This document shows positions 1 to 64,000 of a DNA stretch of 64,000 nt, in pieces. Position 1 is the stretch's first letter, and the number at the start of each line of letters is the position of its first letter. Below the pieces are notes generated by a model. It did no database searches. It was not told where the DNA came from and worked only from the letters and a program-made list of their open reading frames with translations. The stretch lies in the NCBI GenBank assembly GCA_913056345.1, contig CAJXMH010000008.1:1-64000 (forward strand), read 5' to 3'. The translations under genes and the position numbers were made by a program. The stretch is from an uncultured Flavobacteriales bacterium (GTDB taxonomy: Bacteria; Bacteroidota; Bacteroidia; Flavobacteriales_E; Vicingaceae).

Positions 1-62
1 CTGGCGGACAAAGATTCGGTTTCAAAATCCCGCACTTGCCATAGCCAGGGCCGTTGTGAGCC
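1..62 (+). repeat. attC-like site, right end only (start of cassette array)
   Basis: The window opens inside an imperfect palindrome whose right arm (GCACTTGCCATAG, 32-44) recurs in the sites ending at 3180, 6666 and 7555. It ends in the core GTTGTGAGCC (53-62), where integron recombination would cut between G53 and T54. The left half lies outside the window, so the array continues to the left. Confidence 0.65.
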
Positions 63-70
63 ATGAAAAA

Positions 71-928
71 ATGCTAAAAATATTTATCCATATATTTTTG
101 ATTCTAACCCTTACTGCTTGCAATCAAGACAAGAAGCAAGTAAGTCAAACTGAACCTATCACTATTTCTAAATTTAAAAATCTACAAATTGATTATTGGA
201 CGGGGGACGAATACAGGTACAAAAAGCAAATGAAGTTTGATAAAGCAGAAAATGAAATAGTTGGTCATTTATTGATGCCCAAATATTATGTTGGAAATGA
301 AGTTCTCGAACCAAAGGGCAAAACTATCACTCAAAATGACTTGCAATTACTCACTGTTTTCTTGGACAAAGCAAATCTATATAAAGATAGCTGTAAGGAA
401 GTTGGACAATCTACATCTAGTGAAGACTATAAGATATTAGTTGACTCGGACACAATAATTATAGAAAGATATTGCGATTGGGGTAATTACACATTTGACC
501 AACTTGAAAAAGAAATATTCTCGGACTTCTTTGATACTCTTAAATTTCAAAGATTAGAACTTGAAAACCGACTTTCTAATCAACTAAGTGGATATTGGAT
601 TCCTATTCAACCGAAAAAAACCATGTCCCGTGGTGATATATTACAACTAACAAAGAGTCAACAAGATGAAAATAACTTAGATTGTTTTTGGAGATTCGAT
701 GATAAGGAATTATTTAAAGATGGTTGCTCTGACCTTCTCGACCTGACAAGGTCTAAGACATATAGATGGGATATTGACGAAGGGCGTATTTCATTTTCGA
801 TATCTTCAGGTTGGAAAAAAATATTACATAACGGTGATTCAGTTTTGACAACGGCAAATTACGGAGCAACTTTTAACTTAATAAGTTTGACGAAAGATGA
901 ACTTAAACTTGAGTATTTATGGGATTAA
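71..928 (+). CDS. Cassette 1: hypothetical lipoprotein
   Basis: I do not recognise the family. The protein is about 285 aa and begins with a lipoprotein signal: hydrophobic run IFLILTLTA then Cys (lipobox LTAC), so it is probably exported and lipidated. I choose ATG71; the upstream GTG56 would start within the recombination core and spoil the signal peptide, and ATG63 is out of frame and stops at once. It is the only gene of the first cassette. The bases GTTGTGAGCC just before the gene are the exact reverse complement of GGCTCACAAC just after it (937-946), the mark of a cassette end pair. No promoter fits in the few bases upstream, so expression probably depends on readthrough. Confidence 0.7.
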   Translation: MLKIFIHIFLILTLTACNQDKKQVSQTEPITISKFKNLQIDYWTGDEYRYKKQMKFDKAENEIVGHLLMPKYYVGNEVLEPKGKTITQNDLQLLTVFLDKANLYKDSCKEVGQSTSSEDYKILVDSDTIIIERYCDWGNYTFDQLEKEIFSDFFDTLKFQRLELENRLSNQLSGYWIPIQPKKTMSRGDILQLTKSQQDENNLDCFWRFDDKELFKDGCSDLLDLTRSKTYRWDIDEGRISFSISSGWKKILHNGDSVLTTANYGATFNLISLTKDELKLEYLWD

Positions 929-936
929 AAAAACAC

Positions 937-955
937 GGCTCACAACATAGAACTG
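937..955 (+). repeat. attC of cassette 1, left fragment (split by IS)
   Basis: GGCTCACAAC (937-946) is the inverse core (R'') of the attC that follows cassette 1; it complements GTTGTGAGCC at 53-62 over 10 of 10 bases. The next arm of the palindrome (L'') is not here but at 2173, beyond the IS110-family element, so this attC is interrupted between its R'' and L'' boxes. Confidence 0.65.
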
Positions 956-987
956 AGCTTAAAAACAAGTATTTCTCAAATTAAATT

Positions 988-1962
988 TTAACTCTTTACT
1001 ACCAAACTGCTTTTATAATTTTCATCATACATTAAACCTGATTTTGCAATACTAAAAGCTTGAATTACCAACTTGTTGCAAACGGCTATAAGTGCTAACT
1101 TCTTACTTTTTCCTTTAGCCACTAATCGTTCATACAGAGATTTACACGCTGGATTGCATTGGCAGGCAGTAAAGCTGCACATAAATAAATGATTTCGAAT
1201 CAAAGCATTTCCACTTTTACTTATTCGGCTTACTCCTCTCACACTACTTCCTGAACTCCTTTCTGTTGGGGCTAAGCCATAAAAGGACTTCAATTGACCT
1301 GCACTCTCAAAATTCTTAAACGCATTGGAGCTTACTATCAAAAAGATGGCTGTTTTACGGCCTATTCCGGGGATTGAAGCTACATGACTTAACATCGCAG
1401 GTTCATTTTCCTTTATCAAGGTTTCTAATGCTTCTTCTAGCTTTTGTATCTCTCCTTGAATCGACTTCTTCTGTCTCTGTAAAGACTTTACTAAAACCTT
1501 GTATTCAGACCCTTTGCTTTTCAAGCTATGTAACTTATTGCTTAAAGCTGTATGCTGTTTAAAATATGTTTGAATACAACTTTGAAGCATTTTACAACAA
1601 TCGATGTATTCCGGATCAGGCTCCCACAATTCCAAGGGTTGATTCGAACCGTACATAGCAATCATTTTCGCATCACTTTTATCTGTCTTGTTTCGTTGAA
1701 GCTTCATTTGAATAAATCGCTTCACAACCAAAGCATTCACCACACTTACCAAATAATTCTTTTTATGCAAAAAAATTGCTAATGGCTGGTGATAACTTCC
1801 CGTATTCTCTATTACACACCAACATTCCTTGTTCAACCATTTATGAAACAACCTAAAGCCTTCTTTATCATTTTTAAACTTTTGATGTCCCATACTTGGC
1901 TCATAAACATCGAAGGTATCTTTCGAGACATCAATACCTACAAATAATGTATTTTTACTCAT
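988..1962 (-). CDS. IS110-family transposase (DEDD, 324 aa)
   Basis: RNA-guided recombinase of the IS110/IS1111 family. The N-terminal RuvC-like DEDD domain starts with FVGIDVSKDTFDV (first catalytic Asp in GIDVSKD). A middle coiled-coil stretch (about residues 130-185) is followed by the Transposase_20 domain with SIPGIGRKTA and, near residue 240, the serine-rich SGSSVRGVSRISKSGN motif that carries the family's catalytic serine. Length is typical and there is no frameshift, so the gene looks intact. It sits inside the attC following cassette 1. Family assignment is firm; I infer IS110 rather than IS1111 subgroup from the long non-coding end being upstream of the gene. Confidence 0.93.
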   Translation of the reverse strand: MSKNTLFVGIDVSKDTFDVYEPSMGHQKFKNDKEGFRLFHKWLNKECWCVIENTGSYHQPLAIFLHKKNYLVSVVNALVVKRFIQMKLQRNKTDKSDAKMIAMYGSNQPLELWEPDPEYIDCCKMLQSCIQTYFKQHTALSNKLHSLKSKGSEYKVLVKSLQRQKKSIQGEIQKLEEALETLIKENEPAMLSHVASIPGIGRKTAIFLIVSSNAFKNFESAGQLKSFYGLAPTERSSGSSVRGVSRISKSGNALIRNHLFMCSFTACQCNPACKSLYERLVAKGKSKKLALIAVCNKLVIQAFSIAKSGLMYDENYKSSLVVKS

Positions 1963-2140
1963 AACTAAACGTTTTGAAGAACAGAAACTACTTGATTACA
2001 AGAACCTAAAACAGGCTTTAATGCCCAATGAACTGATCATAATTTAAGTAGTAAAAGAGCGGGGATCTTCCATGTTGACGGAATTCGTACTTCCAGTCTG
2101 TATAATGACCTTATTCCGCTCTTTTGTTCTTTGATTTATA
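1963..2140 (-). ncRNA. Candidate bridge RNA of the IS110 element
   Basis: The ~200 nt upstream of the transposase carries no ORF. It holds a 10-bp inverted repeat, AAAAGAGCGG (2053-2062) and CCGCTCTTTT (2116-2125), enclosing a 53-nt loop region. IS110 elements are known to encode a structured guide (bridge) RNA in exactly this non-coding end. The exact RNA ends and the target- and donor-binding loops are not resolved by eye. Confidence 0.5.
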
Positions 2141-2162
2141 TCCTAAATTTAAATAAAACACA

Positions 2163-2359
2163 AGCTTAGGCGCTGTATAGTGCATTGTGGGTCAGGTGGG
2201 TTAGCTATTTAGGTAGCTATTTTCAAGCTCGCAAAATCCGCTAGCGGATTTTGTAAAAAGTAAAGAAACAAAACCGCAAAGCGGTTTTTGCTAAGTGCGA
2301 AACTGAAATTGTACCTTTATCAAAACCACAACGACACCATACAGTAAACGTTAGCCTTA
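2163..2359 (+). repeat. attC of cassette 1, right part
   Basis: The left arm CTGTATAGTGCATTGTGG (2173-2190) pairs imperfectly with the right arm at 2326-2344 (reverse complement CTGTATGGTGTCGTTGTGG). The site ends in core GTTAGCCTTA (2350-2359), cut point after G2350. Between the arms are smaller palindromes, including AAAATCCGCTAGCGGATTTT (2235-2254) and AAACCGC/GCGGTTT. The left end of the site lies at 937-946, across the IS. Confidence 0.65.
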
Positions 2360-2362
2360 ATT

Positions 2363-2992
2363 ATGAAATATTTAATATCATTCTCAATTTTAACTCTACT
2401 ACTTAGCTGCAAGCAAACTTTAATAGGAGAGTATTCAAATTGCGGAAGTGATAGTTATGGATGCAGCTTTCTAATACTATCTGATGATAGTAGTTTTAAA
2501 TATGGTACACCTAATCATAAACATACAGGAACTAAAGAGACTAATGGAAAATTTGAAATTAAAAGTGACACAATAATTCTAAACAACTACTTAAATTTTC
2601 ATTCAATAATTCCAGCTAACACCAAATCACATTCGGATAGTTTCCAAGTAATTCAAATAATACAAGCATACAATGATTTAAAACAGCATGAATGTGGTTT
2701 TGCAAAAGTAGTTACAGATAATAATCTTAACCTTTTAGCTGACTCATCGGGTTTTGTAAGAATTAGAAAAAACAGTATTGATTCTTTAAGGATTGAGTAT
2801 GTAGGATGTCATATAAAATGGATTGATTTGTCAGACAAAGAATCAAACCAAGACTCTATTATAATACAATGTAATCTCGAGAATATCGGACACCCCGAAT
2901 TAATTGACTTTAAATTTCTAATAAAGAACGACTCATTATTATGCTTAAAACACCCTTATGAGCCTTGGCACTTAAAAAGAAATAAAAACTAA
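2363..2992 (+). CDS. Cassette 2: hypothetical lipoprotein
   Basis: A 209-aa protein of unknown family. It starts with a lipoprotein signal (MKYLISFSILTLLLSC, Cys at residue 16), so it is probably anchored in the envelope. The body is rich in Asn, Ser and aromatic residues with several Cys (GSDSYGCSF, KQHECGF, YVGCH). It lies alone between cassette cores; the bases before it (GTTAGCCTTA, 2350-2359) and after it (TAAGGCTAAC, 2990-2999) are perfect 10-bp reverse complements. The stop codon abuts the inverse core, leaving no room for a terminator other than the attC palindrome itself. Confidence 0.7.
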   Translation: MKYLISFSILTLLLSCKQTLIGEYSNCGSDSYGCSFLILSDDSSFKYGTPNHKHTGTKETNGKFEIKSDTIILNNYLNFHSIIPANTKSHSDSFQVIQIIQAYNDLKQHECGFAKVVTDNNLNLLADSSGFVRIRKNSIDSLRIEYVGCHIKWIDLSDKESNQDSIIIQCNLENIGHPELIDFKFLIKNDSLLCLKHPYEPWHLKRNKN

Positions 2993-3189
2993 GGCTAACA
3001 GCAACTATAGCAAATGCTACTTCTAATAAAACCGACACTTCGACTCTATTTACTCGCCAATTCACCTGCGGCGAATTGCCTTATGAAAAGTAAATTAGCC
3101 AATCGCCTTGGTAATTGGCTACCGACTTTGCAAATTGAAATTGAAGTAGGTTTTAAAACGCACTTGCCATAGTCAAAACGTTGGCCGCA
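2990..3189 (+). repeat. attC-like site after cassette 2
   Basis: About 200 nt long. R'' TAAGGCTAAC, then left arm CTATAGCAAATGC, opposed by right arm GCACTTGCCATAG (reverse complement CTATGGCAAGTGC) and core GTTGGCCGCA (3180-3189). The inner part pairs further (AATAAAACCGACACTTC against GAAGTAGGTTTTAAAAC). The two arms differ by small mismatches and spacer lengths, the asymmetry expected of attC. Confidence 0.7.
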
Positions 3190-3195
3190 ATTATA

Positions 3196-3774
3196 ATGAG
3201 ACGATTAATAATACTATTGACGATTTGTTTGGGGACTTTAGTTGGTCATTCACAAACATATAGCAACATCATTCCAGACAGTGAGATTGTATCATTCTTA
3301 ACTTGGGAAATAAAATCAACTGATGGATACTCTGAAGAATCTTTTCTATCACCCAAGAGAAAGATCTTTTATAGAATTAGTGATTGGGATACTTTGAACT
3401 TTATTAAACCAGACACTCTCAATGATTATGAATTTTTAGCAAATCTATTTTTCTTATATCAAGATAGGAACAAGTTGGACACGATTTTTAACCAAGAGGA
3501 TAGAGACTTTATTTTCCAACAGTTTACTGATATCAAAGACACACTATGGCAACATAAGTTTCCGAAAGCAATAATTACTGATAAAAAAAACAAGAAAAGA
3601 CCAAGTCGATATTACTACTCATTGCCACTATTTTCAAAAGACAAAAAGCACGTAATCATTAAGCGAGAATATTATTGCGGGAGTTTATGTGCTCATGGAG
3701 GCTACTTTATTTACAAACGACTAGATGATAAAACATGGAAATTAGTCACTGTCGTTAATAGATGGGTAAGCTGA
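3196..3774 (+). CDS. Cassette 3: exported hypothetical protein
   Basis: A 192-aa protein starting at ATG3196; the longer TTG reading (3181) would begin inside the recombination core. The first ~20 residues (RRLIILLTICLGTLVGHSQ) form a Sec signal peptide with likely cleavage after HSQ. The C-terminal half contains YYYSLPLFS and EYYCGSLCAHGGYFIY, a pattern I associate with small secreted Bacteroidota proteins of unknown function. GTTGGCCGCA before and TGCGGCCAAC after the gene (3785-3794) are perfect reverse complements. Confidence 0.7.
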   Translation: MRRLIILLTICLGTLVGHSQTYSNIIPDSEIVSFLTWEIKSTDGYSEESFLSPKRKIFYRISDWDTLNFIKPDTLNDYEFLANLFFLYQDRNKLDTIFNQEDRDFIFQQFTDIKDTLWQHKFPKAIITDKKNKKRPSRYYYSLPLFSKDKKHVIIKREYYCGSLCAHGGYFIYKRLDDKTWKLVTVVNRWVS

Positions 3775-3784
3775 TAAAAAAAAC

Positions 3785-3922
3785 TGCGGCCAACACGAGG
3801 CTAAAACTAATGCGGAGTAAGTGGCAAAAATTTAAGATATTGCAAGCAATAAACTACGCAGCGGACAGACAAGACCGGTGCTTTGAAGTCCGCACTAGTC
3901 TTAGCCCTGTACGTTGTGGTTA
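3785..3922 (+). repeat. attC-like site after cassette 3
   Basis: A shorter site (~138 nt) of a different sequence family. R'' TGCGGCCAAC; left arm GAGGCTAAAACTAATGCGG; right arm reverse complement CAGGGCTAAGACTAGTGCGG; core GTTGTGGTTA (3913-3922), cut after G3913. Arm sequence differs from the sites at 2990 and 6413 while pairing is kept, so the structure rather than the sequence is conserved. Confidence 0.7.
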
Positions 3923-3929
3923 ATTAAAA

Positions 3930-5093
3930 ATGACGAAGAGATTTATTAAACCTGGAGACGATGTTGATGGTCCTCTGTATTCTATTCAGACAGACGGAGA
4001 AATGGTTTGTGCTTCTCATACGAAAAGTGACTACATCAATCATTGGATTAGAACCCAAGGAGAAAAGGTCAATTGTACATATTGCAACAAACTGAGAAAC
4101 TGTATTGAGCTTTCTGATTTATTAGATCTGATTGTAGTTGGAATTGACTGCCTATTTGAAGATCCTGCAAATAGCAGGTACTTAAACAAAGATTCTGAAT
4201 ACGGGTTCGATGGAAACGTTTTTGATTTTTACGAACTATGGCACGAAGACCGATTAGGTTTAGAAATAAACAATGATAAATTATTTGAAGACGCTTTCAA
4301 GTATTTCAACTGTGACCAGTTATTTGTTGACAAAGATGAATTTGGATCAGAACTTGAGTATTTCGAAGATGTATGGGCTCACTTTACATCAATAGTGAAA
4401 TACAAAGCACGATACGTATTCCATCGAGAAGAAGAGTTTCAAAATCATCAGTTTACCGATCCAGTAACCATCTTGTTCTCAATAGAAAAATCCATAAAGA
4501 ACTTCAATCTATTTAAAACCATTCCAGCAAATAGTATTCTATATCGCTGTCGGCAACATGAGAAAAATGCTGTAAAAAATGGAGCCGACATGGCGTCACC
4601 ACCTTCTGATTGTCAAAAAGTAAATGGCAGGATGAGTCCTGCAGGAATCTCTATGTTTTATTGCAGTCAAAAGAAGGCGTTAACAATACAAGAAGTCGTT
4701 AGAAAGTCGCGAAAAGACAAGCCATATTATTCAACAGCCATATTCAGAAACAACAAGTCATTAAACTTGGTAGACTTGTCGATAATACCTGAAATACCCA
4801 GTATTTATGACTCCGATAAGAATCATACAATTGCCAAGTTACTCTTCCTTAAAGGGTTTTCAAATGATATATCCAAGAGCATTAATGATAGTGACGAAAT
4901 AATTGAGTACATCCCGACCCAAATTGTAACGGAATATATCAAGTACAACAAGGAATTAAAAGCAGATGGTATTATTTATAATTCTTCAAAGAATGATAAA
5001 ATGAAAAATATTGTTCTCTTTTTCGATCATGAACAATCAACAGAAAATCTGACATTTTCAGAAAGAAGCCTAAGAACGAATAAATGGAAATAA
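3930..5093 (+). CDS. Cassette 4: HEPN-associated/RES domain protein
   Basis: A 387-aa protein, no signal peptide. The N-terminal part (about 1-130) has CTYCNKLRNC, a possible small zinc knuckle, and acidic helices; it resembles the HEPN-associated N-terminal domain found in front of RES domains. The C-terminal part (about 190-370) resembles a RES domain: SILYRCR, then GRMSPAGISMFYCS, then a late Ser. Known RES toxins degrade NAD+. No separate Xre-type antitoxin gene lies next to it in the cassette, so either it is regulated differently or is a nucleotide-acting defence effector. The family call is by motif memory and only fairly sure. Cassette ends GTTGTGGTTA and TAAACACAAC pair at 9 of 10 positions. 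Confidence 0.65.
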   Translation: MTKRFIKPGDDVDGPLYSIQTDGEMVCASHTKSDYINHWIRTQGEKVNCTYCNKLRNCIELSDLLDLIVVGIDCLFEDPANSRYLNKDSEYGFDGNVFDFYELWHEDRLGLEINNDKLFEDAFKYFNCDQLFVDKDEFGSELEYFEDVWAHFTSIVKYKARYVFHREEEFQNHQFTDPVTILFSIEKSIKNFNLFKTIPANSILYRCRQHEKNAVKNGADMASPPSDCQKVNGRMSPAGISMFYCSQKKALTIQEVVRKSRKDKPYYSTAIFRNNKSLNLVDLSIIPEIPSIYDSDKNHTIAKLLFLKGFSNDISKSINDSDEIIEYIPTQIVTEYIKYNKELKADGIIYNSSKNDKMKNIVLFFDHEQSTENLTFSERSLRTNKWK

Positions 5094-5098
5094 AAAAC

Positions 5099-5235
5099 TA
5101 AACACAACAATGGGTATAATTCATAAGGGTCTCAGAGGTTTTCGAGCGGTATCACCCGCATCAATTTTGGTTGGTGACTTGATAGGTTTGAAGCCCGCAA
5201 TCCCTTAGAAAATCATACACTCAACGTTGTACACA
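5099..5235 (+). repeat. attC-like site after cassette 4
   Basis: R'' TAAACACAAC (5099-5108); left arm GGGTATAATTCATAAGGG; right arm reverse complement GAGTGTATGATTTTCTAAGGG; core GTTGTACACA (5226-5235), cut after G5226. Length ~137 nt. Again its own arm sequence with conserved pairing. Confidence 0.65.
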
Positions 5236-5255
5236 AAATTGAAATAAAAACTATT

Positions 5256-5681
5256 ATGAAATATTTATTAATTGCTATTTTACTTGGTTGCTCACAAGTT
5301 GCAAATTCGCAGTCGATAGACAAATCCGATATTATTGGACAGTGGACTGTAACTAAAGGAAAGACGACGTCAAGTGACCTGCCCACGGATGTAAACCAAA
5401 TGATGACTATGATGATTAACGGATTCGACCAGTCAGTTTGGACATTTAACTCTAATGGGAGATTCAGGATAGAATTTACTAAGGAGTTATCGCCAGTAAT
5501 GGAGGAAATGAAATTCTTGGATAATAAGCTTTGGAAGTATATTGACTCATCAAACCTGATAAAAATTGGAACGAAGAAAGATAATTTCAACCATTTGGTA
5601 TTGTCAGCTAAAGCAGTTGAATCAGATATAGAAATCCAATTTAGTGACACTCCAATTATTTTAACGTTGAGAAAGAAATAA
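5256..5681 (+). CDS. Cassette 5: small exported lipocalin-like protein
   Basis: A 141-aa protein with an N-terminal signal (MKYLLIAILLGCSQVANSQ; cleavage probably after NSQ, although the Cys at residue 12 could be a lipobox). The mature part starts DIIGQWTVTKGK and contains WTFNSNGRFRIEF, the pattern of short lipocalin-like domains in Bacteroidota. Function unknown. Unlike cassettes 1-4, the bases at its two ends (GTTGTACACA and TTTTGCTAAC) do not complement each other. Confidence 0.65.
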   Translation: MKYLLIAILLGCSQVANSQSIDKSDIIGQWTVTKGKTTSSDLPTDVNQMMTMMINGFDQSVWTFNSNGRFRIEFTKELSPVMEEMKFLDNKLWKYIDSSNLIKIGTKKDNFNHLVLSAKAVESDIEIQFSDTPIILTLRKK

Positions 5682-5690
5682 ATAAAAAAC

Positions 5691-5858
5691 TTTTGCTAAC
5701 AAAAACTATAAAATACCTGCCCGACCGGCAGGCGGGTAATCGCAGTCAAGGTTTAGCAAAGGTTTGATTACCTTTAGTGCTAAATTTAACCGACACTGCT
5801 TGCGGCTACATTTCATAGTCTGAGCTTCAGCCAAAATGGGATGAAGTAGTTAGCTCAA
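5691..5858 (+). repeat. attC-like site after cassette 5 (atypical)
   Basis: R'' TTTTGCTAAC (5691-5700); left arm AACTATAAAATACC against right arm CATTTCATAGT. It contains a GC-rich palindrome (CCTGCCCGACCGGCAGGCGGG, about 5717-5737). The nearest core, GTTAGCTCAA (5849-5858), lies ~30 nt farther from the right arm than in the other sites, so this site is probably altered. Confidence 0.45.
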
Positions 5859-5892
5859 CCTATTTACTTAACTTTGAGAAAAAGCTTCTGCC

Positions 5893-6117
5893 ATGGATAT
5901 CCAAAGCATAAAATCAGAATTAGTAAGAGGTATTCTACAAACCAACAGCAAAGAGTTATTGAATAAATTGTACTCTACTTTAAAAGCAGAGAGTATCGAA
6001 AGTGACTTTTGGACTGAACTAACAGATGCTCAGAAAGCTGAGGTAGAACTAGGACTCAAACAAATAAAAAATGGAGACTACATTGAGTTTGAAGACTTTC
6101 TGAAAAAAGTTTCATGA
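5893..6117 (+). CDS. Cassette 6: antitoxin, ParD/RelB-like addiction module component
   Basis: A 74-aa acidic protein with helical N-terminus and a C-terminal half reading SDFWTELTDAQKAEVELGLKQIKNGDYIEFEDFLKK, a pattern of short addiction-module antitoxins paired with ParE/RelE toxins. It overlaps the toxin reading frame by 4 nt (ATGA), i.e. translational coupling. A Bacteroidota-type -7 element TAACTTTG (5869-5876) lies just upstream, suggesting that this cassette, unlike the single-gene ones, has its own promoter. No clear -33 TTG was found. The antitoxin frame is intact. Confidence 0.75.
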   Translation: MDIQSIKSELVRGILQTNSKELLNKLYSTLKAESIESDFWTELTDAQKAEVELGLKQIKNGDYIEFEDFLKKVS

Positions 6118-6421
6118 AGATTAGACTTTCCTCTTTAGCTGCTTTCAAACTTGAACTGCTTGTAGAATACTTAGAAGAAAGATGGTCTGCTAGAGTTAAG
6201 CTGAAATTTCTCAAAAAGCTTGAAAAAGGTTTAAATGTAGCTGCAAACAATCCTAATGCATTCCCACAAAGTCAAATTAGACCTGAACTAAGAAAATTAG
6301 TCATAAGCAAGCAACTGCGCTATACTTAGTTGACTCAGACTCATTATTTGTAATCACCATTTTTGACACAAGGCAAGCCCCCAGTGAAATTGACAAAGAA
6401 ATAAAAAAACACTTTGGCTAA
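6114..6421 (+). pseudogene. Cassette 6: ParE/RelE-family toxin, frameshifted
   Basis: The frame from 6114 gives a ParE-like protein (AAFKLELLVEYLEERW, then LRKLVISKQ) but stops early at 6329. Another frame continues from about 6313 with ALYLVDSDSLFVITIFDTRQ and ends HFG at 6421, which is the expected last strand of a ParE toxin (IFDTRQ near the C-terminus). One missing base near 6311 would rejoin the two. The conserved C-terminal basic/aromatic residues are thus lost from the main product, and the toxin is probably inactive. A sequencing error is the alternative. The restored stop codon lies inside the attC inverse core. Confidence 0.7.
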
Positions 6422-6675
6422 CAGCAACTATAGCAAATGCTAATACTTAGAAAACCGACACTTCCACTCTACTTGCTCGCCAATCACGCCATGGCGTGAT
6501 TGCCTTAGAAAATGTAAATTAGCCAATCGCCCTTTGCGTCGCTGAAGCTTCTCCTTCGTAGTACTTCGGAGAAGGAGCTTTGCGAAAGCACCTTGGCAAT
6601 TGGCTACCGACTTTGCAAAACGAAATTGAAGTAGGTTTTAAAACGCACTTGCCATAGTCAAAACGTTGGCAAACA
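6413..6675 (+). repeat. attC-like site after cassette 6 (long form)
   Basis: About 260 nt. R'' TTTGGCTAAC (6413-6422), left arm CTATAGCAAATGC, right arm GCACTTGCCATAG, core GTTGGCAAAC (6666-6675). A nested hairpin module (TTCTCC...GGAGAA, about 6548-6575) extends the tip relative to the site at 2990. It is nearly identical to the site at 7303-7564. R'' complements the start of its own cassette (GTTAGCTCAA, 5849) at 8 of 10 positions. Confidence 0.7.
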
Positions 6676-6703
6676 TCCCCAAAATCTATTAAAATAAATA
6701 CTT

Positions 6704-6724
6704 ATCTTTGACGTTAGTAACGTA
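6704..6724 (+). promoter_or_regulatory. Promoter -7 element and operator of the HigBA cassette
   Basis: TATCTTTG (6704-6711) matches the Bacteroidota -7 consensus TAnnTTTG. Directly after it lies a perfect inverted repeat, ACGTTA-G-TAACGT (6712-6724), covering the predicted transcription start, the usual place for antitoxin binding and autorepression. A -33 TTG at the right spacing is not seen. Confidence 0.55.
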
Positions 6725-6730
6725 AGAGGT

Positions 6731-7012
6731 ATGATAGTTAGCTTTGGTGCTAAAGAGACTGAAAAAATTTGGAATGGTAAACGGGTAAAAAAGCTATCGC
6801 TTGACATTCAACAAACAGGAAGAAGAAAATTAAGAATGCTCAATAACTCTGTTGATATTGCTGATTTGAGAATACCTCCTTCTAACAGACTTGAAAAGCT
6901 TGGAGGAAATTTAAAGGACTTTTACAGCATCAGAATTAATAAGCAATGGAGAATTATTTTCAAATGGAATAATGGCAATGCCTCTGAAGTTGAAATAATA
7001 GACTATCATTAA
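6731..7012 (+). CDS. higB: Cassette 7: HigB-type toxin
   Basis: A 93-aa basic protein of the HigB/RelE-like mRNA-interferase family. Recognisable features: N-terminal FGAKETEKIWNG, middle RKLRMLNNSVDIADLRIPPSNRLEKL, then the characteristic core DFYSIRINKQWRIIFKW and C-terminal EVEIIDYH with the final His. Length is typical and the frame is intact. The toxin gene comes first, followed two bases later by the HigA antitoxin, the reversed order typical of higBA loci. HigB toxins bind ribosomes and cleave mRNA; that activity here is inferred from the family. Confidence 0.85.
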   Translation: MIVSFGAKETEKIWNGKRVKKLSLDIQQTGRRKLRMLNNSVDIADLRIPPSNRLEKLGGNLKDFYSIRINKQWRIIFKWNNGNASEVEIIDYH

Positions 7013-7014
7013 TT

Positions 7015-7311
7015 ATGGACAAATTAGATAACATACACCCGGGTGAGATTTTAAAACTTGAATTTTTAGATCCTTTGAAAATCTCTGCTTACAGACTTTC
7101 AAAAGACCTTCTAATTCCTCAGACTAGGATTTCAGAGATTATAAAAGGAAATAGAAGAATAACAGCTGATACAGCGCTACGTTTAAGTAGATATTTTGGC
7201 AATTCTGCTAAATTTTGGCTTGGACTTCAAGATGATTATGACATTGAAGAAGAAAAAAAAGCTAAAGCAAAGGATTTGAAATTGATAGAGAGAAATAAAA
7301 ACGTGGCTTAA
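7015..7311 (+). CDS. higA: Cassette 7: HigA-type antitoxin (Xre HTH)
   Basis: A 98-aa protein of the HigA family: start NIHPGEILKLEFLDPLKIS, then an HTH (YRLSKDLLIPQTRISEIIKGNRRIT) and ALRLSRYFGNSAKFWLGLQDDYD, all canonical. It should neutralise HigB and bind the inverted repeat at 6712-6724. The stop codon (7309-7311) lies within the attC inverse core GTGGCTTAAC, so the cassette has no spare sequence after its last gene. The C-terminal lysine-rich tail is variable in the family. Confidence 0.87.
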   Translation: MDKLDNIHPGEILKLEFLDPLKISAYRLSKDLLIPQTRISEIIKGNRRITADTALRLSRYFGNSAKFWLGLQDDYDIEEEKKAKAKDLKLIERNKNVA

Positions 7312-7564
7312 CAAAAACTATAGCAAATGCTAATACTTAGAAAACCGACACTTCTACTCTACTTGCTCGCCAATCACGCCATGGCGTGATTGGCTTAGAA
7401 AATGTAAATTAGCCAATCGCCCTTTGCGTCGCTGAAGCTTCTCCTTCGTAGTACTTCGGAGAAGGAGCTTTGCGAAAGCACCTTGGCAATTGGCTACCGG
7501 CTTTGCAAATTGAAATTGAAGTTGGTTTTAAAACGCACTTGCCATAGTCAAAACGTTAAATAAA
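7303..7564 (+). repeat. attC-like site after cassette 7 (long form)
   Basis: Near-identical copy of the 6413-6675 site, differing at only a handful of positions, with the same nested hairpin. Core GTTAAATAAA at 7555-7564. Its R'' (GTGGCTTAAC, 7303-7312) differs from that of the neighbour and does not complement the start of cassette 7 (GTTGGCAAAC). Confidence 0.7.
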
Positions 7565-8157
7565 TGAAATACCTTACCTTATTCATCATACTAGCAAGCT
7601 TGCTATCTACCACCAGAGCACAAGGTGGATTAAAGTATAAAGGAAGCGGTTATTATTGGACGAAAGATGGAGAAAAAGTAAAAGGAGACTTTAAGATCAG
7701 TTACAAAACTCACCTAGTTGGAGGTAGTATCATAAAACATTATGTTAACGGTAAAAAAGTAGGAAGAGTCGACATAGCTAATTTGCAGAGTTTAATAATA
7801 AATCAAGATAGCTTCATAGTAGGTCATAACTTCACCCTAGACAGTTGGGCATCTTATGATTTTGACATCCTCGAGGTATCAGAGACAGGTAAAATAGACT
7901 TATACATACACAGACGAAAGGTTAAACAAGGGTCAGGCCCAAATTCAATACCAATTGGATATTTAACTTATTCATTTGTAATCAGTAATGATAAAGGAAA
8001 GACATTTAAAGGAATAGCAACCAAAAAGCAGTTTGAGGAATACTTTATTCCTATGATTTCAGCTAACAAAAAGCTTTTAGAAAGAATTCAAGCAATGAAA
8101 AAAAGAGAGTGGCTTGACAATCTACCTTTTTTAATCCAAGATTATAATAATAGCTAG
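7564..8157 (+). CDS. Cassette 8: exported hypothetical protein
   Basis: A 197-aa protein. The first 19 residues (MKYLTLFIILASLLSTTRA) are a Sec signal peptide with cleavage likely after TRA or AQ. The mature part is rich in Gly, Tyr and Lys (GLKYKGSGYYWTKDGEKVKGDFKIS) and beta-rich; no known domain recognised. The start ATG is only 8 nt after the recombination core GTT, leaving no leader. It is followed by the truncated last attC, so it is the last cassette. Confidence 0.68.
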   Translation: MKYLTLFIILASLLSTTRAQGGLKYKGSGYYWTKDGEKVKGDFKISYKTHLVGGSIIKHYVNGKKVGRVDIANLQSLIINQDSFIVGHNFTLDSWASYDFDILEVSETGKIDLYIHRRKVKQGSGPNSIPIGYLTYSFVISNDKGKTFKGIATKKQFEEYFIPMISANKKLLERIQAMKKREWLDNLPFLIQDYNNS

Positions 8158-8204
8158 TTAAGGTTAGAGATGATAAAAAATCTACCACTATTGAAAGAAA
8201 AAAC

Positions 8205-8347
8205 TTTTGCTAACAGCAACTATAGCAAATGCTACTACTGAGAAAGTCGACACTTCTACTCTATTTACTTGCCAATTCACCCTTTGCACAGCTGAAGCTA
8301 TGTAAAAGCGCGTGCGGCGAATTGGCTCAGAAAAAGTAAATTAGCTG
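8205..8347 (+). repeat. Truncated attC-like site at end of array
   Basis: The left half matches the 2990 and 6413 sites (TTTTGCTAAC, CTATAGCAAATGC, GACACTTCTACTC) up to about AAATTAGC at 8347, then homology stops. The right arm and GTT core are missing. This marks the boundary between the array and the core chromosome. Confidence 0.6.
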
Positions 8348-8431
8348 GCCGCTATAAAATATTCAAAATGGGCTGTAAGTCCTCAAAACCAATCGCTTCA
8401 CTAGCAAGCCAAGGCTTGTTAATTGCTCAGT

Positions 8432-9640
8432 CTACTCCTCCCCTTTCACATAATCTTCGAGATACTCAAAATAGCTTGTCAGTTTACCCGCCTGAGCAAT
8501 GGTTGCTCGCTCAATTACTTTCTCGGGGTCATCGCCAAGCAGGCAAGGTAAAATCTTCTCGATCAGGTCAGCACCAAAACCTTCTGAGGCATCTTTAGGC
8601 AATTCACAAGGTAAATTGTCTACCGCCATTACTGTTATGCTTCCCTCTCCTACTTGTGCAGTCTCCTTTAGCTCCTTTCGGTCTACTTGGTAAATAGGGT
8701 CAGCAATGGTTGAGGGACGGATGGTGGTCGGAATGGGTCCGGCAATGTCGCAGCTAATATCGGCGATGGTGCATATGCGGAAATCAGAAGATTTTACCTC
8801 TTCCTTTTCAAAAATATTAGGCCCATTAGAATCCCAATAATGACAAGCAATGTACAAGTCAGTTTCAGCCGCATAAGTCATAAAATTGCTTTCAAATCGC
8901 TCAGGATGCTCAAACACTTCTTCGCGCTTAAAAGCACTGCCATCAGGCTTGCGGAAATATTCTTCAACCGACAATTGGGTGTAGACTGGCTCTTTGAATT
9001 CTTTTTCTAAATAGTCCTGTGGTGTTACTTTTTTGATTCCTACTTTTTCTAAGACTTCAATTGCTCCTCCTGCCACTCTTCCAAAACCGGTTAAAGCAAT
9101 CTTAAAGTGATTAGGCAATTTAATCTTAGGCAGTTCACGCTCCATTTCAGCTCGGTCTTCACAGGCGTTAGCAGCCTTCAAGCTGTAAGCATCAGTTCGC
9201 TGCCCGTAAGCCAAAAAGCCGTTGTAGCAGCCCACAATACCGGCATAGCGCCCAAAACCAAGTATTCGTTGGCCGTTGGCATGGGTCAGGCATTCATAAT
9301 CAACCAAGCGAATGTTTCTTTCCAAAACGGTTCTTAAAAGATCGCGATTATAGGGCTGCTCCTTAATGGTGTGGGAAAAGAAAAAATAGGTCTTATGCGG
9401 CAAAAGGTCTTCAAGATTAACCTCTTTTACACCAAAAATCACTTCACAGTCTTTTAGGTCAGTAGTGAGCGCTAGGCCCTGCTTGGCGTATTCTTGATCG
9501 GCAAAGGCCCTTACCTCACTTTGTTGAACCAAAACCTCAACAGACTCAAAGTTATTTTCAATGGTTTTCGCTTGTTTGGGCGTAAATGGAACTCGCTTAT
9601 CTGGCGGCGTTTTACCCTCTCTAATCACACCTATTTTCAT
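8432..9640 (-). CDS. AlaDH/PNT-family oxidoreductase, saccharopine dehydrogenase-like
   Basis: A 402-aa NAD(P)-dependent enzyme. The N-terminal domain starts KIGVIREGKTPPDKRVPFTP, as in the alanine dehydrogenase/transhydrogenase and LYS1-type lysine-forming saccharopine dehydrogenase group. The Rossmann part is near FKIALTGFGRVAGGAIEVLEK, followed by YDCLTH-like and DISCDIAGPIPTTIRPST motifs typical of the saccharopine-dehydrogenase-like branch. Substrate is not certain; Bacteroidota carry many such genes without a lysine aminoadipate pathway. It is the first core gene after the cassette array and runs towards it. Confidence 0.72.
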   Translation of the reverse strand: MKIGVIREGKTPPDKRVPFTPKQAKTIENNFESVEVLVQQSEVRAFADQEYAKQGLALTTDLKDCEVIFGVKEVNLEDLLPHKTYFFFSHTIKEQPYNRDLLRTVLERNIRLVDYECLTHANGQRILGFGRYAGIVGCYNGFLAYGQRTDAYSLKAANACEDRAEMERELPKIKLPNHFKIALTGFGRVAGGAIEVLEKVGIKKVTPQDYLEKEFKEPVYTQLSVEEYFRKPDGSAFKREEVFEHPERFESNFMTYAAETDLYIACHYWDSNGPNIFEKEEVKSSDFRICTIADISCDIAGPIPTTIRPSTIADPIYQVDRKELKETAQVGEGSITVMAVDNLPCELPKDASEGFGADLIEKILPCLLGDDPEKVIERATIAQAGKLTSYFEYLEDYVKGEE

Positions 9641-9732
9641 GTCAAAAAATTTTACACGAAAGTAATCAATCTGAGATTCAACTAGGCATTAGAAATACTA
9701 TTCGGCCTTAACAAATCAGGCCGGCCTAGAAC

Positions 9733-10776
9733 TTATTGGGACTTTTTCTTGATCAGGCTTTGCAAATCAGCCACCTGGTCTGTTTCATCCAAGATCTCAT
9801 AGCCCAGTATGGTTTCCATCACATCTTCTAGAGTCACTAAACCTGTTACGCTGCCGTAACCGTCTACCACTACATATAAGTGCTGTCGGTTCTTCTGCTT
9901 TTGCTTAAAGAAAGTAGCCAATGGTTCGGCTTCATTCACTTCCTCTAAAGGACGTAAAGCGGTGCTTACCTTTTGTGTTTGTTTGCCATTCACCAAAGCC
10001 TGTAAGACATCTTGCTTCAGCACCATCCCTAAAATACGTTCCTTACTCTTGTCAAAAACTGGAATTCTTGAAAACTGATCGAAACGTTTCATCTTAGCCA
10101 CCTCTTCCATGCTATGAAACTCTTGCACGGCAAACATCACCGGTCTTGGAGTCATGATCTGCTCAATCGTCATTTTAGGGAGGTTCAGCACATTGTGAAT
10201 CACCTTAGACTCCGATTGGTTCAAAAGGCCATCTTCAGAAACTGCACGTGCCATGGCAACTAGATCGGCTCGACTTAGCACAGCTTGGTCCTTGTTTTTC
10301 TTCAACCTTCGGGTAATGAACTGGCTCAACCACACCAAAGGGGCAAGCAAAGTAATCAGCACTTTCAAGGTAGCCACTGCAAATGGGGTCAGACTTTTCC
10401 AACTGTTGGCTCCAATGGTTTTGGGAATGATCTCACTCAAAATCAAAATGGCCAGAGTCATCAAAGCAGCAATTAGGCCTTCGGCGGTAATGTTTAAGCC
10501 AAGTAGGTTCCATTTGGTCTCACCAAAAACTTCGGCTGCCTGAATGCCGACTCCAATAGCGCCTACCGTGTGTGCAATGGTGTTTAAAGTTAAGATGGCA
10601 GAGAGCGGCCGATCAATGTCGTTTTTAAAATCATTGAGGTTTTGGAAGAGCTTAAGATTGGGCTTTTCTTGTCGCTTAATGTAAGATGGTGGAATGCTTA
10701 AAAGCACAGCCTCCAAAATGGAGCATAAAAAAGAAACTCCAATACTGAGTACTAAAAAAAGCAGTAATGCTGTCAT
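9733..10776 (-). CDS. CNNM/HlyC-CorC-type membrane protein with CBS pair
   Basis: 347 aa. An N-terminal DUF21/CNNM transmembrane domain (about 1-165; LLLFLVLSIGVSFLCSILEAVLLS, several further helices, EIIPKTIGAN motif) is followed by two CBS domains (about 195-325; IMTPRPVMFAV and VVVDGYGSVTGLVTLEDVMETILG). The usual C-terminal CorC_HlyC domain is absent; the protein ends soon after the second CBS. The family is tied to divalent cation (Mg2+) efflux or sensing; the precise role is inferred. Same strand as dapF upstream and the dehydrogenase downstream. Confidence 0.85.
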   Translation of the reverse strand: MTALLLFLVLSIGVSFLCSILEAVLLSIPPSYIKRQEKPNLKLFQNLNDFKNDIDRPLSAILTLNTIAHTVGAIGVGIQAAEVFGETKWNLLGLNITAEGLIAALMTLAILILSEIIPKTIGANSWKSLTPFAVATLKVLITLLAPLVWLSQFITRRLKKNKDQAVLSRADLVAMARAVSEDGLLNQSESKVIHNVLNLPKMTIEQIMTPRPVMFAVQEFHSMEEVAKMKRFDQFSRIPVFDKSKERILGMVLKQDVLQALVNGKQTQKVSTALRPLEEVNEAEPLATFFKQKQKNRQHLYVVVDGYGSVTGLVTLEDVMETILGYEILDETDQVADLQSLIKKKSQ

Positions 10777-10812
10777 AAAAAATTGCCTGAAATTTAAAGG
10801 TAGGCAAATGAA

Positions 10813-11586
10813 TTAAAACACATACTCGCCTTCAAATACGTAATCTGCGGGTCCACACAACCATATGTTCTTAAAGTTCTCATGGCCTGCTCTTTCTAGC
10901 TCAATTCTTAGGTCTCCTCCCTTGGTCTCTACCGCTACTGAAGGAAGCTGCAACTGATGCTCAACTAAATAAGCGATAGCGGCTGCGGTTACTCCTGTGC
11001 CGCAAGAATAGGTCTCGTCTTCCACTCCCCTTTCATAAGTCCTAACCGCAATACCTTCAGGCTTCAGTTCAACAAAGTTGACATTTACCCCTTCATGCTT
11101 AAAGGTATCGTTAAAACGTACTGCTCTGCCCTCTTCCACTACATTAATTGCTGCTAGCTTTTCTACAAAGCGTATGTAATGTGGCGAACCGGTATCGATC
11201 AGGTAGTCGTTACCGATCCTTTCTATCTGACTGATCATTTGCATTTCCGTGGCGTACCAAGCTCCGTCAAATTTCCCACGGTGCTCCCCATCAATCGCCA
11301 GAAAAGTTGAATGGGCATCGATCCATTTTAATTGCTTGGCAAAAGCTTGAGCGCAACGGCTGCCATTGCCGCAAAAGCTTTGGGTTCCGTCAGAATTGTA
11401 ATAATCCATTTCAAAATCACAGTTGGCTTTGGGACGTAAAATGATCAAGCCATCGGCCCCGATCCCAAAACGTCTATGACAAATTTTCAGGATTTGTTCC
11501 TTTGTTGGTCGTATGGAATTTGTTTGATCTTCCAACATGATAAAATCGTTGCCTGTTCCCTGGTATTTATAAAACCTAACCTTCAT
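10813..11586 (-). CDS. dapF: Diaminopimelate epimerase
   Basis: 257 aa. Converts LL- to meso-diaminopimelate for lysine and peptidoglycan. Start KVRFYKYQGTGNDFIML is canonical. Both catalytic cysteines are visible: SFCGNGSRCAQA (about residue 70) and ETYSCGTGVTAAA (about residue 200). Length is typical (255-275). Its start at 11586 faces the htrA gene on the other strand. Confidence 0.96.
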   Translation of the reverse strand: MKVRFYKYQGTGNDFIMLEDQTNSIRPTKEQILKICHRRFGIGADGLIILRPKANCDFEMDYYNSDGTQSFCGNGSRCAQAFAKQLKWIDAHSTFLAIDGEHRGKFDGAWYATEMQMISQIERIGNDYLIDTGSPHYIRFVEKLAAINVVEEGRAVRFNDTFKHEGVNVNFVELKPEGIAVRTYERGVEDETYSCGTGVTAAAIAYLVEHQLQLPSVAVETKGGDLRIELERAGHENFKNIWLCGPADYVFEGEYVF

Positions 11587-11719
11587 GAAAGTACCGTCCT
11601 CACTGACTTTTAGCTTAACATTAATTAACAGCGGCCGTCCAACTTAAGCTTTCTAATTGGCGTTAAAGTTGCTGTAGTGCATCACGAAATTAAATGCAAT
11701 TAATTAAAACATCAATATC

Positions 11720-13180
11720 ATGAAAAAATTAGCAAACGGATTTATTATGGCTTTGCTCGGTGGAGCGGCCTCCCTTGGTTTATACAAGGCCTTTGAGCCC
11801 GATGTGAGTTTTCCTGAAGAACAACCAAAAGAAGAAACCAAACTGGTTAACTTACTGAGTTCAGAACCAGCTGCTAATGTAGATTATGTCACGGCGGCGG
11901 AAGCTACTGTAAATGGCGTAGTACACGTTAAAACAGCGGGTACAGTAGAATACAAACAAAGGGCTTTTGACCCTTTTCGCCATTTCTTTTACGGCGAAGG
12001 AAGCTATGAGCAAAAGTACATTCAGCCCATTAAAGGTGCAGGCTCAGGTGTAATCGTTTCCAATGATGGTTATGTCGTTACCAACAATCACGTAATTGAT
12101 AATGCTGATGAGATTACTGTAACCTTAAACAACAAAAAAACTTACACTGCAGACCTCGTAGGCACTGATCCTGCGACCGACTTAGCAGTGCTGAAGATTG
12201 AAGAAGAAACACTTCCTTATATTGAATATGGAAATTCTGACCAATTAAGAATAGGCGAATGGGTCTTAGCGGTAGGTAACCCGTTCAACCTTACCTCAAC
12301 GGTTACAGCGGGTATTGTTTCCGCCAAAGGAAGAGACATTAATATCCTCAACGATGATCCTTATACCAATATGTCATCTATCGAATCTTTCATTCAAACA
12401 GATGCGGCGGTAAACCCAGGAAATAGTGGAGGAGCTTTAGTGAATACCAAAGGTGAATTGATCGGCATCAATGCCGCCATTAAATCCAATACAGGTTCTT
12501 TTGCCGGCTACTCTTTTGCTATTCCATCAAACATTGTAAAGAAGGTAGTAAACGACCTGATTGAATATGGTACAGTGCAACGGGCTTACATCGGCATTAG
12601 CATTCGAAACATTGATGACGAAATTGCAGAAGAAACTGAATTGGAGGACTTGAATGGAGTTTACATCGCAGGCTTTTCTAAAAGTAGTTCAGCTGATGAG
12701 GCTGGATTGAAAGAAGGTGATATCGTAAAAGAAGTTGAAGGACTGAAGATTAGAAACGTGGCAGAGCTGCAAGCAAAAATTGGCGAGTACATGCCAGGTG
12801 ATGAAGTTGATGTAACCGTTTTAAGGGATGGCAAGCGCATTACTAAAAGTGTACTGCTCAAAAACTATGAAGGCAGTACTGAAATCGTAAGCAATAAGAA
12901 AAACGAAATGATGAAGCTCTTGGGGGCTAAACTGCAAGATGCTGAAGAAGAGACTTTAGAAAAACTCGAGCTTGAGCATGGTGTAGAAGTCGTGCAGCTG
13001 TTTCCAGGAAAACTGAAGAAGTCAGGTATGCAAGAAGGCTTCATAATTACAGGAGTGGATAATCAGGAAGTAAAAGATACTGACTCATTTATTAAAAACT
13101 TGAAAGAGAAAGACGGCGGTGTTCTTTTAAACGGAATATATCCGAATGGAAGGAAAGCTTATTACGGCTTTGGTATGTAA
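11720..13180 (+). CDS. DegP/HtrA-family periplasmic serine protease
   Basis: 486 aa. An N-terminal membrane anchor or signal (GFIMALLGGAASLGLYKAF) is followed by a trypsin-like domain with the triad His (VVTNNHVIDNADE), Asp (DPATDLAVLKI) and Ser (NPGNSGGALVN). A PDZ domain follows (about 285-375; GVYIAGFSKSSSADEAGLKEGD), then a second, diverged PDZ (about 410-480). It degrades or refolds misfolded envelope proteins. A strong terminator follows at 13198. The DegQ/DegP subtype cannot be assigned by eye. Confidence 0.95.
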   Translation: MKKLANGFIMALLGGAASLGLYKAFEPDVSFPEEQPKEETKLVNLLSSEPAANVDYVTAAEATVNGVVHVKTAGTVEYKQRAFDPFRHFFYGEGSYEQKYIQPIKGAGSGVIVSNDGYVVTNNHVIDNADEITVTLNNKKTYTADLVGTDPATDLAVLKIEEETLPYIEYGNSDQLRIGEWVLAVGNPFNLTSTVTAGIVSAKGRDINILNDDPYTNMSSIESFIQTDAAVNPGNSGGALVNTKGELIGINAAIKSNTGSFAGYSFAIPSNIVKKVVNDLIEYGTVQRAYIGISIRNIDDEIAEETELEDLNGVYIAGFSKSSSADEAGLKEGDIVKEVEGLKIRNVAELQAKIGEYMPGDEVDVTVLRDGKRITKSVLLKNYEGSTEIVSNKKNEMMKLLGAKLQDAEEETLEKLELEHGVEVVQLFPGKLKKSGMQEGFIITGVDNQEVKDTDSFIKNLKEKDGGVLLNGIYPNGRKAYYGFGM

Positions 13181-13197
13181 AATTTAAAGCAGCTAGA

Positions 13198-13231
13198 AAG
13201 CCCTTATCGAATGCTCGATAAGGGCTTTTTT
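13198..13231 (+). terminator. Intrinsic terminator after htrA
   Basis: AAGCCCTTATCGA / TCGATAAGGGCTT stem with a 4-nt loop, followed by a run of T. It ends the protease transcript just before the GAPDH promoter. Confidence 0.9.
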
Positions 13232-13234
13232 GTT

Positions 13235-13265
13235 TTGCTCCAGCATAAAAAATTGTCGACTTTTG
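13235..13265 (+). promoter_or_regulatory. Probable GAPDH promoter
   Basis: TTG at 13235-13237, a 20-nt spacer, then GACTTTTG (13258-13265), one mismatch from TAnnTTTG. It lies 45 nt upstream of ATG13310. Confidence 0.5.
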
Positions 13266-13309
13266 CGCCAATTATTGAGTCAAATAAACCCTTTTTAAAA
13301 TCCCTAAAA

Positions 13310-14785
13310 ATGAACGAGGAAATGAAAAAGCCGGTGGTAGCCGAAGAGTTTGAATCAGAATTGAACTCTTGGGTAGATCAGGAAAAGAAAGCAGTTGACC
13401 TGAATAACACAGTTGGCAGTTTGCTTTATGGTCAATCAGTTGAGCTAGTACTTTTTAGAAACCACTTAGTAGACCGAAGTGTTTCAGAAGTCTTGAAAAT
13501 GCATAAAAATGCTCAAAACTTTACTAATCGTCCGGTGAGTGTTTACGAAACCTCAAGCCTGGCAAAAGAAATGTTGGAACTAAACCTAGCTCCTTCAAAA
13601 ATCGACATTGGCAAGTTGGCTAACGATTGGCTAAAAGAAGAGGAGAACTTTGACTCAAGAAAAGACTTTTTGATCAATAAGCTAGAAGGGTTTATTGGTG
13701 CGGAAAAAAGAAAATTAGAACCAAAAGACGTAATCCTTTATGGTTTTGGTAGAATTGGTAGAATCGCTGCACGTGAGCTAATTAAACAAGCAGGTAAGGG
13801 CCAACAACTTAGATTAAGAGCCATCGTGACCCGTAATGATGATGAAACAGCAATGAAGAAAAGAGCTGCGCTATTGCGTAACGATTCTGTTCACGGAAGT
13901 TTCAATGGAACGGTAGAAGTTGATACAGTAAATAGAATCATGTTCATCAACGGTCAACAAGTTAACTTGATCGACGCGCAACAACCAGACGATATTGATT
14001 ACACGAAGTACGGCATCAATGACGCCTTAGTAATTGACAACACTGGGGTTTTCAAAGACAAAACTGCTTTAAGTAGGCATTTAAAATCAAAAGGAGTAAG
14101 TAAGGTAATTCTTACAGCACCGGGCAAGGAAATTCCAAACATCGTTTACGGTGTTAACCACAAAAATGACATTGAACTTGAAGAAGACAAGATCATTTCA
14201 GCTGCTTCTTGCACCACTAACGCTATTGTGCCTGTTTTAAAAGTAATCGAAGACTCTCTTGGCATTGAAAAAGGCCACATTGAAACGGTTCATGCTTACA
14301 CCAACGACCAGAACTTGTTGGATAACATGCACAGTAAAACCCGTAGAGGGAGATCAGCAGCTATCAATATGGTAATCACGGAAACGGGCGCAGGGAAGGC
14401 AGTCACTAAAGTTATTCCAAGCTTGCAGGATAAACTAACAGCCAACGCCGTGCGAGTTCCTACACCAAACGGTTCTCTTGCCATTATGAATTTAACGGTA
14501 GGAAAAGAAACGAGTGTTGAAGACATCAATGAGTTATTGAGAAAAGCTGCACTAGAAGGAGACTTAGTGAACCAGATTTATTTTTCAACTGATGGTGAAA
14601 CTGTTTCTAGCGATATCATTGGCAATACTTGTTGCTCCGTTTATGACAGTCCTGCTACTATTGTTTCAACTGATAAAAAGAACATTGTGCTTTATGTATG
14701 GTATGACAATGAATTTGGCTATACCAAGCAGGTAATCAGACTTGCCAAGTATGTTGCTCAAGTTAGAAGATTGATCTACTATTAG
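13310..14785 (+). CDS. gap: Glyceraldehyde-3-phosphate dehydrogenase, N-terminally extended
   Basis: 491 aa from ATG13310 (the open frame runs back to 13211, but that part overlaps the terminator and promoter). About 140 residues precede the GAPDH body, which begins DVILYGFGRIGRIAARELI. The active-site Cys is in AASCTTNAIVPV, and the C-terminal WYDNEFGYTKQV is canonical. GAPDH is usually ~335 aa; the helical extension is known from a Bacteroidota clade. Acts in glycolysis/gluconeogenesis and would process the GAP released by the ED pathway at 42374. A bidirectional terminator follows. Confidence 0.93.
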   Translation: MNEEMKKPVVAEEFESELNSWVDQEKKAVDLNNTVGSLLYGQSVELVLFRNHLVDRSVSEVLKMHKNAQNFTNRPVSVYETSSLAKEMLELNLAPSKIDIGKLANDWLKEEENFDSRKDFLINKLEGFIGAEKRKLEPKDVILYGFGRIGRIAARELIKQAGKGQQLRLRAIVTRNDDETAMKKRAALLRNDSVHGSFNGTVEVDTVNRIMFINGQQVNLIDAQQPDDIDYTKYGINDALVIDNTGVFKDKTALSRHLKSKGVSKVILTAPGKEIPNIVYGVNHKNDIELEEDKIISAASCTTNAIVPVLKVIEDSLGIEKGHIETVHAYTNDQNLLDNMHSKTRRGRSAAINMVITETGAGKAVTKVIPSLQDKLTANAVRVPTPNGSLAIMNLTVGKETSVEDINELLRKAALEGDLVNQIYFSTDGETVSSDIIGNTCCSVYDSPATIVSTDKKNIVLYVWYDNEFGYTKQVIRLAKYVAQVRRLIYY

Positions 14786-14805
14786 TAGTTTATTCACAAA
14801 CGATA

Positions 14806-14837
14806 AAAGCCGTAAAGTCAAACTTTACGGCTTTTTT
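14806..14837. terminator. Bidirectional terminator between gap and the ornithine aminotransferase gene
   Basis: AAAGCCGTAAAGT / ACTTTACGGCTTT, 13-bp stem and 3-nt loop, with T run on the right and A run on the left. It can stop both converging transcripts. Confidence 0.9.
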
Positions 14838-14860
14838 ATTTTCTCTCAACTTAAATTAAG

Positions 14861-16141
14861 CTATTGCTGAAAATTCCTAATGGTCTCGCTAATGATGCGC
14901 GTGCAATCCATCAATTCTTCTTCTGTCATTACTAAAGGCGGAGCAAAACGAATGATATTACCGTGCGTTGGCTTAGCAAGCAGACCGTTTTCTTTTAGGG
15001 CTATACAAATATCCCAGGCGGTTGAACTATCTTCCGTGTCGTTAATTACAATGGCATTCAACAGTCCTCTTCCTCTAACCAGTTTTACTAAGTCAGACTC
15101 ATCAACTAGCTTTTGCATTTCAGCTCTAAAAATTTGTCCTAAATATTCTGCACTCTCTGCCAATTTTTCTTCCTCCACTACTTCCAAAGCAGCCATACCC
15201 ACTCGAGCTGCAATGGGATTACCTCCAAAAGTTGAACCGTGTTGTCCCGGTTTGATTACCATCATGATCTCATCATTGGCCAAAACAGCACTAACGGGAT
15301 AAGCTCCGCCTGAAAGCGCCTTTCCAAGTACTAAAATATCAGGCTTAAATCCCGCACGACTTTCACAACGAGGTGTAGGACAATCGCACCCTTTACAAAC
15401 TGCTAAAAGCTTTCCTGTTCGGGCGATTCCTGTTTGAACCTCATCGGCCATAAACAGCACATTCTTCGCTTGACAAAGCTTAGCAGCGTCTTCAATATAA
15501 TGATCATCCGGCACAAAAACTCCTGCTTCTCCCTGAATAGGCTCAACTAGAAAACCAACTACATTCTCTTCTTCTAAAGCCTTTTTTAAAGCCTCCAAAT
15601 CATTATACGGTACTCTGATAAAACCAGGCGTATAAGGTCCATAGTTTTTGCGGGCATCTTCATCATTAGAAAATGAAATAATGGTAGTGGTTCTACCATG
15701 AAAATTACCATCGCATACAATAATCTTTGCATCATTCTCCGAAATGCCTCTTTTCTCGTAGGCATATTTTCTACACAGCTTGATTGCTGTTTCAACTGCC
15801 TCAGCACCAGAGTTCATGGGCAAGATCTTGTCAAAATCAAAGAAGGAAGTAGCAAAACGTTCAAACTGACCTAAAACATCATTGTAAAAAGCCCGTGAGG
15901 TAAGTGTTAGCTTTTCGGCTTGGTCTTTTAATGCACCAACGATCTTAGGATGGCAGTGGCCCTGATTAATGGCTGAATAAGCCGAAAGAAAGTCATAGTA
16001 CTTCTTACCTTCTGCATCCCACATGTAAACGCCTTCTCCTTTGCTTAACACAACGGGTAAAGGATGGTAGTTATGCGCGCCATATTTATCTTCTAAGTTA
16101 ATGGCTTCCGCTGAGGATAGCTTGTCTAAAGTACTGCTCAT
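14861..16141 (-). CDS. rocD: Ornithine aminotransferase
   Basis: 426 aa, class-III PLP aminotransferase. Start region [23 protein letters not shown] and [19 protein letters not shown] are typical of ornithine-oxo-acid transaminase; the PLP lysine lies in [18 protein letters not shown] and PLP-phosphate contacts in [14 protein letters not shown] Cys cluster ([11 protein letters not shown]) in the mid-region is seen in Bacteroidota and eukaryotic-type members. It interconverts ornithine and glutamate semialdehyde. A -7-like element (CAAAAGTA on the + strand, 16164-16171; TACTTTTG on the coding strand) sits upstream. Confidence 0.92.
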
Positions 16142-16259
16142 ATCATTTCGTTTTAATGCATTTCAAAAGTATTTAATTCAAGGCTGATTACATAGCAGAA
16201 CTCATTTTCCTTTCGCCCAATTTATCTTAATTGGCAATGGAATAAGTTACCTTTGCTCT

Positions 16260-17690
16260 ATGGGTAGAAAAAGAAGAAAAAAACCATTTTTTGAGGAAGT
16301 AGAAGTTCTTGAATTAGCAGCAGAAGGCAAATCTTTTGCTCGCGTAAATGAGCAGGTATTGTTTATACCCAATACCGTTCCAGGAGATATAGTTGACGTT
16401 CAAGTGACCAAGAAAAGAAGACGCTACATGGAAGGAATGGTGAAAAAGTTTCATCATTATTCCGACATGAGGATTGAACCTTTTTGTGAGCACTTCGGGG
16501 TTTGCGGCGGTTGTAAATGGCAATTTATTCCTTACGAAGAGCAACTTAAAAACAAACAAAAAACGGTAGTAGATGCACTAGAGCGAATTGCAAAAGTGGA
16601 ACTACCAGAAATCCCCAATATTATTCCTTCAGAAGAAACGACCTTCTACCGCAATAAGCTCGAGTTTACTTTCTCCAATAAAGAATGGCTCACCCAAGAG
16701 CAAGTAGATTCAGGCGAGAGTTTTGAAAACCGAAATGCTTTGGGCTTTCATGTCCCAGGGCGCTTTGATAAAGTACTCGACATTAAAAAGTGTTGGCTTC
16801 AGGCTGATCCTTCAAACCAAATTCGCAATTGGGTAAAGCAATACGCTTTAGAACATCAATTGGAGTTTTTCGATCTAAGAGAGCAGCAAGGTTTTCTGAG
16901 AAACCTCATCATCCGAACCTCGTCCAATGCTGAGGTGATGGTGATCTTTTCCTTCTTTAAAGAAATGGAGCAAGAAAGGATTGCACTTTTGGAATCATTT
17001 GAGGAGAGTTTTCCTCAGGTAACTTCGTTGCTTTTCGTTATCAATCAAAAGAAAAATGATACTATCGCAGATCAGGATATTCTGTGTTTTAGCGGAAGAG
17101 AATACATTTTGGAAGAAATGCCCAACTATGGGAATAAGCGGAAGTTGCAATTTAAAATTGGACCAAAGTCATTTTACCAAACCAATTCAGCCCAAGCCCA
17201 TAAACTTTACCAAGTGGCAGCCAAAATGGCTAACATAAAGTCTACTGAAGTAGTTTATGATTTTTACACTGGCACCGGCACCATTGCCAATTTTATTGCT
17301 GATCAGGCAAAAAAAGTGGTTGGGGTTGAATATGTACCTGAAGCCATTGTGGATGCTAAATTCAATTCAAAAATGAATGAAATTGACAATTGCGCTTTTT
17401 TTGCAGGTGACCTTAAGGATGTTTTTACAGAATCGTTTATAGCTGAGCATGGAAAAGCCGATGTGGTCATCACTGACCCACCTAGGGCAGGCATGCATGA
17501 AGATGTATGCAAGCAACTGCTCAAACTAGCAGCTGATCGAATTGTTTATGTAAGTTGTAATCCTGCAACACAGGCAAGAGACCTGCAAATTTTAAATGAA
17601 GGATACACGGTAGAACAAGTTCAAGCGGTAGATATGTTTCCGCAAACACACCATGTTGAAAACGTAATTTTATTAAAAAGAAGAACATGA
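16260..17690 (+). CDS. rlmD: 23S rRNA (uracil-C5)-methyltransferase, RlmD/RumA family
   Basis: 476 aa. An N-terminal TRAM domain (VEVLELAAEGKSFARVNEQVLFIPNTVPGD) is followed by a [4Fe-4S] cysteine cluster (CEHFGVCGGCKWQ) and a C-terminal SAM methyltransferase with DFYTGTGTIANF, DPPRAGMH and catalytic Cys in YVSCNPATQARDL. RumA-type enzymes methylate U1939 of 23S rRNA; the exact target is family inference. A TACCTTTG element (16248-16255) almost touches the ATG, hinting at a very short or absent leader. The next gene overlaps by 4 nt. Confidence 0.92.
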   Translation: MGRKRRKKPFFEEVEVLELAAEGKSFARVNEQVLFIPNTVPGDIVDVQVTKKRRRYMEGMVKKFHHYSDMRIEPFCEHFGVCGGCKWQFIPYEEQLKNKQKTVVDALERIAKVELPEIPNIIPSEETTFYRNKLEFTFSNKEWLTQEQVDSGESFENRNALGFHVPGRFDKVLDIKKCWLQADPSNQIRNWVKQYALEHQLEFFDLREQQGFLRNLIIRTSSNAEVMVIFSFFKEMEQERIALLESFEESFPQVTSLLFVINQKKNDTIADQDILCFSGREYILEEMPNYGNKRKLQFKIGPKSFYQTNSAQAHKLYQVAAKMANIKSTEVVYDFYTGTGTIANFIADQAKKVVGVEYVPEAIVDAKFNSKMNEIDNCAFFAGDLKDVFTESFIAEHGKADVVITDPPRAGMHEDVCKQLLKLAADRIVYVSCNPATQARDLQILNEGYTVEQVQAVDMFPQTHHVENVILLKRRT

Positions 17691-18274
17691 AACCTGTAAC
17701 TGATTGGGAATCGAGGTATCAAAGCGGTCAAACCGGCTGGGATATTGGACACATTAGTACACCACTCAAAGCATACTTCGACCAGCTTGAAGATAAGTCG
17801 ATCCGAATTTTAATTCCAGGCTGTGGTAATGCCTACGAGGCATCTTACCTTCATCAAAAAGGTTTTAAAAATGTCTTTTTAGTTGACTTGGCTTCAAGTC
17901 CTTTAGAGGATTTTGCATCTAAGCACCCTGACTTTCCGCCTGAACACCTGATTCACGAAAACTTTTTTGAGCACCAAGGGCAGTATGACCTTATGGTAGA
18001 ACAAACTTTCTTTTGCGCTATTGATCCGCAGCACAGAGCGGAATACGCTAAAAAAACAGCAGCGCTATTAAGACCTCAAGGCAAACTGATTGGTCTTCTT
18101 TGGTCAGTTCCGCTAAATGAAGACAAGCCCCCTTTCGGCGGAAGCAAAGAAGAATACCATAATTATTTTGATCCCTTTTTCAAATACAGTGTTTTTGAAG
18201 AAGCCCACAATTCAATAGAACCCCGAGCAGGCAGAGAATTGTTTATCATTGCTCAAAAAAAGAAGAACCTCTAG
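17687..18274 (+). CDS. TPMT-family SAM-dependent methyltransferase
   Basis: 195 aa of the thiopurine-methyltransferase family: DWESRYQSGQTGWDIGHISTPLKAYF at the start, SAM motif ILIPGCGNAYEASYL, and EQTFFCAIDPQHRAEYA. Natural substrate unknown; relatives methylate thiols, thiocyanate or halides. Start overlaps the rlmD stop (ATGA), so the two are co-translated; a phosphoribosyltransferase follows 11 nt later. Confidence 0.88.
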   Translation: MKPVTDWESRYQSGQTGWDIGHISTPLKAYFDQLEDKSIRILIPGCGNAYEASYLHQKGFKNVFLVDLASSPLEDFASKHPDFPPEHLIHENFFEHQGQYDLMVEQTFFCAIDPQHRAEYAKKTAALLRPQGKLIGLLWSVPLNEDKPPFGGSKEEYHNYFDPFFKYSVFEEAHNSIEPRAGRELFIIAQKKKNL

Positions 18275-18285
18275 AACGAGAGACT

Positions 18286-18795
18286 ATGGCTAACCAGACA
18301 CAAATATTAGAGCACAAACAAATCCTGCAAAAGATAAACCGCATAGCTTATCAAATCTATGAGGACCATCATCAAGAAGAGGAAATAATCATGGCAGGTA
18401 TAGCCAGTAATGGATATCTATTTGCAAAGCTGCTAAAAGAGAAGCTTGAAGAAATTTCAACAGGCATCCAAATTAAGTTGATCGAATTGAAGATCGACAA
18501 AAAGAATCCGATTGACAGTGAAATAGAATTAGGCATACAGTCTGATGAACTAGAAGCAAAGTCTATCATACTAGTAGATGACGTGCTCAACTCAGGTAAA
18601 ACCCTGATCTATGGCATGCAAGCTTTTCTAAAAGCGCCACTAAAAAAACTCTCAGTGGCGGTGCTGGTGAATCGCAGTCATAAGCGCTTCCCGGTAAATG
18701 CCAATTATGTTGGCATGTCCTTGGCAACAACCCTGAAAGAACATATTGAAGTGAGCTTTACAAAGGAAAACGACTACTCGGCCTACCTAAGTTAA
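18286..18795 (+). CDS. Phosphoribosyltransferase, PyrR/type I PRTase-like
   Basis: 169 aa. The PRPP-binding motif is SIILVDDVLNSGKTLIYG, and MAGIASNGYLFAKLL gives the preceding loop, as in PyrR and related uracil/purine PRTases. No clear PyrR RNA-binding signature can be judged by eye. Last gene of an rlmD-TPMT-PRTase run; its 3' end overlaps the convergent shikimate kinase gene by 9 bp. Confidence 0.82.
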   Translation: MANQTQILEHKQILQKINRIAYQIYEDHHQEEEIIMAGIASNGYLFAKLLKEKLEEISTGIQIKLIELKIDKKNPIDSEIELGIQSDELEAKSIILVDDVLNSGKTLIYGMQAFLKAPLKKLSVAVLVNRSHKRFPVNANYVGMSLATTLKEHIEVSFTKENDYSAYLS

Positions 18796-19290
18796 AAGGG
18801 CAATAAGCTCATTGGGGCTGATCTTGGGCTTTTCAACCACCAAATCTGCTTGCAAATAATAGGGAGAACGCTCCTCTAATTGATGCTTTACAAAATCAAG
18901 AAGTTCAGCTTCACTTAAGTTTGCTATGAGCGGACGTTTGCTTCGATTCTGCTTTAGCCTGCCCAAGAGCACCTTTAAAGGAACGTTCAGGTAAACTGAA
19001 GTCCCGCTTTTTTTGATCAAGTCCATATTATCATAAAAACAAGGTGTCCCCCCCCCTAAGGCAATCACAGCTCGTTTTGAAGCCACCTCCTTCAGCGCCC
19101 TTCGTTCAGCTTCGCGAAAATACTGCTCCCCTTCTTTTTTAAAAATTTCGGTTATACCTCTCCCCTCTTTTTCAGCAATCATATCGTCAAGGTCAAGGCA
19201 AGATAGCTCCAAACGATTGGCAAGCTTTTTGGCCAAACTAGATTTGCCACTAGCCATAAACCCTATTAAGAAGATCGGTGTCTTGATCAT
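18787..19290 (-). CDS. aroK: Shikimate kinase
   Basis: 167 aa. Walker A LIGFMASGKSS, shikimate-binding DLDDMIAEKEGRGITEIF, and GGGTPCF, all canonical; the lid region has RLKQNRSKRPL. Phosphorylates shikimate in aromatic amino acid synthesis. It overlaps the upstream SDR gene by 4 nt, so the two are probably one transcript. Confidence 0.95.
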   Translation of the reverse strand: MIKTPIFLIGFMASGKSSLAKKLANRLELSCLDLDDMIAEKEGRGITEIFKKEGEQYFREAERRALKEVASKRAVIALGGGTPCFYDNMDLIKKSGTSVYLNVPLKVLLGRLKQNRSKRPLIANLSEAELLDFVKHQLEERSPYYLQADLVVEKPKISPNELIALLT

Positions 19291-20096
19291 GAATTAAGCG
19301 GTGAATCTGGTTCCTGTTTCATTTTATTGAAAACTGCCTTTTGAATCACCTTGGGCAAAAACTTAGAAAGGAAAACCGCTAGTTTACCCTCACGTGTCAG
19401 TACAATACTTTGTTTTCTGCCCTTCACTGCTGAATAGATATGGTCTGCTACTTCTTCAGCACTCATCATTTTTTCTTCTTTGCGAGGTGATTCTGATTGC
19501 GCGCTGCCGTCTGCGGTCAGGGCTCTTTTTCTAATCTCTGAAGCCGTAAAGCCAGGACAAGCAATTAGCACGTGAAGGCCTTTTTCAAGGTTTTCAGTTC
19601 GCAATGATTCTAAAAAACCCTGGAGAGCAAACTTTGAAGCTGAATAGGCCGTTCTAGCCGGAAGTCCCACGTAGCCGGCAATTGAAGAAACTCCAACTAC
19701 CGAACCTTTTGATTTTAGCAAATAGGGCAAAGCGTATTTAGTGCAGTAAATACTACCCCAAAAGTTTACATCCATTACATTTTTCATGACTTGCAAGTCG
19801 AGCTTTTCAAACAAAGCCCGCATTGAAATGCCGGCATTATTGATGAGCACATCTACAGTTCCAAATTTTTGCACCGCTTTGTCGATCATGTTTGCGCAAT
19901 CTGCCTCTTTAGAAACATCAGCGCTTATTAGCAACACCTCAGCTCCAAGAGATTCGATTATTTTAGCTGTTTCTTGAAGTTTCGCTTCATTACGTGCAGC
20001 AATGACTAAGTTGCATCCTGCCTGTGCAAAACGAATTGCAGTAGCTTTTCCTATACCTGAAGAGGCCCCGGTGATAACGACAACTTTATTTTTCAT
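19287..20096 (-). CDS. Short-chain dehydrogenase/reductase
   Basis: 269 aa. Rossmann motif VVITGASSGIGKATA, NNAG, catalytic Ser (VVGVSSIAGY) and YxxxK (AYSASKFALQG). Near the C-terminus a basic stretch (KFLPKVIQKAVFNKMKQ) could associate with the membrane, as in DHRS7-like members. Substrate unknown. Upstream partner of aroK in the same transcript. Confidence 0.9.
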   Translation of the reverse strand: MKNKVVVITGASSGIGKATAIRFAQAGCNLVIAARNEAKLQETAKIIESLGAEVLLISADVSKEADCANMIDKAVQKFGTVDVLINNAGISMRALFEKLDLQVMKNVMDVNFWGSIYCTKYALPYLLKSKGSVVGVSSIAGYVGLPARTAYSASKFALQGFLESLRTENLEKGLHVLIACPGFTASEIRKRALTADGSAQSESPRKEEKMMSAEEVADHIYSAVKGRKQSIVLTREGKLAVFLSKFLPKVIQKAVFNKMKQEPDSPLNS

Positions 20097-20164
20097 GAAT
20101 TAAAGGTGATGGGTGATTTAGCGCTTTGCTTAAGTTTGTCTGAACATTCAAATTTAACGGAAGC

Positions 20165-21325
20165 ATGCTAATTCGGGAAGTTACTGATGAAAAAACTGAA
20201 AAGGAATTTTTGGCTCTACCGCATATCATCTATCAAGATGACTCCAATTGGGTTCCACATCTAATCCAAGATATTAAAGGGGTTTTCGATCCTAAAAAGA
20301 ATAAGTTCTTCAGACATGGAGAGGTGAGCCGATGGATTCTTGAAAAGGACGGTAAAACCATTGGAAGAATAGCAGCATTTATTAACCACAAAGGGAATAA
20401 AAAACAGAAGTTAGATACCGGAGGTGTTGGCTTTTTTGAGTGCATCAACGATCAAGAAGCGGCTTTTAAACTATTTGACACAGGGAAGAAATGGCTAGAG
20501 GATAAGAAGATGGAAGCCATGGATGGACCAATCAACTTTGGTGAAAAAGACAAATACTGGGGTTTGATCATTAATAATTTTGACTATCCTCCCTACTACT
20601 GCCAAAATTACAATCCCGAATATTACGTTCCCTTTTTTGAGAATTACGGCTTTAAAAAATACTACGAGCAATTCATCTATTACCGAAAGACAGCAGATGA
20701 ACTGATTCCACTGCTCAAAGAAAAATCTGCACGCATTCGAAAAGATCCCAAGTTCACTTTTGAAACCATCAGCAAAAAACGGCTGGAGAAATACGCAGAA
20801 GATTTCAGAACCATTTACAACCGAGCTTGGACAAAACATGAAGGCTTCGCGGGCATGGAGAAGAGGCAGTCAATGGCGATCATGAAAACCATAAAACCCA
20901 TACTCGATGAAGACTTGATCTACTTTGCCTATTATGATGGTAGACCGGTTGGCTTCTTTATCGCCTTGCCAGAGATCAATCAAATCTTTAAATATGTCAA
21001 TGGCAACTTGAATTGGTGGGGAAAGCTAAAGTTTCTTTACCATAAATGGAGAGGAACCTGTACCACTTTCTTCGGTTTAGCTTTCGGTATAGACCCTGAT
21101 TTTCAAGGCAAAGGACTTGAAGGTGCTATTTTTGAAGAATGCAAGAAAATTGTGAGCGCAAAAAACTCATACGAAGATGTGGTGATTACCTGGATTGGTG
21201 ATTTTAATCCAAAAATGATACACGTTATTGAAAATTTAGGTGCCACAAGACTTAGAACACTTGCTACTTATCGCTATTTATTTGACCGAGAAGCTGAATT
21301 TGAACGTGCTAAAATTATTGGATAA
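20165..21325 (+). CDS. GNAT-like N-acyltransferase family protein (YghO-like)
   Basis: 386 aa. Start LIREVTDEKTEKEFLALPHIIYQDDSNWVPHL matches large GNAT-superfamily proteins of unknown role found near lipid or cell-surface genes. The C-terminal half contains FGIDPDFQGKGLEGAIFEE, which resembles the acetyl-CoA-binding motif A (Q/RxxGxG/A). Substrate unknown. Monocistronic, followed by the tRNA-Lys promoter. Confidence 0.78.
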   Translation: MLIREVTDEKTEKEFLALPHIIYQDDSNWVPHLIQDIKGVFDPKKNKFFRHGEVSRWILEKDGKTIGRIAAFINHKGNKKQKLDTGGVGFFECINDQEAAFKLFDTGKKWLEDKKMEAMDGPINFGEKDKYWGLIINNFDYPPYYCQNYNPEYYVPFFENYGFKKYYEQFIYYRKTADELIPLLKEKSARIRKDPKFTFETISKKRLEKYAEDFRTIYNRAWTKHEGFAGMEKRQSMAIMKTIKPILDEDLIYFAYYDGRPVGFFIALPEINQIFKYVNGNLNWWGKLKFLYHKWRGTCTTFFGLAFGIDPDFQGKGLEGAIFEECKKIVSAKNSYEDVVITWIGDFNPKMIHVIENLGATRLRTLATYRYLFDREAEFERAKIIG

Positions 21326-21387
21326 GACTAGTTATCAAGACCTTGAACTTCAAGCTAAAATTTTTATTAAAAAAGTAAGAAGTGTTC

Positions 21388-21418
21388 TTGGTCATTATTT
21401 TCAATGATTATATCTTTG
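21388..21418 (+). promoter_or_regulatory. Promoter of tRNA-Lys
   Basis: TTG (21388-21390), a 20-nt spacer, then TATCTTTG (21411-21418): an exact match to the Bacteroidota sigma-factor consensus. Predicted start is about 21425, 24 nt before the tRNA. Confidence 0.75.
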
Positions 21419-21448
21419 CAGTCCGAAAATTTTTCGGTGGTTCTAATA

Positions 21449-21521
21449 GACTTGCTAGCTCAGCTGGTAGAGCACATCCCTTTTAAGGATGGGGTCCAGG
21501 GTTCGAACCCCTGGCAAGTCA
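21449..21521 (+). tRNA. tRNA-Lys(TTT)
   Basis: 73-nt cloverleaf: acceptor GACTTGC/GCAAGTC, D arm GCTCAGCTGGTAGAGC, anticodon arm CATCC-CTTTTAA-GGATG with anticodon TTT, T arm CAGGG-TTCGAAC-CCCTG, discriminator A. CCA is not encoded. A terminator follows. Confidence 0.96.
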
Positions 21522-21530
21522 CGAAAGCGA

Positions 21531-21562
21531 AAATCCTCACCTCTTTCAGGTGGGGATTTTTT
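21531..21562 (+). terminator. Terminator after tRNA-Lys
   Basis: AAATCCTCACCT / AGGTGGGGATTT stem (one G-T pair), loop CTTTC, followed by T residues. Confidence 0.85.
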
Positions 21563-21918
21563 GGTTTGAATACCTTGCTAGATGGTGATCCTTCTTCATT
21601 TTATTTCGGAGGACAGGGAAGCCTGTGCCAAGCAATTCAGGTGCCGAAGTGAACCCCCGGCCTGTGTGCCGAAACAAAGTGAAGGCATGCAAGTCACGAA
21701 AGCGAAAAAGCTAGCCCATAGGGCTGGCTTTGTGGATTGATAACTTTTGGAGGGAATCTTCCTTGATTTCATTTGAACGAAAGGGTTATCCACCTGCAGA
21801 TTGGAGAGTCATGTTCCCCAAAGTTCCAGAGTTAGAATTTTCGAAGTCTTTGCTTCAAAATAAAAAATTCTTGGACTAAATAATAGAAATATTCCATTAC
21901 TTTTGGGCTCCAACATTA
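21563..21918 (+). repeat. Decayed copy of tRNA-Lys 3' end with terminator-like hairpin
   Basis: No gene is seen here. GCAAGTCACGAAAGCGAAAA (21689-21708) repeats exactly the 3' end of tRNA-Lys and its downstream bases (21514-21533). It is followed by another hairpin, AAAGCTAGCCC / GGGCTGGCTTT (about 21706-21732). Upstream of the copy, GAACCCC (21651-21657) looks like the T-arm, separated from the acceptor end by ~30 unrelated bases including GCCGAAACAAAGT. A promoter-like TACTTTTG (21898-21905) closes the stretch. Confidence 0.6.
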
Positions 21919-22647
21919 ATGAACTTGATTATGAAACCTATTTTCGTTGCCCTTTTATCGTTAATCAGTTTTTTATCCTATTCGCAAGCTATAGAAAAGA
22001 CAGAGACAAAAATAAATAGTAGTGCGGATCTATCAATTTTTGTGGGAGGCTCTCAAGCCCTAGGAGCATATGGCAGTGCAGAAATTAGTGATGAAGAAGC
22101 AGGATATGCTGAATCAGGAAGTGTATGGGGCTTCAGATTAAATTTACGCCTAGTAGAACAACTGAAATTAGTGTTTGAATATTCTCAGAGCAACCATTCT
22201 TTTAGAGATCAGAACTTTACAGAGGACCTAAGGGTTCGATCAGGTCAACCTTTTTCTACCACAGCAGAAAACTACAGAATATCTTTTGCAGGAGTTGGAG
22301 TAAAGTTTGTGGTAGGTCAAAATAAAATAAAAGCTTATTTAAATCCTATGTTCGGAAGAACCACTATGATATTCCCAGAGATAACGACTAGAAACGGGTC
22401 CATTACAACGACCATAGCAGAATCTGAAGAAACGATGTTCAGCTATAAATTAAATGCAGGAGTCGATGTAACACTTTCACCCCGAATTACATTAGGCTTT
22501 AATGTGGCGTATTTGAACTTAGGTATTGTTGAAACCAATTCAAGCGGCACCACTCAGCAGGGAGGTCAAAGTATTAGTCAACCAGTTGAATTGAAAATTC
22601 CAACTTCAGTTTTAAATTCCAGCTTAAGTTTAGGATATCGGTTTTAA
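21919..22647 (+). CDS. Outer-membrane beta-barrel family protein
   Basis: 242 aa (238 if ATG21931 is used). Signal peptide MKPIFVALLSLISFLSYSQA, then alternating amphipathic strands (GFRLNLRLVEQLKLVFEYSQ, GVGVKFVVGQNKIKAYLNPMFG, RITLGFNVAYLNLG) and a C-terminal strand SLSLGYRF ending in Phe, typical of small OmpA/porin-like barrels. Specific role unknown. TTG at 21871 and TACTTTTG at 21898-21905 form a promoter with a slightly long spacer (24 nt). Confidence 0.78.
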   Translation: MNLIMKPIFVALLSLISFLSYSQAIEKTETKINSSADLSIFVGGSQALGAYGSAEISDEEAGYAESGSVWGFRLNLRLVEQLKLVFEYSQSNHSFRDQNFTEDLRVRSGQPFSTTAENYRISFAGVGVKFVVGQNKIKAYLNPMFGRTTMIFPEITTRNGSITTTIAESEETMFSYKLNAGVDVTLSPRITLGFNVAYLNLGIVETNSSGTTQQGGQSISQPVELKIPTSVLNSSLSLGYRF

Positions 22648-22686
22648 CATTCTACCACCAACTGCTGCAAACAAGGCTTTTTAATA

Positions 22687-22717
22687 TTGAATATCCTATT
22701 GATTAGTACTACTTTTG
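22687..22717 (+). promoter_or_regulatory. Promoter of tRNA-Leu
   Basis: TTG (22687-22689), a 20-nt spacer, TACTTTTG (22710-22717); same arrangement and spacing as the tRNA-Lys promoter. Confidence 0.75.
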
Positions 22718-22728
22718 CAAAGGTAAAT

Positions 22729-22812
22729 ACCCCCGTGCTGAAATTGGTAGACAGGCATGGTTGAGGGCCATGTGTCCGTTTGGACGTGCAGGTTCGACTC
22801 CCGTCGGGGGTA
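22729..22812 (+). tRNA. tRNA-Leu(GAG)
   Basis: 84 nt with the long variable arm of a class II tRNA (TGTCCGTTTGGACGT). Acceptor ACCCCCG/CGGGGGT, anticodon arm CATGG-TTGAGGG-CCATG giving anticodon GAG, T arm with GGTTCGACTCC, discriminator A. Confidence 0.93.
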
Positions 22813-23178
22813 CTTGGTGATTAATTCGCCTTCAAAATTCATTCAAAAGCGAGCAATACAAAAGCTCGCTTTTGTTATTTGTGAGCTAGAATGAATTCAA
22901 GCGAAAGCTTGGCGAATTAATCCAATCCACGACTAGACGGGCGAGACAAAGTCACTCCCGTCGGGGGTACTTCACTAATTGGTTAAAGGCGAACATTCTG
23001 TTGTTCGCCTTTTCTGTTTAAAACCAACCTCAATACTCTTAATACGCAGGTTCTCGCCCGACTGAATGGCTTCAGCCGTTCGGGCGGGGACTCCCGTCGG
23101 GGGTACTTGGTGATTAATTCGCCTCTATATTTATTCAAAAGCGAGCAATACAAAAGCTCGCTTTTTTATTTTTGTGAG
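22813..23178 (+). repeat. Tandem modules of tRNA-Leu 3' end plus terminator
   Basis: No gene is seen. The real tRNA end is followed by a terminator (AAAAGCGAGC / GCTCGCTTTT, 22844-22874). The 3' end (ACTCCCGTCGGGGGTACTT) then recurs at 22954-22972 followed by AAAGGCGAAC / GTTCGCCTTTT (22985-23014), and again at 23090-23126 followed by a copy of the first terminator (23137-23167). The third copy also keeps the T-arm start GCAGGTTC, split from the rest by a ~37-nt palindrome-bearing insert (CGCCCGA...TCGGGCG). Confidence 0.75.
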
Positions 23179-23388
23179 ATGGAAAAGCCAAAAAAGACAA
23201 AGCTTGTACGTAAAAAAAGTAAAGATCTATTTGATCGTTGGAACGCAGCTGCTACCATCAAAAAAGGTGACATCCCGCCTGTTATCTTGAAAAAGTTAGG
23301 CATTCGAATTTTAGGAATTGTACTGCTTATCATTTTTAGCCCAATTTTATTAGCCATTTTTATTCTTGTTCTAGCAGTTTCATTGTGA
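23179..23388 (+). CDS. Small single-pass membrane protein
   Basis: 69 aa from ATG23179 (an upstream in-frame GTG at 23107 would start within the tRNA-derived repeats). A charged Lys-rich N-terminus (MEKPKKTKLVRKKSKDLFDRW) is followed by one strong hydrophobic helix (ILGIVLLIIFSPILLAIFILVLAVSL). Unknown function. Its stop overlaps the start of the next gene. Confidence 0.6.
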   Translation: MEKPKKTKLVRKKSKDLFDRWNAAATIKKGDIPPVILKKLGIRILGIVLLIIFSPILLAIFILVLAVSL

Positions 23389-23756
23389 TAAAAAACGTTC
23401 ATATTGGCTTTTTTTTCTTGTTATTTATCTTTTTGCTTCATCAGCTTACACAGAAGGTATTTGAGCTATCCATGCCTTTTATTGACGCCTATCTTGATCC
23501 TTTTTGCTTTATTGGCCTAACACTTTACCTCATCAAGTTTGAACGAAAGTTACTTCTTGGGACAAACCACCTTAGTCTGATTGAAGCTATTCTATACGCT
23601 ATCTTTCTTGCCCTAATCAGTGAACTCATTCTTCCCCTTTTTTCAGAGAAATTGACTTATGACCTGTTAGACTTTTTTGCCATGTTCGCGGGTCTAAGCT
23701 TCTTCCTTCTCATTAATTTCTCCCAACTTGCAAGTTTTGAAGTGAAAAGGCACTAG
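23385..23756 (+). CDS. Small multi-pass membrane protein
   Basis: 123 aa starting at a GTG overlapping the previous stop. Three or four hydrophobic helices with the motif FIDAYLDPFCFIGL, and YDLLDFFAMFAGLSFF near the end. I associate this with a small Cytophagales protein family labelled in databases as magnesium citrate secondary transporter-like, but the function is not proven. It ends at TAG 23754; the same frame continues into the degraded kinase but the protein has its family's full length. Confidence 0.6.
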   Translation: MIKNVHIGFFFLLFIFLLHQLTQKVFELSMPFIDAYLDPFCFIGLTLYLIKFERKLLLGTNHLSLIEAILYAIFLALISELILPLFSEKLTYDLLDFFAMFAGLSFFLLINFSQLASFEVKRH

Positions 23757-24697
23757 ACTCCTTATTCTCTGAAAGAAGAAAGTGAAGCTAGTTTTCAAAA
23801 CCTTCTTGAAGATGCTCTTAATGGTGCAAGAAGTTCTGGTGTATTTAAAGTTAAAAGCGATTCAAATAAAGGTGTTGCGCTAGAGGGCAATGCAATCTTA
23901 ATCTATGAAAAACAACAAAATCCACTTCTGCTACTTTGTCTCCAACAGATAGATGAAAGAAATTGGATTATTGAACAAAAACTAAAACAAAGGCAAGAGA
24001 AAATTCAACTAGATCAAATGGAAGTGCTTCAAGAGTTTGCCGGAGGGATAGCTCATGAAGTTCTAAACCCGCTTACCATCATTAAAGGACAAAACGAACT
24101 GCTAAAACACAAATTAGAGCAAAAGGCAAAAGAAGATAATGCCGATAAAATGAAACAATCGCTGCAAATTGTGGAAGATAGTGTAGAGCGTGCAAAAAAA
24201 ATCATTCACAACCTGAGTAATTTCTCAAAAAATCTACTGCAGAAGAATTGGATGATCTTAAATTAATTGAATTGATTCAGAATACTCTGTCCATCTGTGA
24301 AAGCAAGTTCGTTAAGAATCAAATAAAAGTAGAAGTTGACGTAAGTCACGAGTTAAAGGCCCGTGGGAAAAGAATAGAATTATCCCAAGTACTTCTCAAC
24401 GTTTTTAACAATGCGTTTGATGCGCTAGTCGAAAAAAAAGATAATCGATCTCTTTATATAAAGGCACAAAATCAAAACGAATTGGTTACGCTAAGCATTG
24501 CTAATAATGGGCCCAAAATCGAACTTGAAATTGCCAAACAAATCATGAACCCTTTTTTTACGACCAAAGAAGCCGGCAAGGGAATGGGCTTAGGTCTAAG
24601 CATATCAAGCACCCTAATGCAAAACCAAAAAGGGCGAATCTACTGCAAACCATCTGCAAACAATACGGAATTTGTGCTAGAACTGCTTCACGCCTAA
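23757..24697 (+). pseudogene. Degraded sensor histidine kinase
   Basis: The frame directly after TAG23754 reads a half PAS-like segment (FQNLLEDALNGARSSGVFKVKSD...LLLLCLQQIDER), then a HisKA domain with the phospho-acceptor (EFAGGIAHEVLNPLTIIKGQ, from 24018). It breaks at a run of six A (24227-24232). The other frame continues LDDLKLIELIQNTLSIC and a HATPase domain (NNAFDAL, NNGPKI, FFTTKEAGKGMGLGLSIS) to 24697. One extra A would rejoin them. No start codon or N-terminal sensor lies upstream, so the gene is also 5'-truncated. Confidence 0.8.
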
Positions 24698-24997
24698 GTT
24701 TTTATCCTTGAACCTATTGACTCTATCTTGTTACTATTTGGCAACTAGCAGTTCTCATTAAACACAAAATAAAGTCAATTAACCGATAAAATTAAACCGT
24801 TCTCCGAATAGTTAAGCTGTTTAAAGCTGTGCAATAAGAATTTTGATTAGGGACATGAAACCTTCAATTGATGACCGAAAAATTTAAAAGACCAAAAAAA
24901 TAATTAATTCTTAAATAAATCAATTTAAAAAATTGTCCAACAGAGACTCAATCAATAAAGTAGAACTGGACGAAACTAATAATAATAAGAATCAATC
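24698..24997. other. Intergenic region, no gene seen
   Basis: 300 nt of AT-rich DNA between the kinase remnant and the secreted protein gene. I see no ORF, no tRNA, no convincing terminator hairpin and no clear TTG/TAnnTTTG pair; the leader next to ATG24998 is very A-rich (AATAATAATAAGAATC). Confidence 0.6.
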
Positions 24998-26209
24998 ATG
25001 AAAACAGCCAACCTTATATTACTCTTCTTTATTATCTTAACGGTTCAGGCGCAAACCACAGTCACCATTGGCAGTGGCAATTGGACATTTGGGGCCAACT
25101 GGAGCTCAGGTGTCCCAGGTCCTAGAGGGAGGGCCATAGTCAACGATCCCTTAACGCTTAACACCAATTTGATGTTGAGAAGCAGTGCCAGATATACTTT
25201 TAATGATGCGGTTACAGACCCTCCCGGTGGTAATAATCATGATATTCTCATTCGAAATGGTGCACGCTTGATCATTAACGCAACTACCATAATTGGAGGT
25301 GATATTAAAATAAAAAATGATGCCAAATTGGAAATAAACACAGTAGATACTTTGCGAATAGGAGGCGATTTATTGTTAAGGGATGACGCAACCTTAGACA
25401 TGGAAGAAGGGAGTGTTCTAATCATTGAAGGTGATTTCAAAATGCGACATTCATCTACTTCACAAGTAGATGGTCAAATATCTGTGCTTGGGGAGGTTGT
25501 ATTACGAAATAGTTCAACCATCACAGGTACAGGCAACCTAGAAGCGGGTGATGAAGTAGATATCCGTAACTCGTCAAGAATTTTTGGTTCTCGTTCAGAT
25601 TGTGGCGGGCCCTGTGAATATGGAAGTGGTCAAGGCTTACCTGTTGAATTAACCTACTTTGATGCCAAAATAGTAAACTCAGGAACTGTAAAAGTTCAAT
25701 GGGAAACAGAAACTGAAATAAACAATGATTACTTCATTATAGAATTGGCCTACCAAGATGGTCAATTTAATCAAGTTGCCCAAGTAGCAGGAAACGGTAA
25801 CAGCAATAGAGTGATTAGATACAACAAGGTAATCCCGGTTGAAAACTTTAGATTTCCTATTTACCTTCGTTTAACTCAAGTTGATTACGACGGCAAATCT
25901 GAAACTTTCTCTCCTATATTTTTAAGCAAGGAAGAATTTAATTCTAAGGTTAATGTAACTATTTACCCCAACCCCAATAGAGGTGATCAGCTTTTTGTAG
26001 AACTCCAAAACCTAAAGGCAAAAGAGTACAGCATTGACTTGTTGGACGCTAGAGGACAGAGAGTAAAAACACAAAGAATGAATATACAAGAAAGTGATTT
26101 TTACAATGAGTTTGAGATCTTAAAAGGGACTCAGTTGTCTCCTGGTATTTACTACCTCCGAATAAGTTGCAATGAAAATAGATTGGTTAAAAAAGTTATC
26201 GTTCAATAG
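24998..26209 (+). CDS. Secreted protein with T9SS C-terminal sorting domain
   Basis: 403 aa. Signal peptide (MKTANLILLFFIILTVQAQ). Middle: a repetitive beta-helix-like region (about 70-200) with recurring LRIGGDLLLRDDATL-type turns, suggesting a right-handed parallel beta solenoid. Then LPVELTYFDAKIVNSGTVKVQWETETEINNDYF, the stalk seen in many T9SS cargos, and the C-terminal type A sorting domain (VTIYPNPNRGDQLFVEL ... GIYYLRISCNENRLVKKVIVQ). Exported by Sec, then T9SS to the surface. Ligand unknown. The IS3 element sits just downstream. Confidence 0.85.
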   Translation: MKTANLILLFFIILTVQAQTTVTIGSGNWTFGANWSSGVPGPRGRAIVNDPLTLNTNLMLRSSARYTFNDAVTDPPGGNNHDILIRNGARLIINATTIIGGDIKIKNDAKLEINTVDTLRIGGDLLLRDDATLDMEEGSVLIIEGDFKMRHSSTSQVDGQISVLGEVVLRNSSTITGTGNLEAGDEVDIRNSSRIFGSRSDCGGPCEYGSGQGLPVELTYFDAKIVNSGTVKVQWETETEINNDYFIIELAYQDGQFNQVAQVAGNGNSNRVIRYNKVIPVENFRFPIYLRLTQVDYDGKSETFSPIFLSKEEFNSKVNVTIYPNPNRGDQLFVELQNLKAKEYSIDLLDARGQRVKTQRMNIQESDFYNEFEILKGTQLSPGIYYLRISCNENRLVKKVIVQ

Positions 26210-26268
26210 CGACTACTTATACTTAGTCATTTGAGTCGTCCTAAAATAGGTTGACAGTTTTTAATAGA

Positions 26269-27087
26269 TTAATTAGAGCCGAAGAGAATATTCTCTTCGG
26301 CTTTTTCATGTATAAAATTAGGTGTTTTCATTTTCAAACTAAGATGTGGTCTTTTGTTATTGTAAGTTGCTATAGATTGGTCAATTAACATTTGCAGTTC
26401 TTTTTGCGTATTGCACTTATGAACTAAGAACTCTTGCTTTAATATTCCATTTATTCTTTCTGCTAAAGCATTCTGATAACAATCATATCCATCTGTCATA
26501 GATGGTAGGATCCCATGCTTTTTAAGTTCTCCTTGATAAATTGAGGAACAATACTGTAGTCCTCTATCGGAGTGATGAATAAGTGCTTTGGTTGAACTTC
26601 TCTTTCTAATAGCCATTTGAAGTGCCTTTACTACGTTTTCAGCGCTCATATCATAGCTTAATTGATAACCCATTATTTTCCTGCTATATGCATCAGTTAC
26701 TAAAGAAAGATAGTGAGTTCGCTCTCGACTCTTCACATAAGTAATGTCACTAACAAAGTACTCCTCCGGTCTTTGAGGGAGCTTATCTTTCATCAAGTTA
26801 GGATACTTTCTCATCCAGTGTTTAGAGTTAGTGGTTTTGGTGTAATTCTTCTTCGCTACAATCAGCATAGACTCACTTTTTAAATAAGCAAAAAGACTGT
26901 CTCTACCTATCTTAATTCCTAAGCGATTAAAATCATCTTTTAGGAGATAATACAACTTGCGTGTACCAATTCGAGGCATGTCTCTACGGACTTGTAATAC
27001 TAGAGGCTTCACTTGTGATAAAACCTTTTGTCTTGCTTTGTAACGAGCTTTTGACTGATAATAGGCCTGTCTGCTTAGCCCAAACAA
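26269..27087 (-). CDS. IS3 transposase OrfB (DDE integrase core)
   Basis: 272 aa shown from the first possible start; in vivo it is made mainly as a -1 frameshift fusion with OrfA. HTH_21-like start (LFGLSRQAYYQSK, PRIGTRKLYYLL), then the rve core: first Asp in YFVSDITYVKS, second in ALIHHSDRGLQYCS, Glu in DCYQNALAERINGILKQE, the DD(35)E of IS3. Intact. The start codon used here is TTG, consistent with its being an internal segment of OrfAB. Confidence 0.92.
   Translation of the reverse strand: MFGLSRQAYYQSKARYKARQKVLSQVKPLVLQVRRDMPRIGTRKLYYLLKDDFNRLGIKIGRDSLFAYLKSESMLIVAKKNYTKTTNSKHWMRKYPNLMKDKLPQRPEEYFVSDITYVKSRERTHYLSLVTDAYSRKIMGYQLSYDMSAENVVKALQMAIRKRSSTKALIHHSDRGLQYCSSIYQGELKKHGILPSMTDGYDCYQNALAERINGILKQEFLVHKCNTQKELQMLIDQSIATYNNKRPHLSLKMKTPNFIHEKAEENILFGSN
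26278..26306 (+). terminator. Terminator-like palindrome at the IS3 end
   Basis: GCCGAAGAGAAT / ATTCTCTTCGGC (perfect 24-bp palindrome, 26278-26301) followed by TTTTT on the + strand. It overlaps the last codons of orfB and reads against the transposase, so it would stop host transcription entering the IS from the 24998 gene. Confidence 0.75.
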
Positions 27088-27107
27088 CCGACAACAGCGA
27101 GATAGAC

Positions 27108-27500
27108 TTAGTCGTTCTTTTTGTTTGAGGTTTTCGATTGATTGGGCAAAGACTTTTTTCTGATCGAGGTCCCATACTGCTTGTCTGATATGTCGATCAT
27201 CTCGTTTAGCAGTTGGTTCTTGAGCTTCTCATCTGAAAGTTCACGCTCTAATCGCTTTATTCTTTGAGCAGGGGTTTCTTTACTTTTTGGCATCTGATGT
27301 TGTTGCGGGGTTCGCCAGTCTAAAGTACCATGCTTTCGTAACCAAACAAGCACGGTACTTCGGCCTTGAATACCATAGGCTATTTGAGCTTGCTTGTAGG
27401 TCATTTCACCTTTTTCAACTTGCGAGATAACAGCTAATTCAAAGCCTAAGTTATAATCTCGTTGGCTCCGCTTCTTTCTTGATTTCTTTGAGTCTTTCAT
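27108..27500 (-). CDS. IS3 OrfA (HTH protein)
   Basis: 130 aa. N-terminal HTH (FELAVISQVEKGEMTYKQAQIAYGI... STVLVWLRKHG) and a C-terminal leucine-zipper-like coiled coil (AQRIKRLERELSDEKLKNQLLNEMI). Near its end lies the slippery heptamer A AAA AAG in frame (+ strand CTTTTTT, 27153-27159); a -1 shift there enters the OrfB frame (VFAQSIENLKQKERLSLSRCC) without a stop. Confidence 0.92.
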   Translation of the reverse strand: MKDSKKSRKKRSQRDYNLGFELAVISQVEKGEMTYKQAQIAYGIQGRSTVLVWLRKHGTLDWRTPQQHQMPKSKETPAQRIKRLERELSDEKLKNQLLNEMIDISDKQYGTSIRKKSLPNQSKTSNKKND

Positions 27501-27551
27501 AAATAAGTTGATTTTGTGTCAACTTATTTCAGGACGGGACAATTTGTAAAA

Positions 27552-27581
27552 TCAAAAAAGCCCTCAAATGAGGGCTTTTTT
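27552..27581 (-). terminator. Terminator of tRNA-Arg
   Basis: AAAAAAGCCCTCA / TGAGGGCTTTTTT hairpin directly downstream (leftward) of the tRNA; symmetrical A/T flanks. The IS3 element ends 10 bp farther on. Confidence 0.85.
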
Positions 27582-27582
27582 G

Positions 27583-27656
27583 TGACCTTGCAGGGAGTCG
27601 AACCCCGAACCTCCGCATCCGTAGTGCGGTGCTCTATCCAGTTAAGCTACAAGGCC
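27583..27656 (-). tRNA. tRNA-Arg(ACG)
   Basis: 74 nt on the minus strand: acceptor GGCCTTG/CAAGGTC (one G-T pair), D arm AGCTTAACTGGATAGAGC, anticodon arm CCGCA-CTACGGA-TGCGG with anticodon ACG, T arm GGGG-TTCGACT-CCC, discriminator A. A -7 promoter element TACTTTTG lies upstream (27668-27675, minus strand). Confidence 0.95.
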
Positions 27657-27789
27657 AATTAAGAGAACAAAAGTACATAAACTACATAAGTTTGATTTTA
27701 TTTTCACCAGTTTTTTAAAAAGAAAAAGCCCGAGCACAGGGCCCAGACTCCTTCCGAACGAGTAATCTTGAGTATGGTTAAAATACCCG

Positions 27790-30105
27790 CTATTGCTTAA
27801 TAAACCGAGTCGAAAAAAGTTCGTTATCAGTTTGCACTTGAATCAAATACATGCCTTGATTCAATTGGCTGATATCTAAATTCACTTTTGAAGGGCTTTG
27901 TCCTTGCACTTGCTGCACTAACTGGCCTTTCAAATTGTAAATACTCAGCGTAGAATTAGATTCTAAATTGCTTAGATCAAAATTTAACTGATTCTTTGCA
28001 GGATTAGGATAAACGATCAATTTATCTTCCTCTAACAGATTCTCAGAAATATTGGTGATTAAACCGAATGCAACTTGATCTACGTAGTAATCTTTGTTTG
28101 CTCCAGCTGTTCCAAAATCATAGAAAATGGAAATCATGTCATAAGTATTTGCAAAATTAATAGCTGCCGTTCCAGTTACCTGATTTGAAAAATCAAAGGT
28201 TAAAACCTCCCAGGTATTAGCTGTTGAAACAGTAGCCTCGGTTTCAACACTAATTGCAGGATCTGTATGGTCTTCCACCTTTAATCGTACAGGGATATTA
28301 GCGTCAGGAGAATAAACTAAGGCTGAAATAGTTGTATTTCCTGATGAAAATGGAATAGCAGAGGCAAGACTACTTCCTAATGAAGTTCCTGCCCATGTTT
28401 GTGAACCTTGAGTCTTCGTAGATTTCAACACAATATTACTCGAGCTTACAGGGTCTGCGTCCAATATTGAGGCATTACCACCGAAATCAGCTACGGAATA
28501 ATCAACTCTTGCTGAATCATCCCATGTAATAGGCAAATCAATTTGACTTTTCATAGGAGGGGGAGGCTGAATGATTCCAAACTGAACTCTGTCTAAATAA
28601 TATACCTTTCCGGTGCCAGCTGTTCCAAAATCAAAGAATACTGACATCAAGTCGTAGGTATTCGAAAAGTTTAGAGCAGGAGTAACGCTTCCAAAATCAA
28701 ACACTAAGGTATCCCATGCATTAGCAACAGTAGTATTCACATCTGTCTCAACAAATATGGCGGGATCAGTGCTGTCCTCAACTTTCAATCTAACAGGGAT
28801 GCTAGCATCTGGAGAATAGACTACAATGCTTACCGTTGTGGCTCCGCTTGCAAAAGGAACTGCTGAGGCTAATTTAGCCCCTAAAGAGGTTCCTGCCCAA
28901 ACTTGAGCGCCTTGAGTCTTGGTCACCCTCAAAACAGTATTTGTTGAATTCGCAGGATCAGCATCCAAGATTGAAGCATTACCTCCAAAGTCAACGGTTG
29001 TATAATCAACATTTGTAGAATCATCCCAATCAATTGGAAGATCGATCATGGACTTAGAAGGTCCACCACTTCCAAAGGTGCCAAAAACAACATCATCAAC
29101 ATAATAAGTCTTTCCGCTACCCAAAGTTCCAAAATCATAAAAAATTGAAATACGATCATAAACTGTTGAAAAATTTAAAGCAGGAGTTGCAGTTGAAAAA
29201 TCCCAAACTAGTGTATCCCAAGCATTGGCTACCGTAGTATTAACGTCCAATTCAACAAATTTCGATGGATCTGTACTGTCTTCTACTTTTAATCTTACCG
29301 GAATATTCGCATCTGGTGAATATACTACTGCACTCATAGTGGTGCTGCCTGAAACAAAGGGCACAGGATTAGCCAAAGCGCTTGCCAAAGTAGTTCCTGC
29401 CCAGGTCTGACTGTTATTTTTTATGCTTCTTACAACAATATTTGAAGTATTAACAGGGCCTGAAGTTATTGTAGAAGAGTTGCCTCCAAAATCATTCACA
29501 AAGTAATTAACGTTTGCGGTATCATTCCATGTAATCGGAAGGTCTACCGTGGCTTTAGGAGCACCACCACCAGGAAGGAGTTGAATATCATCAAACAAAA
29601 AAGTAAAGTTTGAAGTACTATCTCCCATTACACCTAAGTCCCAAATCAAGACAATATTGCTATATGAATTTGCTGTGTTTACATTAGTAAAATCAAAGGT
29701 TAATTCTTCCCAAGCATTCGCTACTGTAGAAGTGTCTTCTTTTTCAAAGAAAATACCACCATTACTGGCATTCTCGACCTTTAACAATACCCTAGCTCCA
29801 ACACGTGGTGAATAAACTTTCATTTTGAATATCTTATTCGTTGAAAAGTTTATTGGGTTTGACATGGATAAAAAACTCCCTCCCCACACTTGACCGGATG
29901 CTTTGATCATTCGACCAACATTACCGCTGGTATTAATACCATTACTCTGTGGATTAGGAATTACACTTGCATTACCTCCATCAAAGTCGGTAAATGCATA
30001 AACTGAAGATGGTGTAGTCTCAAAATCAATAGGAAGAGCCAAGGTTTGTCCTTTTATTAAGCCTATGCTTAAGACTGCCATCATTGTGAGTAAAATTTTT
30101 CTCAT
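27790..30105 (-). CDS. Secreted four-repeat glycan-binding-like protein with T9SS sorting domain
   Basis: 771 aa. After a signal peptide (ILLTMMAVLSIGLIKGQ) come four ~160-residue repeats (about 22-180, 186-343, 350-505, 510-675). Each starts (L/I)DLPI.W/F.D, carries DFGGNAS, then VWAGTSL or similar, a VYSPDA..PVRLKVED line and ends YYVD.V.FG: a beta-sandwich pattern like a carbohydrate-binding module. Repeats 2-4 are very similar to each other. The end is a type A T9SS sorting domain (LIVYPNPAKNQLNFDLS...FSTRFIKQ). The same module occurs once in the lipoprotein at 31295. Glucan binding is inferred from the locus. Last gene of the leftward operon. Confidence 0.85.
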   Translation of the reverse strand: MRKILLTMMAVLSIGLIKGQTLALPIDFETTPSSVYAFTDFDGGNASVIPNPQSNGINTSGNVGRMIKASGQVWGGSFLSMSNPINFSTNKIFKMKVYSPRVGARVLLKVENASNGGIFFEKEDTSTVANAWEELTFDFTNVNTANSYSNIVLIWDLGVMGDSTSNFTFLFDDIQLLPGGGAPKATVDLPITWNDTANVNYFVNDFGGNSSTITSGPVNTSNIVVRSIKNNSQTWAGTTLASALANPVPFVSGSTTMSAVVYSPDANIPVRLKVEDSTDPSKFVELDVNTTVANAWDTLVWDFSTATPALNFSTVYDRISIFYDFGTLGSGKTYYVDDVVFGTFGSGGPSKSMIDLPIDWDDSTNVDYTTVDFGGNASILDADPANSTNTVLRVTKTQGAQVWAGTSLGAKLASAVPFASGATTVSIVVYSPDASIPVRLKVEDSTDPAIFVETDVNTTVANAWDTLVFDFGSVTPALNFSNTYDLMSVFFDFGTAGTGKVYYLDRVQFGIIQPPPPMKSQIDLPITWDDSARVDYSVADFGGNASILDADPVSSSNIVLKSTKTQGSQTWAGTSLGSSLASAIPFSSGNTTISALVYSPDANIPVRLKVEDHTDPAISVETEATVSTANTWEVLTFDFSNQVTGTAAINFANTYDMISIFYDFGTAGANKDYYVDQVAFGLITNISENLLEEDKLIVYPNPAKNQLNFDLSNLESNSTLSIYNLKGQLVQQVQGQSPSKVNLDISQLNQGMYLIQVQTDNELFSTRFIKQ

Positions 30106-30135
30106 TGTACTTAATTTAATTGATTACTAGATTAA

Positions 30136-31290
30136 TTATTGAAAAACACGAACGTAATCCACAAACATTTTTTGCGGAAAAACAGTTGAGGAGTTTGGCG
30201 AACCGGGCCAATCCCCCCCTACTGCTACATTCATGATGAAAAAGAAATTCTGATTTCGAAGTTCGCTTAGTTCAGGATCGCTTACATTTAATTCATGATA
30301 TTGAACGTTGTCAAAAAGCCATCTTATTTTTTGGTTATCCCAAACAATAGAGTAGACATGCCACTCATCAGCTAAGGTTCCGTTTGCCAAAGTTGTCTTA
30401 CCTCCAAAAAGGGCTCTTGCACCAGAGGCATCGGCCCAATGAGCAGTTCCGTGACAAACATCATCTCCTCCGTCCTGCACTGAACCACCTACCATCTCCA
30501 TTATGTCTATTTCACCGCAACGTGGCCAACCTACATTTGAAATTGACTCACCTAACATCCATAGGGCAGGCCACATACCTTGACCGTAAGGCATGGCCGC
30601 TCGAATGTCAATTCTACCATGTTGAAAAGATTGTTTGCCTTGAGTAGTAATTCTTGAAGAAGTGAATTGACTACCATTAAAAAATTGTCTTTTCGCCTCT
30701 ATGGCTAGTATACCATTAGACACAGTGGTATTCTCTTGCCGATAATACTGGAGCTCATTATTTCCCCAGCCATTGTTTCCTGTGCCTATTTCATAATTCC
30801 AATCTTGACTATTTAATGATGCACCATCAAACTCATCATTCCATACTAAAGTATAATTTTGATAAGACATAGGGGAAGTGAAACCTGAGGTGGGCGGATT
30901 ACCGTTATTCCCGGGCTGTCCAAAATTTAAGGTAACAGATCTGCTTTCTTCTACATAATCAGCTGCTGTTGCATGAGCCCTTACCGTAATTTGGTAGGTA
31001 CCGGAAGTAGTGAATTGATAAGCAGCTACTCCTGAAGGCTCTTCAATCGATTCTGTTTTGTTCTTATCGTAAAAAATTATGGTGTAAAAGTTTGCATTTG
31101 CTGCATTAGCTCTAACGGTAACTAAACCGTAAGTTGTAGTGTCCTCTACCACGCTGATTGTTAATCCTGAAGGCAATACAACATCAGGGGTGTCTTCTTC
31201 GTCTTCTCCACAAGCTACTATAGTTAGCGTTAGCATTGCAACCACAGCTAAAAAAAGCAAGCGATTTATATATCTAATAGTCAGTCTCAT
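30136..31290 (-). CDS. GH16 endo-beta-glucanase (laminarinase-type), surface lipoprotein
   Basis: 384 aa. Lipoprotein signal with Cys in LTIVACGEDEED; the acidic residues right after Cys resemble a Bacteroidota surface export signal. About residues 38-125 form a beta-sandwich-like linker domain, and GH16 occupies about 145-384: YTLVWNDEFDG, WNYEIGTGNNGWGNNELQYY, catalytic WPRCGEIDIMEMVG (nucleophile and acid/base Glu in EIDIME), and a terminal FVDYVRVFQ. This reading fits GH16 subfamilies cleaving beta-1,3(-1,4)-glucans. It should make the first surface cut of laminarin. Confidence 0.93.
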   Translation of the reverse strand: MRLTIRYINRLLFLAVVAMLTLTIVACGEDEEDTPDVVLPSGLTISVVEDTTTYGLVTVRANAANANFYTIIFYDKNKTESIEEPSGVAAYQFTTSGTYQITVRAHATAADYVEESRSVTLNFGQPGNNGNPPTSGFTSPMSYQNYTLVWNDEFDGASLNSQDWNYEIGTGNNGWGNNELQYYRQENTTVSNGILAIEAKRQFFNGSQFTSSRITTQGKQSFQHGRIDIRAAMPYGQGMWPALWMLGESISNVGWPRCGEIDIMEMVGGSVQDGGDDVCHGTAHWADASGARALFGGKTTLANGTLADEWHVYSIVWDNQKIRWLFDNVQYHELNVSDPELSELRNQNFFFIMNVAVGGDWPGSPNSSTVFPQKMFVDYVRVFQ

Positions 31291-31294
31291 GTAC

Positions 31295-32662
31295 TTAATT
31301 GTCTTGTCGTATATCGTCGATTTGGTATGTTTTGCTACTTACCACTCCCCAACCAGGGAACAAAACCAATTTATCATAAGTGTTTGACGGTGAAGTAGAG
31401 AATCCTACCTCAACCTCTACCCAGGTGAAAGCAACAGGTATAATCACATCTTTTTCAACAAAAACATTTGTATTCGCCTGATCTTCTAATTTGACCCTTA
31501 GGGTATCCCCAGCTGAAGGAGACCACACTTTTAACTTTATCAAAGAATCTGTGCTAAAATCTAACTTAGAATCTAAATTCACTTCTACTCCTGCCCAAGT
31601 TTCATTTCCATGTGTGGTCTCTAATACTCGATTTGAGGTATTTATCCCTCTTTTGTCAGCATTATCTTCTATAGATGCACTGCTACCTCCGAAACCAACA
31701 AAGGCGGGCTCTATGGTTTCAAAATCAAAAGGCAAAGAGAATCCGGTGGTTCCACCTCCCCCGCCGCCTGAAGGCACATAACCCTCGGGGATCAGCCTTA
31801 AATACCAAGCTAGTGTAGGGTCATTTCCTTGCAATTGGTATAAGAACATATGGTTTCTAGAGATTGAAATAATTTTGTAGCTATTAACTCCAGTATACAT
31901 GCCGAGCCAAGCACCTGGAGCAGGCGAACTAGAGAGGGATAAGGTAGTATCAGCCCCTGCATCAAAAGCTAAGGACCAACTTTTATCAAGTTGTTCGGGA
32001 TAGGGTGCTGTGTAATCTCCTTTATTTTGGAAAGACCCGGCAAAGTCATTCTGATAGGTATTGTGTAGGTATACATCACCATTATTCTTCATGTCAAAGC
32101 CAAAACCAACTAGCTTGAAAGTATATCGGTCATCATAAAGACCTACTCCCGACTTCTCGAGAGGTGTCGCTGAATAAAACTCAGGGGTAAACCCTAAAGA
32201 GCTAGGTGGGTTTGGTCCTACTCCAAAATGAGTAGTACTGTTTGAATCAATCACCCAAGTTTTACCATTAACGCTATCAATTCCACCTGTGAGCCACGTC
32301 AGAAGTGAGTCTTCCAACAAAGTAAAATCATCATTTGCAATGTTAACGCTTTGGGTAGATGAAACACTACCACCTCTTGTAAAGACTTGTGATTTAACCT
32401 TATAATCGCCTTTGACGGGAAAAACTCCTCTAACTTCTTTTCCTTCAGCACTTGTTCCATTACCAAAGTCCCAAAAAACCTGTCCACCGGTGGCATTCGA
32501 ACTAAAGTTTATAATGTTTGGAGTATTGGCTGAGGGAGTGTAAGAAAAGTTAGCTTCGGAGGCACTAGGAGGGTCTCCTATTTCAGGTCGATCCTCTCTA
32601 CAAGCAGTTGTGAAAAGCGCAGTTACTCCCACTAATATTAAATACTTACTTAATTGTTTCAT
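31295..32662 (-). CDS. Surface glycan-binding lipoprotein: PKD + CBM-like module
   Basis: 455 aa. Lipoprotein Cys in LFTTACREDRPE. PKD domain at about 38-110 (FSSNATGGQVFWDFGNGTSAEGKEV...GDYKVKSQVF). A middle region (about 115-300) resembles the laminarin-locus binding lipoproteins of SusE/F-like position. A C-terminal CBM-like module (about 310-455; SLPFDFETIEPAFVGFGGSSASI) is homologous to the repeats at 27790. Located right after susD, the usual place of surface glycan-binding proteins. No catalytic motif seen. Confidence 0.83.
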   Translation of the reverse strand: MKQLSKYLILVGVTALFTTACREDRPEIGDPPSASEANFSYTPSANTPNIINFSSNATGGQVFWDFGNGTSAEGKEVRGVFPVKGDYKVKSQVFTRGGSVSSTQSVNIANDDFTLLEDSLLTWLTGGIDSVNGKTWVIDSNSTTHFGVGPNPPSSLGFTPEFYSATPLEKSGVGLYDDRYTFKLVGFGFDMKNNGDVYLHNTYQNDFAGSFQNKGDYTAPYPEQLDKSWSLAFDAGADTTLSLSSSPAPGAWLGMYTGVNSYKIISISRNHMFLYQLQGNDPTLAWYLRLIPEGYVPSGGGGGGTTGFSLPFDFETIEPAFVGFGGSSASIEDNADKRGINTSNRVLETTHGNETWAGVEVNLDSKLDFSTDSLIKLKVWSPSAGDTLRVKLEDQANTNVFVEKDVIIPVAFTWVEVEVGFSTSPSNTYDKLVLFPGWGVVSSKTYQIDDIRQDN

Positions 32663-32669
32663 AGTTTTA

Positions 32670-34154
32670 TTAATAACCAGGATTTTGATTCCAATTGTTC
32701 CCTGCTAAGTCAATTTCGATTTGAGGGATTGGAAAAAGTTCATTTTTACCACTTGCAAAACCAGAAATAGCTGAGGCTGCTTGACCGGTTCTTACCAAAT
32801 CAAAAAACCGATGACCTTCTCCTGCTAGTTCTAATCGTCTTTCGTTCCAAATTTCTTGAGTTAAAGTAGAACCTCCTGAAGTAAGTGCAGGCAAATTAAC
32901 TCTAGCTCGCACTTGATTTACATAGCCTAAAGCAGTCGCGTCATTCGAATTTCTGTTGTGTGCTTCTGCTGCCATCAATAAAACATCAGCATAACGGATT
33001 ACAATGTAATTTACAGGACTAGTTAAATCATTATCTGGTGCACCGATTTCACCTTGTCGTTTAATGTACTTATTGTTGTAATATCCCGTATGTCCACCGC
33101 CACCAACAGCATAATTAATGTCCCCTGGATTGGGTTGAGAGTTTATAAAAGCATCAATGTCTAGAATTGCAGCATCTCTTCTAATTTGGTCATTAGTACC
33201 AAAAGCATTGTATAGGTCAGATGTTGGCAAGTTGTAACTATTGCCATCTCCATAAACAGGTCCTTTGTATTGTCTTATTCCGTGAAAACCTGGAGCAGCA
33301 TTTCCTTCCAAACAAATTAAACAATCATAGCTCCCGCCTTCTATCCCACTATACTGAATATCAAAGACTACCTCGCTATGTCCCTCATTCGCTTCCGCGA
33401 ATAAAGTATTGAAATCTGGCAATAGAGAATAGCCTCCATTATTAATTAACTCATCAAAGGTTGAGGCCGACAATGCAAACTTATTCTGGTAGAGATAGAC
33501 CTTACCTAAAAGGGCTAAAGCAGCTCCTTTACTCACTCTACCTCTTTCAGGGGCAGTCCAATTTAAAATAGGGATTGCGGCATTCAAGTCTAGCTCTATC
33601 TGCGAATACACTTCCGCCGCTGAAGCGCGATCAACCTCCGTCACTTCGTCAGCTCCTAATCGTTCGTCAACAACCAAAGGAACACCTCCAAAAAATTTAA
33701 CCAATTGAAAATAATAATAAGCACGTAAAAAAGTTGCCTCTGCTAAAATTTCCTCTTTTCCTATAAAGTCTATCTTGTCACGATTTTCCAAAATAAAGTT
33801 GGCTCTTGTCACTCCTGCATAATTCCAACGAAAAACATTGCGCAATTCGTCATTTACAGCACCGTGTACCATGGCATCTATGTCATGTAAGCCTTTGGTA
33901 TCTACTACGCTTTCTCCTCCTGCTATAGAGTTGTCTGAAGCGATCTCACCAATCCAAAGATGTAAAAAAGAAGCTTGCAACAGATCGTATGCTCCTATTA
34001 ATGCAAAGCGATAATGCTCAGGAGTAGTAAAGTAATTGTCAGCATCTTGGGCAAATTCAGGTTCAATGTCAAGATAATCTTTACAAGACCCGATACTAAA
34101 GACAGATCCAATGATCGCAAGTGCCACAAAAATATTTCTAAATCGTTTGCTCAT
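32670..34154 (-). CDS. susD: SusD/RagB-family glycan-binding lipoprotein
   Basis: 494 aa. Lipoprotein Cys in GSVFSIGSCKDYLDIEPEF, a hallmark SusD start. TPR-rich SusD fold: EILAEATFLRAYYYFQLVKFFGGVPLV, GRVSKGAALALLGKVYLYQNKF, and C-terminal IWNERRLELAGEGHRFFDLVRTG. It caps the SusC transporter and delivers oligosaccharide. 3 nt from the susC stop. The symbol denotes the family; the substrate here is inferred as beta-1,3-glucan. Confidence 0.95.
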   Translation of the reverse strand: MSKRFRNIFVALAIIGSVFSIGSCKDYLDIEPEFAQDADNYFTTPEHYRFALIGAYDLLQASFLHLWIGEIASDNSIAGGESVVDTKGLHDIDAMVHGAVNDELRNVFRWNYAGVTRANFILENRDKIDFIGKEEILAEATFLRAYYYFQLVKFFGGVPLVVDERLGADEVTEVDRASAAEVYSQIELDLNAAIPILNWTAPERGRVSKGAALALLGKVYLYQNKFALSASTFDELINNGGYSLLPDFNTLFAEANEGHSEVVFDIQYSGIEGGSYDCLICLEGNAAPGFHGIRQYKGPVYGDGNSYNLPTSDLYNAFGTNDQIRRDAAILDIDAFINSQPNPGDINYAVGGGGHTGYYNNKYIKRQGEIGAPDNDLTSPVNYIVIRYADVLLMAAEAHNRNSNDATALGYVNQVRARVNLPALTSGGSTLTQEIWNERRLELAGEGHRFFDLVRTGQAASAISGFASGKNELFPIPQIEIDLAGNNWNQNPGY

Positions 34155-34157
34155 TAT

Positions 34158-37100
34158 TTAAAATTTTAAACTAAACCCACCCATAAAAGTTCGGGCTTGA
34201 GGGTAAAAACCATAATCAACACCGGCAGCCAAAGGCCCTCCCGCAGAACCAATCTCAGGGTCGAAGCCACTGTATCCGGTCAAGGTAAATAGGTTATTAG
34301 CCGAGATGTATATTCGGCAAGACCTTGCCTTTGCCTTTTTAGTCCATTTTTCAGGCAAAGTATATCCAAATTGAATATTTCTCAACCTTAAAAAATCGCC
34401 ATCTTCAACATAATAATCGGAAAACTCAGTATTGCGATTAGCTTCAGTAGTAACTCTTGGATTTTCGTCGGTTGTCCCTGCACCCGTCCAACGATCAATT
34501 ACATAATCTAATTGATTAGCAAAGGGTTGTTGCCTCTCGAAATTTCGAATAATTTGCTGCCCAACTGCTGCAAACAAGTTAGCAGAAAGGTCGTATTGCT
34601 TGTATTTCACATTGAAATTGAATCCAAAAGTAAAGTCAGGAATTGGGGAACCAAGATTAGCTAAATCCGAATCGTCGTTGAAGTTGATTACACCATCTCC
34701 ATTTTGGTCAACATACTTTAAATCACCTGGCTTAGCTCCTTCCTGCTTTACAGGAGAACTTTCAATCTCCGCTACAGATTGCCATACCCCATCTGTCTCT
34801 AAACCAATAAAATATCCAATTGGGAAGCCTTCTTCAAATCGAGTAGCTACATTACCCCCAACGCCAAAGGAAGCGCCTGGTAAAAATTCAACCCCGTCAG
34901 GAGTCTTTAAAACTTCGTTCTTTAAATATGTTGCATTAAAGTTGGCAGCATAGTTGAAATCTTTAGTCGGATCTGATTGGTAACCAAGCTCAAGTTCGAC
35001 CCCTCGATTAGAGATATCTCCTGCATTGATGACCGGGGACTGTCCTCCTGGTCCTGCAGTTCCTAAGACACCTGACACTTCAGGCTGAAATAGAAGATCC
35101 CTAGTATTTTTAACGAAATAGTTTACAGTTACTGTGAAAGGATCTCCAAAGGTCAAATCTAAACCGGCATTAAACTGTCTAGTACTTTCCCATCTTAAAT
35201 CGGGATTTGAGGCTCTGCCTATTGCTATCCCTTGAGTAATCACATTATTAAATACATATACCCCTTCTCCGTCTAATTGTGCACGGTAGGCAAAGTTTGG
35301 GATTTGATCATTTCCTGAAACACCATAACTTACTCTCAATTTAGCAAAAGTGATTGGCTTGAACAATTTGACTTTATTGAAAAAATCTTCTTCTGAAAAT
35401 ACCCATGCTGTTGACACAGTAGGAAAATAACCATATCGGTTGTTGGGACCGAACCTTGAAGAACCGTCACGTCGAAGAATAAAAGAAGCTAAATACCTCG
35501 ACTTATATCCATACTCACCCCTAATAAAAGTTGAGAGTAAACGCTCCTCAAATTGATAAGAACCGGTATTGTTCAAAAACCCGCCCTCAGCCAAGCTGGC
35601 TGAAATGTCTGCGAATTCCTCTGAATTTCCGGGTGTATTAAATGCAGACCCGTTTAAACTTTCTCCTCTTCGCTTAAAAGCAGTTGCCCCAAAAGTTCCT
35701 TTTACAGAGTGTACTTCATTAAAAATTTTATTGTAATTGACAAATGCTTCGCCAGTTACATCTACAAATGTCGACCTAGACTCAAAAACACTAGGACCTC
35801 TCTCGATAAAAACGCTATCGGCTATTTCAACTCTAGTAGGGTCCAAATCTTCGTTGGCGGCAGTATTTTGTGCCTTTCCTGGTCCATACCACACCAAAGG
35901 GGAAAAGACTTTACCATCTACTAAAGCATAGTTGTAACCCAATCGGCCTGTAACCGTAAAGTTTTCATTAATCTCGTAAACTAGTTCTTCTTTTCCTACT
36001 ACCTTGTTAACAATCCCACTATTGAAGGTATTTTCCATTTGAGCGATTGGATTAATTATATCGCTTACTTCTTCAAGGTAAGAATATCTTCCATCGGCAG
36101 TTCGAACTGGATCAGTAGGAAAAGCATTAATAGTATTGTATAATACAGAACCGATACCATTCTCAGGAAGGGTAGAGCGCTCCTCATTAGTGTAAAGCAA
36201 TACACTATTTAGTTTGACTTTAGAATTGATTTCATTCATCATATTCAAACGTGCATTGTAGCGAGTAAAATTTGACTTATCTCCACCCACTATACCATCT
36301 TGTGTGAAATAAGAAAGCCCCGCATTGTAGGTTGAGCTCTTGTTACCTCCGGCTACGGAGACATTATAATTTTGGATCATGGCATTTTGAAAAACCTCAT
36401 CCTGCCAATCGGTACCTTCTCCTAAGTTTGTATTGTTAAAAGGCAATGGCTCTCCAGCTGTACCAAACATTTCGTTTTTAATGACTGCATATTCTGAGGC
36501 ATTTAATAGATCCAAGCGTCTTGCAGCCTGCTGAATACCTGTAAAACCACTAAACTCTAATCGAGGTTTAGCATTCTTATCTCCTTGCTTAGTTTCAATT
36601 AAGATAACTCCATTCGCTGCTCTAACTCCGTAGATTCCCGCAGTGGCATCTTTTAAAACATTAATAGACGCAATATCATTTGGATTTAGCGCATTCAAAC
36701 CTTCTGAATCGTAAACTACACCATCCACTAAGATTAACGGATCATTGTCGCCAAATGTAGAAAGTCCTCTAATGCGAATACTAGAAGCCCCGCCAGGAGA
36801 CCCAGAATTTGTCTCAATATTCACCCCGGATACTTGGCCCTGCAACGCTTGATCCATTCTGGCATTGTTCATCTTTTCGATGGCTTCTCCTTCAACTCTT
36901 GCAGTAGCGCCTGTTACCTCCTTTTTAGTAGTTGTACCATAACCAATCACTACTACCTCTTCCAAGGCGACAGCTGCAGATTCTAATTGAACGTCAACTT
37001 TAGATCGACCACCAACCAAAACTTCTTTTTTCGCATAACCTATGAAAGTAAATTGCAGCTTTGCTGTCTCAGCATTGCTTACTTTGATCGAATAATTTCC

Positions 37101-37277
37101 GTCAATATCAGTTGAAACACCATTCATTGTTCCGACCTCAAGTACGTTAACCCCGGGAACAGTTACGCCGTTATTATCTTTTACTTGCCCCTTAATGATA
37201 GCATCTTGAGCCCTAGATATATGGAAAGACAATAGCGACACAAGGAGTAATAGAGACTTTATTGATCTGTTTTTCAA
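34158..37277 (-). CDS. susC: SusC/RagA-family TonB-dependent outer-membrane transporter
   Basis: 1039 aa. Signal peptide (SLLLLVSLLSFHISRAQ), CarboxypepD_reg-like domain (about 27-105; IKGQVKDNNGVTVPGVNVLEVGT), then a TonB-dependent plug (EEVVVIGYGTTTKKEVTGA, NPNDIASINVLKDATAGIYGVRAANGVILI) and a long beta-barrel ending in aromatic Phe (FMGGFSLKF). The only start giving this signal peptide is TTG (37275-37277), which is unusual; an upstream ATG is out of frame. First gene of the leftward operon; imports glucan oligosaccharides using TonB. Confidence 0.95.
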   Translation of the reverse strand: MKNRSIKSLLLLVSLLSFHISRAQDAIIKGQVKDNNGVTVPGVNVLEVGTMNGVSTDIDGNYSIKVSNAETAKLQFTFIGYAKKEVLVGGRSKVDVQLESAAVALEEVVVIGYGTTTKKEVTGATARVEGEAIEKMNNARMDQALQGQVSGVNIETNSGSPGGASSIRIRGLSTFGDNDPLILVDGVVYDSEGLNALNPNDIASINVLKDATAGIYGVRAANGVILIETKQGDKNAKPRLEFSGFTGIQQAARRLDLLNASEYAVIKNEMFGTAGEPLPFNNTNLGEGTDWQDEVFQNAMIQNYNVSVAGGNKSSTYNAGLSYFTQDGIVGGDKSNFTRYNARLNMMNEINSKVKLNSVLLYTNEERSTLPENGIGSVLYNTINAFPTDPVRTADGRYSYLEEVSDIINPIAQMENTFNSGIVNKVVGKEELVYEINENFTVTGRLGYNYALVDGKVFSPLVWYGPGKAQNTAANEDLDPTRVEIADSVFIERGPSVFESRSTFVDVTGEAFVNYNKIFNEVHSVKGTFGATAFKRRGESLNGSAFNTPGNSEEFADISASLAEGGFLNNTGSYQFEERLLSTFIRGEYGYKSRYLASFILRRDGSSRFGPNNRYGYFPTVSTAWVFSEEDFFNKVKLFKPITFAKLRVSYGVSGNDQIPNFAYRAQLDGEGVYVFNNVITQGIAIGRASNPDLRWESTRQFNAGLDLTFGDPFTVTVNYFVKNTRDLLFQPEVSGVLGTAGPGGQSPVINAGDISNRGVELELGYQSDPTKDFNYAANFNATYLKNEVLKTPDGVEFLPGASFGVGGNVATRFEEGFPIGYFIGLETDGVWQSVAEIESSPVKQEGAKPGDLKYVDQNGDGVINFNDDSDLANLGSPIPDFTFGFNFNVKYKQYDLSANLFAAVGQQIIRNFERQQPFANQLDYVIDRWTGAGTTDENPRVTTEANRNTEFSDYYVEDGDFLRLRNIQFGYTLPEKWTKKAKARSCRIYISANNLFTLTGYSGFDPEIGSAGGPLAAGVDYGFYPQARTFMGGFSLKF

Positions 37278-37322
37278 GCTGTTGTGTTTTATAATTTTTA
37301 CTTTTAGTCATTTTTACCTTAA

Positions 37323-37355
37323 CAATAGTAGAAACTTTTATTGACATCATCACAA
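37323..37355 (-). promoter_or_regulatory. Candidate promoter of the susC operon; divergent control region
   Basis: On the minus strand: TTG (37353-37355), a 22-nt spacer, TACTATTG (37323-37330), one mismatch from TAnnTTTG, giving a ~40-nt leader to the TTG start codon. Farther right, a perfect 12-bp palindrome TCATTATAATGA (37385-37396) lies in the AT-rich gap shared with the regulator gene and could be an operator; this is speculative. Confidence 0.4.
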
Positions 37356-37539
37356 CTTTTCCTTAACATTTTTTTTAAAAATTCTCATTATAATGATATA
37401 ATATATTGATTTTCAATTAATTAATTAAGTGTAAAATTATGATTGTTTCTTTCAAAAGAAATTTAAAAAAACATCTCACTTTGACAAGATGGTTTTCTTC
37501 CTTTAGCCTAATTTTACTTTTTACCTTTATTCCTCCATA

Positions 37540-38280
37540 ATGAGCAAAACCACAGAAGATGTTCTAGGGCACCAATTCAGCGCCTTTTATAAGATCCCAA
37601 TTGAAAAATTTTTCCAGTTTGCAGTATCTGTAGATTGTATAATATTAGGTTACCATGAAAATAATGTGAAGCTTTTGGTTGTAGAAAGGGGAACTGAACC
37701 CCACAAGGGAAAAGTAGCTGTACCTGGAGATCTCGTTTATCCTGCTGAAGACATGGATGCTGCTGCAAATCGAGTACTAAAAGACCTTACCGGCTTGGAA
37801 AATGTATATATGACTCAGTCCAAAGCATACGGGCAGGTTGATCGGCATCCCATTGGCCGAGTAGTTACAGTTGGGTTTTACTCTCTCATCAGCGTAGATC
37901 GCTATCAACCTCTAGCGAGTTCATGGGCCGACAATGTATATTGGGTAGATGTAAAAGAACTCCCACCCCTTGCTTTTGACCATCAGACCATTGTTCAAAA
38001 TGCATTAGAAGATTTAAAAGAAAGAGTAAAGCTTCAGCCCATTGGCTTCGAATTGCTCCCTAAAAAATTCACCCTTGGTGAAATGCAGAAATTATACGAA
38101 GCTATTTTAGATACTGAATTTGACAAAGCGAACTTTAGAAAGAAGGTTCTGAGCATGAAAATTTTAGAAGACACCTCAGAAATGCAGAAAAGTGTAGCTC
38201 ACCGTCCAGCTAAACTCTATCGTTTCAACAAAGAAGCCTATCGTGCCCTTGAAAATACCAAAGAGGGGTTTAATCTCTAA
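37540..38280 (+). CDS. NrtR-like regulator: degenerate Nudix domain + winged helix
   Basis: 246 aa. An N-terminal Nudix fold (about 25-165; FAVSVDCIILGYHENNVKLLVVERG, then the Nudix box region GDLVYPAEDMDAAANRVLKDLTG) and a C-terminal winged helix (about 170-246; LPKKFTLGEMQKLYEAIL... FRKKVLSMKIL) as in NrtR/AraR-type regulators. The catalytic RExxEE of Nudix hydrolases reads RVLKDL here, so it should bind but not hydrolyse a ligand. It lies between two divergent glucan/ED blocks, so it is the likely local regulator. Ligand unknown, perhaps a sugar or sugar phosphate. Confidence 0.85.
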   Translation: MSKTTEDVLGHQFSAFYKIPIEKFFQFAVSVDCIILGYHENNVKLLVVERGTEPHKGKVAVPGDLVYPAEDMDAAANRVLKDLTGLENVYMTQSKAYGQVDRHPIGRVVTVGFYSLISVDRYQPLASSWADNVYWVDVKELPPLAFDHQTIVQNALEDLKERVKLQPIGFELLPKKFTLGEMQKLYEAILDTEFDKANFRKKVLSMKILEDTSEMQKSVAHRPAKLYRFNKEAYRALENTKEGFNL

Positions 38281-38370
38281 TCCTTTTTATTGCCTAATTC
38301 AAATTGAAAAAATAAGGAAGCTATATGCTTGCTCATTAAACTTAAACTAAGCAACATTTATTTCAGCTTA

Positions 38371-38400
38371 TTGTATATTTTACAATATGTCCTATATTTG
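38371..38400 (+). promoter_or_regulatory. Promoter of the zwf-led operon
   Basis: TTG (38371-38373), a 19-nt spacer, TATATTTG (38393-38400), an exact consensus match. Counting the last G as -7 puts the start at 38407, the A of the zwf ATG, implying a leaderless or nearly leaderless transcript. Confidence 0.7.
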
Positions 38401-38406
38401 TCTGCT

Positions 38407-39903
38407 ATGACATTACAAAAAGTTAGCCAAGAACCTTTTCGTATTGTAATTTTTGGCAGTGATGGAGATCTCTCCTTTCGGAAGATATTTCCTGCCTTGT
38501 ATTACCGACTAGCAGACGGACAGGTAAATGATGGAGTAGAAATTCTTGCGGCCTCACGAACCGATAGAACACAGGAAGAATACATTGAGATGCTGAGGGA
38601 AAGGTTAGAGAAATACCTTGACTCCCCTGATAAGAAAGTATTCAACAAGCTACTCAAATCCACTACCCACCTTTGCATCAAAAAGGACGAGGAGCAGTTG
38701 AAAGCAGACTTGATGAATTGGTTTGAAGGTAGCGAAGAGCATGTGCGGATCTTCTACCTAGCAACTCCGGCATCAGCCTTTGGGACGATTAGTGATATGC
38801 TGTTGCGTTACGACCTCATCACTCCCGTTTCGCGAATAGTTTTAGAAAAGCCTCTAGGTACAGATCTGAAAAGTTCAGAAGACACCAATTCCACCGTAGC
38901 AAAATATTTTGATGAGGATCAAATTTATCGCATTGACCACTACCTTGGGAAAGAGACGGTTCAAAACTTAATGGTATTGCGATTTGCCAACAATCTCTTC
39001 GAGAGGACATGGAATGCACAGCATATTGACAATGTCCAAATTACCGTTGCCGAATCTCTTGGAGTGGGAAGCAGGGGAGGCTATTACGACCAATCGGGTG
39101 CGCTGCGAGACATGGTGCAAAACCATTTACTTCAGCTTTTATGCCTAGTTGGCATGGATCCGCCTTTAATCTTGAATGCCGACGAAGTGAGGGATGAGAA
39201 ATTAAAGGTATTAAAAGCGCTTCGACCCTTTACCAAAGAAACAATAAAGTCGGATACCATTAAAGGTCAGTATACTCGAGGAAGTTCTGCCGAGGGCCAC
39301 CTACCGTCGTATTTAGAAGATATCGAAAAGTACAGTTCTCAAACTGAGACCTTTGTCGCCTTAAAAACTTATATCGATAATTGGCGCTGGGAGGGGGTAC
39401 CCTTTTACCTGAGAACCGGTAAACGATTGCCCCATCGTTATTCGGAAATCATCATTAACTATAAATCTGTACCACATAATATATTTCCAGAAAAGAAGAA
39501 CATTGAAAACAATCGCTTGGCGATTCGATTGCAGCCCGAAGAAAGGATCGAGTTGCTCCAGATGGTGAAGATTCCTGGACCCGGAGGATATCGATACAAG
39601 CCAATCTCTTTAGAACTAGACTATGCTGATCACTTTGATGATCGCTTTCCGGATGCTTATGAGCGATTATTGATGGATGTGGTTAGAGGAAATCAGACCC
39701 TCTTTATGCGTCGTGATGAAGTAAAAGCCTCTTGGGCTTGGATAGAGACAATCCTAGTTAATTGGAAAAAACAGAAAATGAACAATGAGCTCTACGAAGC
39801 CGGTAGCTGGGGCCCCGGAAATAAGATCATGAACGAAGGACATCATTGGGTGACATCCAAACACATTGAAAAAATTCAAAAGTTAAAGAAAGATGGCAAC
39901 TAG
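38407..39903 (+). CDS. zwf: Glucose-6-phosphate 1-dehydrogenase
   Basis: 498 aa from ATG38407 (the frame extends back to 38329, but that runs through the promoter). NADP-binding FGSDGDLSFRKIFPALYY, substrate-binding IYRIDHYLGKETVQNLM with the active-site His, and RTGKRLPHRYSEI near residue 340. Oxidises glucose-6-phosphate to 6-phosphogluconolactone, the entry to the ED pathway. Overlaps pgl by 11 nt. Confidence 0.96.
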   Translation: MTLQKVSQEPFRIVIFGSDGDLSFRKIFPALYYRLADGQVNDGVEILAASRTDRTQEEYIEMLRERLEKYLDSPDKKVFNKLLKSTTHLCIKKDEEQLKADLMNWFEGSEEHVRIFYLATPASAFGTISDMLLRYDLITPVSRIVLEKPLGTDLKSSEDTNSTVAKYFDEDQIYRIDHYLGKETVQNLMVLRFANNLFERTWNAQHIDNVQITVAESLGVGSRGGYYDQSGALRDMVQNHLLQLLCLVGMDPPLILNADEVRDEKLKVLKALRPFTKETIKSDTIKGQYTRGSSAEGHLPSYLEDIEKYSSQTETFVALKTYIDNWRWEGVPFYLRTGKRLPHRYSEIIINYKSVPHNIFPEKKNIENNRLAIRLQPEERIELLQMVKIPGPGGYRYKPISLELDYADHFDDRFPDAYERLLMDVVRGNQTLFMRRDEVKASWAWIETILVNWKKQKMNNELYEAGSWGPGNKIMNEGHHWVTSKHIEKIQKLKKDGN

Positions 39904-40564
39904 AGCGGAAATTGACCAAGATCTCTGTGCAAGGATCGTTTCCTTTTTAGCTCGAGAAATCGAGCAAAAGGGAGAAGCCAGCTTAGCCGTTTCAGGAGGT
40001 TCTACACCAAAAGAACTTTTCAAGTTTCTTTCTAAAACTGAATTAGATTGGGAAAAAGTAACTGTTATTCCTGTTGATGAGCGTTTGGTAACAGACGGTC
40101 ATCCTGACCAAAATGGAAGTTTGATCAAAAATTTTCTTCTTCAAGAGAAGGCTGCAAAGGCTAAATTTTACCCTTTAGTGTATGATGCCAAAGAAGCTGA
40201 GAACAACCTTAAACAGGCTCTGGAAAACCTAAACCAAGTTCCGACCCCGATTACAGTGGTCGTCTTAGGCATGGGTACCGACGGTCACACGGCCTCTCTA
40301 TTTCCGGGAAGTTCAGCGCTGGAGAAAGGCATCGATCCAAATTTTGAGCAAGAATTGCTCAATGTTACTCCTCCGGCTGCCCCCTATGAAAGAATTTCCA
40401 TGAGTAGAAATTTTATTGCAAAAGCCAAACATATTTTTCTACACTTCTACGGAGAAGAGAAACAAGAAGTATTAGAAGAGGTAAGAAAAAAAGCGGATCA
40501 CGCTCAATATCCCATTTATGCTTTTTTAACGATGCCTCAATTACAAATTTTTAATGCAGATTAA
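39893..40564 (+). CDS. pgl: 6-phosphogluconolactonase
   Basis: 223 aa, SugarP_isomerase/glucosamine-6-P isomerase fold: LAVSGGSTPKELFKFLS, VIPVDERLVTDGHPDQNGSLI, VVLGMGTDGHTASLFPG and the C-terminal AKHIFLHFYGEEK. Hydrolyses the lactone from Zwf. Translation is coupled to zwf by overlap, and edd follows 3 nt later. Confidence 0.94.
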   Translation: MATRAEIDQDLCARIVSFLAREIEQKGEASLAVSGGSTPKELFKFLSKTELDWEKVTVIPVDERLVTDGHPDQNGSLIKNFLLQEKAAKAKFYPLVYDAKEAENNLKQALENLNQVPTPITVVVLGMGTDGHTASLFPGSSALEKGIDPNFEQELLNVTPPAAPYERISMSRNFIAKAKHIFLHFYGEEKQEVLEEVRKKADHAQYPIYAFLTMPQLQIFNAD

Positions 40565-40567
40565 GAC

Positions 40568-42370
40568 ATGAATAAAAAGATTGTTGAAATAACCGAGCGG
40601 ATCAAAAAAAGATCCAAAGAAACAAGAGCAAACTATCTGTCTTTAATGAAAAAGGCGGAAAAGAATAAAGTTACCAGGGGTGGATTAGCTTGTGGCAACT
40701 TAGCCCATGCTTTTGCCGCATGTGCAACAGATGAAAAAATAGACCTGAGCGGTGAAGTAAAACCCAACATAGGAATTATTACCGCCTACAATGATATGCT
40801 CAGCGCACACAAAACCTATGAGCACTATCCAGAAAAATTGCGGAAATACGCCCGAAAATACGACGGAGTGGCTCAAGTAGCCTCCGGCGTTCCTGCCATG
40901 TGCGATGGGGTAACCCAAGGACAGCCGGGGATGGAGCTTTCTCTGCTCAGCCGTGATGTAATTGCTTTGGCAACAACCATCGGCATGTCCCATCAAATGT
41001 TTGACGGTGGACTATGCTTGGGAATCTGCGACAAAATTGTACCCGGTATGATGATCGGTGCGCTGCGTTTTGGGCACCTTCCCTTCATATTTTTGCCAGG
41101 TGGGCCTATGGAATCAGGGATTTCTAATGAAGAAAAGGCTTTTCATCGGAGACAATATGCCGATGGTAAAATTGGAAGGAAAGAATTATTAAAGGCCGAA
41201 TCAGCCTCCTACCATTCTGCCGGAACTTGTACCTTCTACGGTACGGCCAACAGCAACCAAATGCTGATGGAAATTATGGGTGTGCACTTACCCGGTGCCT
41301 CCTTCGTAACTCCCGGAACCAATCTAAGAGATGCATTGAACGAGTATGCAGTAAAAAGACTGATCGAGATCAATTCTCAAACGGATGAATATACTCCACT
41401 GTATGAAGTAATCAGTGAAGAAAGTATCGTTAACGCCATTGTTGGGCTGGTTGCTACAGGCGGATCTACCAACCATACCCTCCACCTCAACGCAATTGCT
41501 AGAGCTGCGGGAATCATTATCAATTGGGATGATTTTAATGAAGTTTCAGATGCTGTTCCTTTACTCACACGCGTATATCCTAATGGTTCAGCCGACATCA
41601 ATCATTTTCAAGCCTGTGGAGGAATGGGGTATTTGATCAAAACGCTACGAGAGGGAGGTTATCTAAATGAAAACGTAAAAACTATTGTAGGAGATGGAAT
41701 GGAAGCGTATACCAAGGAGCCTTATTTAGAAGATGGAGAACTGAAGTGGAAAGACAGCCCTGCGGAATCCCTTGACCAAGATGTTCTGCGTTCAACGGCG
41801 AAACCTTTTGCTGCTACCGGAGGCTTAAAGTGTTTGGAGGGAAATCTCGGGCGCGCCGTGATCAAAATTTCGGCCGTAAAAGAAGAGCATAGAAATGTTA
41901 CTGCAGAAGCTGAAGTTTTTGAGGATCAGAATGATGTGATCGAAGCTTTTAAAAAAGGAAAACTAAATAAAGACGTAGTGGTGGTCGTAAAAAACCAGGG
42001 GGCACACAGTAATGGCATGCCTGAATTACACAAACTTACCCCTACCCTCACCCTCTTACAAAATCAGGGTTATCAAGTAGCCTTATTGACTGATGGAAGA
42101 ATGTCAGGTGCCTCTGGAAAAGTACCTGCCGCTATTCATTTAAGCCCTGAAAGCATTATGGGAGGGATTATCGCTAAGATTCAAAGCGGTGATAAAATAG
42201 AATTAGATGCAGAAGCCGGCAAGCTAAACTGTTTAAATATTGAAGAAGTTGAAAAACGTCCATTTAAGGAGGAGAGCAAACCAGAATCTTTTGGTGTAGG
42301 ACGTGAGTTATTTAATAAAGTTCGCCCCCTGATAACAGAAAGCGAAGAAGGAGCTTCATTTATCATCTAA
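40568..42370 (+). CDS. edd: 6-phosphogluconate dehydratase
   Basis: 600 aa, IlvD/Edd family. Cluster ligands in the Cys motifs VPAMCDGVTQGQPGMELS and GLCLGICDKIVPGM, plus SAGTCTFYGTANSNQM; C-terminal LLTDGRMSGASGKVPAAIHLSPE. Length and motifs match Edd rather than IlvD (~560 aa). Makes 2-keto-3-deoxy-6-phosphogluconate. Confidence 0.95.
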   Translation: MNKKIVEITERIKKRSKETRANYLSLMKKAEKNKVTRGGLACGNLAHAFAACATDEKIDLSGEVKPNIGIITAYNDMLSAHKTYEHYPEKLRKYARKYDGVAQVASGVPAMCDGVTQGQPGMELSLLSRDVIALATTIGMSHQMFDGGLCLGICDKIVPGMMIGALRFGHLPFIFLPGGPMESGISNEEKAFHRRQYADGKIGRKELLKAESASYHSAGTCTFYGTANSNQMLMEIMGVHLPGASFVTPGTNLRDALNEYAVKRLIEINSQTDEYTPLYEVISEESIVNAIVGLVATGGSTNHTLHLNAIARAAGIIINWDDFNEVSDAVPLLTRVYPNGSADINHFQACGGMGYLIKTLREGGYLNENVKTIVGDGMEAYTKEPYLEDGELKWKDSPAESLDQDVLRSTAKPFAATGGLKCLEGNLGRAVIKISAVKEEHRNVTAEAEVFEDQNDVIEAFKKGKLNKDVVVVVKNQGAHSNGMPELHKLTPTLTLLQNQGYQVALLTDGRMSGASGKVPAAIHLSPESIMGGIIAKIQSGDKIELDAEAGKLNCLNIEEVEKRPFKEESKPESFGVGRELFNKVRPLITESEEGASFII

Positions 42371-42373
42371 ACT

Positions 42374-42967
42374 ATGCCACAACACCTAATTAGAGAAATA
42401 TTAGCTCCTCATTCAATTGTGCCGGTAGTGGCCTTTGAAAAAAAGGATGACCCTCTTAGACTTACAGAGTATTTGCTACAACAAGAGATCCGATGTATTG
42501 AGGTTACTTTAAGAACCGCCTATGCCGAAAAAGCGATGAGAGACATTCGATCTGAGTTTGGCAGTGAGATGACCATTGGAGCCGGCACAGTGGTTAAAGA
42601 AGACCAATTAAAGTCTCTTAAGGATCTAGATATAGATTTCTTGGTTAGCCCGGGAACAACTCCAGCCTTGATTCATGCCTTTGAAGCTAGCAAAATTGCC
42701 TACTTACCTGGAGTAACTACTCCATCGGAGATTATTCAGGCGATTCACCTTGGTCTGGATACCTTAAAGTTTTTCCCCGCAGAGCTATTTGGCGGCATCA
42801 AGACCATTAAAACTTATCAGTCCGTTTTTTCAGACCTAAAATTCTGTCCGACAGGCGGAATTACAAAAGAAAGTGCTCAAGAATACCTATCGCTTAAAAA
42901 CGTGATCGCGGTTGGTGGCTCTTGGATTCAAAAAGATTTTAAAAATTACACAACAATTACTCAATGA
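42374..42967 (+). CDS. eda: KDPG aldolase
   Basis: 197 aa TIM barrel. RCIEVTLRTAYAEKAM holds the catalytic Glu (EVTLRT), FLVSPGTTPALI, and the Schiff-base Lys in LDTLKFFPAELFGG. Cleaves KDPG to pyruvate and GAP. Overlaps the next gene by 4 nt. Confidence 0.95.
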   Translation: MPQHLIREILAPHSIVPVVAFEKKDDPLRLTEYLLQQEIRCIEVTLRTAYAEKAMRDIRSEFGSEMTIGAGTVVKEDQLKSLKDLDIDFLVSPGTTPALIHAFEASKIAYLPGVTTPSEIIQAIHLGLDTLKFFPAELFGGIKTIKTYQSVFSDLKFCPTGGITKESAQEYLSLKNVIAVGGSWIQKDFKNYTTITQ

Positions 42968-43857
42968 TTGCGATTGCAGAAAGTGGTTCCACAAAAACCG
43001 AATGGTTTGTTCTTAATGATGAAGGAGAAATCGTAAATAACTTTAACACTCAAGGATTTAATCCAGATTTTCACAGTGCTAATGATATTAGCGCGGCGCT
43101 TAAAGAAGTAGACGAAATAGTTCGTTACAGCGAACAAGTTTGCAAAGTCTATTTTTTTGGAGCAAGCTGCTCAAGTGAAGTTAATATTGCCAAAGTAAAA
43201 GCCGGTATTCAGGCGGTATTCACAACCAATTCAATTCATGTTGACCATGACCTATTGGCCTGTGCCTATGCTTTATCGGACGGCCAACCACTAATTACCT
43301 GTATCCTCGGCACCGGTTCAAACTCTGCTTATTTTGACGGAGAAAAAATGCAGGAAGAAATTCCGGCTTTAGGTGTTTTTATGGGGGATGAAGGAAGTGG
43401 AGCTTATTTCGGGAAGCGTTTTATACGCGACTACTTTTATAAAAAGCTCCCCAAAGAAATGGAGGATGAAGTCAACCTCCAATTTAACTTAAAATGGAGC
43501 GAGGTAAGACAAGTGATTTACGGTTCTAACCAAGCTAATGTGTACCTAGCCTTATTCATGCCTTTTATCTATCAATTTAAAGATCACCCTTATGTAAGAG
43601 ATATTGTAGAAGAAGGCATTGCAGCATTCATTGATGCTCATGTATGCTGCTTTTCCGAATACCCTTCCAAGGAAGTTGGATTTGTGGGAACTTTAGCCTT
43701 TTTGTTTCAGGATATAGTTGATAAGAAGCTATCTGAAAGAGGGTTTAAATTAGTAAAAGTGGTAAAAGGACCAGGCAAAAATTTAGTTGAATACTTAATT
43801 AAGTATAAAGGCATTTTAGATACCTCAACTACTAATGCAACAAGCTTAGCCGGGTAA
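42964..43857 (+). CDS. BadF/BadG-type sugar kinase (candidate glucokinase)
   Basis: 297 aa, ASKHA fold of the BadF/N-acetylglucosamine-kinase family: phosphate 1 motif AIAESGSTKTEWFVLN, CILGTGSNSAYFDG, and GVFMGDEGSGAYFGKRFIRDYF. Position between eda and the glucanases suggests it phosphorylates glucose released from laminarin, but family members mostly act on GlcNAc, so specificity is inference. Overlaps both neighbours. Confidence 0.82.
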   Translation: MIAIAESGSTKTEWFVLNDEGEIVNNFNTQGFNPDFHSANDISAALKEVDEIVRYSEQVCKVYFFGASCSSEVNIAKVKAGIQAVFTTNSIHVDHDLLACAYALSDGQPLITCILGTGSNSAYFDGEKMQEEIPALGVFMGDEGSGAYFGKRFIRDYFYKKLPKEMEDEVNLQFNLKWSEVRQVIYGSNQANVYLALFMPFIYQFKDHPYVRDIVEEGIAAFIDAHVCCFSEYPSKEVGFVGTLAFLFQDIVDKKLSERGFKLVKVVKGPGKNLVEYLIKYKGILDTSTTNATSLAG

Positions 43858-45110
43858 TGAAGAAAGCTACCATCATACAACTTTTGGTGGGAGCCCTAAT
43901 CTTACTGCAAGGCAGTTGTATAAAACAGAATCAAGTGGAGACAAGCCTTACGGCAAAAGAAGTTTTTAAATTGTATGGCCCAAATGCATTGGCTTTTGGC
44001 GGATACAGACACCAAAGCAGAGACACCGTGCCTTCTGTTGCCGATTTGAAAGAGGATATGTTGATCTTGAATCAGATGGGCTGCCACTTAATTCGCACTT
44101 ATCATACTCAGCAGTTCGGTCAGGTAAGCAATCTGCTTAAGGCAATCGCTGAATTAAAAGAAGAAAAGTCTGATTTTTCAATGTATGTCATGTTAGGTGC
44201 TTGGGTACAATGTAAAGAGGCATGGACTAAAACACCAATACACCAAAAAGAAGACCTTGCGAATAATCAAGCTGAAATTCAAGCAGCCATTAAATTCGCT
44301 CAAAAATATCCCGATATCATAAAAGTAATTGCGGTTGGCAATGAGGCCATGGTGCATTGGGCCTCAGGATATTATGTTGAACCAGAAGTCATTCTATCTT
44401 ACGTTGAACAACTGCAAAACTTAAAAAAACAAGGCGAATTAAGTGCTAATATTTGGATTACCTCTTCGGATAACTTTGCCTCTTGGGGTGGAGGTGGAAA
44501 GGAATACCACAAGCCGGCCTTAACTGAGCTGATCCGATCAGTTGATTATGTTTCGCTTCACACCTACCCGTTTCACGACACGCATTATAATCCCTCCTTT
44601 TGGAAGCTTGACTCCACTCAAACTACTGCTACAGCATCGGCAGAAATCTTAATGGGAAAAGCCCTAGAATATGCTCAAAGACAATACTACAACACCGTTT
44701 CTTTCGTACACAGAATTGACTCATCTAAAGCGGTTCACATTGGAGAAACAGGATGGGCGAGCCATGACGTAAAACTGTATGGTAAAAAAGGCTCTAAAGC
44801 AGCCGATGAATTTAAACAGCAACTTTATTACCAAAAGGTTAGAAAATGGTGTAAGGATTCTTCCATCGCCTGTTTTTATTTTGAAGCTTTTGACGAACCT
44901 TGGAAAGATGCCACAGCAGCAGGTGGCTCAGAAAATCATTTTGGTTTAATTACTGTTGACGGCAAGGTTAAAGGTGCCCTTTGGCGCGAATTTGACCATT
45001 ATAAGCTTTCGCAATTCAAAAGAGGTAATTATCTGAAAAAAAATCATAATGGGGATACTTCAAAACTAGTACTAACCTTACTTACTAACCCACAGGATTC
45101 AAGCCAGTAA
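43857..45110 (+). CDS. GH17 beta-1,3-glucanase-like lipoprotein
   Basis: 417 aa. Lipoprotein signal (LLVGALILLQGSC) with CIKQNQ after the Cys, lacking acidic residues, so probably periplasm-facing. TIM-barrel GH17 pattern: HLIRTYHTQQF, acid/base Glu in KVIAVGNEAMVHW, nucleophile Glu in HIGETGWAS, and FYFEAFDEPWK. GH17 enzymes cut beta-1,3-glucans; endo versus transferase action is not determined. Confidence 0.88.
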   Translation: MKKATIIQLLVGALILLQGSCIKQNQVETSLTAKEVFKLYGPNALAFGGYRHQSRDTVPSVADLKEDMLILNQMGCHLIRTYHTQQFGQVSNLLKAIAELKEEKSDFSMYVMLGAWVQCKEAWTKTPIHQKEDLANNQAEIQAAIKFAQKYPDIIKVIAVGNEAMVHWASGYYVEPEVILSYVEQLQNLKKQGELSANIWITSSDNFASWGGGGKEYHKPALTELIRSVDYVSLHTYPFHDTHYNPSFWKLDSTQTTATASAEILMGKALEYAQRQYYNTVSFVHRIDSSKAVHIGETGWASHDVKLYGKKGSKAADEFKQQLYYQKVRKWCKDSSIACFYFEAFDEPWKDATAAGGSENHFGLITVDGKVKGALWREFDHYKLSQFKRGNYLKKNHNGDTSKLVLTLLTNPQDSSQ

Positions 45111-45137
45111 TAACTAAACTAATTAACGCTACTACTC

Positions 45138-46679
45138 ATGTCAAAAAAAATTATCTTCATTGCTTTTGTGGTTTCCCTCGGCGGATTCCTCTTCGGTTTT
45201 GATGCCGGCATCATTTCAGGCGTAATGTCCTACGCCAGTCCTGAATTTAATCTAAGTGAACTGCAAGCCGGTTGGGTGGTCAGTTCCCCTACCTTCTCTG
45301 CTATGATCGCCATGTTGGTAGCCGGAAAGTTAAGTGACATTCTTGGAAGAAAGAAAATTCTGATCGTAGTCGCTTTTCTCTATGCCATTTCAGCCCTACT
45401 TTCGGCCTATGCCTCAAGTTATGAGATGTTGTACATTGCTAGAATGATAGGGGGCCTAGCTTTTGGCGCAGCCCTAGTGTTGGCTCCTGCCTACATCGCT
45501 GAAATCTCCTCTGCCAAAGATCGCGGCAAGCTGGTTTCTCTACAGCAACTTAACATCGTGTTTGGTTTTTTTGCTGCTTTCCTGAGTAATTACTACTTCA
45601 ATTCAATTAATAACCCAAACAATGAAATGATCAATGATGCTAACGTTTGGCGATGGATGCTTGGAGTTGAGCTAATTCCTGCAGTTTTGTATTTTATTTT
45701 TCTCTTCTTTATTCCTAAAAGCCCCAGATGGCTTTACAATAAAAACCTCACCGACGAGGCAAAGAAGGTGTTGTTGGAAATATATGGTCAAGATATTGCC
45801 CACAAAGAAATTGAGGCCATGAAGAAAATGAGCGAATCGGTAAAACAAACAGCTAGTTCGATCAAGGTCTTATTCTCAAGAAATTTGCGTTATATTTTAT
45901 TAATTGGTCTTGCCATTGGAATCCTTCAGCAAATTACCGGTATAAACGCGGTTTATTTTTATGCCACTTCGATCTTCGAACAAACCGGCATAGGAACTGA
46001 TGCAGCCTTCTCTTCCGGAGTGCTCCTTAGTTTCACCACCGTTATTTTCACTTTCGTTGCTATTTTCCTGATCGATCGGATGGGCCGAAGGCCTCTTTTA
46101 ATCATCGGCATCGGAGGCGTTGCCGTTAGTCTGCTAATTTGTGCATATGGTTTCTATCAGGCCAAATATGAACTTACTCCAGAAAAAGTTGCCCAAGTTG
46201 AACTGAAGGAAATGGAAGCATCAGACTTGGCCTTTGCCTATGGCATGGAATTCAAGGATGATCTAGCCTTTAAAAACGCCATGAAAGAGGGCTTAGGGTA
46301 CCAATTATACCTCAGAAATAAAGGAGCCATTCTAGAAGCAGGAACCACCATCAACGCCACTTTGGTTTTGGTTGGGATTTTAGGATTCATCGCCTGTTTT
46401 GCATTCTCGCTAGGGCCTGTAATGTGGGTCTTACTTTCTGAGCTATTCCCGGTTCAAATAAGAGGACTCGCCATCGGTACCATTGGGTTCGTTAATTCCT
46501 TTTCCAGCTGGTTGATCCAACAGATCTTCCCCTGGGAACTTTCTACCTTTGGAAATGCCACTACCTTCCTGATCTTTGGATTGATCGCCTCAGCAGGATT
46601 CTTTTTATTCATCAAAATCCTTCCAGAAACCAAGGGTCGTTCTTTGGAAGAACTGGAAGCAGAATTAGTTAAGTCATGA
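45138..46679 (+). CDS. MFS sugar porter (SP family, XylE-like)
   Basis: 513 aa with 12 predicted helices. Sugar-porter signatures: GFLFGFDAGIISGVM, GKLSDILGRKKILI (RxGRR-like loop), IPKSPRWLYNKN, and the second-half DRMGRRPLLI plus LPETKGRSLEELE. Inner membrane uptake of glucose or a related hexose, coupled to cations. Stop overlaps the next start by 4 nt. Confidence 0.93.
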   Translation: MSKKIIFIAFVVSLGGFLFGFDAGIISGVMSYASPEFNLSELQAGWVVSSPTFSAMIAMLVAGKLSDILGRKKILIVVAFLYAISALLSAYASSYEMLYIARMIGGLAFGAALVLAPAYIAEISSAKDRGKLVSLQQLNIVFGFFAAFLSNYYFNSINNPNNEMINDANVWRWMLGVELIPAVLYFIFLFFIPKSPRWLYNKNLTDEAKKVLLEIYGQDIAHKEIEAMKKMSESVKQTASSIKVLFSRNLRYILLIGLAIGILQQITGINAVYFYATSIFEQTGIGTDAAFSSGVLLSFTTVIFTFVAIFLIDRMGRRPLLIIGIGGVAVSLLICAYGFYQAKYELTPEKVAQVELKEMEASDLAFAYGMEFKDDLAFKNAMKEGLGYQLYLRNKGAILEAGTTINATLVLVGILGFIACFAFSLGPVMWVLLSELFPVQIRGLAIGTIGFVNSFSSWLIQQIFPWELSTFGNATTFLIFGLIASAGFFLFIKILPETKGRSLEELEAELVKS

Positions 46680-47863
46680 AAAAATATCCGATTTACTTTA
46701 GTTTAGCCATTGCTGCACTAGGGTTTGGTTGTACCAATCAAGCCTCCAAAGAGGCAGCAGCACAAGTTCAAGAAGAAACTTCTCCAGCTAGTTTAACCGT
46801 TACAGAGTGGGACAGTAGCTTAGCCTTTACTGCTAAAGTTGCTGAAACAGGTCGTTATCGAATCAGCGTAAAAGGCGCTGCCGGAGATAGCGCTAGCGTG
46901 TGGATAGAAGATTATATTAAAAACCGGGATGGTCGCCAATACAACATTACCGGCACAATTGATTTAGATAAAGAAGGAAAAGGTGTAGTAGATGGCTCTC
47001 CCTTAGCCAAAGGTGATCACGCCATGCGCTTGCATACTAAAGGAACTGATCTTAAGGAAGTTAAATTTGAATTGATACAAAATTTAAGAGAAACTTCTGA
47101 CACCATTATCAGTAGCATGGAGGGTGAGAATTGGAAACTAAAATGGGCAGATGAATTTAATGGTAGCGGATTAGTAGATACGAATAAGTGGACCTATAAT
47201 TTAGGAAATTGGGGTTGGGGAAACAATGAACTGCAATATTATACCTTAGTAGATACGCAAAACGCAAGACAAGAAAATGGCAATTTGATCATTGAAGCGC
47301 ATCCGGTAGAAAATTCTGAAGCATGGACCTCGGCTCGCTTAACCACTCAAGCTAAGGTTTCTTTTCTCTACGGTCGGATTGAGTTTAGAGCTAAAGTGCC
47401 CAACGGTTTGGGTACTTGGGCCGCTGGTTGGTTGTTGGGCGATGAATACCGAGATGAATTATCATGGCCCTATTGCGGTGAAATTGATGTTTTGGAATGC
47501 GTCGGTTATGAGATTGATTCATTAGGTAATGGAGAAAATCATGCCTCTTGCCATACTCCTGCTTATTACTTCAAGAAAGATAATCACATTACCGGTGAAA
47601 TCGAATTAGACAGCATGCACAACAAGTTTCACACCTATGCCATTGAATGGTATCCAGATCGGATTGAAGCTTACTTAGATGAAGAGCATTACTACACCTA
47701 CGATAAAATAGCCAATGAATTAGAGTGGCCTTTTGCTAAGCCCCAAAATATTATCATTAACCTGGCCATCGGCGGTGGTTGGGGCGGTGCCCGTGGAGTG
47801 GATCAAGAGATGGGCCCTCAGCAATACATCTTAGATTACATTAGAGTTTACGAGAAGAAATGA
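46676..47863 (+). CDS. GH16 endo-beta-glucanase, second copy
   Basis: 395 aa lipoprotein (LAIAALGFGC then TNQASKE, no acidic surface signal, so likely periplasmic). An N-terminal ~110-residue beta domain precedes GH16 (about 135-395): WKLKWADEFNG, NWGWGNNELQYY, catalytic WPYCGEIDVLECVG, and terminal ILDYIRVYEKK. Cleaves beta-1,3-glucan oligosaccharides after import. Overlaps GH30 by 4 nt. Confidence 0.92.
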   Translation: MKKYPIYFSLAIAALGFGCTNQASKEAAAQVQEETSPASLTVTEWDSSLAFTAKVAETGRYRISVKGAAGDSASVWIEDYIKNRDGRQYNITGTIDLDKEGKGVVDGSPLAKGDHAMRLHTKGTDLKEVKFELIQNLRETSDTIISSMEGENWKLKWADEFNGSGLVDTNKWTYNLGNWGWGNNELQYYTLVDTQNARQENGNLIIEAHPVENSEAWTSARLTTQAKVSFLYGRIEFRAKVPNGLGTWAAGWLLGDEYRDELSWPYCGEIDVLECVGYEIDSLGNGENHASCHTPAYYFKKDNHITGEIELDSMHNKFHTYAIEWYPDRIEAYLDEEHYYTYDKIANELEWPFAKPQNIIINLAIGGGWGGARGVDQEMGPQQYILDYIRVYEKK

Positions 47864-49356
47864 GACTAAGGCTTTTATTAATTCTTTCCTTAGCCTTTTT
47901 GTGTTGGAGCTGCAAAAAGACTGAAAAGCAGTATCAAATGACCATCTACGAAACCAATGCGGCAGGAGACCAACTGAGTCTTAAAAAACCACTCAAAGAG
48001 CTGGATCAGATTGACGGCACACTTCAGCTGGATCCGGAGAAAAGCTACCAAAGCATTTTGGGGTTTGGCGGAGCGTTCACAGAATCATCGGCTCATTTAC
48101 TCAAACAATTGAAACCGGAATTAAGAACTGCTGTTCTCAAGGCTTATTTTGCCGAAGAAGGCGCTAATTACAGCATGGCAAGAACCCATATGAACTCCTG
48201 TGACTTTTCTCTAAGCTCATACAGTTACGCTCCTGTAGAAAACGATACTGCTCTCGAGCATTTTGCCATTGAGGAAGACCGGGAAGATCTTATTCCCATG
48301 ATCAAACAAGCTCAGGAAATTTCAAAAGAGGGATTCAAACTACTTTCTTCCCCTTGGACTGCCCCCCCTTGGATGAAAGACAATCAGGCTTGGTTTGGCG
48401 GAAAATTACTGACTGAGTTTTATCCCACTTGGGCTAACTATTTTGTTAAGTACCAAAAGGACTATCAAGCAGAGGGGATACCCATTTGGGGCTTTACTAT
48501 TGAAAATGAACCGTTGGGGAATGATGCGCATTGGGAAAGCATGCATTTCTCACCTGAGGAAATGGCACTTTTTGTGAAAGAGCACTTAGCCCCTACTCTA
48601 AAAGAAAACCAATTAGATCCGGAACTGTATGTATTTGACCAAAATAAAGGAGAGGAATTAGCAGAATGGAGCGAAGCATTGTTGACCGATACCGCCTTAC
48701 TGCCTCATATTGCCGGTACGGCCGTGCATTGGTATGCCAGTACAGTAAAAACCTTCGATGCTTCCCTACAAGAAACACATAAGCTTGCACCCGATAAAAG
48801 TATCATCCATTCTGAGGCCTGCATTGATGCTGAAGTTCCCCATTGGAAGGAGGATGATTGGTATTGGAAGAAAGAAGCTACTGATTGGGGTTATCAATGG
48901 GCTCCAGAAGATAAAAAGGCGGATCATCCTAAATACGTGCCCGCCTACCGCTATGCCAGAGATATCATCGGCTGCATGAACAATTGGGTAGAAGCCTGGA
49001 TTGATTGGAACATGGTACTCGATCCGCAAGGAGGGCCCAACCATGCCAAAAACTGGTGCGTTGCACCGATCTTAGTAGATACTGCTAAGCAAGAAGTTTA
49101 TAAAACTCCCCTCTATTACGTGCTTTCGCACTTTAGTAAATTCGTCCGTCCCGGAGCAAAAAGAATAGCTTGGAATTCCGATCTAAAAGACCTACAATCA
49201 ACAGCCTTTGTTAATCCGGAGGGTGAAGTAATCGTTATTTTATTTAATCCAACTAAGGAACCGATCGAATTGAAGCTAGCGCTCCAAGAACAAAATTATT
49301 TTACGCGAATTTCTGGGCAAGCGATACAAAGTTTGCTACTTGAAAATAAGAACTAG
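47860..49356 (+). CDS. GH30 beta-glucanase (likely beta-1,6-active)
   Basis: 498 aa. Lipoprotein Cys in LAFLCWSCKKTEK. GH30 features: SILGFGGAFTESSAHLL, TAPPWMKDN, acid/base Glu in GFTIENEPLG, nucleophile Glu in SIIHSEACID, and a C-terminal beta domain. In laminarin loci such enzymes remove beta-1,6 branches; that is the probable role here, as GH30 subfamily cannot be fixed by eye. Confidence 0.9.
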   Translation: MRLRLLLILSLAFLCWSCKKTEKQYQMTIYETNAAGDQLSLKKPLKELDQIDGTLQLDPEKSYQSILGFGGAFTESSAHLLKQLKPELRTAVLKAYFAEEGANYSMARTHMNSCDFSLSSYSYAPVENDTALEHFAIEEDREDLIPMIKQAQEISKEGFKLLSSPWTAPPWMKDNQAWFGGKLLTEFYPTWANYFVKYQKDYQAEGIPIWGFTIENEPLGNDAHWESMHFSPEEMALFVKEHLAPTLKENQLDPELYVFDQNKGEELAEWSEALLTDTALLPHIAGTAVHWYASTVKTFDASLQETHKLAPDKSIIHSEACIDAEVPHWKEDDWYWKKEATDWGYQWAPEDKKADHPKYVPAYRYARDIIGCMNNWVEAWIDWNMVLDPQGGPNHAKNWCVAPILVDTAKQEVYKTPLYYVLSHFSKFVRPGAKRIAWNSDLKDLQSTAFVNPEGEVIVILFNPTKEPIELKLALQEQNYFTRISGQAIQSLLLENKN

Positions 49357-49364
49357 AATTACAT

Positions 49365-52300
49365 ATGAAGAAAGAGAAGATATTTTTAGGGAAGACCGAA
49401 TTTGTACCCACTGAATCTGAGGTAAAAGGAGAGTACACTCATTTTGAGGATGAAGACTTCTTCATCATTCGAAATTACGACCAAATGCGTCCGTTTTTTA
49501 TGACCATTGTAAGCTCTACAGATCATTGGCTTTTCCTTGCCAGCAACGGGGCTCTTTCTGCAGGTAGGAGAAATCCTGAAAATGCCTTATTTCCCTATTA
49601 TACGGATGACAAGATCACCGAATCTAACTTACTAACTGGCCCGAGGACGGTGATCCATGCTTTAAAAAAAGAAAAAGTCCATTTGTGGGAACCCTTCAGA
49701 CCTGACTCCCGCTCTGTTTATCCTTCCCGCTTCAACATCTATAAGAATAGAGAAGGGAATAAACTGATCTTCGAAGAGATCAATGAGCAGTTAAAACTGA
49801 AATACTGTTATGGTTGGATGTTTTCTGAAACGTATGGCTTAGTCAAGAAATCTTGGCTTGAGAACCTATCCGATGAGACGGTAGAATTGGAGGTGTTAGA
49901 TGGAATTCAGAATATCTTACCGGCCGGAGTAGAAAGTCTGATACAAAATATTAGAAGCACCTTGGTGAAAGCCTACAAGCGAAGTGAGCTTACAGATGAA
50001 CCGAAGGTTGGCATCTACTCCTTGAGTTCGATGATCGTAGATAAAGCAGAGCCTGCTGAAGCGCTTAAAGTCAGCACCACTTGGCACTGCGGGATTGAAG
50101 CTGAACAAACCTTGCTTTCAAGTTTGCAAATTGAGGATTTCCGCAGAGGAAAAGAAATTGAAAACGAAAAAGACATCAAGGCTGAAAATGGGGGCTATTT
50201 TGTGAAAGCCAGCCTCAAGTTAAAAAAGAAAGAAAAGACCAATTGGTACATCGTTAGTGAGGTGAATCAATCTTATGCCGACATTGTGAAGCTCCGCAAT
50301 CAAATTGGCCAAACCAAAGACATGGCAAAGCTTTTGGAAGCTGATATTGCCAAGGACAAGAAAGACCTGAGAAAACTAATTGGCTTAAGTGATGGAATAC
50401 AAAGATCTAGAGATCGTCTTGCTAGTGGACGACACTTTACCAATGTACTTTTTAATATTATGCGGGGTGGTACTTTCGATGAACTCTATGAAATCGAGAC
50501 CGCTGATTTTCTCAAGCACATAAAGGGAATGAATCAGCGCGACTTTATTCGCTACAAGAGAGTGCTCAACGCTTTGCCAAAACAAATCACCTTCCACCAA
50601 CTTCGCTATTTTCTTTTAGCCGCCGACCACGAAAAAATCTTCCGCTATTATCTGGAATACCTTCCTTTAAGCTTTAGCAGAAGACATGGCGACCCTAGTC
50701 GTCCGTGGAACTACTTCTCTATCGACATCAAAAATGAGAAAGGTGTTAAGATCCGAAACTTTCAAGGCAACTGGCGCGACATCTTCCAAAACTGGGAAGC
50801 CCTAGCTTTTAGCTTTCCAGAATACTCCCTTTCCATGATCACCAAGTTTGTCAATGCTTCTACCATTGACGGCTATAACCCTTACCGCATTACCCGTGAA
50901 GGGATTGATTGGGAAACAGTAGACCCCAATGATCCTTGGTCGCACATTGGTTATTGGGGAGATCACCAAATAATCTACCTCTCTAAATTCGTTGAATTGT
51001 CGATGCACTACCATCCGATTCGGCTTAAGAAGTTATTGAACGACGAAATTTTTACTTACGCCAATGTTCCTTACCGAATTAAAGGCTACGATGCCATCAC
51101 CAGTAACCCTAAAAACACCATTGATTATGATCATGAACTGGCCCAGAAAGTAAATTCAAAAACCAAAGAAATAGGTTCTGATGGCAAATTGGTATGGAAC
51201 CAGCAGAATCAATTGGTGTATGTAAACTTGACTGAAAAATTTTTAGTCAGTGTATTAACCAAACTATACAACTTTGTTCCAGGAGGAGGTCTCTGGCTAA
51301 ATACCCAACGACCGGAGTGGAACGATGCCAACAACGCCTTGGTTGGCAATGGTTTATCGGTGGTCACCATCTGCTACCTAAAACGATTTTTAAGCGTGCT
51401 TAATGATCTTTACGGAGAGCTTGAGCTAAAAGAAATCAAGATCAATAAAGCCGTTATGGATCTCATGGATGCTTTATTTCGAGGTTTTAAACGTTACGAA
51501 AAACATCTTGACCCCGGCTTTAGTGCAGAGACAAGGAGAGAGTTTATGGATGATTTTGGGATTGCCGGAGAACACTATCGAACCACTGCCTATGCAGGAT
51601 TTACAGGCGAAAAAAGGAGTTTAACTATTGATCGGCTGCAAGAGTTCATTGCCATGGCAAACCGATACCTAACTGCTACCATAGAACGCAGCGAACGAAA
51701 AGACCATCTTTACCACGCCTATAACCTTTTAAGCTTAACCGAAGGGAAGGCTGAGATCTCACATTTGTATGAGATGTTAGAGGGTCAAGTGGCTGTTTTA
51801 AGTGCGAAGCAGCTTAATCTTAAGCAAACGGTTGCAGTTGCTAATGCGTTGAACAAAAGTGAGATGTTCCGTCAAGATCAGTATAGCTATATGTTATACC
51901 CAGATCGTGATTTACCCTTGTTTCTAGAGAAAAACATTGTACCGAAACAAGAGGCGCTTTCCATCCCTGTTTTACGACAAATGTTGAATGATGGAGATCG
52001 AACCTTGGTAGAGAAAGATGAAGATGGTAAAATACATTTCAACAGTTCCTTCCAAAACTCAAACCACTTAGAAGAAGCGCTTGCAAATATCGAGAACCCA
52101 CAGCTTAGACGACAGGCGAAAACTCAAAAATATAGAATAGTAGCATTGTTTGAAAAGGTATTCAAACACCATGAGTTTACCGGAAGATCGGGTGCTTTTT
52201 ATGGTTACGAAGGACTAGGCAGTATATACTGGCATATGGTTTCTAAATTACTGATGGCAGTGCAAGAAAACCTGTTCCGTTTTAAAGAAGATAAAAAGAC

Positions 52301-52826
52301 TCCTGAATATGGACATTTGATTGAACACTATTATGAAATCAGAGCTGGAATTGGTGTAAATAAGTCTCCTGACCTATATGGGGCATTCCCAACCGATGCC
52401 TACTCGCACACGCCAAAGTATGCGGGAGCCAAACAACCTGGAATGACCGGCCAAGTGAAAGAGGATATTATAAACCGCTGGGCTGAACTAGGAATCTATG
52501 CCTATCGAGGACGATTGCATTTTGATCCATTTATCTTAAGAGAGTCTGAATTTGTCAAAGAAGAATCTTGGCTTTCCTACGTAAATCCTGAAGGTGAGTT
52601 TGAAAAGCTTGCTATTAGAGAAAATAGCCTTGCCTTTACCTATTGCCAACAGCCCATTATTTATCGAATCGCAAAAGAGTTTAAGATTAGGCTGTATTAC
52701 TATGATGGAAGCGAAAAAGTTTACACCGAAAAAGGATTAGAAGAACAAGATTCGAAAGACATTTTTAAACGTAAAGGCAAAATTAGGCTCATTGAAGTAT
52801 CTTTAGATAACACCTTACTCATCTAA
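49365..52826 (+). CDS. Large GH94/GH149-like glucan phosphorylase
   Basis: 1153 aa, no signal peptide, so cytoplasmic. The start (FVPTESEVKGEYTHFEDEDFFIIRNYDQM) and the supersandwich/alpha-barrel layout, with GLWLNTQRPEWNDANNALVGNG in the helical domain, resemble the inverting phosphorylases. At ~1150 aa it is much longer than GH94 cellobiose phosphorylase (~800) and fits GH149 beta-1,3-oligoglucan phosphorylase. It would release glucose-1-phosphate from oligo-laminarins. Cyclic-glucan enzymes are ruled less likely by context. 9 nt after GH30. Confidence 0.78.
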   Translation: MKKEKIFLGKTEFVPTESEVKGEYTHFEDEDFFIIRNYDQMRPFFMTIVSSTDHWLFLASNGALSAGRRNPENALFPYYTDDKITESNLLTGPRTVIHALKKEKVHLWEPFRPDSRSVYPSRFNIYKNREGNKLIFEEINEQLKLKYCYGWMFSETYGLVKKSWLENLSDETVELEVLDGIQNILPAGVESLIQNIRSTLVKAYKRSELTDEPKVGIYSLSSMIVDKAEPAEALKVSTTWHCGIEAEQTLLSSLQIEDFRRGKEIENEKDIKAENGGYFVKASLKLKKKEKTNWYIVSEVNQSYADIVKLRNQIGQTKDMAKLLEADIAKDKKDLRKLIGLSDGIQRSRDRLASGRHFTNVLFNIMRGGTFDELYEIETADFLKHIKGMNQRDFIRYKRVLNALPKQITFHQLRYFLLAADHEKIFRYYLEYLPLSFSRRHGDPSRPWNYFSIDIKNEKGVKIRNFQGNWRDIFQNWEALAFSFPEYSLSMITKFVNASTIDGYNPYRITREGIDWETVDPNDPWSHIGYWGDHQIIYLSKFVELSMHYHPIRLKKLLNDEIFTYANVPYRIKGYDAITSNPKNTIDYDHELAQKVNSKTKEIGSDGKLVWNQQNQLVYVNLTEKFLVSVLTKLYNFVPGGGLWLNTQRPEWNDANNALVGNGLSVVTICYLKRFLSVLNDLYGELELKEIKINKAVMDLMDALFRGFKRYEKHLDPGFSAETRREFMDDFGIAGEHYRTTAYAGFTGEKRSLTIDRLQEFIAMANRYLTATIERSERKDHLYHAYNLLSLTEGKAEISHLYEMLEGQVAVLSAKQLNLKQTVAVANALNKSEMFRQDQYSYMLYPDRDLPLFLEKNIVPKQEALSIPVLRQMLNDGDRTLVEKDEDGKIHFNSSFQNSNHLEEALANIENPQLRRQAKTQKYRIVALFEKVFKHHEFTGRSGAFYGYEGLGSIYWHMVSKLLMAVQENLFRFKEDKKTPEYGHLIEHYYEIRAGIGVNKSPDLYGAFPTDAYSHTPKYAGAKQPGMTGQVKEDIINRWAELGIYAYRGRLHFDPFILRESEFVKEESWLSYVNPEGEFEKLAIRENSLAFTYCQQPIIYRIAKEFKIRLYYYDGSEKVYTEKGLEEQDSKDIFKRKGKIRLIEVSLDNTLLI

Positions 52827-52827
52827 A

Positions 52828-54153
52828 ATGAGCCGAATCAAGGGCAGAAAAGCCTTTTATTTATTAACGGCCCTCTTTTTCATTCTGGGTCTGATTACCG
52901 TTTTGGTAGATTCCTTGATTCCCAGATTGAAGGATGTCTTTACCTTGACTTATTTTCAGGCCGGATTCATTCAATTTGCATTTTTTGGAGCCTACTTTCT
53001 ACTTTCCATCCCCTCTAGCTATTTTTTATCCAAGGTAGGCTACCAGAAAGGCACCCAATTTAGCTTATTTTTAATGGGCTTAGGCTGCTTGCTTTTTTTG
53101 CCTGCAGCTAACTACCGCGTATTCAGCTTATTTGCTCTTGCTTGTTTTACTTTAGCAGGAGGAATGACCCTTTTACAGGTGTCCATCAATCCTTTTATTA
53201 CTGAATTGGGAAGTCCGGAAACCGCGGCAAAACGGCTTACTTTGGCGCAGGCCTTCAATTCTTTGGGAACAACCATAGCGCCTGCTATAGGAGCTATGTT
53301 CATTTTACGCGATCGGGTAATAGAGCAATCGACGATCGACCTAATGAATGAAGCTGAAAAGCTTGCTTACTACGACCTTGAAGCCGCAGCAGTTAATGCC
53401 CCTTTCATGGTTTTAGCTGCAATTTTGGTGGGTTTGGGAATGATCTTTATTTGGTTTAAAATGCCGAGCATTATTCCCCCCCGTAGTATTGGTTCTTATG
53501 CACAAGCCTTAAAGAATAAACGACTTAAAATGGGAATGTTGGGAATCTTCTGCTACGTAGGAGCCGAAGTGAGTTTGGGAAGCTATTTGGTGAATTATTT
53601 TATTTCCTTAGATGCTGCGAATCTTATTATCCAATCCGAAGGTTTAAGGAGTTTCGTAAGTAGTATTCTCGATGAGAATTTAACTAGTTATGACGAGAAA
53701 GCAATCGTCGGTGTCTTTATTACCTTTTATTGGGGAGGGGCAATGATTGGACGTTTCTTTGGTGCTTTTATTATGCAATACATCCCACCTGCTAAGGTTA
53801 TTCTAGGCTTTGGCTTAATGGCTTTTTCATTTTTAACACTTTCTATTAATACAGCGGGCCTACTTGCCATGTTTGCGGCCTTAGCAGTAGGTTTTTGCAA
53901 TTCTATCATGTTTCCTACCATATTCAGTTTGGCTTTGCAAGAACTAGGTGAACTGAAACCTAAAGGATCTGGCTTGTTGTGTACCGCTATCGTAGGCGGG
54001 GCTTTAATCCCTCCTACTTTTGGTGCCTTAATCGACTGGAAAGGGTTTGCCATTGCCATGCTCTTGATCATGGCCTGTTACCTCTATCTATCTTATTTGG
54101 GCTTTTACTTTCAAAAGAGAGAAGCTAGGGCTTCAACCCTTAGTGCCGATTGA
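52828..54153 (+). CDS. FucP/GluP-type MFS sugar transporter
   Basis: 441 aa, 12 helices; FHS family: AGFIQFAFFGAYFLLSIPSSYFLSKVGYQKG, LLQVSINPFITELGSPETAAKRL, and IMFPTIFSLALQELG. These proteins carry L-fucose, glucose or galactose with H+ or Na+. Probably takes up glucose in this operon, complementing the SP-type porter at 45138. The 3' end overlaps convergent bshA by 14 bp. Confidence 0.92.
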   Translation: MSRIKGRKAFYLLTALFFILGLITVLVDSLIPRLKDVFTLTYFQAGFIQFAFFGAYFLLSIPSSYFLSKVGYQKGTQFSLFLMGLGCLLFLPAANYRVFSLFALACFTLAGGMTLLQVSINPFITELGSPETAAKRLTLAQAFNSLGTTIAPAIGAMFILRDRVIEQSTIDLMNEAEKLAYYDLEAAAVNAPFMVLAAILVGLGMIFIWFKMPSIIPPRSIGSYAQALKNKRLKMGMLGIFCYVGAEVSLGSYLVNYFISLDAANLIIQSEGLRSFVSSILDENLTSYDEKAIVGVFITFYWGGAMIGRFFGAFIMQYIPPAKVILGFGLMAFSFLTLSINTAGLLAMFAALAVGFCNSIMFPTIFSLALQELGELKPKGSGLLCTAIVGGALIPPTFGALIDWKGFAIAMLLIMACYLYLSYLGFYFQKREARASTLSAD

Positions 54154-55270
54154 GTAACTTTTGATAAAGCTCTTCATAGCGAGGTAAAATCTTCGAGATA
54201 TCAAATTTCTTAGCTTGCTCAAATGCTTGTAATTTAAATTGTGACAGCGTTTGATCATCTTTTAGAATGTGGAGGGCATTTTTAGCCATCGTGTCTACAT
54301 CGCCCACATCACTCAAATAACCCGAAAAGCCATTTTTATTAACCTCAGGAATTCCGCCAGTGTTTGAAGAGATCACTGGCACTCCGGCAGACATCGCTTC
54401 TAGGGCAGCAAGCCCAAAACTTTCGAACTCTGAAGGTAACAGAAAAAGGTCAGCAATACCCAAAACCCTTTCAGTGTCTTGCACCTTACCTAAGATATAC
54501 AAATCATCTGTCAAGCCCTTTTCTCTGCACATTACTTCTGCTTGGTGCCTTTCAGGACCGTCACCAACTAGCATTAACTTCGCAGGGATCTTTTCCCTTA
54601 CCTTTTCGAAAACCTCGATCACATCTGGGATTCGCTTTACTTTCCTGAAATTTGATACATGTGCCAATATTTTCTCACCGTTTGGCGCCATATGCTCCTT
54701 TAGTTCAGTGTCTACAACTGGGTCTTCGCAAGAGCCTAAACAAACGAAGTTTGGGATCACTTCGATTTTACTTGTCACCTTAAAGTGATTCAAGGTGTCC
54801 TGCTTTAAGCTTTCTGAAACAGCCGTAACGGCATCAGATTGATTAATGGCGAAAGTAATAACTGGTTCAAAAGAACTATCGCGGCCAACCAAGGTGATAT
54901 CAGTGCCATGCAGCGTAGTTATAAAAGGTATATAAATCCCTTCTGATTCTAAAATGCGCTGCGCCATATAAGCTGCGGAAGCATGGGGGATGGCATAATG
55001 CACATGCAAAATATCCAAGTTTTCATGTTTGGCTACATCTACCAATTTGCTGGACAAGACTAACTCATAGGGTTGATAATCAAAAAGAGGATAATCAGAA
55101 ACACTTACCTCATGATAGTGGATATTCTCTAAAAATGTATCTAACCTAACCGGCTGTTGGTAGGAAATAAAGTGAATTTGATGACCTTTTGCCGCTAGGG
55201 CTTTCCCTAATTCTGTTGCCACTACTCCACTTCCTCCAAAGGTTGGGTAACACACTATTCCAATATTCAT
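54140..55270 (-). CDS. bshA: N-acetyl-alpha-D-glucosaminyl L-malate synthase
   Basis: 376 aa GT4 glycosyltransferase. Start NIGIVCYPTFGGSGVVATELG is diagnostic of BshA; HVHYAIPHASAAYMA, FITTLHGTDITLVG and the nucleotide-sugar site EFESFGLAALEAMSAGVPVI follow. Catalyses the first step of bacillithiol synthesis, which Bacteroidota use as low-molecular-weight thiol. Start overlaps the stop of the upstream gene (4 nt). Confidence 0.95.
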   Translation of the reverse strand: MNIGIVCYPTFGGSGVVATELGKALAAKGHQIHFISYQQPVRLDTFLENIHYHEVSVSDYPLFDYQPYELVLSSKLVDVAKHENLDILHVHYAIPHASAAYMAQRILESEGIYIPFITTLHGTDITLVGRDSSFEPVITFAINQSDAVTAVSESLKQDTLNHFKVTSKIEVIPNFVCLGSCEDPVVDTELKEHMAPNGEKILAHVSNFRKVKRIPDVIEVFEKVREKIPAKLMLVGDGPERHQAEVMCREKGLTDDLYILGKVQDTERVLGIADLFLLPSEFESFGLAALEAMSAGVPVISSNTGGIPEVNKNGFSGYLSDVGDVDTMAKNALHILKDDQTLSQFKLQAFEQAKKFDISKILPRYEELYQKLLNRH

Positions 55271-58200
55271 GAGCTTGCTGATTGTTTAGTCGGTGAATTT
55301 CGGTATTTCATATTAGAGATCGCCTCATAAAGCTTTTCTTGAATTCGGGTTCGAATATTGAGTTTGACAAGCTTGGAATTGTTAGCTGAAGGGTGTATCC
55401 GATTAGAAAGAAAAATATAGACTAATTCTTCTTCGGGGTCAACCCAGGCATAAGTACCTGTAAAGCCACTGTGACCATAACTATTAAATGAAATACAATC
55501 GCATGTGGGTCCAGGCTCGCCATGCAAAGCCGGTTTATCAAAACCCGCACCTCTTCGGTTATCCTCTTTACTTTTAGGAATGGAGTCTTCACAAAATTGG
55601 CAATGGGTATATTCTTCTAAAACCTCAGCTTTCAAATACTGCTCACCGGCGTAGTTTCCCTTTTGCAAATACATTTGCATCAATTTGCCAAGATCATTGG
55701 CATTGGCAAATAAACCAGCATGACCTCCTACTCCACCTAGCATTGCTGCACCCGGATCGTGCACGTATCCATGAATCAATTGTTTTCGAAAAGTTTGGTC
55801 ATTCTCAGTGGGCACAATCTCCGAAAGCGCATACTTCTTTAAAGGTAAAAAAGCTGTTCGGTGCATTCCTAAGGGCTTGTAAAAATGATCTTGATTGTAA
55901 ACATTTATAGGCTCTTTGCGGTAACGCTCCACGACTTCTTTTAGAAAGTAATAACCAACATCACTGTAGCGGTACTCTTTCTTTTCCTTCACTTTGGCTC
56001 TATTTAATATTCGGTAGAATATCGTGTCGATGTACTCATCTACCATGTAGAGATCTTTAGCTACCTCCACGGAGTATTTTTCAGAAGGAGCCTTGCTGTA
56101 CAAATCATAGCGCAATTGACCCTTCACCAAAGTTTTATTGTAAAAAGGAATCCAAGCTGCTAGGCCTGCTTGATGCGCTAAAATATCTCGAAGAATTAAG
56201 TCCTCATAAGGCGTTCCCCTAGTCATTCTTAGGTGATCTCCTAATTCGTCGTCTAAAGATAGTTTACCATCACTGTCCAATTCCATAATGGCAAGCAAAG
56301 TAGAAGCAATTTTAGTTACAGAAGCAACATCATACAGGTCGGTCCATTTTACTGCTTGCTTATTCTTGTAATCATGGTAGCCAAATGTTTTATGGTAAAT
56401 CACTTTACCTGACTTGGCAACCCAAACTTGAGCTCCCGGATAAGCTTTAGCAGTTAAGCCTTCTTCAACAATTTCATCCACTAGAGCAAGCTCTGTTGAT
56501 TTTATTCCTAACTCTTCAGGAAGAGCATACTCTAGCCTAAAAGCTTTACCTGTTTTTTGCCCCGTACCTTCATTTATAGAAGAAGTGGGTGAAATAGGCA
56601 ACTTGCCCTTAACGCTTATTCCACCGAAGATGAACTGCGAAGCAAGATCTTGCGCATTGAAGCTATTCTGATAAGCGACAAGTAGTCTTGGAACATAAGC
56701 TGCTGCTAAAAAGTCCTTCAGCGCATATGCGTTAGCAAAAACCACTAGGCTAACTTTTTTCTTAAGTCTTAAAACATTGAGAAAATTTTTGAATTCATTA
56801 TTGATTTCTGCACTAACCCAAGGATGTTTGTTTGATTTGTGAATACTTACAATAACCTCATCGTAGGTAAGTAAGGTGTCCATCAAGTTTTTTTGAGCAG
56901 ACACTGATAGGGATGCAAAATGCAAGGTGTCTACTTTGGCATAACGGTTTAGTCCTTCTTGAAATTCACGGTAGCGAATTCCTTTCTCAGCGAAAGCAAC
57001 TGATACTATTTTTTTACCAGCAAGCGACTTTAAAGGGAGGTGCTGATCTTCATTTCTTACTAAAGTCAAACTCGCTTTTACTAGTTGGCGGTTTAAGTAT
57101 TCGTATTTGGGTAGGTTAAGGTCTTGATGTAAGTTTTTTAAAGGAACTTGATTGGTTTTATGAATGCCCAACCATTCTTTGGCCTTCAAAATTTTATGCG
57201 CAGAAGCAGTAATCCGCTCTTCGGAAATACTACCGCCTTTCACTGCCTTTTTGATGGCGGTTATAGCAGCTCCCACGTCTTTGCTAAGTAGTAAAACATC
57301 ATTTCCTGCTTGCAAGGCCTTCAGATCAACTTGGGCAGACTCTTGATATTTAGCAACCCCACCCATATTTAAACCATCTGTGAAGATCAAGCCTTTGAAA
57401 TTGAGGTCTTGCTTAAGAATGCTGTCTACTATGGTTGCGTTCAAAGAAGATGCATATTGATCTCCTTTCATAAGCTGCGGCAAATTGAGGTGTGCCGTCA
57501 TCATGCTGCCCACACCAGCTCTGGCTAGTTGCTTAAAAGGATATAATTCAAGCGAATCAATCCGTTTAGGGCTATGGTTAACAACAGGAAGACGGATATG
57601 GGAATCTGTATCCGTGTCTCCGTGTCCGGGAAAGTGTTTTGCACAAGCGATTACTCCTGCTTTTTGAAGACCTTTCATGTAGGCAATTCCTTTGCGTGCT
57701 ACATTCTTTTTATCCTCTCCAAAAGAGCGAGCAAAAATGACAGGATTGTTAGGATTGTTGTTGACATCTACTACAGGAGAAAAACTAACATGTACACCCA
57801 AACGACGGCATTGCTCCCCAATCTGCTCCCCCATCTCTTCGATCAAGTCATCATCTTGAATTGCACCCAAGGTCATTTGCCAAGGATACTTCATGGTTGA
57901 ATCTATTCGCATGCTCAACCCCCATTCTGCGTCCATGGCAACCATTAGAGGAATGGCACTTGTCTGCTGATACAAATTACTGAGTTTAGCTTGCCTGTGC
58001 GGACCTCCCTGAAAGAAAGTCAGTCCTCCAATGTGGTATTGATTAATCGCTTTAAGCACTTCATTTTTGTGTGCTTCACCCTTATTAGAATATGCTGCAA
58101 TGTTGAAAAGTTGACCAATCTTTTCCTCCAGACTCATCTTCATAATTAAAGAATCTGCCCATGGACTTGGCTGAAGCAAGAAAGGTGGCTTCGATTCATC

Positions 58201-58278
58201 AATAAAAGACTCTTGATTGGATGATTGGAAACTAAGGCTGCTTAAGACAAGCAACAAAAAACAGAATTTTCTTAACAT
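55267..58278 (-). CDS. GH3 beta-N-acetylglucosaminidase-like fused to beta-lactamase domain
   Basis: 1003 aa, exported (FCFLLLVLSSLSFQ). GH3 N-terminal barrel (about 40-365): NagZ-type motif KHFPGHGDTDTDSH and nucleophile Asp in FTDGLNMGG. A GH3 C-terminal domain (about 385-575) follows, then a serine beta-lactamase/esterase domain (about 600-985) with SxxK in DVASVTKIAS and a YSDVGY second motif. The fusion is a Bacteroidota arrangement thought to act in peptidoglycan recycling; it is not part of the laminarin locus, although nearby. Confidence 0.9.
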   Translation of the reverse strand: MLRKFCFLLLVLSSLSFQSSNQESFIDESKPPFLLQPSPWADSLIMKMSLEEKIGQLFNIAAYSNKGEAHKNEVLKAINQYHIGGLTFFQGGPHRQAKLSNLYQQTSAIPLMVAMDAEWGLSMRIDSTMKYPWQMTLGAIQDDDLIEEMGEQIGEQCRRLGVHVSFSPVVDVNNNPNNPVIFARSFGEDKKNVARKGIAYMKGLQKAGVIACAKHFPGHGDTDTDSHIRLPVVNHSPKRIDSLELYPFKQLARAGVGSMMTAHLNLPQLMKGDQYASSLNATIVDSILKQDLNFKGLIFTDGLNMGGVAKYQESAQVDLKALQAGNDVLLLSKDVGAAITAIKKAVKGGSISEERITASAHKILKAKEWLGIHKTNQVPLKNLHQDLNLPKYEYLNRQLVKASLTLVRNEDQHLPLKSLAGKKIVSVAFAEKGIRYREFQEGLNRYAKVDTLHFASLSVSAQKNLMDTLLTYDEVIVSIHKSNKHPWVSAEINNEFKNFLNVLRLKKKVSLVVFANAYALKDFLAAAYVPRLLVAYQNSFNAQDLASQFIFGGISVKGKLPISPTSSINEGTGQKTGKAFRLEYALPEELGIKSTELALVDEIVEEGLTAKAYPGAQVWVAKSGKVIYHKTFGYHDYKNKQAVKWTDLYDVASVTKIASTLLAIMELDSDGKLSLDDELGDHLRMTRGTPYEDLILRDILAHQAGLAAWIPFYNKTLVKGQLRYDLYSKAPSEKYSVEVAKDLYMVDEYIDTIFYRILNRAKVKEKKEYRYSDVGYYFLKEVVERYRKEPINVYNQDHFYKPLGMHRTAFLPLKKYALSEIVPTENDQTFRKQLIHGYVHDPGAAMLGGVGGHAGLFANANDLGKLMQMYLQKGNYAGEQYLKAEVLEEYTHCQFCEDSIPKSKEDNRRGAGFDKPALHGEPGPTCDCISFNSYGHSGFTGTYAWVDPEEELVYIFLSNRIHPSANNSKLVKLNIRTRIQEKLYEAISNMKYRNSPTKQSASS

Positions 58279-58420
58279 AAGTAAACTTTAAGCTTAACGA
58301 AGTTAATCAATAAGCAGACCAAAGAATTTGGAGCTATTCTAACTTTTAAACAGTTTTTGGTTGATGTGAACACCTTCTTTTAAGCTTGCAAACTGTTACT
58401 GAAATTTGTAATTTTCATTT

Positions 58421-58696
58421 ATGATTTCATCATTTTTCAAAACCCCAAGAAGCAAGCGGTTTAATTTCGCTCCCCGCTATTATGATGCTGACAAGGAGGC
58501 TTTCAAAGAACGTTATACACAAATTGAGGCCGAGATGAACGGGAAGCCAAGTCTTTCTATAGGCTCTGGAAGGTCTTTGAGAGAAAGATGGGAAGCAAAC
58601 AAAAACACCTCAAGCTATTCAAAGAAGTCAAACCTTCGTTTGCTGTTTATCATTGCTCTACTTTGTGGGCTTTCTTATATTTTGCTGTATTATTAG
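58421..58696 (+). CDS. Small tail-anchored membrane protein
   Basis: 91 aa. The soluble N-terminal part is basic (KTPRSKRFNFAPRYYDADKEAFKERY), and one C-terminal helix (LRLLFIIALLCGLSYILLYY) would anchor it. I recognise it only as a small conserved-looking hypothetical upstream of mutL. Function unknown. Confidence 0.62.
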   Translation: MISSFFKTPRSKRFNFAPRYYDADKEAFKERYTQIEAEMNGKPSLSIGSGRSLRERWEANKNTSSYSKKSNLRLLFIIALLCGLSYILLYY

Positions 58697-58796
58697 CCAA
58701 TCATAAAAATCCAAAAATAGGCCTAGATGCTACTTTTTAAATCGCCTTAAAAGAGGGCAATTTAACTACCTTTGCGGCAACACTGACTGCGTATTT

Positions 58797-60644
58797 ATGC
58801 CTGATATCATTCACTTATTACCTGACTCCGTTGCCAATCAAATTGCTGCAGGCGAAGTAGTGCAAAGGCCTGCCTCAGCAGTGAAGGAATTGTTGGAAAA
58901 CAGCATTGACTCAGGAGCTAGGAACATTCAACTAATTATAAAAAATGCAGGCAAAACTTTAATTCAAGTAATTGATGATGGTTGCGGAATGACAGAAACT
59001 GATGCACGTCTCTGCCTTGAAAGACACGCCACCTCTAAAATTACAAAAGTAGATGATCTGTTCAACCTAAAAACCATGGGTTTTAGAGGCGAAGCAGTCC
59101 CCTCTATAGCTGCTGTTTCACAGATGGAGATTAAAACCAAAGTAGCAGGAGCAGATCTAGGTACACATTTGACCTTAGAAGGAAGTGAGGTAAAAAGCCA
59201 AGAATATTGTCAATGTTCAAAGGGAACTCAAATTAGCGTTAAAAACCTCTTCTTTAACATTCCTGCTCGAAGAAACTTTTTGAAGAGCAACCCGATTGAA
59301 ACGAAGCATATTATTGAGGAGTTTGTGCGTATTGCTCTAATCCACCCAGAGGTCGTAATGAGCATGCATAACGACTCCAATGAAGTTTATCGCTTACCGA
59401 AAGGTAATTTTCGGCAACGTATTGTTAACCTTAATGGGAATAAGTTCGATCAACGCCTAGTACCTGTGAAGGAAAGTACAGACATCGTTTCAGTAGAGGG
59501 ATTTGTGGGCAAACCTGAATTTGCTCGTAAAACTAGAGGTGAACAGTACTTTTTTGCAAATGCGAGATACATTCGTTCGCCTTACCTCAACCATGCTGTG
59601 CAAGCTGCTTTTGAAGAGCTCTTAGCAAAGGATCACTTTCCAACTTATTTTCTGAAGCTTGAGCTTGATCCCGCTAAGATCGATATCAACATTCATCCCA
59701 CTAAAACAGAGGTTAAATTTGAAGAAGAAAGAGCCATTTATGCCATCATTCGAACAGCGGTTAGGCAGGCATTAGGCCGCTTCAATGTGGCGCCTTCGCT
59801 CGACTTTGAAAAGGAGCAGACTTTTGAACTACCGGAATTAAAAAAAGGTGAAGCCATTCGCATGCCTAACATTACGGTAAACCCTGAATTCAATCCTTTC
59901 GAAAGAGAGAAAAAGAGTCTGCAGGAAAACATCCATTTCCCATTTAAAAGAGAAAAACAGCAAGACCCGAATTGGGAAACGCTCTATCCAGAACCGAAAA
60001 GAAGTATATCAAAAGAAGACACGCAATTAAAGCAAGCAGATTCTGATAATGAGCCTGCAAAAGAGCAAGCCTACACTGAACGTAAGCTGATCCAACTTCA
60101 CCGAAAATATATTTTAAGTCAATTAAAATCAGGCATTATTCTGATTGACCAACAAAGGGCGCATGAAAGGGTATTATGGGAAAAGCTCAAAAGTAAATTA
60201 GAAACTAAACAAGCTAGCAGCCAACAACTGCTCTTTCCTGAGCGACTTGAACTAAAGGCACAAGATCGAGCAATATTAGAATCGCTGATGGGGCCTCTCA
60301 AAAAACTTGGGTTCAGCATGAATTTTAAGAAAGGAAGTGAACTAGAAATTGATGGTGTTCCTTCGGAGGTAGGCAAACAGTCAGCAGCTAAATTAATTGA
60401 GGAAACACTCGAAAACTTCCAAAACACCCAAAATAGTCCGAAGGATGAAGTAACTCTAGCTCTTTTGCAACATTTATCAAATAGAATGAGCATCAAAGCA
60501 GGTAAAAAGCTAGAAGATGAAGAAATGAATCAGTTGGTAGATGAACTTTTTGCCTGTGAAATGCCTTATCACTTAGCTAACGGCAAGCCCATTATTTTGA
60601 GCTACACCTTAGAAGAACTTGACAAACAATTTAAGCGATCATGA
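58797..60644 (+). CDS. mutL: DNA mismatch repair protein MutL
   Basis: 615 aa. GHKL ATPase motifs: ELLENSIDSGARNI, DDGCGMTETDA, TMGFRGEAVPSIA; then the S5-like domain and a C-terminal dimerisation domain (about 425-610) with LIDQQRAHERVLWE, which resembles the endonuclease motif DQHA(x)2E(x)4E but has Gln for His, and a CEMPYHLANGKPI near the end. Links mismatch recognition to strand removal. A TACCTTTG element (58767-58774) lies 23 nt upstream. Overlaps the rhomboid gene by 4 nt. Confidence 0.96.
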   Translation: MPDIIHLLPDSVANQIAAGEVVQRPASAVKELLENSIDSGARNIQLIIKNAGKTLIQVIDDGCGMTETDARLCLERHATSKITKVDDLFNLKTMGFRGEAVPSIAAVSQMEIKTKVAGADLGTHLTLEGSEVKSQEYCQCSKGTQISVKNLFFNIPARRNFLKSNPIETKHIIEEFVRIALIHPEVVMSMHNDSNEVYRLPKGNFRQRIVNLNGNKFDQRLVPVKESTDIVSVEGFVGKPEFARKTRGEQYFFANARYIRSPYLNHAVQAAFEELLAKDHFPTYFLKLELDPAKIDINIHPTKTEVKFEEERAIYAIIRTAVRQALGRFNVAPSLDFEKEQTFELPELKKGEAIRMPNITVNPEFNPFEREKKSLQENIHFPFKREKQQDPNWETLYPEPKRSISKEDTQLKQADSDNEPAKEQAYTERKLIQLHRKYILSQLKSGIILIDQQRAHERVLWEKLKSKLETKQASSQQLLFPERLELKAQDRAILESLMGPLKKLGFSMNFKKGSELEIDGVPSEVGKQSAAKLIEETLENFQNTQNSPKDEVTLALLQHLSNRMSIKAGKKLEDEEMNQLVDELFACEMPYHLANGKPIILSYTLEELDKQFKRS

Positions 60645-61387
60645 ATTTCGGTTCATCAAATCCTTTATCTAGTCTACCAGAAGTAGTTAAAAACCTCTTG
60701 ATCATCAATGTTTTGATGCTTTTAGCTACTTACGTTGCGCTGCAAGCTCGGATAGACATTACAGATTGGCTGGGCTTGCACCATTGGCGAAGCGAGCTGT
60801 TTATGCCACACCAGCTGATTACCTACATGTTTTTACACGGTGGTATTACACACTTGTTTTTCAATATGTTCGCCCTATGGATGTTTGGCCGAGTACTGGA
60901 ACAGGTTTTCGGCCCTAAGCGGTTTTTGATTTACTACATGGTCACAGGAATTGGAGCCGGTGTTATTCAACTGATCACTACTGAATTGAGGCTTCAATCG
61001 TTACTTGGTGATCTTACACCCCAAGACTTTGAATTGATCATGCGCGAAGGCTTGGAAATCCTGCAAGCCGGTAAGAATTATGTAGACCCCACAGCAAGAG
61101 AAATCAATGCATTGATCAATCGCTCAACAGTGGGAGCATCGGGGGCTGTTTTTGGAATTTTATTAGCGTTCGGAATGCTATTCCCAAACGTTCAATTAAT
61201 GCTGCTAATCCCTCCAATTCCGATCAAGGCAAAGTATTTTGTGATTATTTACGGAGCTCTTGAATTATACCTTGGAATATCAAATAACCCGGCTGACAAT
61301 GTGGCTCATTTTGCACATTTGGGAGGAATGTTGTTTGGTTACTTTATGATTAAGTGGTGGAAATATAATAGGACAAATACACATTAA
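60641..61387 (+). CDS. Rhomboid-family intramembrane serine protease 1
   Basis: 248 aa, 6 helices. HGGITHLFFNMFALWMFG (oxyanion-side His/Asn), catalytic Ser in STVGASGAVFGILLAF, catalytic His in VAHFAHLGGMLFGY. A ~45-residue soluble insertion (LRLQSLLGDLTPQDFELIM...) separates helices 3 and 4. Cleaves membrane proteins; substrate unknown. Co-translated with mutL. Confidence 0.93.
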   Translation: MNFGSSNPLSSLPEVVKNLLIINVLMLLATYVALQARIDITDWLGLHHWRSELFMPHQLITYMFLHGGITHLFFNMFALWMFGRVLEQVFGPKRFLIYYMVTGIGAGVIQLITTELRLQSLLGDLTPQDFELIMREGLEILQAGKNYVDPTAREINALINRSTVGASGAVFGILLAFGMLFPNVQLMLLIPPIPIKAKYFVIIYGALELYLGISNNPADNVAHFAHLGGMLFGYFMIKWWKYNRTNTH

Positions 61388-61388
61388 C

Positions 61389-62288
61389 ATGTTCGGGAAT
61401 ACTCAAAATAAATTCGACCTTAACTTCAGTAACAACAGTATGTTAGTGAAGCTGATTTATGCTAATCTTATCGTTTTCCTAGCGATTAAAGTATTGGTTC
61501 TCCCCTTCTGGTTAATGAACATACAACTTTCAGCTGATCAATTTGCACTTAATTGGTTGGCAGTTCCATCTGACCTTTTTAAACTTATTAGCCGTCCTTG
61601 GACTGTATTTTCTTATATGTTCTTGCATTTGGGCTTTTTTCATTTGCTTATGAACATGTTATGGCTCTATTTTTTAGGTCAATTGTTTGTGGAGTTTCTG
61701 GGTGAAAAAAAACTATGGACAGTATACATCTCAGGGGGTTTAGCGGGTGCAGCATTATACATTCTGTTTTATAATGTTTTTCCTGTTTTTGAGACCTCGG
61801 TAGGTGTTTCTAAAGCTTTGGGTGCTTCTGCTTCTGTTATGGCAGTGGTAGTTGCAGTGGCCACCTACGTGCCAAATTTTAGCATCAGGCTACTATTACT
61901 AGGCAATGTAAAATTGAAATACATTGCGCTTTTTGCATTTGTACTGGATGTGATTAATATTTCCAATTCAAACTCAGGTGGACACATTGCACACATAGGA
62001 GGAGCTGCACTAGGGTTTTTCTTTGCAAGACGATGGAAACAAGGACAAGACATTACCAATTGGGTCTCAACTGCTACAGCTTTTATACAAGCCATTTTTA
62101 AACAGCAACCAAAAGTGAAGCTAAAGCATAAAGCCAACGGGAACAGTAAAAGACAGCAACAAAATCACAGAAACAAAGATGAGCAGTCGAGGGTTGATGA
62201 AATCTTAGATAAGATCTCTCAGTCTGGTTACGATAGTTTAAGCAAAGAGGAAAAAGATTTTCTTTTCAGAGCTAGTAAAAACAGCTAA
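61389..62288 (+). CDS. Rhomboid-family intramembrane serine protease 2
   Basis: 299 aa. LGFFHLLMNMLWLYFLG, Ser in ALGASASVMAVVV (GxS), His in GGHIAHIGGAALGF. After the six helices a long, basic Gln/Asn-rich cytoplasmic tail (about 225-299; KANGNSKRQQQNHRNKDEQSR) ends with a short helix ISQSGYDSLSKEEKDFLFRAS. Starts 1 nt after the first rhomboid gene; converges on the third with 4-bp overlap. Confidence 0.92.
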   Translation: MFGNTQNKFDLNFSNNSMLVKLIYANLIVFLAIKVLVLPFWLMNIQLSADQFALNWLAVPSDLFKLISRPWTVFSYMFLHLGFFHLLMNMLWLYFLGQLFVEFLGEKKLWTVYISGGLAGAALYILFYNVFPVFETSVGVSKALGASASVMAVVVAVATYVPNFSIRLLLLGNVKLKYIALFAFVLDVINISNSNSGGHIAHIGGAALGFFFARRWKQGQDITNWVSTATAFIQAIFKQQPKVKLKHKANGNSKRQQQNHRNKDEQSRVDEILDKISQSGYDSLSKEEKDFLFRASKNS

Positions 62289-62986
62289 TCTGTATCGTCT
62301 TTATTCTTTGGTATGTAGTGGTATTCATAATTAATTTGAGGACTTTGCTGGTTTCCTAACTCAAGCTGTTGATCCTCTTTCTGTTCCTCCTCTTCTTCTT
62401 CATTCCATTCGTACACTTTCCGCTGTGGGCCTTGTTTTCTATAATAAACCGCCAACACAATTCCCACTAGCAGTCCCCAAAAGTGTCCTTCCCATGACAT
62501 TTTTTGATCCCAAGGTAAAATGCCCCATATAAGACTTCCATATAAAAAAGCTACTAAAAAGGATATAGCAATCAAGGAGTTTGAACGACGCAAAAATCCG
62601 CTGACAAAAAGAAAACCAAATAGGGAATAAACTAGGCCACTTGCCCCAATATGATAATTATGTCGTGCAGAAATCCAGGTATACAGTCCGGCAAGCAACC
62701 AAGACCATAAAACAATTCTTATGGCTAAGCTTTTGTAGAAATAAAAAAGTGTCCATCCCAACGCTAAGAGGGCGATAGCATTATTGAAAAGGTGATTAAA
62801 ATCTCCGTGAATTAAAGGCGAGAACAGGACGCCCCGAAGGCCTGTCATTTCCCTTGGTAAAATACCCCACTTGCCCAAGCTCAAATCAAAATGCCATTCA
62901 AAAAGCTTTATTAGCGCTATGAATAGCACAAACAAAAAAGGGGGTGTAAAGGCTAGAAATAGCCTTTTCTTCTCAGCTTTTTGCAT
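62285..62986 (-). CDS. Rhomboid-family protein 3
   Basis: 233 aa on the opposite strand. HGDFNHLFNNAIALLALG, Ser in HIGASGLVYSLFGFLF, and a His in WEGHFWGLLVGIVLAVYY. The C-terminal tail is very acidic (NEEEEEEQKEDQQ). Motifs suggest an active protease, though the final His motif (GHxxGL) differs from the two neighbours and matches the YdjR/plant-type branch only loosely. Confidence 0.85.
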   Translation of the reverse strand: MQKAEKKRLFLAFTPPFLFVLFIALIKLFEWHFDLSLGKWGILPREMTGLRGVLFSPLIHGDFNHLFNNAIALLALGWTLFYFYKSLAIRIVLWSWLLAGLYTWISARHNYHIGASGLVYSLFGFLFVSGFLRRSNSLIAISFLVAFLYGSLIWGILPWDQKMSWEGHFWGLLVGIVLAVYYRKQGPQRKVYEWNEEEEEEQKEDQQLELGNQQSPQINYEYHYIPKNKDDTD

Positions 62987-63081
62987 TTATTCTCAATTTA
63001 AACAGGTATAGCAAGAAGTAATCCATTGTCAAAAAGTCACTCAACAAGCGGAGCTAGACAGAATGATTATTCAAACTAATA

Positions 63082-63840
63082 CTAAAAACCACGCTGCTTT
63101 TTGATGTTTTCATAGGCAAGTTGAACTTGTCTGAACTTCTCCTCAGCTTGTTTCCTAACATCAGCTCCCAAATGATTTACCTTGTCGGGATGGTACTTTT
63201 TAGCCATTTTACGATAGGCTTTTTTCAATTCATCGTTGGAAGCATCAGGGGTTACTTCAAGAATTTTATAATCGGCACCAGTATTTTTCACAAACATGGC
63301 TTTGATCGATTCAAAGTCTGCATTGTTAATCCCTAAAAATCCTGCTATGCGGTGAATTAAATTCAACTCGGAATCGCTGATCTGATCGTCCGCTTCCGCA
63401 ATTCCAAATAAATAATGAAGCAATTGCAATCGACTATGGTATTGCATTTGATAACGAATCTCATGTGAGATTTGTCTGATATCTAATGGCTTTTCCAATA
63501 GGTCCTTCAAAGCTCGGAGCTGTTGCTTGGTTTTCGCTTCTCCAAACTGCCTTATGTAAAACTGTTTTACATAGTTAAGTTCTGATTTTAACACCTTACC
63601 ATCTGCTTTCATTACAGCAGCAGTCAGCACTAACAAACTTGCCGCAAAATCTCCGCTAGAACTTCTTCTGTAGGCCTCCTCTCCTCTGTAAGTTGACCCC
63701 GAAGCCGTAAAACGCTCATCCCATTCAACCGAATTTCTATTGTCTAGCATGGCGCCAATGAAGAAACCAATCATAGCGCCAAAAAAACCAAAAGCGCCAA
63801 AACCGATCATAGCGCCAATCCACTTTCCCCAACCTCTCAT
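63082..63840 (-). CDS. TerB + DnaJ domain co-chaperone (DjlA-like)
   Basis: 252 aa. A Gly/Phe-rich membrane segment at the N-terminus ([29 protein letters not shown]), a TerB-like helical domain (about 65-180; [26 protein letters not shown]), and a C-terminal J domain (about 190-252; [32 protein letters not shown]) with HPD. Same layout as DjlA; stimulates DnaK at the inner membrane. Upstream 160 nt to the window end hold no gene I can support. Confidence 0.88.
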
Positions 63841-64000
63841 TTAATTCACATTTAAAGTCTAAAATTAGTGAAAGACTGCTGTTCAAGCATCCATGCGGCT
63901 CTTTTATTATAGAAGATTTCTTATTAATTTTGCGAATTGACAAATAGCAAAGATTGCTCGAACCATATACAATTATTCCTCCACCGATCGAAAGTGGTTC

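What the first reader, a model, noticed from the sequence alone, without database searches (positions are those of the whole stretch)
937..2190. IS110-family element inserted between R'' and L'' of an attC
The IS splits the attC after cassette 1 exactly between its inverse core (937-946) and its left arm (2173-2190). A known group of IS1111/IS110 relatives in proteobacterial integrons targets attC sites. Here the long non-coding end and short downstream flank point to a separate Bacteroidota lineage with the same preference, which would be convergent targeting by an RNA-guided element.
Basis: partly seen in the sequence, partly recalled or inferred. Interest (0 to 1): 0.75.

Follow-up and report, generated by a model that had tools for sequence, protein, structure and literature searches.

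The report
RNA-guided IS110 element targeting integron attC
A small jumping gene in a Bacteroidota genome has landed inside the recombination site of an integron gene cassette, and its relatives in many other Bacteroidota do the same because each carries an RNA whose two short guide segments spell out that site; the known attC-targeting elements of Proteobacteria belong to a different, oppositely arranged branch of the family.

Summary
A 1,223-bp IS110-family element (window 948-2170, transposase 988-1962 on the minus strand) sits exactly between R'' (..CACAACA) and L'' (CGCTGTATAG..) of the attC after cassette 1; L' and R' follow at about 2325-2356. Relatives (46-71% identical transposases) occur in several Bacteroidota groups. 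Of 40 copies examined, 38 have AACA at the right-end junction, always in one orientation; 18 have a statistically supported L' partner. Intact attCs in the same genomes show the uninterrupted site, one 97% identical over 112 nt. The long upstream non-coding end folds, with covariation, into two guide-bearing loops like the IS621 bridge RNA. The left guide matches each element's own target (0 of 100,000 permutations as good); the right guide (GTCAACA) pairs with the attC core TGTTR. One subgroup has both guides changed and sits about 13 nt deeper in the attC. This is an IS110-type element, not a member of the known IS1111-attC group: the RNA is upstream, the guide order is reversed and no subterminal repeats were detected. 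attC targeting by two architecturally distinct branches is well supported; direct phylogenetic comparison with IS1111-attC was not possible. RNA expression and transposition are inferred.

The parts
937..947 (+). R'' (inverse core) end of the split attC of cassette 1, GGCTCACAACA
   Evidence: AACA at the right-end junction in 38 of 40 copies; same box in the four other attCs of the array
948..2170 (-). IS110-type insertion sequence, 1223 bp; left end CCTAAGCTTG (at 2170), right end ..AAGCTCAGTTCTA (at 948)
   Evidence: ends from alignment with about 40 relatives and with intact attCs; +/-1 nt uncertainty at the right end
988..1962 (-). 324-aa DEDD/serine recombinase
   Evidence: PF01548 2e-21, PF02371 6.6e-20; IS621 transposase 8wt6 E 1.6e-37 with the DEDD and serine motifs aligned
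2053..2124 (-). predicted target-binding loop of the bridge RNA
   Evidence: consensus fold with compensatory changes
2097..2105 (-). left target guide TTATACAGA, 7 of 9 matching target CTATACAGC
2073..2079 (-). right target guide GTCAACA, reverse complement of TGTTGAC; pairs with the attC core TGTTR
1987..2052 (-). predicted donor-binding loop of the bridge RNA
   Evidence: consensus fold
2026..2035 (-). left donor guide CAGTTCATTG, matches the element's right end CAGTTCTATG
   Evidence: sequence
2005..2012 (-). right donor guide GTTTTAGG, pairs with the element's left end CCTAAG; co-varies with the left end (CC/GG versus CT/AG)
2171..2194 (+). L'' arm of the split attC
   Evidence: pairs with L' at -21.2 kcal/mol, p 0.007
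2325..2356 (+). L' arm and R' core (GTTAGCC) of the split attC
56..928 (+). cassette 1 ORF, whose attC is split
   Evidence: ORF list, array layout
2363..5681 (+). cassettes 2 to 5, each with an attC of the same type

Best explanation
This is an IS110-group element with an intact recombinase gene whose left end encodes a bridge RNA. The RNA's target-binding loop carries a right guide fixed on the core shared by attC sites (TGTTR, the complement of R'' YAACA) and a left guide matched to the L'' arm of the host's attCs (TATA-type in most, AAACCGC-type in one genome). The recombinase bound to this RNA joins the circular IS to an attC between R'' and L'' in one orientation only. Shown here: the position, the orientation, the guide:target match and the covarying RNA fold. 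Inferred from IS621 and from seekRNA work: expression from the circle junction, RNA binding and strand exchange. Probable consequence (inferred): the attC can no longer fold into its recombination hairpin, so cassette 1, the IS and cassette 2 would move only as one unit.
For: 40 copies in many Bacteroidota genomes and contigs, nearly all at the same place in attC. In G102 four copies lie in one array of more than ten intact attCs that ends at an integrase-like gene. Intact counterparts exist in the same genomes: G549 97.3% over 112 nt. The composite target read from the guides, TATAYACRTTGTTR, occurs 57 times in 7 genomes against 1 for the reversed control. Left guide against own target: 0 of 100,000 permutations as good, for all elements and for the attC set alone. 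Consensus RNA: 31 pairs, 20 of them with compensatory changes. The recombinase is homologous to IS621. One subgroup (G814) has both guides changed (TTAAGCAT, GTAAACA) and sits in a correspondingly different register of attC.
Against: RNA expression and transposition are not shown. The window RNA alone does not fold better than shuffles (z 0.41); support for the fold comes from the alignment. The right guide is nearly constant among attC elements, and a loose free-offset test of it was weak (60 of 100,000 permutations as good, with most elements near background). Two copies lack a full attC: L002 has only the R'' side, L010 has no L'. In several others L' is not statistically supported (L006, L007, L025, L033, L042, L069).
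Confidence: 0.9

Rival explanations
1. The element is a member, or a horizontal transfer, of the known IS1111-attC group of Proteobacteria.
For: Same type of target; same broad family of DEDD recombinases (PMC11187229).
Against: The non-coding region is upstream of tnp (208 nt) and only 40 nt lie downstream; the left-target guide precedes the right-target guide, which is the IS110 order (PMC11187229); no subterminal inverted repeat was detected (best end-to-end match reached by 17% of shuffles); the best solved relative is IS621 of the IS110 group; all close relatives are Bacteroidota.
Confidence: 0.04
2. The target is the attC hairpin as a folded single strand, recognised by shape rather than by RNA guides.
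For: attC sites fold as single strands during cassette recombination (established knowledge); the sister group at 42-43% targets palindromic repeats too.
Against: The left guides track the primary sequence of each element's target; Hymenobacter relatives and the repeat-targeting sister group show guide changes that match unrelated targets; the subgroup with changed guides sits elsewhere in attC.
Confidence: 0.05
3. The insertion in attC is incidental: integron arrays tolerate insertions, and attC sites happen to resemble a generic target.
For: Arrays are non-essential DNA; L002 and L010 sit at incomplete sites.
Against: Fixed position and orientation in nearly all of 40 copies at different genomic places; guides match the sites.
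Confidence: 0.01

Closest known systems
IS621 and the IS110 group (bridge RNA; PMC11208160, PMC11208158)
   Same: Homologous recombinase (E 1.6e-37); long left end with a two-loop RNA; left and right target guides and donor guides in the same order; no long inverted repeats.
   Different: Target is integron attC, not a REP element. The base before the cut on the target side is not always T: GT or AT in many copies, but also GG, GA, GC, AC, TG, AA and CG.
IS1111-attC group (ISKpn4, ISPst6, ISPa21, ISPa25; [quoted passage not shown]
   Same: Target attC sites; RNA guidance shown for ISKpn4 and ISPst6.
   Different: IS1111 type: guide RNA downstream of tnp, reversed guide order, subterminal inverted repeats, described from Proteobacteria. 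Its exact cut in attC could not be compared here.
Class C-attC group II introns (cited in PMC9229058)
   Same: Mobile elements that insert at attC.
   Different: Retroelement with unrelated chemistry.

Membership tests
IS110 group | DEDD RuvC-like domain and serine-bearing Tnp domain | tested here: met
   PF01548 and PF02371 above cut-off; D, E, D, D and SGSSVRG motifs aligned with IS621 (residue roles from PMC11208158)
IS110 group | Longer non-coding region upstream of tnp, short downstream end | tested here: met
   208 nt upstream, 40 nt downstream
IS110 group | Two-loop bridge RNA with target and donor guides, bottom-strand guide first | tested here: met
   Covarying fold, guide:target permutation test; expression itself not testable
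IS110 group | Circular intermediate and RNA expression from the junction promoter | not testable with these tools
   needs PCR or RNA-seq
IS1111-attC group | Subterminal inverted repeats | tested here: not met
   best match of the two 45-bp ends reached by 17% of shuffles
IS1111-attC group | Guide RNA downstream of tnp | tested here: not met
   only 40 nt downstream; guides lie upstream
IS1111-attC group | Insertion in attC | tested here: met
IS1111-attC group | Transposase clusters with ISKpn4, ISPst6 and ISPa25 | not tested
   no such sequence could be identified in the collections by the searches made

The most novel reading that the evidence does not exclude
attC is a repeated evolutionary destination for RNA-guided recombinases. 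An IS110-type lineage in Bacteroidota reached it independently of the IS1111-attC group, holds one guide on the core common to attC sites while the other follows each host's attC arm, and has at least once changed both guides to settle in a second register of the same site.
Probability: 0.65. Interest if true: 0.68.

Novelty: new variant of a known kind. Interest (0 to 1): 0.58.

Why it matters
Only IS1111-type elements were found described as attC-targeting IS in the papers available. A second, architecturally opposite branch aimed at the same site shows how a bridge RNA with a constant half and a variable half can address a whole class of recombination sites instead of one sequence. It supplies a natural series of guide:target pairs, including natural retargeting, for testing bridge RNA pairing rules (core tolerance, guide length). 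It also suggests a brake on cassette shuffling in Bacteroidota integrons.

Tried and rejected
Free-offset scoring of guides was noisy for the left guide and weak for the right guide; a restricted register was used instead, in which the L005 anchor was misplaced, so its score there (4 of 9) is too low. Fold of the window RNA alone: not significant. Scan of viral contigs: no relative. Integron integrase in G000: only Xer-level hits; the contig starts inside the array, so the integrase may lie on another contig or in a gap. A direct IS1111-attC comparison failed for lack of an identifiable sequence. The tree neither proves nor rejects a single attC clade (AU p 0.447); the base is unresolved between two attC groups, a repeat-targeting group and a Hymenobacter group. 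A strict empty allele of the window site in a sister strain was not looked for; intact attCs of relatives were used.

Full report
What is there. The window begins inside a cassette array (G000 contig C8). Five cassettes run left to right from 56 to about 5,850, separated by attC sites of one type. The attC of cassette 1 is cut by an element of 1,223 bp at 948-2170. Its only gene, 988-1962 on the minus strand, encodes a 324-aa recombinase with the RuvC-like and Tnp domains of the IS110 family and is a sequence relative of the IS621 enzyme (E 1.6e-37), with the four acidic residues and the serine motif aligned. There is one copy in this genome.

Exact site. Reading the attC strand, the junctions are GGCTCACAACA, then the IS, then CGCTGTATAGTGCATTGTGGG. 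The four other attCs of the array read AACA, five bases, then TATA or a TATA-like tetranucleotide, so the IS lies between the end of R'' and L'' with no duplicated or lost base that can be seen. L' (about 2325-2344) pairs with L'' at -21.2 kcal/mol, p 0.007, and R' is GTTAGCC.

Relatives. Searches in whole genomes and contigs gave 39 further copies at 46-71% identity, in a second family of the same class (f5), the window's own family, a Lewinellaceae, a Cytophagales and a Bacteroidales bin. Of all 40 copies, 38 have AACA (complement TGTT) at the right-end junction. For 18 the L' partner is supported at p of 0.05 or less, 16 of them at 114-120 nt from the IS; five more are at p 0.05-0.1; seven have no usable left flank because the contig ends in or at the IS or its left end was not recognised. 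G102 has four copies in one array with more than ten intact attCs, all in one orientation, next to an integrase-like gene. Intact counterparts in the same genomes are 97.3% (G549, over 112 nt) and, over the first 60 nt, 100% (G466) identical to the split ones.

Guides. The left ends of 17 distinct elements align and fold into two stem-loops with internal loops; 20 of 31 pairs show compensatory changes. The first loop holds two short segments that correspond to the two halves of the target. The left segment equals the target strand left of the cut: TATACACG in elements with TATACACG sites, ATTAACCG in G445, ATAACCG in G102, TTATACAG in the window. Own targets fit better than permuted ones in all of 100,000 permutations, for all 22 elements, for the 16 attC elements alone and for 12 representatives. 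The right segment GTCAACA is the complement of the attC core TGTTR. In relatives with other targets it changes accordingly: CGCAATG for ATTGCGA, CGAAATG for ATTTCGA, TTTAACAT for ATGTTAAA. The second loop holds donor guides: CAGTTC as in the right end, and TTAGG or TTAAG complementary to CCTAA or CTTAA at the left end, changing together.

Natural retargeting. In G814 both target guides differ (TTAAGCAT and GTAAACA). Its copies sit about 13 nt further into L'' (TATAAAAACA, IS, ATGC), still in attC, as the L' arm GCACTGTTTTTATACG with R' GTTACC in L039 shows; for L020 the L' arm was not found. The sister G445, with the usual right guide, sits in the usual register.

Size of the target class. The pattern TATAYACRTTGTTR, read from the guides, occurs 57 times in 7 of 10 genomes, mostly clustered in arrays, against once for the reversed pattern.

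Limits of the site preference. Relatives at 42-43% use other targets: a dispersed palindromic repeat (L003, L065, L067) and unrelated sites on Hymenobacter and Adhaeribacter plasmids (L071-L073). The tree does not resolve whether attC use arose once in this lineage.

Known or new. The known attC-targeting IS group is of IS1111 type, with the guide RNA downstream of the gene, reversed guide order and subterminal repeats; its RNA guidance is published (PMC11187229). The present elements have the IS110 layout throughout. No paper found in the library describes an IS110-type or Bacteroidota attC group; subscription papers and ISfinder could not be checked. I therefore call it a new variant of a known kind. 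Independent origin follows from the different architecture and remains to be confirmed by a joint tree.

What it probably does. By analogy with IS621 (PMC11208158, PMC11208160) the circular form makes the RNA, and the recombinase joins circle and attC. The split attC can hardly form its hairpin, so cassette 1 and cassette 2 would be linked and could move together with the IS (inference). These steps need bench tests.

Noticed in passing
L020, L028, L034, L039 (G814): Copies with both target guides changed lie about 13 nt deeper in attC, within L'': natural retargeting within the same recombination site.
   Followed up: yes
L003, L065, L067: Sister group at 42-43% identity inserted in a dispersed palindromic repeat (GTCAT/T(T,G)CGA..), with guides matching it.
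   Followed up: partly
L064 (G074): A degraded relative whose reading frame (389 aa, one stop) appears joined upstream to a tyrosine-recombinase-like N-terminus; fusion, rearrangement or decay not resolved.
   Followed up: no
window 3930-5093: Cassette 4 encodes a HEPN_RES_NTD1 plus RES domain protein (toxin-like family) with no evident partner in the cassette.
   Followed up: no
window 5893-7311: The array is followed by two toxin-antitoxin-like pairs: a ParE-like ORF (below cut-off) and a HigB-like toxin with an HTH protein.
   Followed up: no
window 5690-5850: The last attC of the array seems to have a degenerate R' end, as expected at the old end of an array.
   Followed up: no
L002 and L010: Two copies keep the R'' side but lack a recognisable L' on the other side; possibly formed by adjacent deletion or insertion at array borders.
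   Followed up: no
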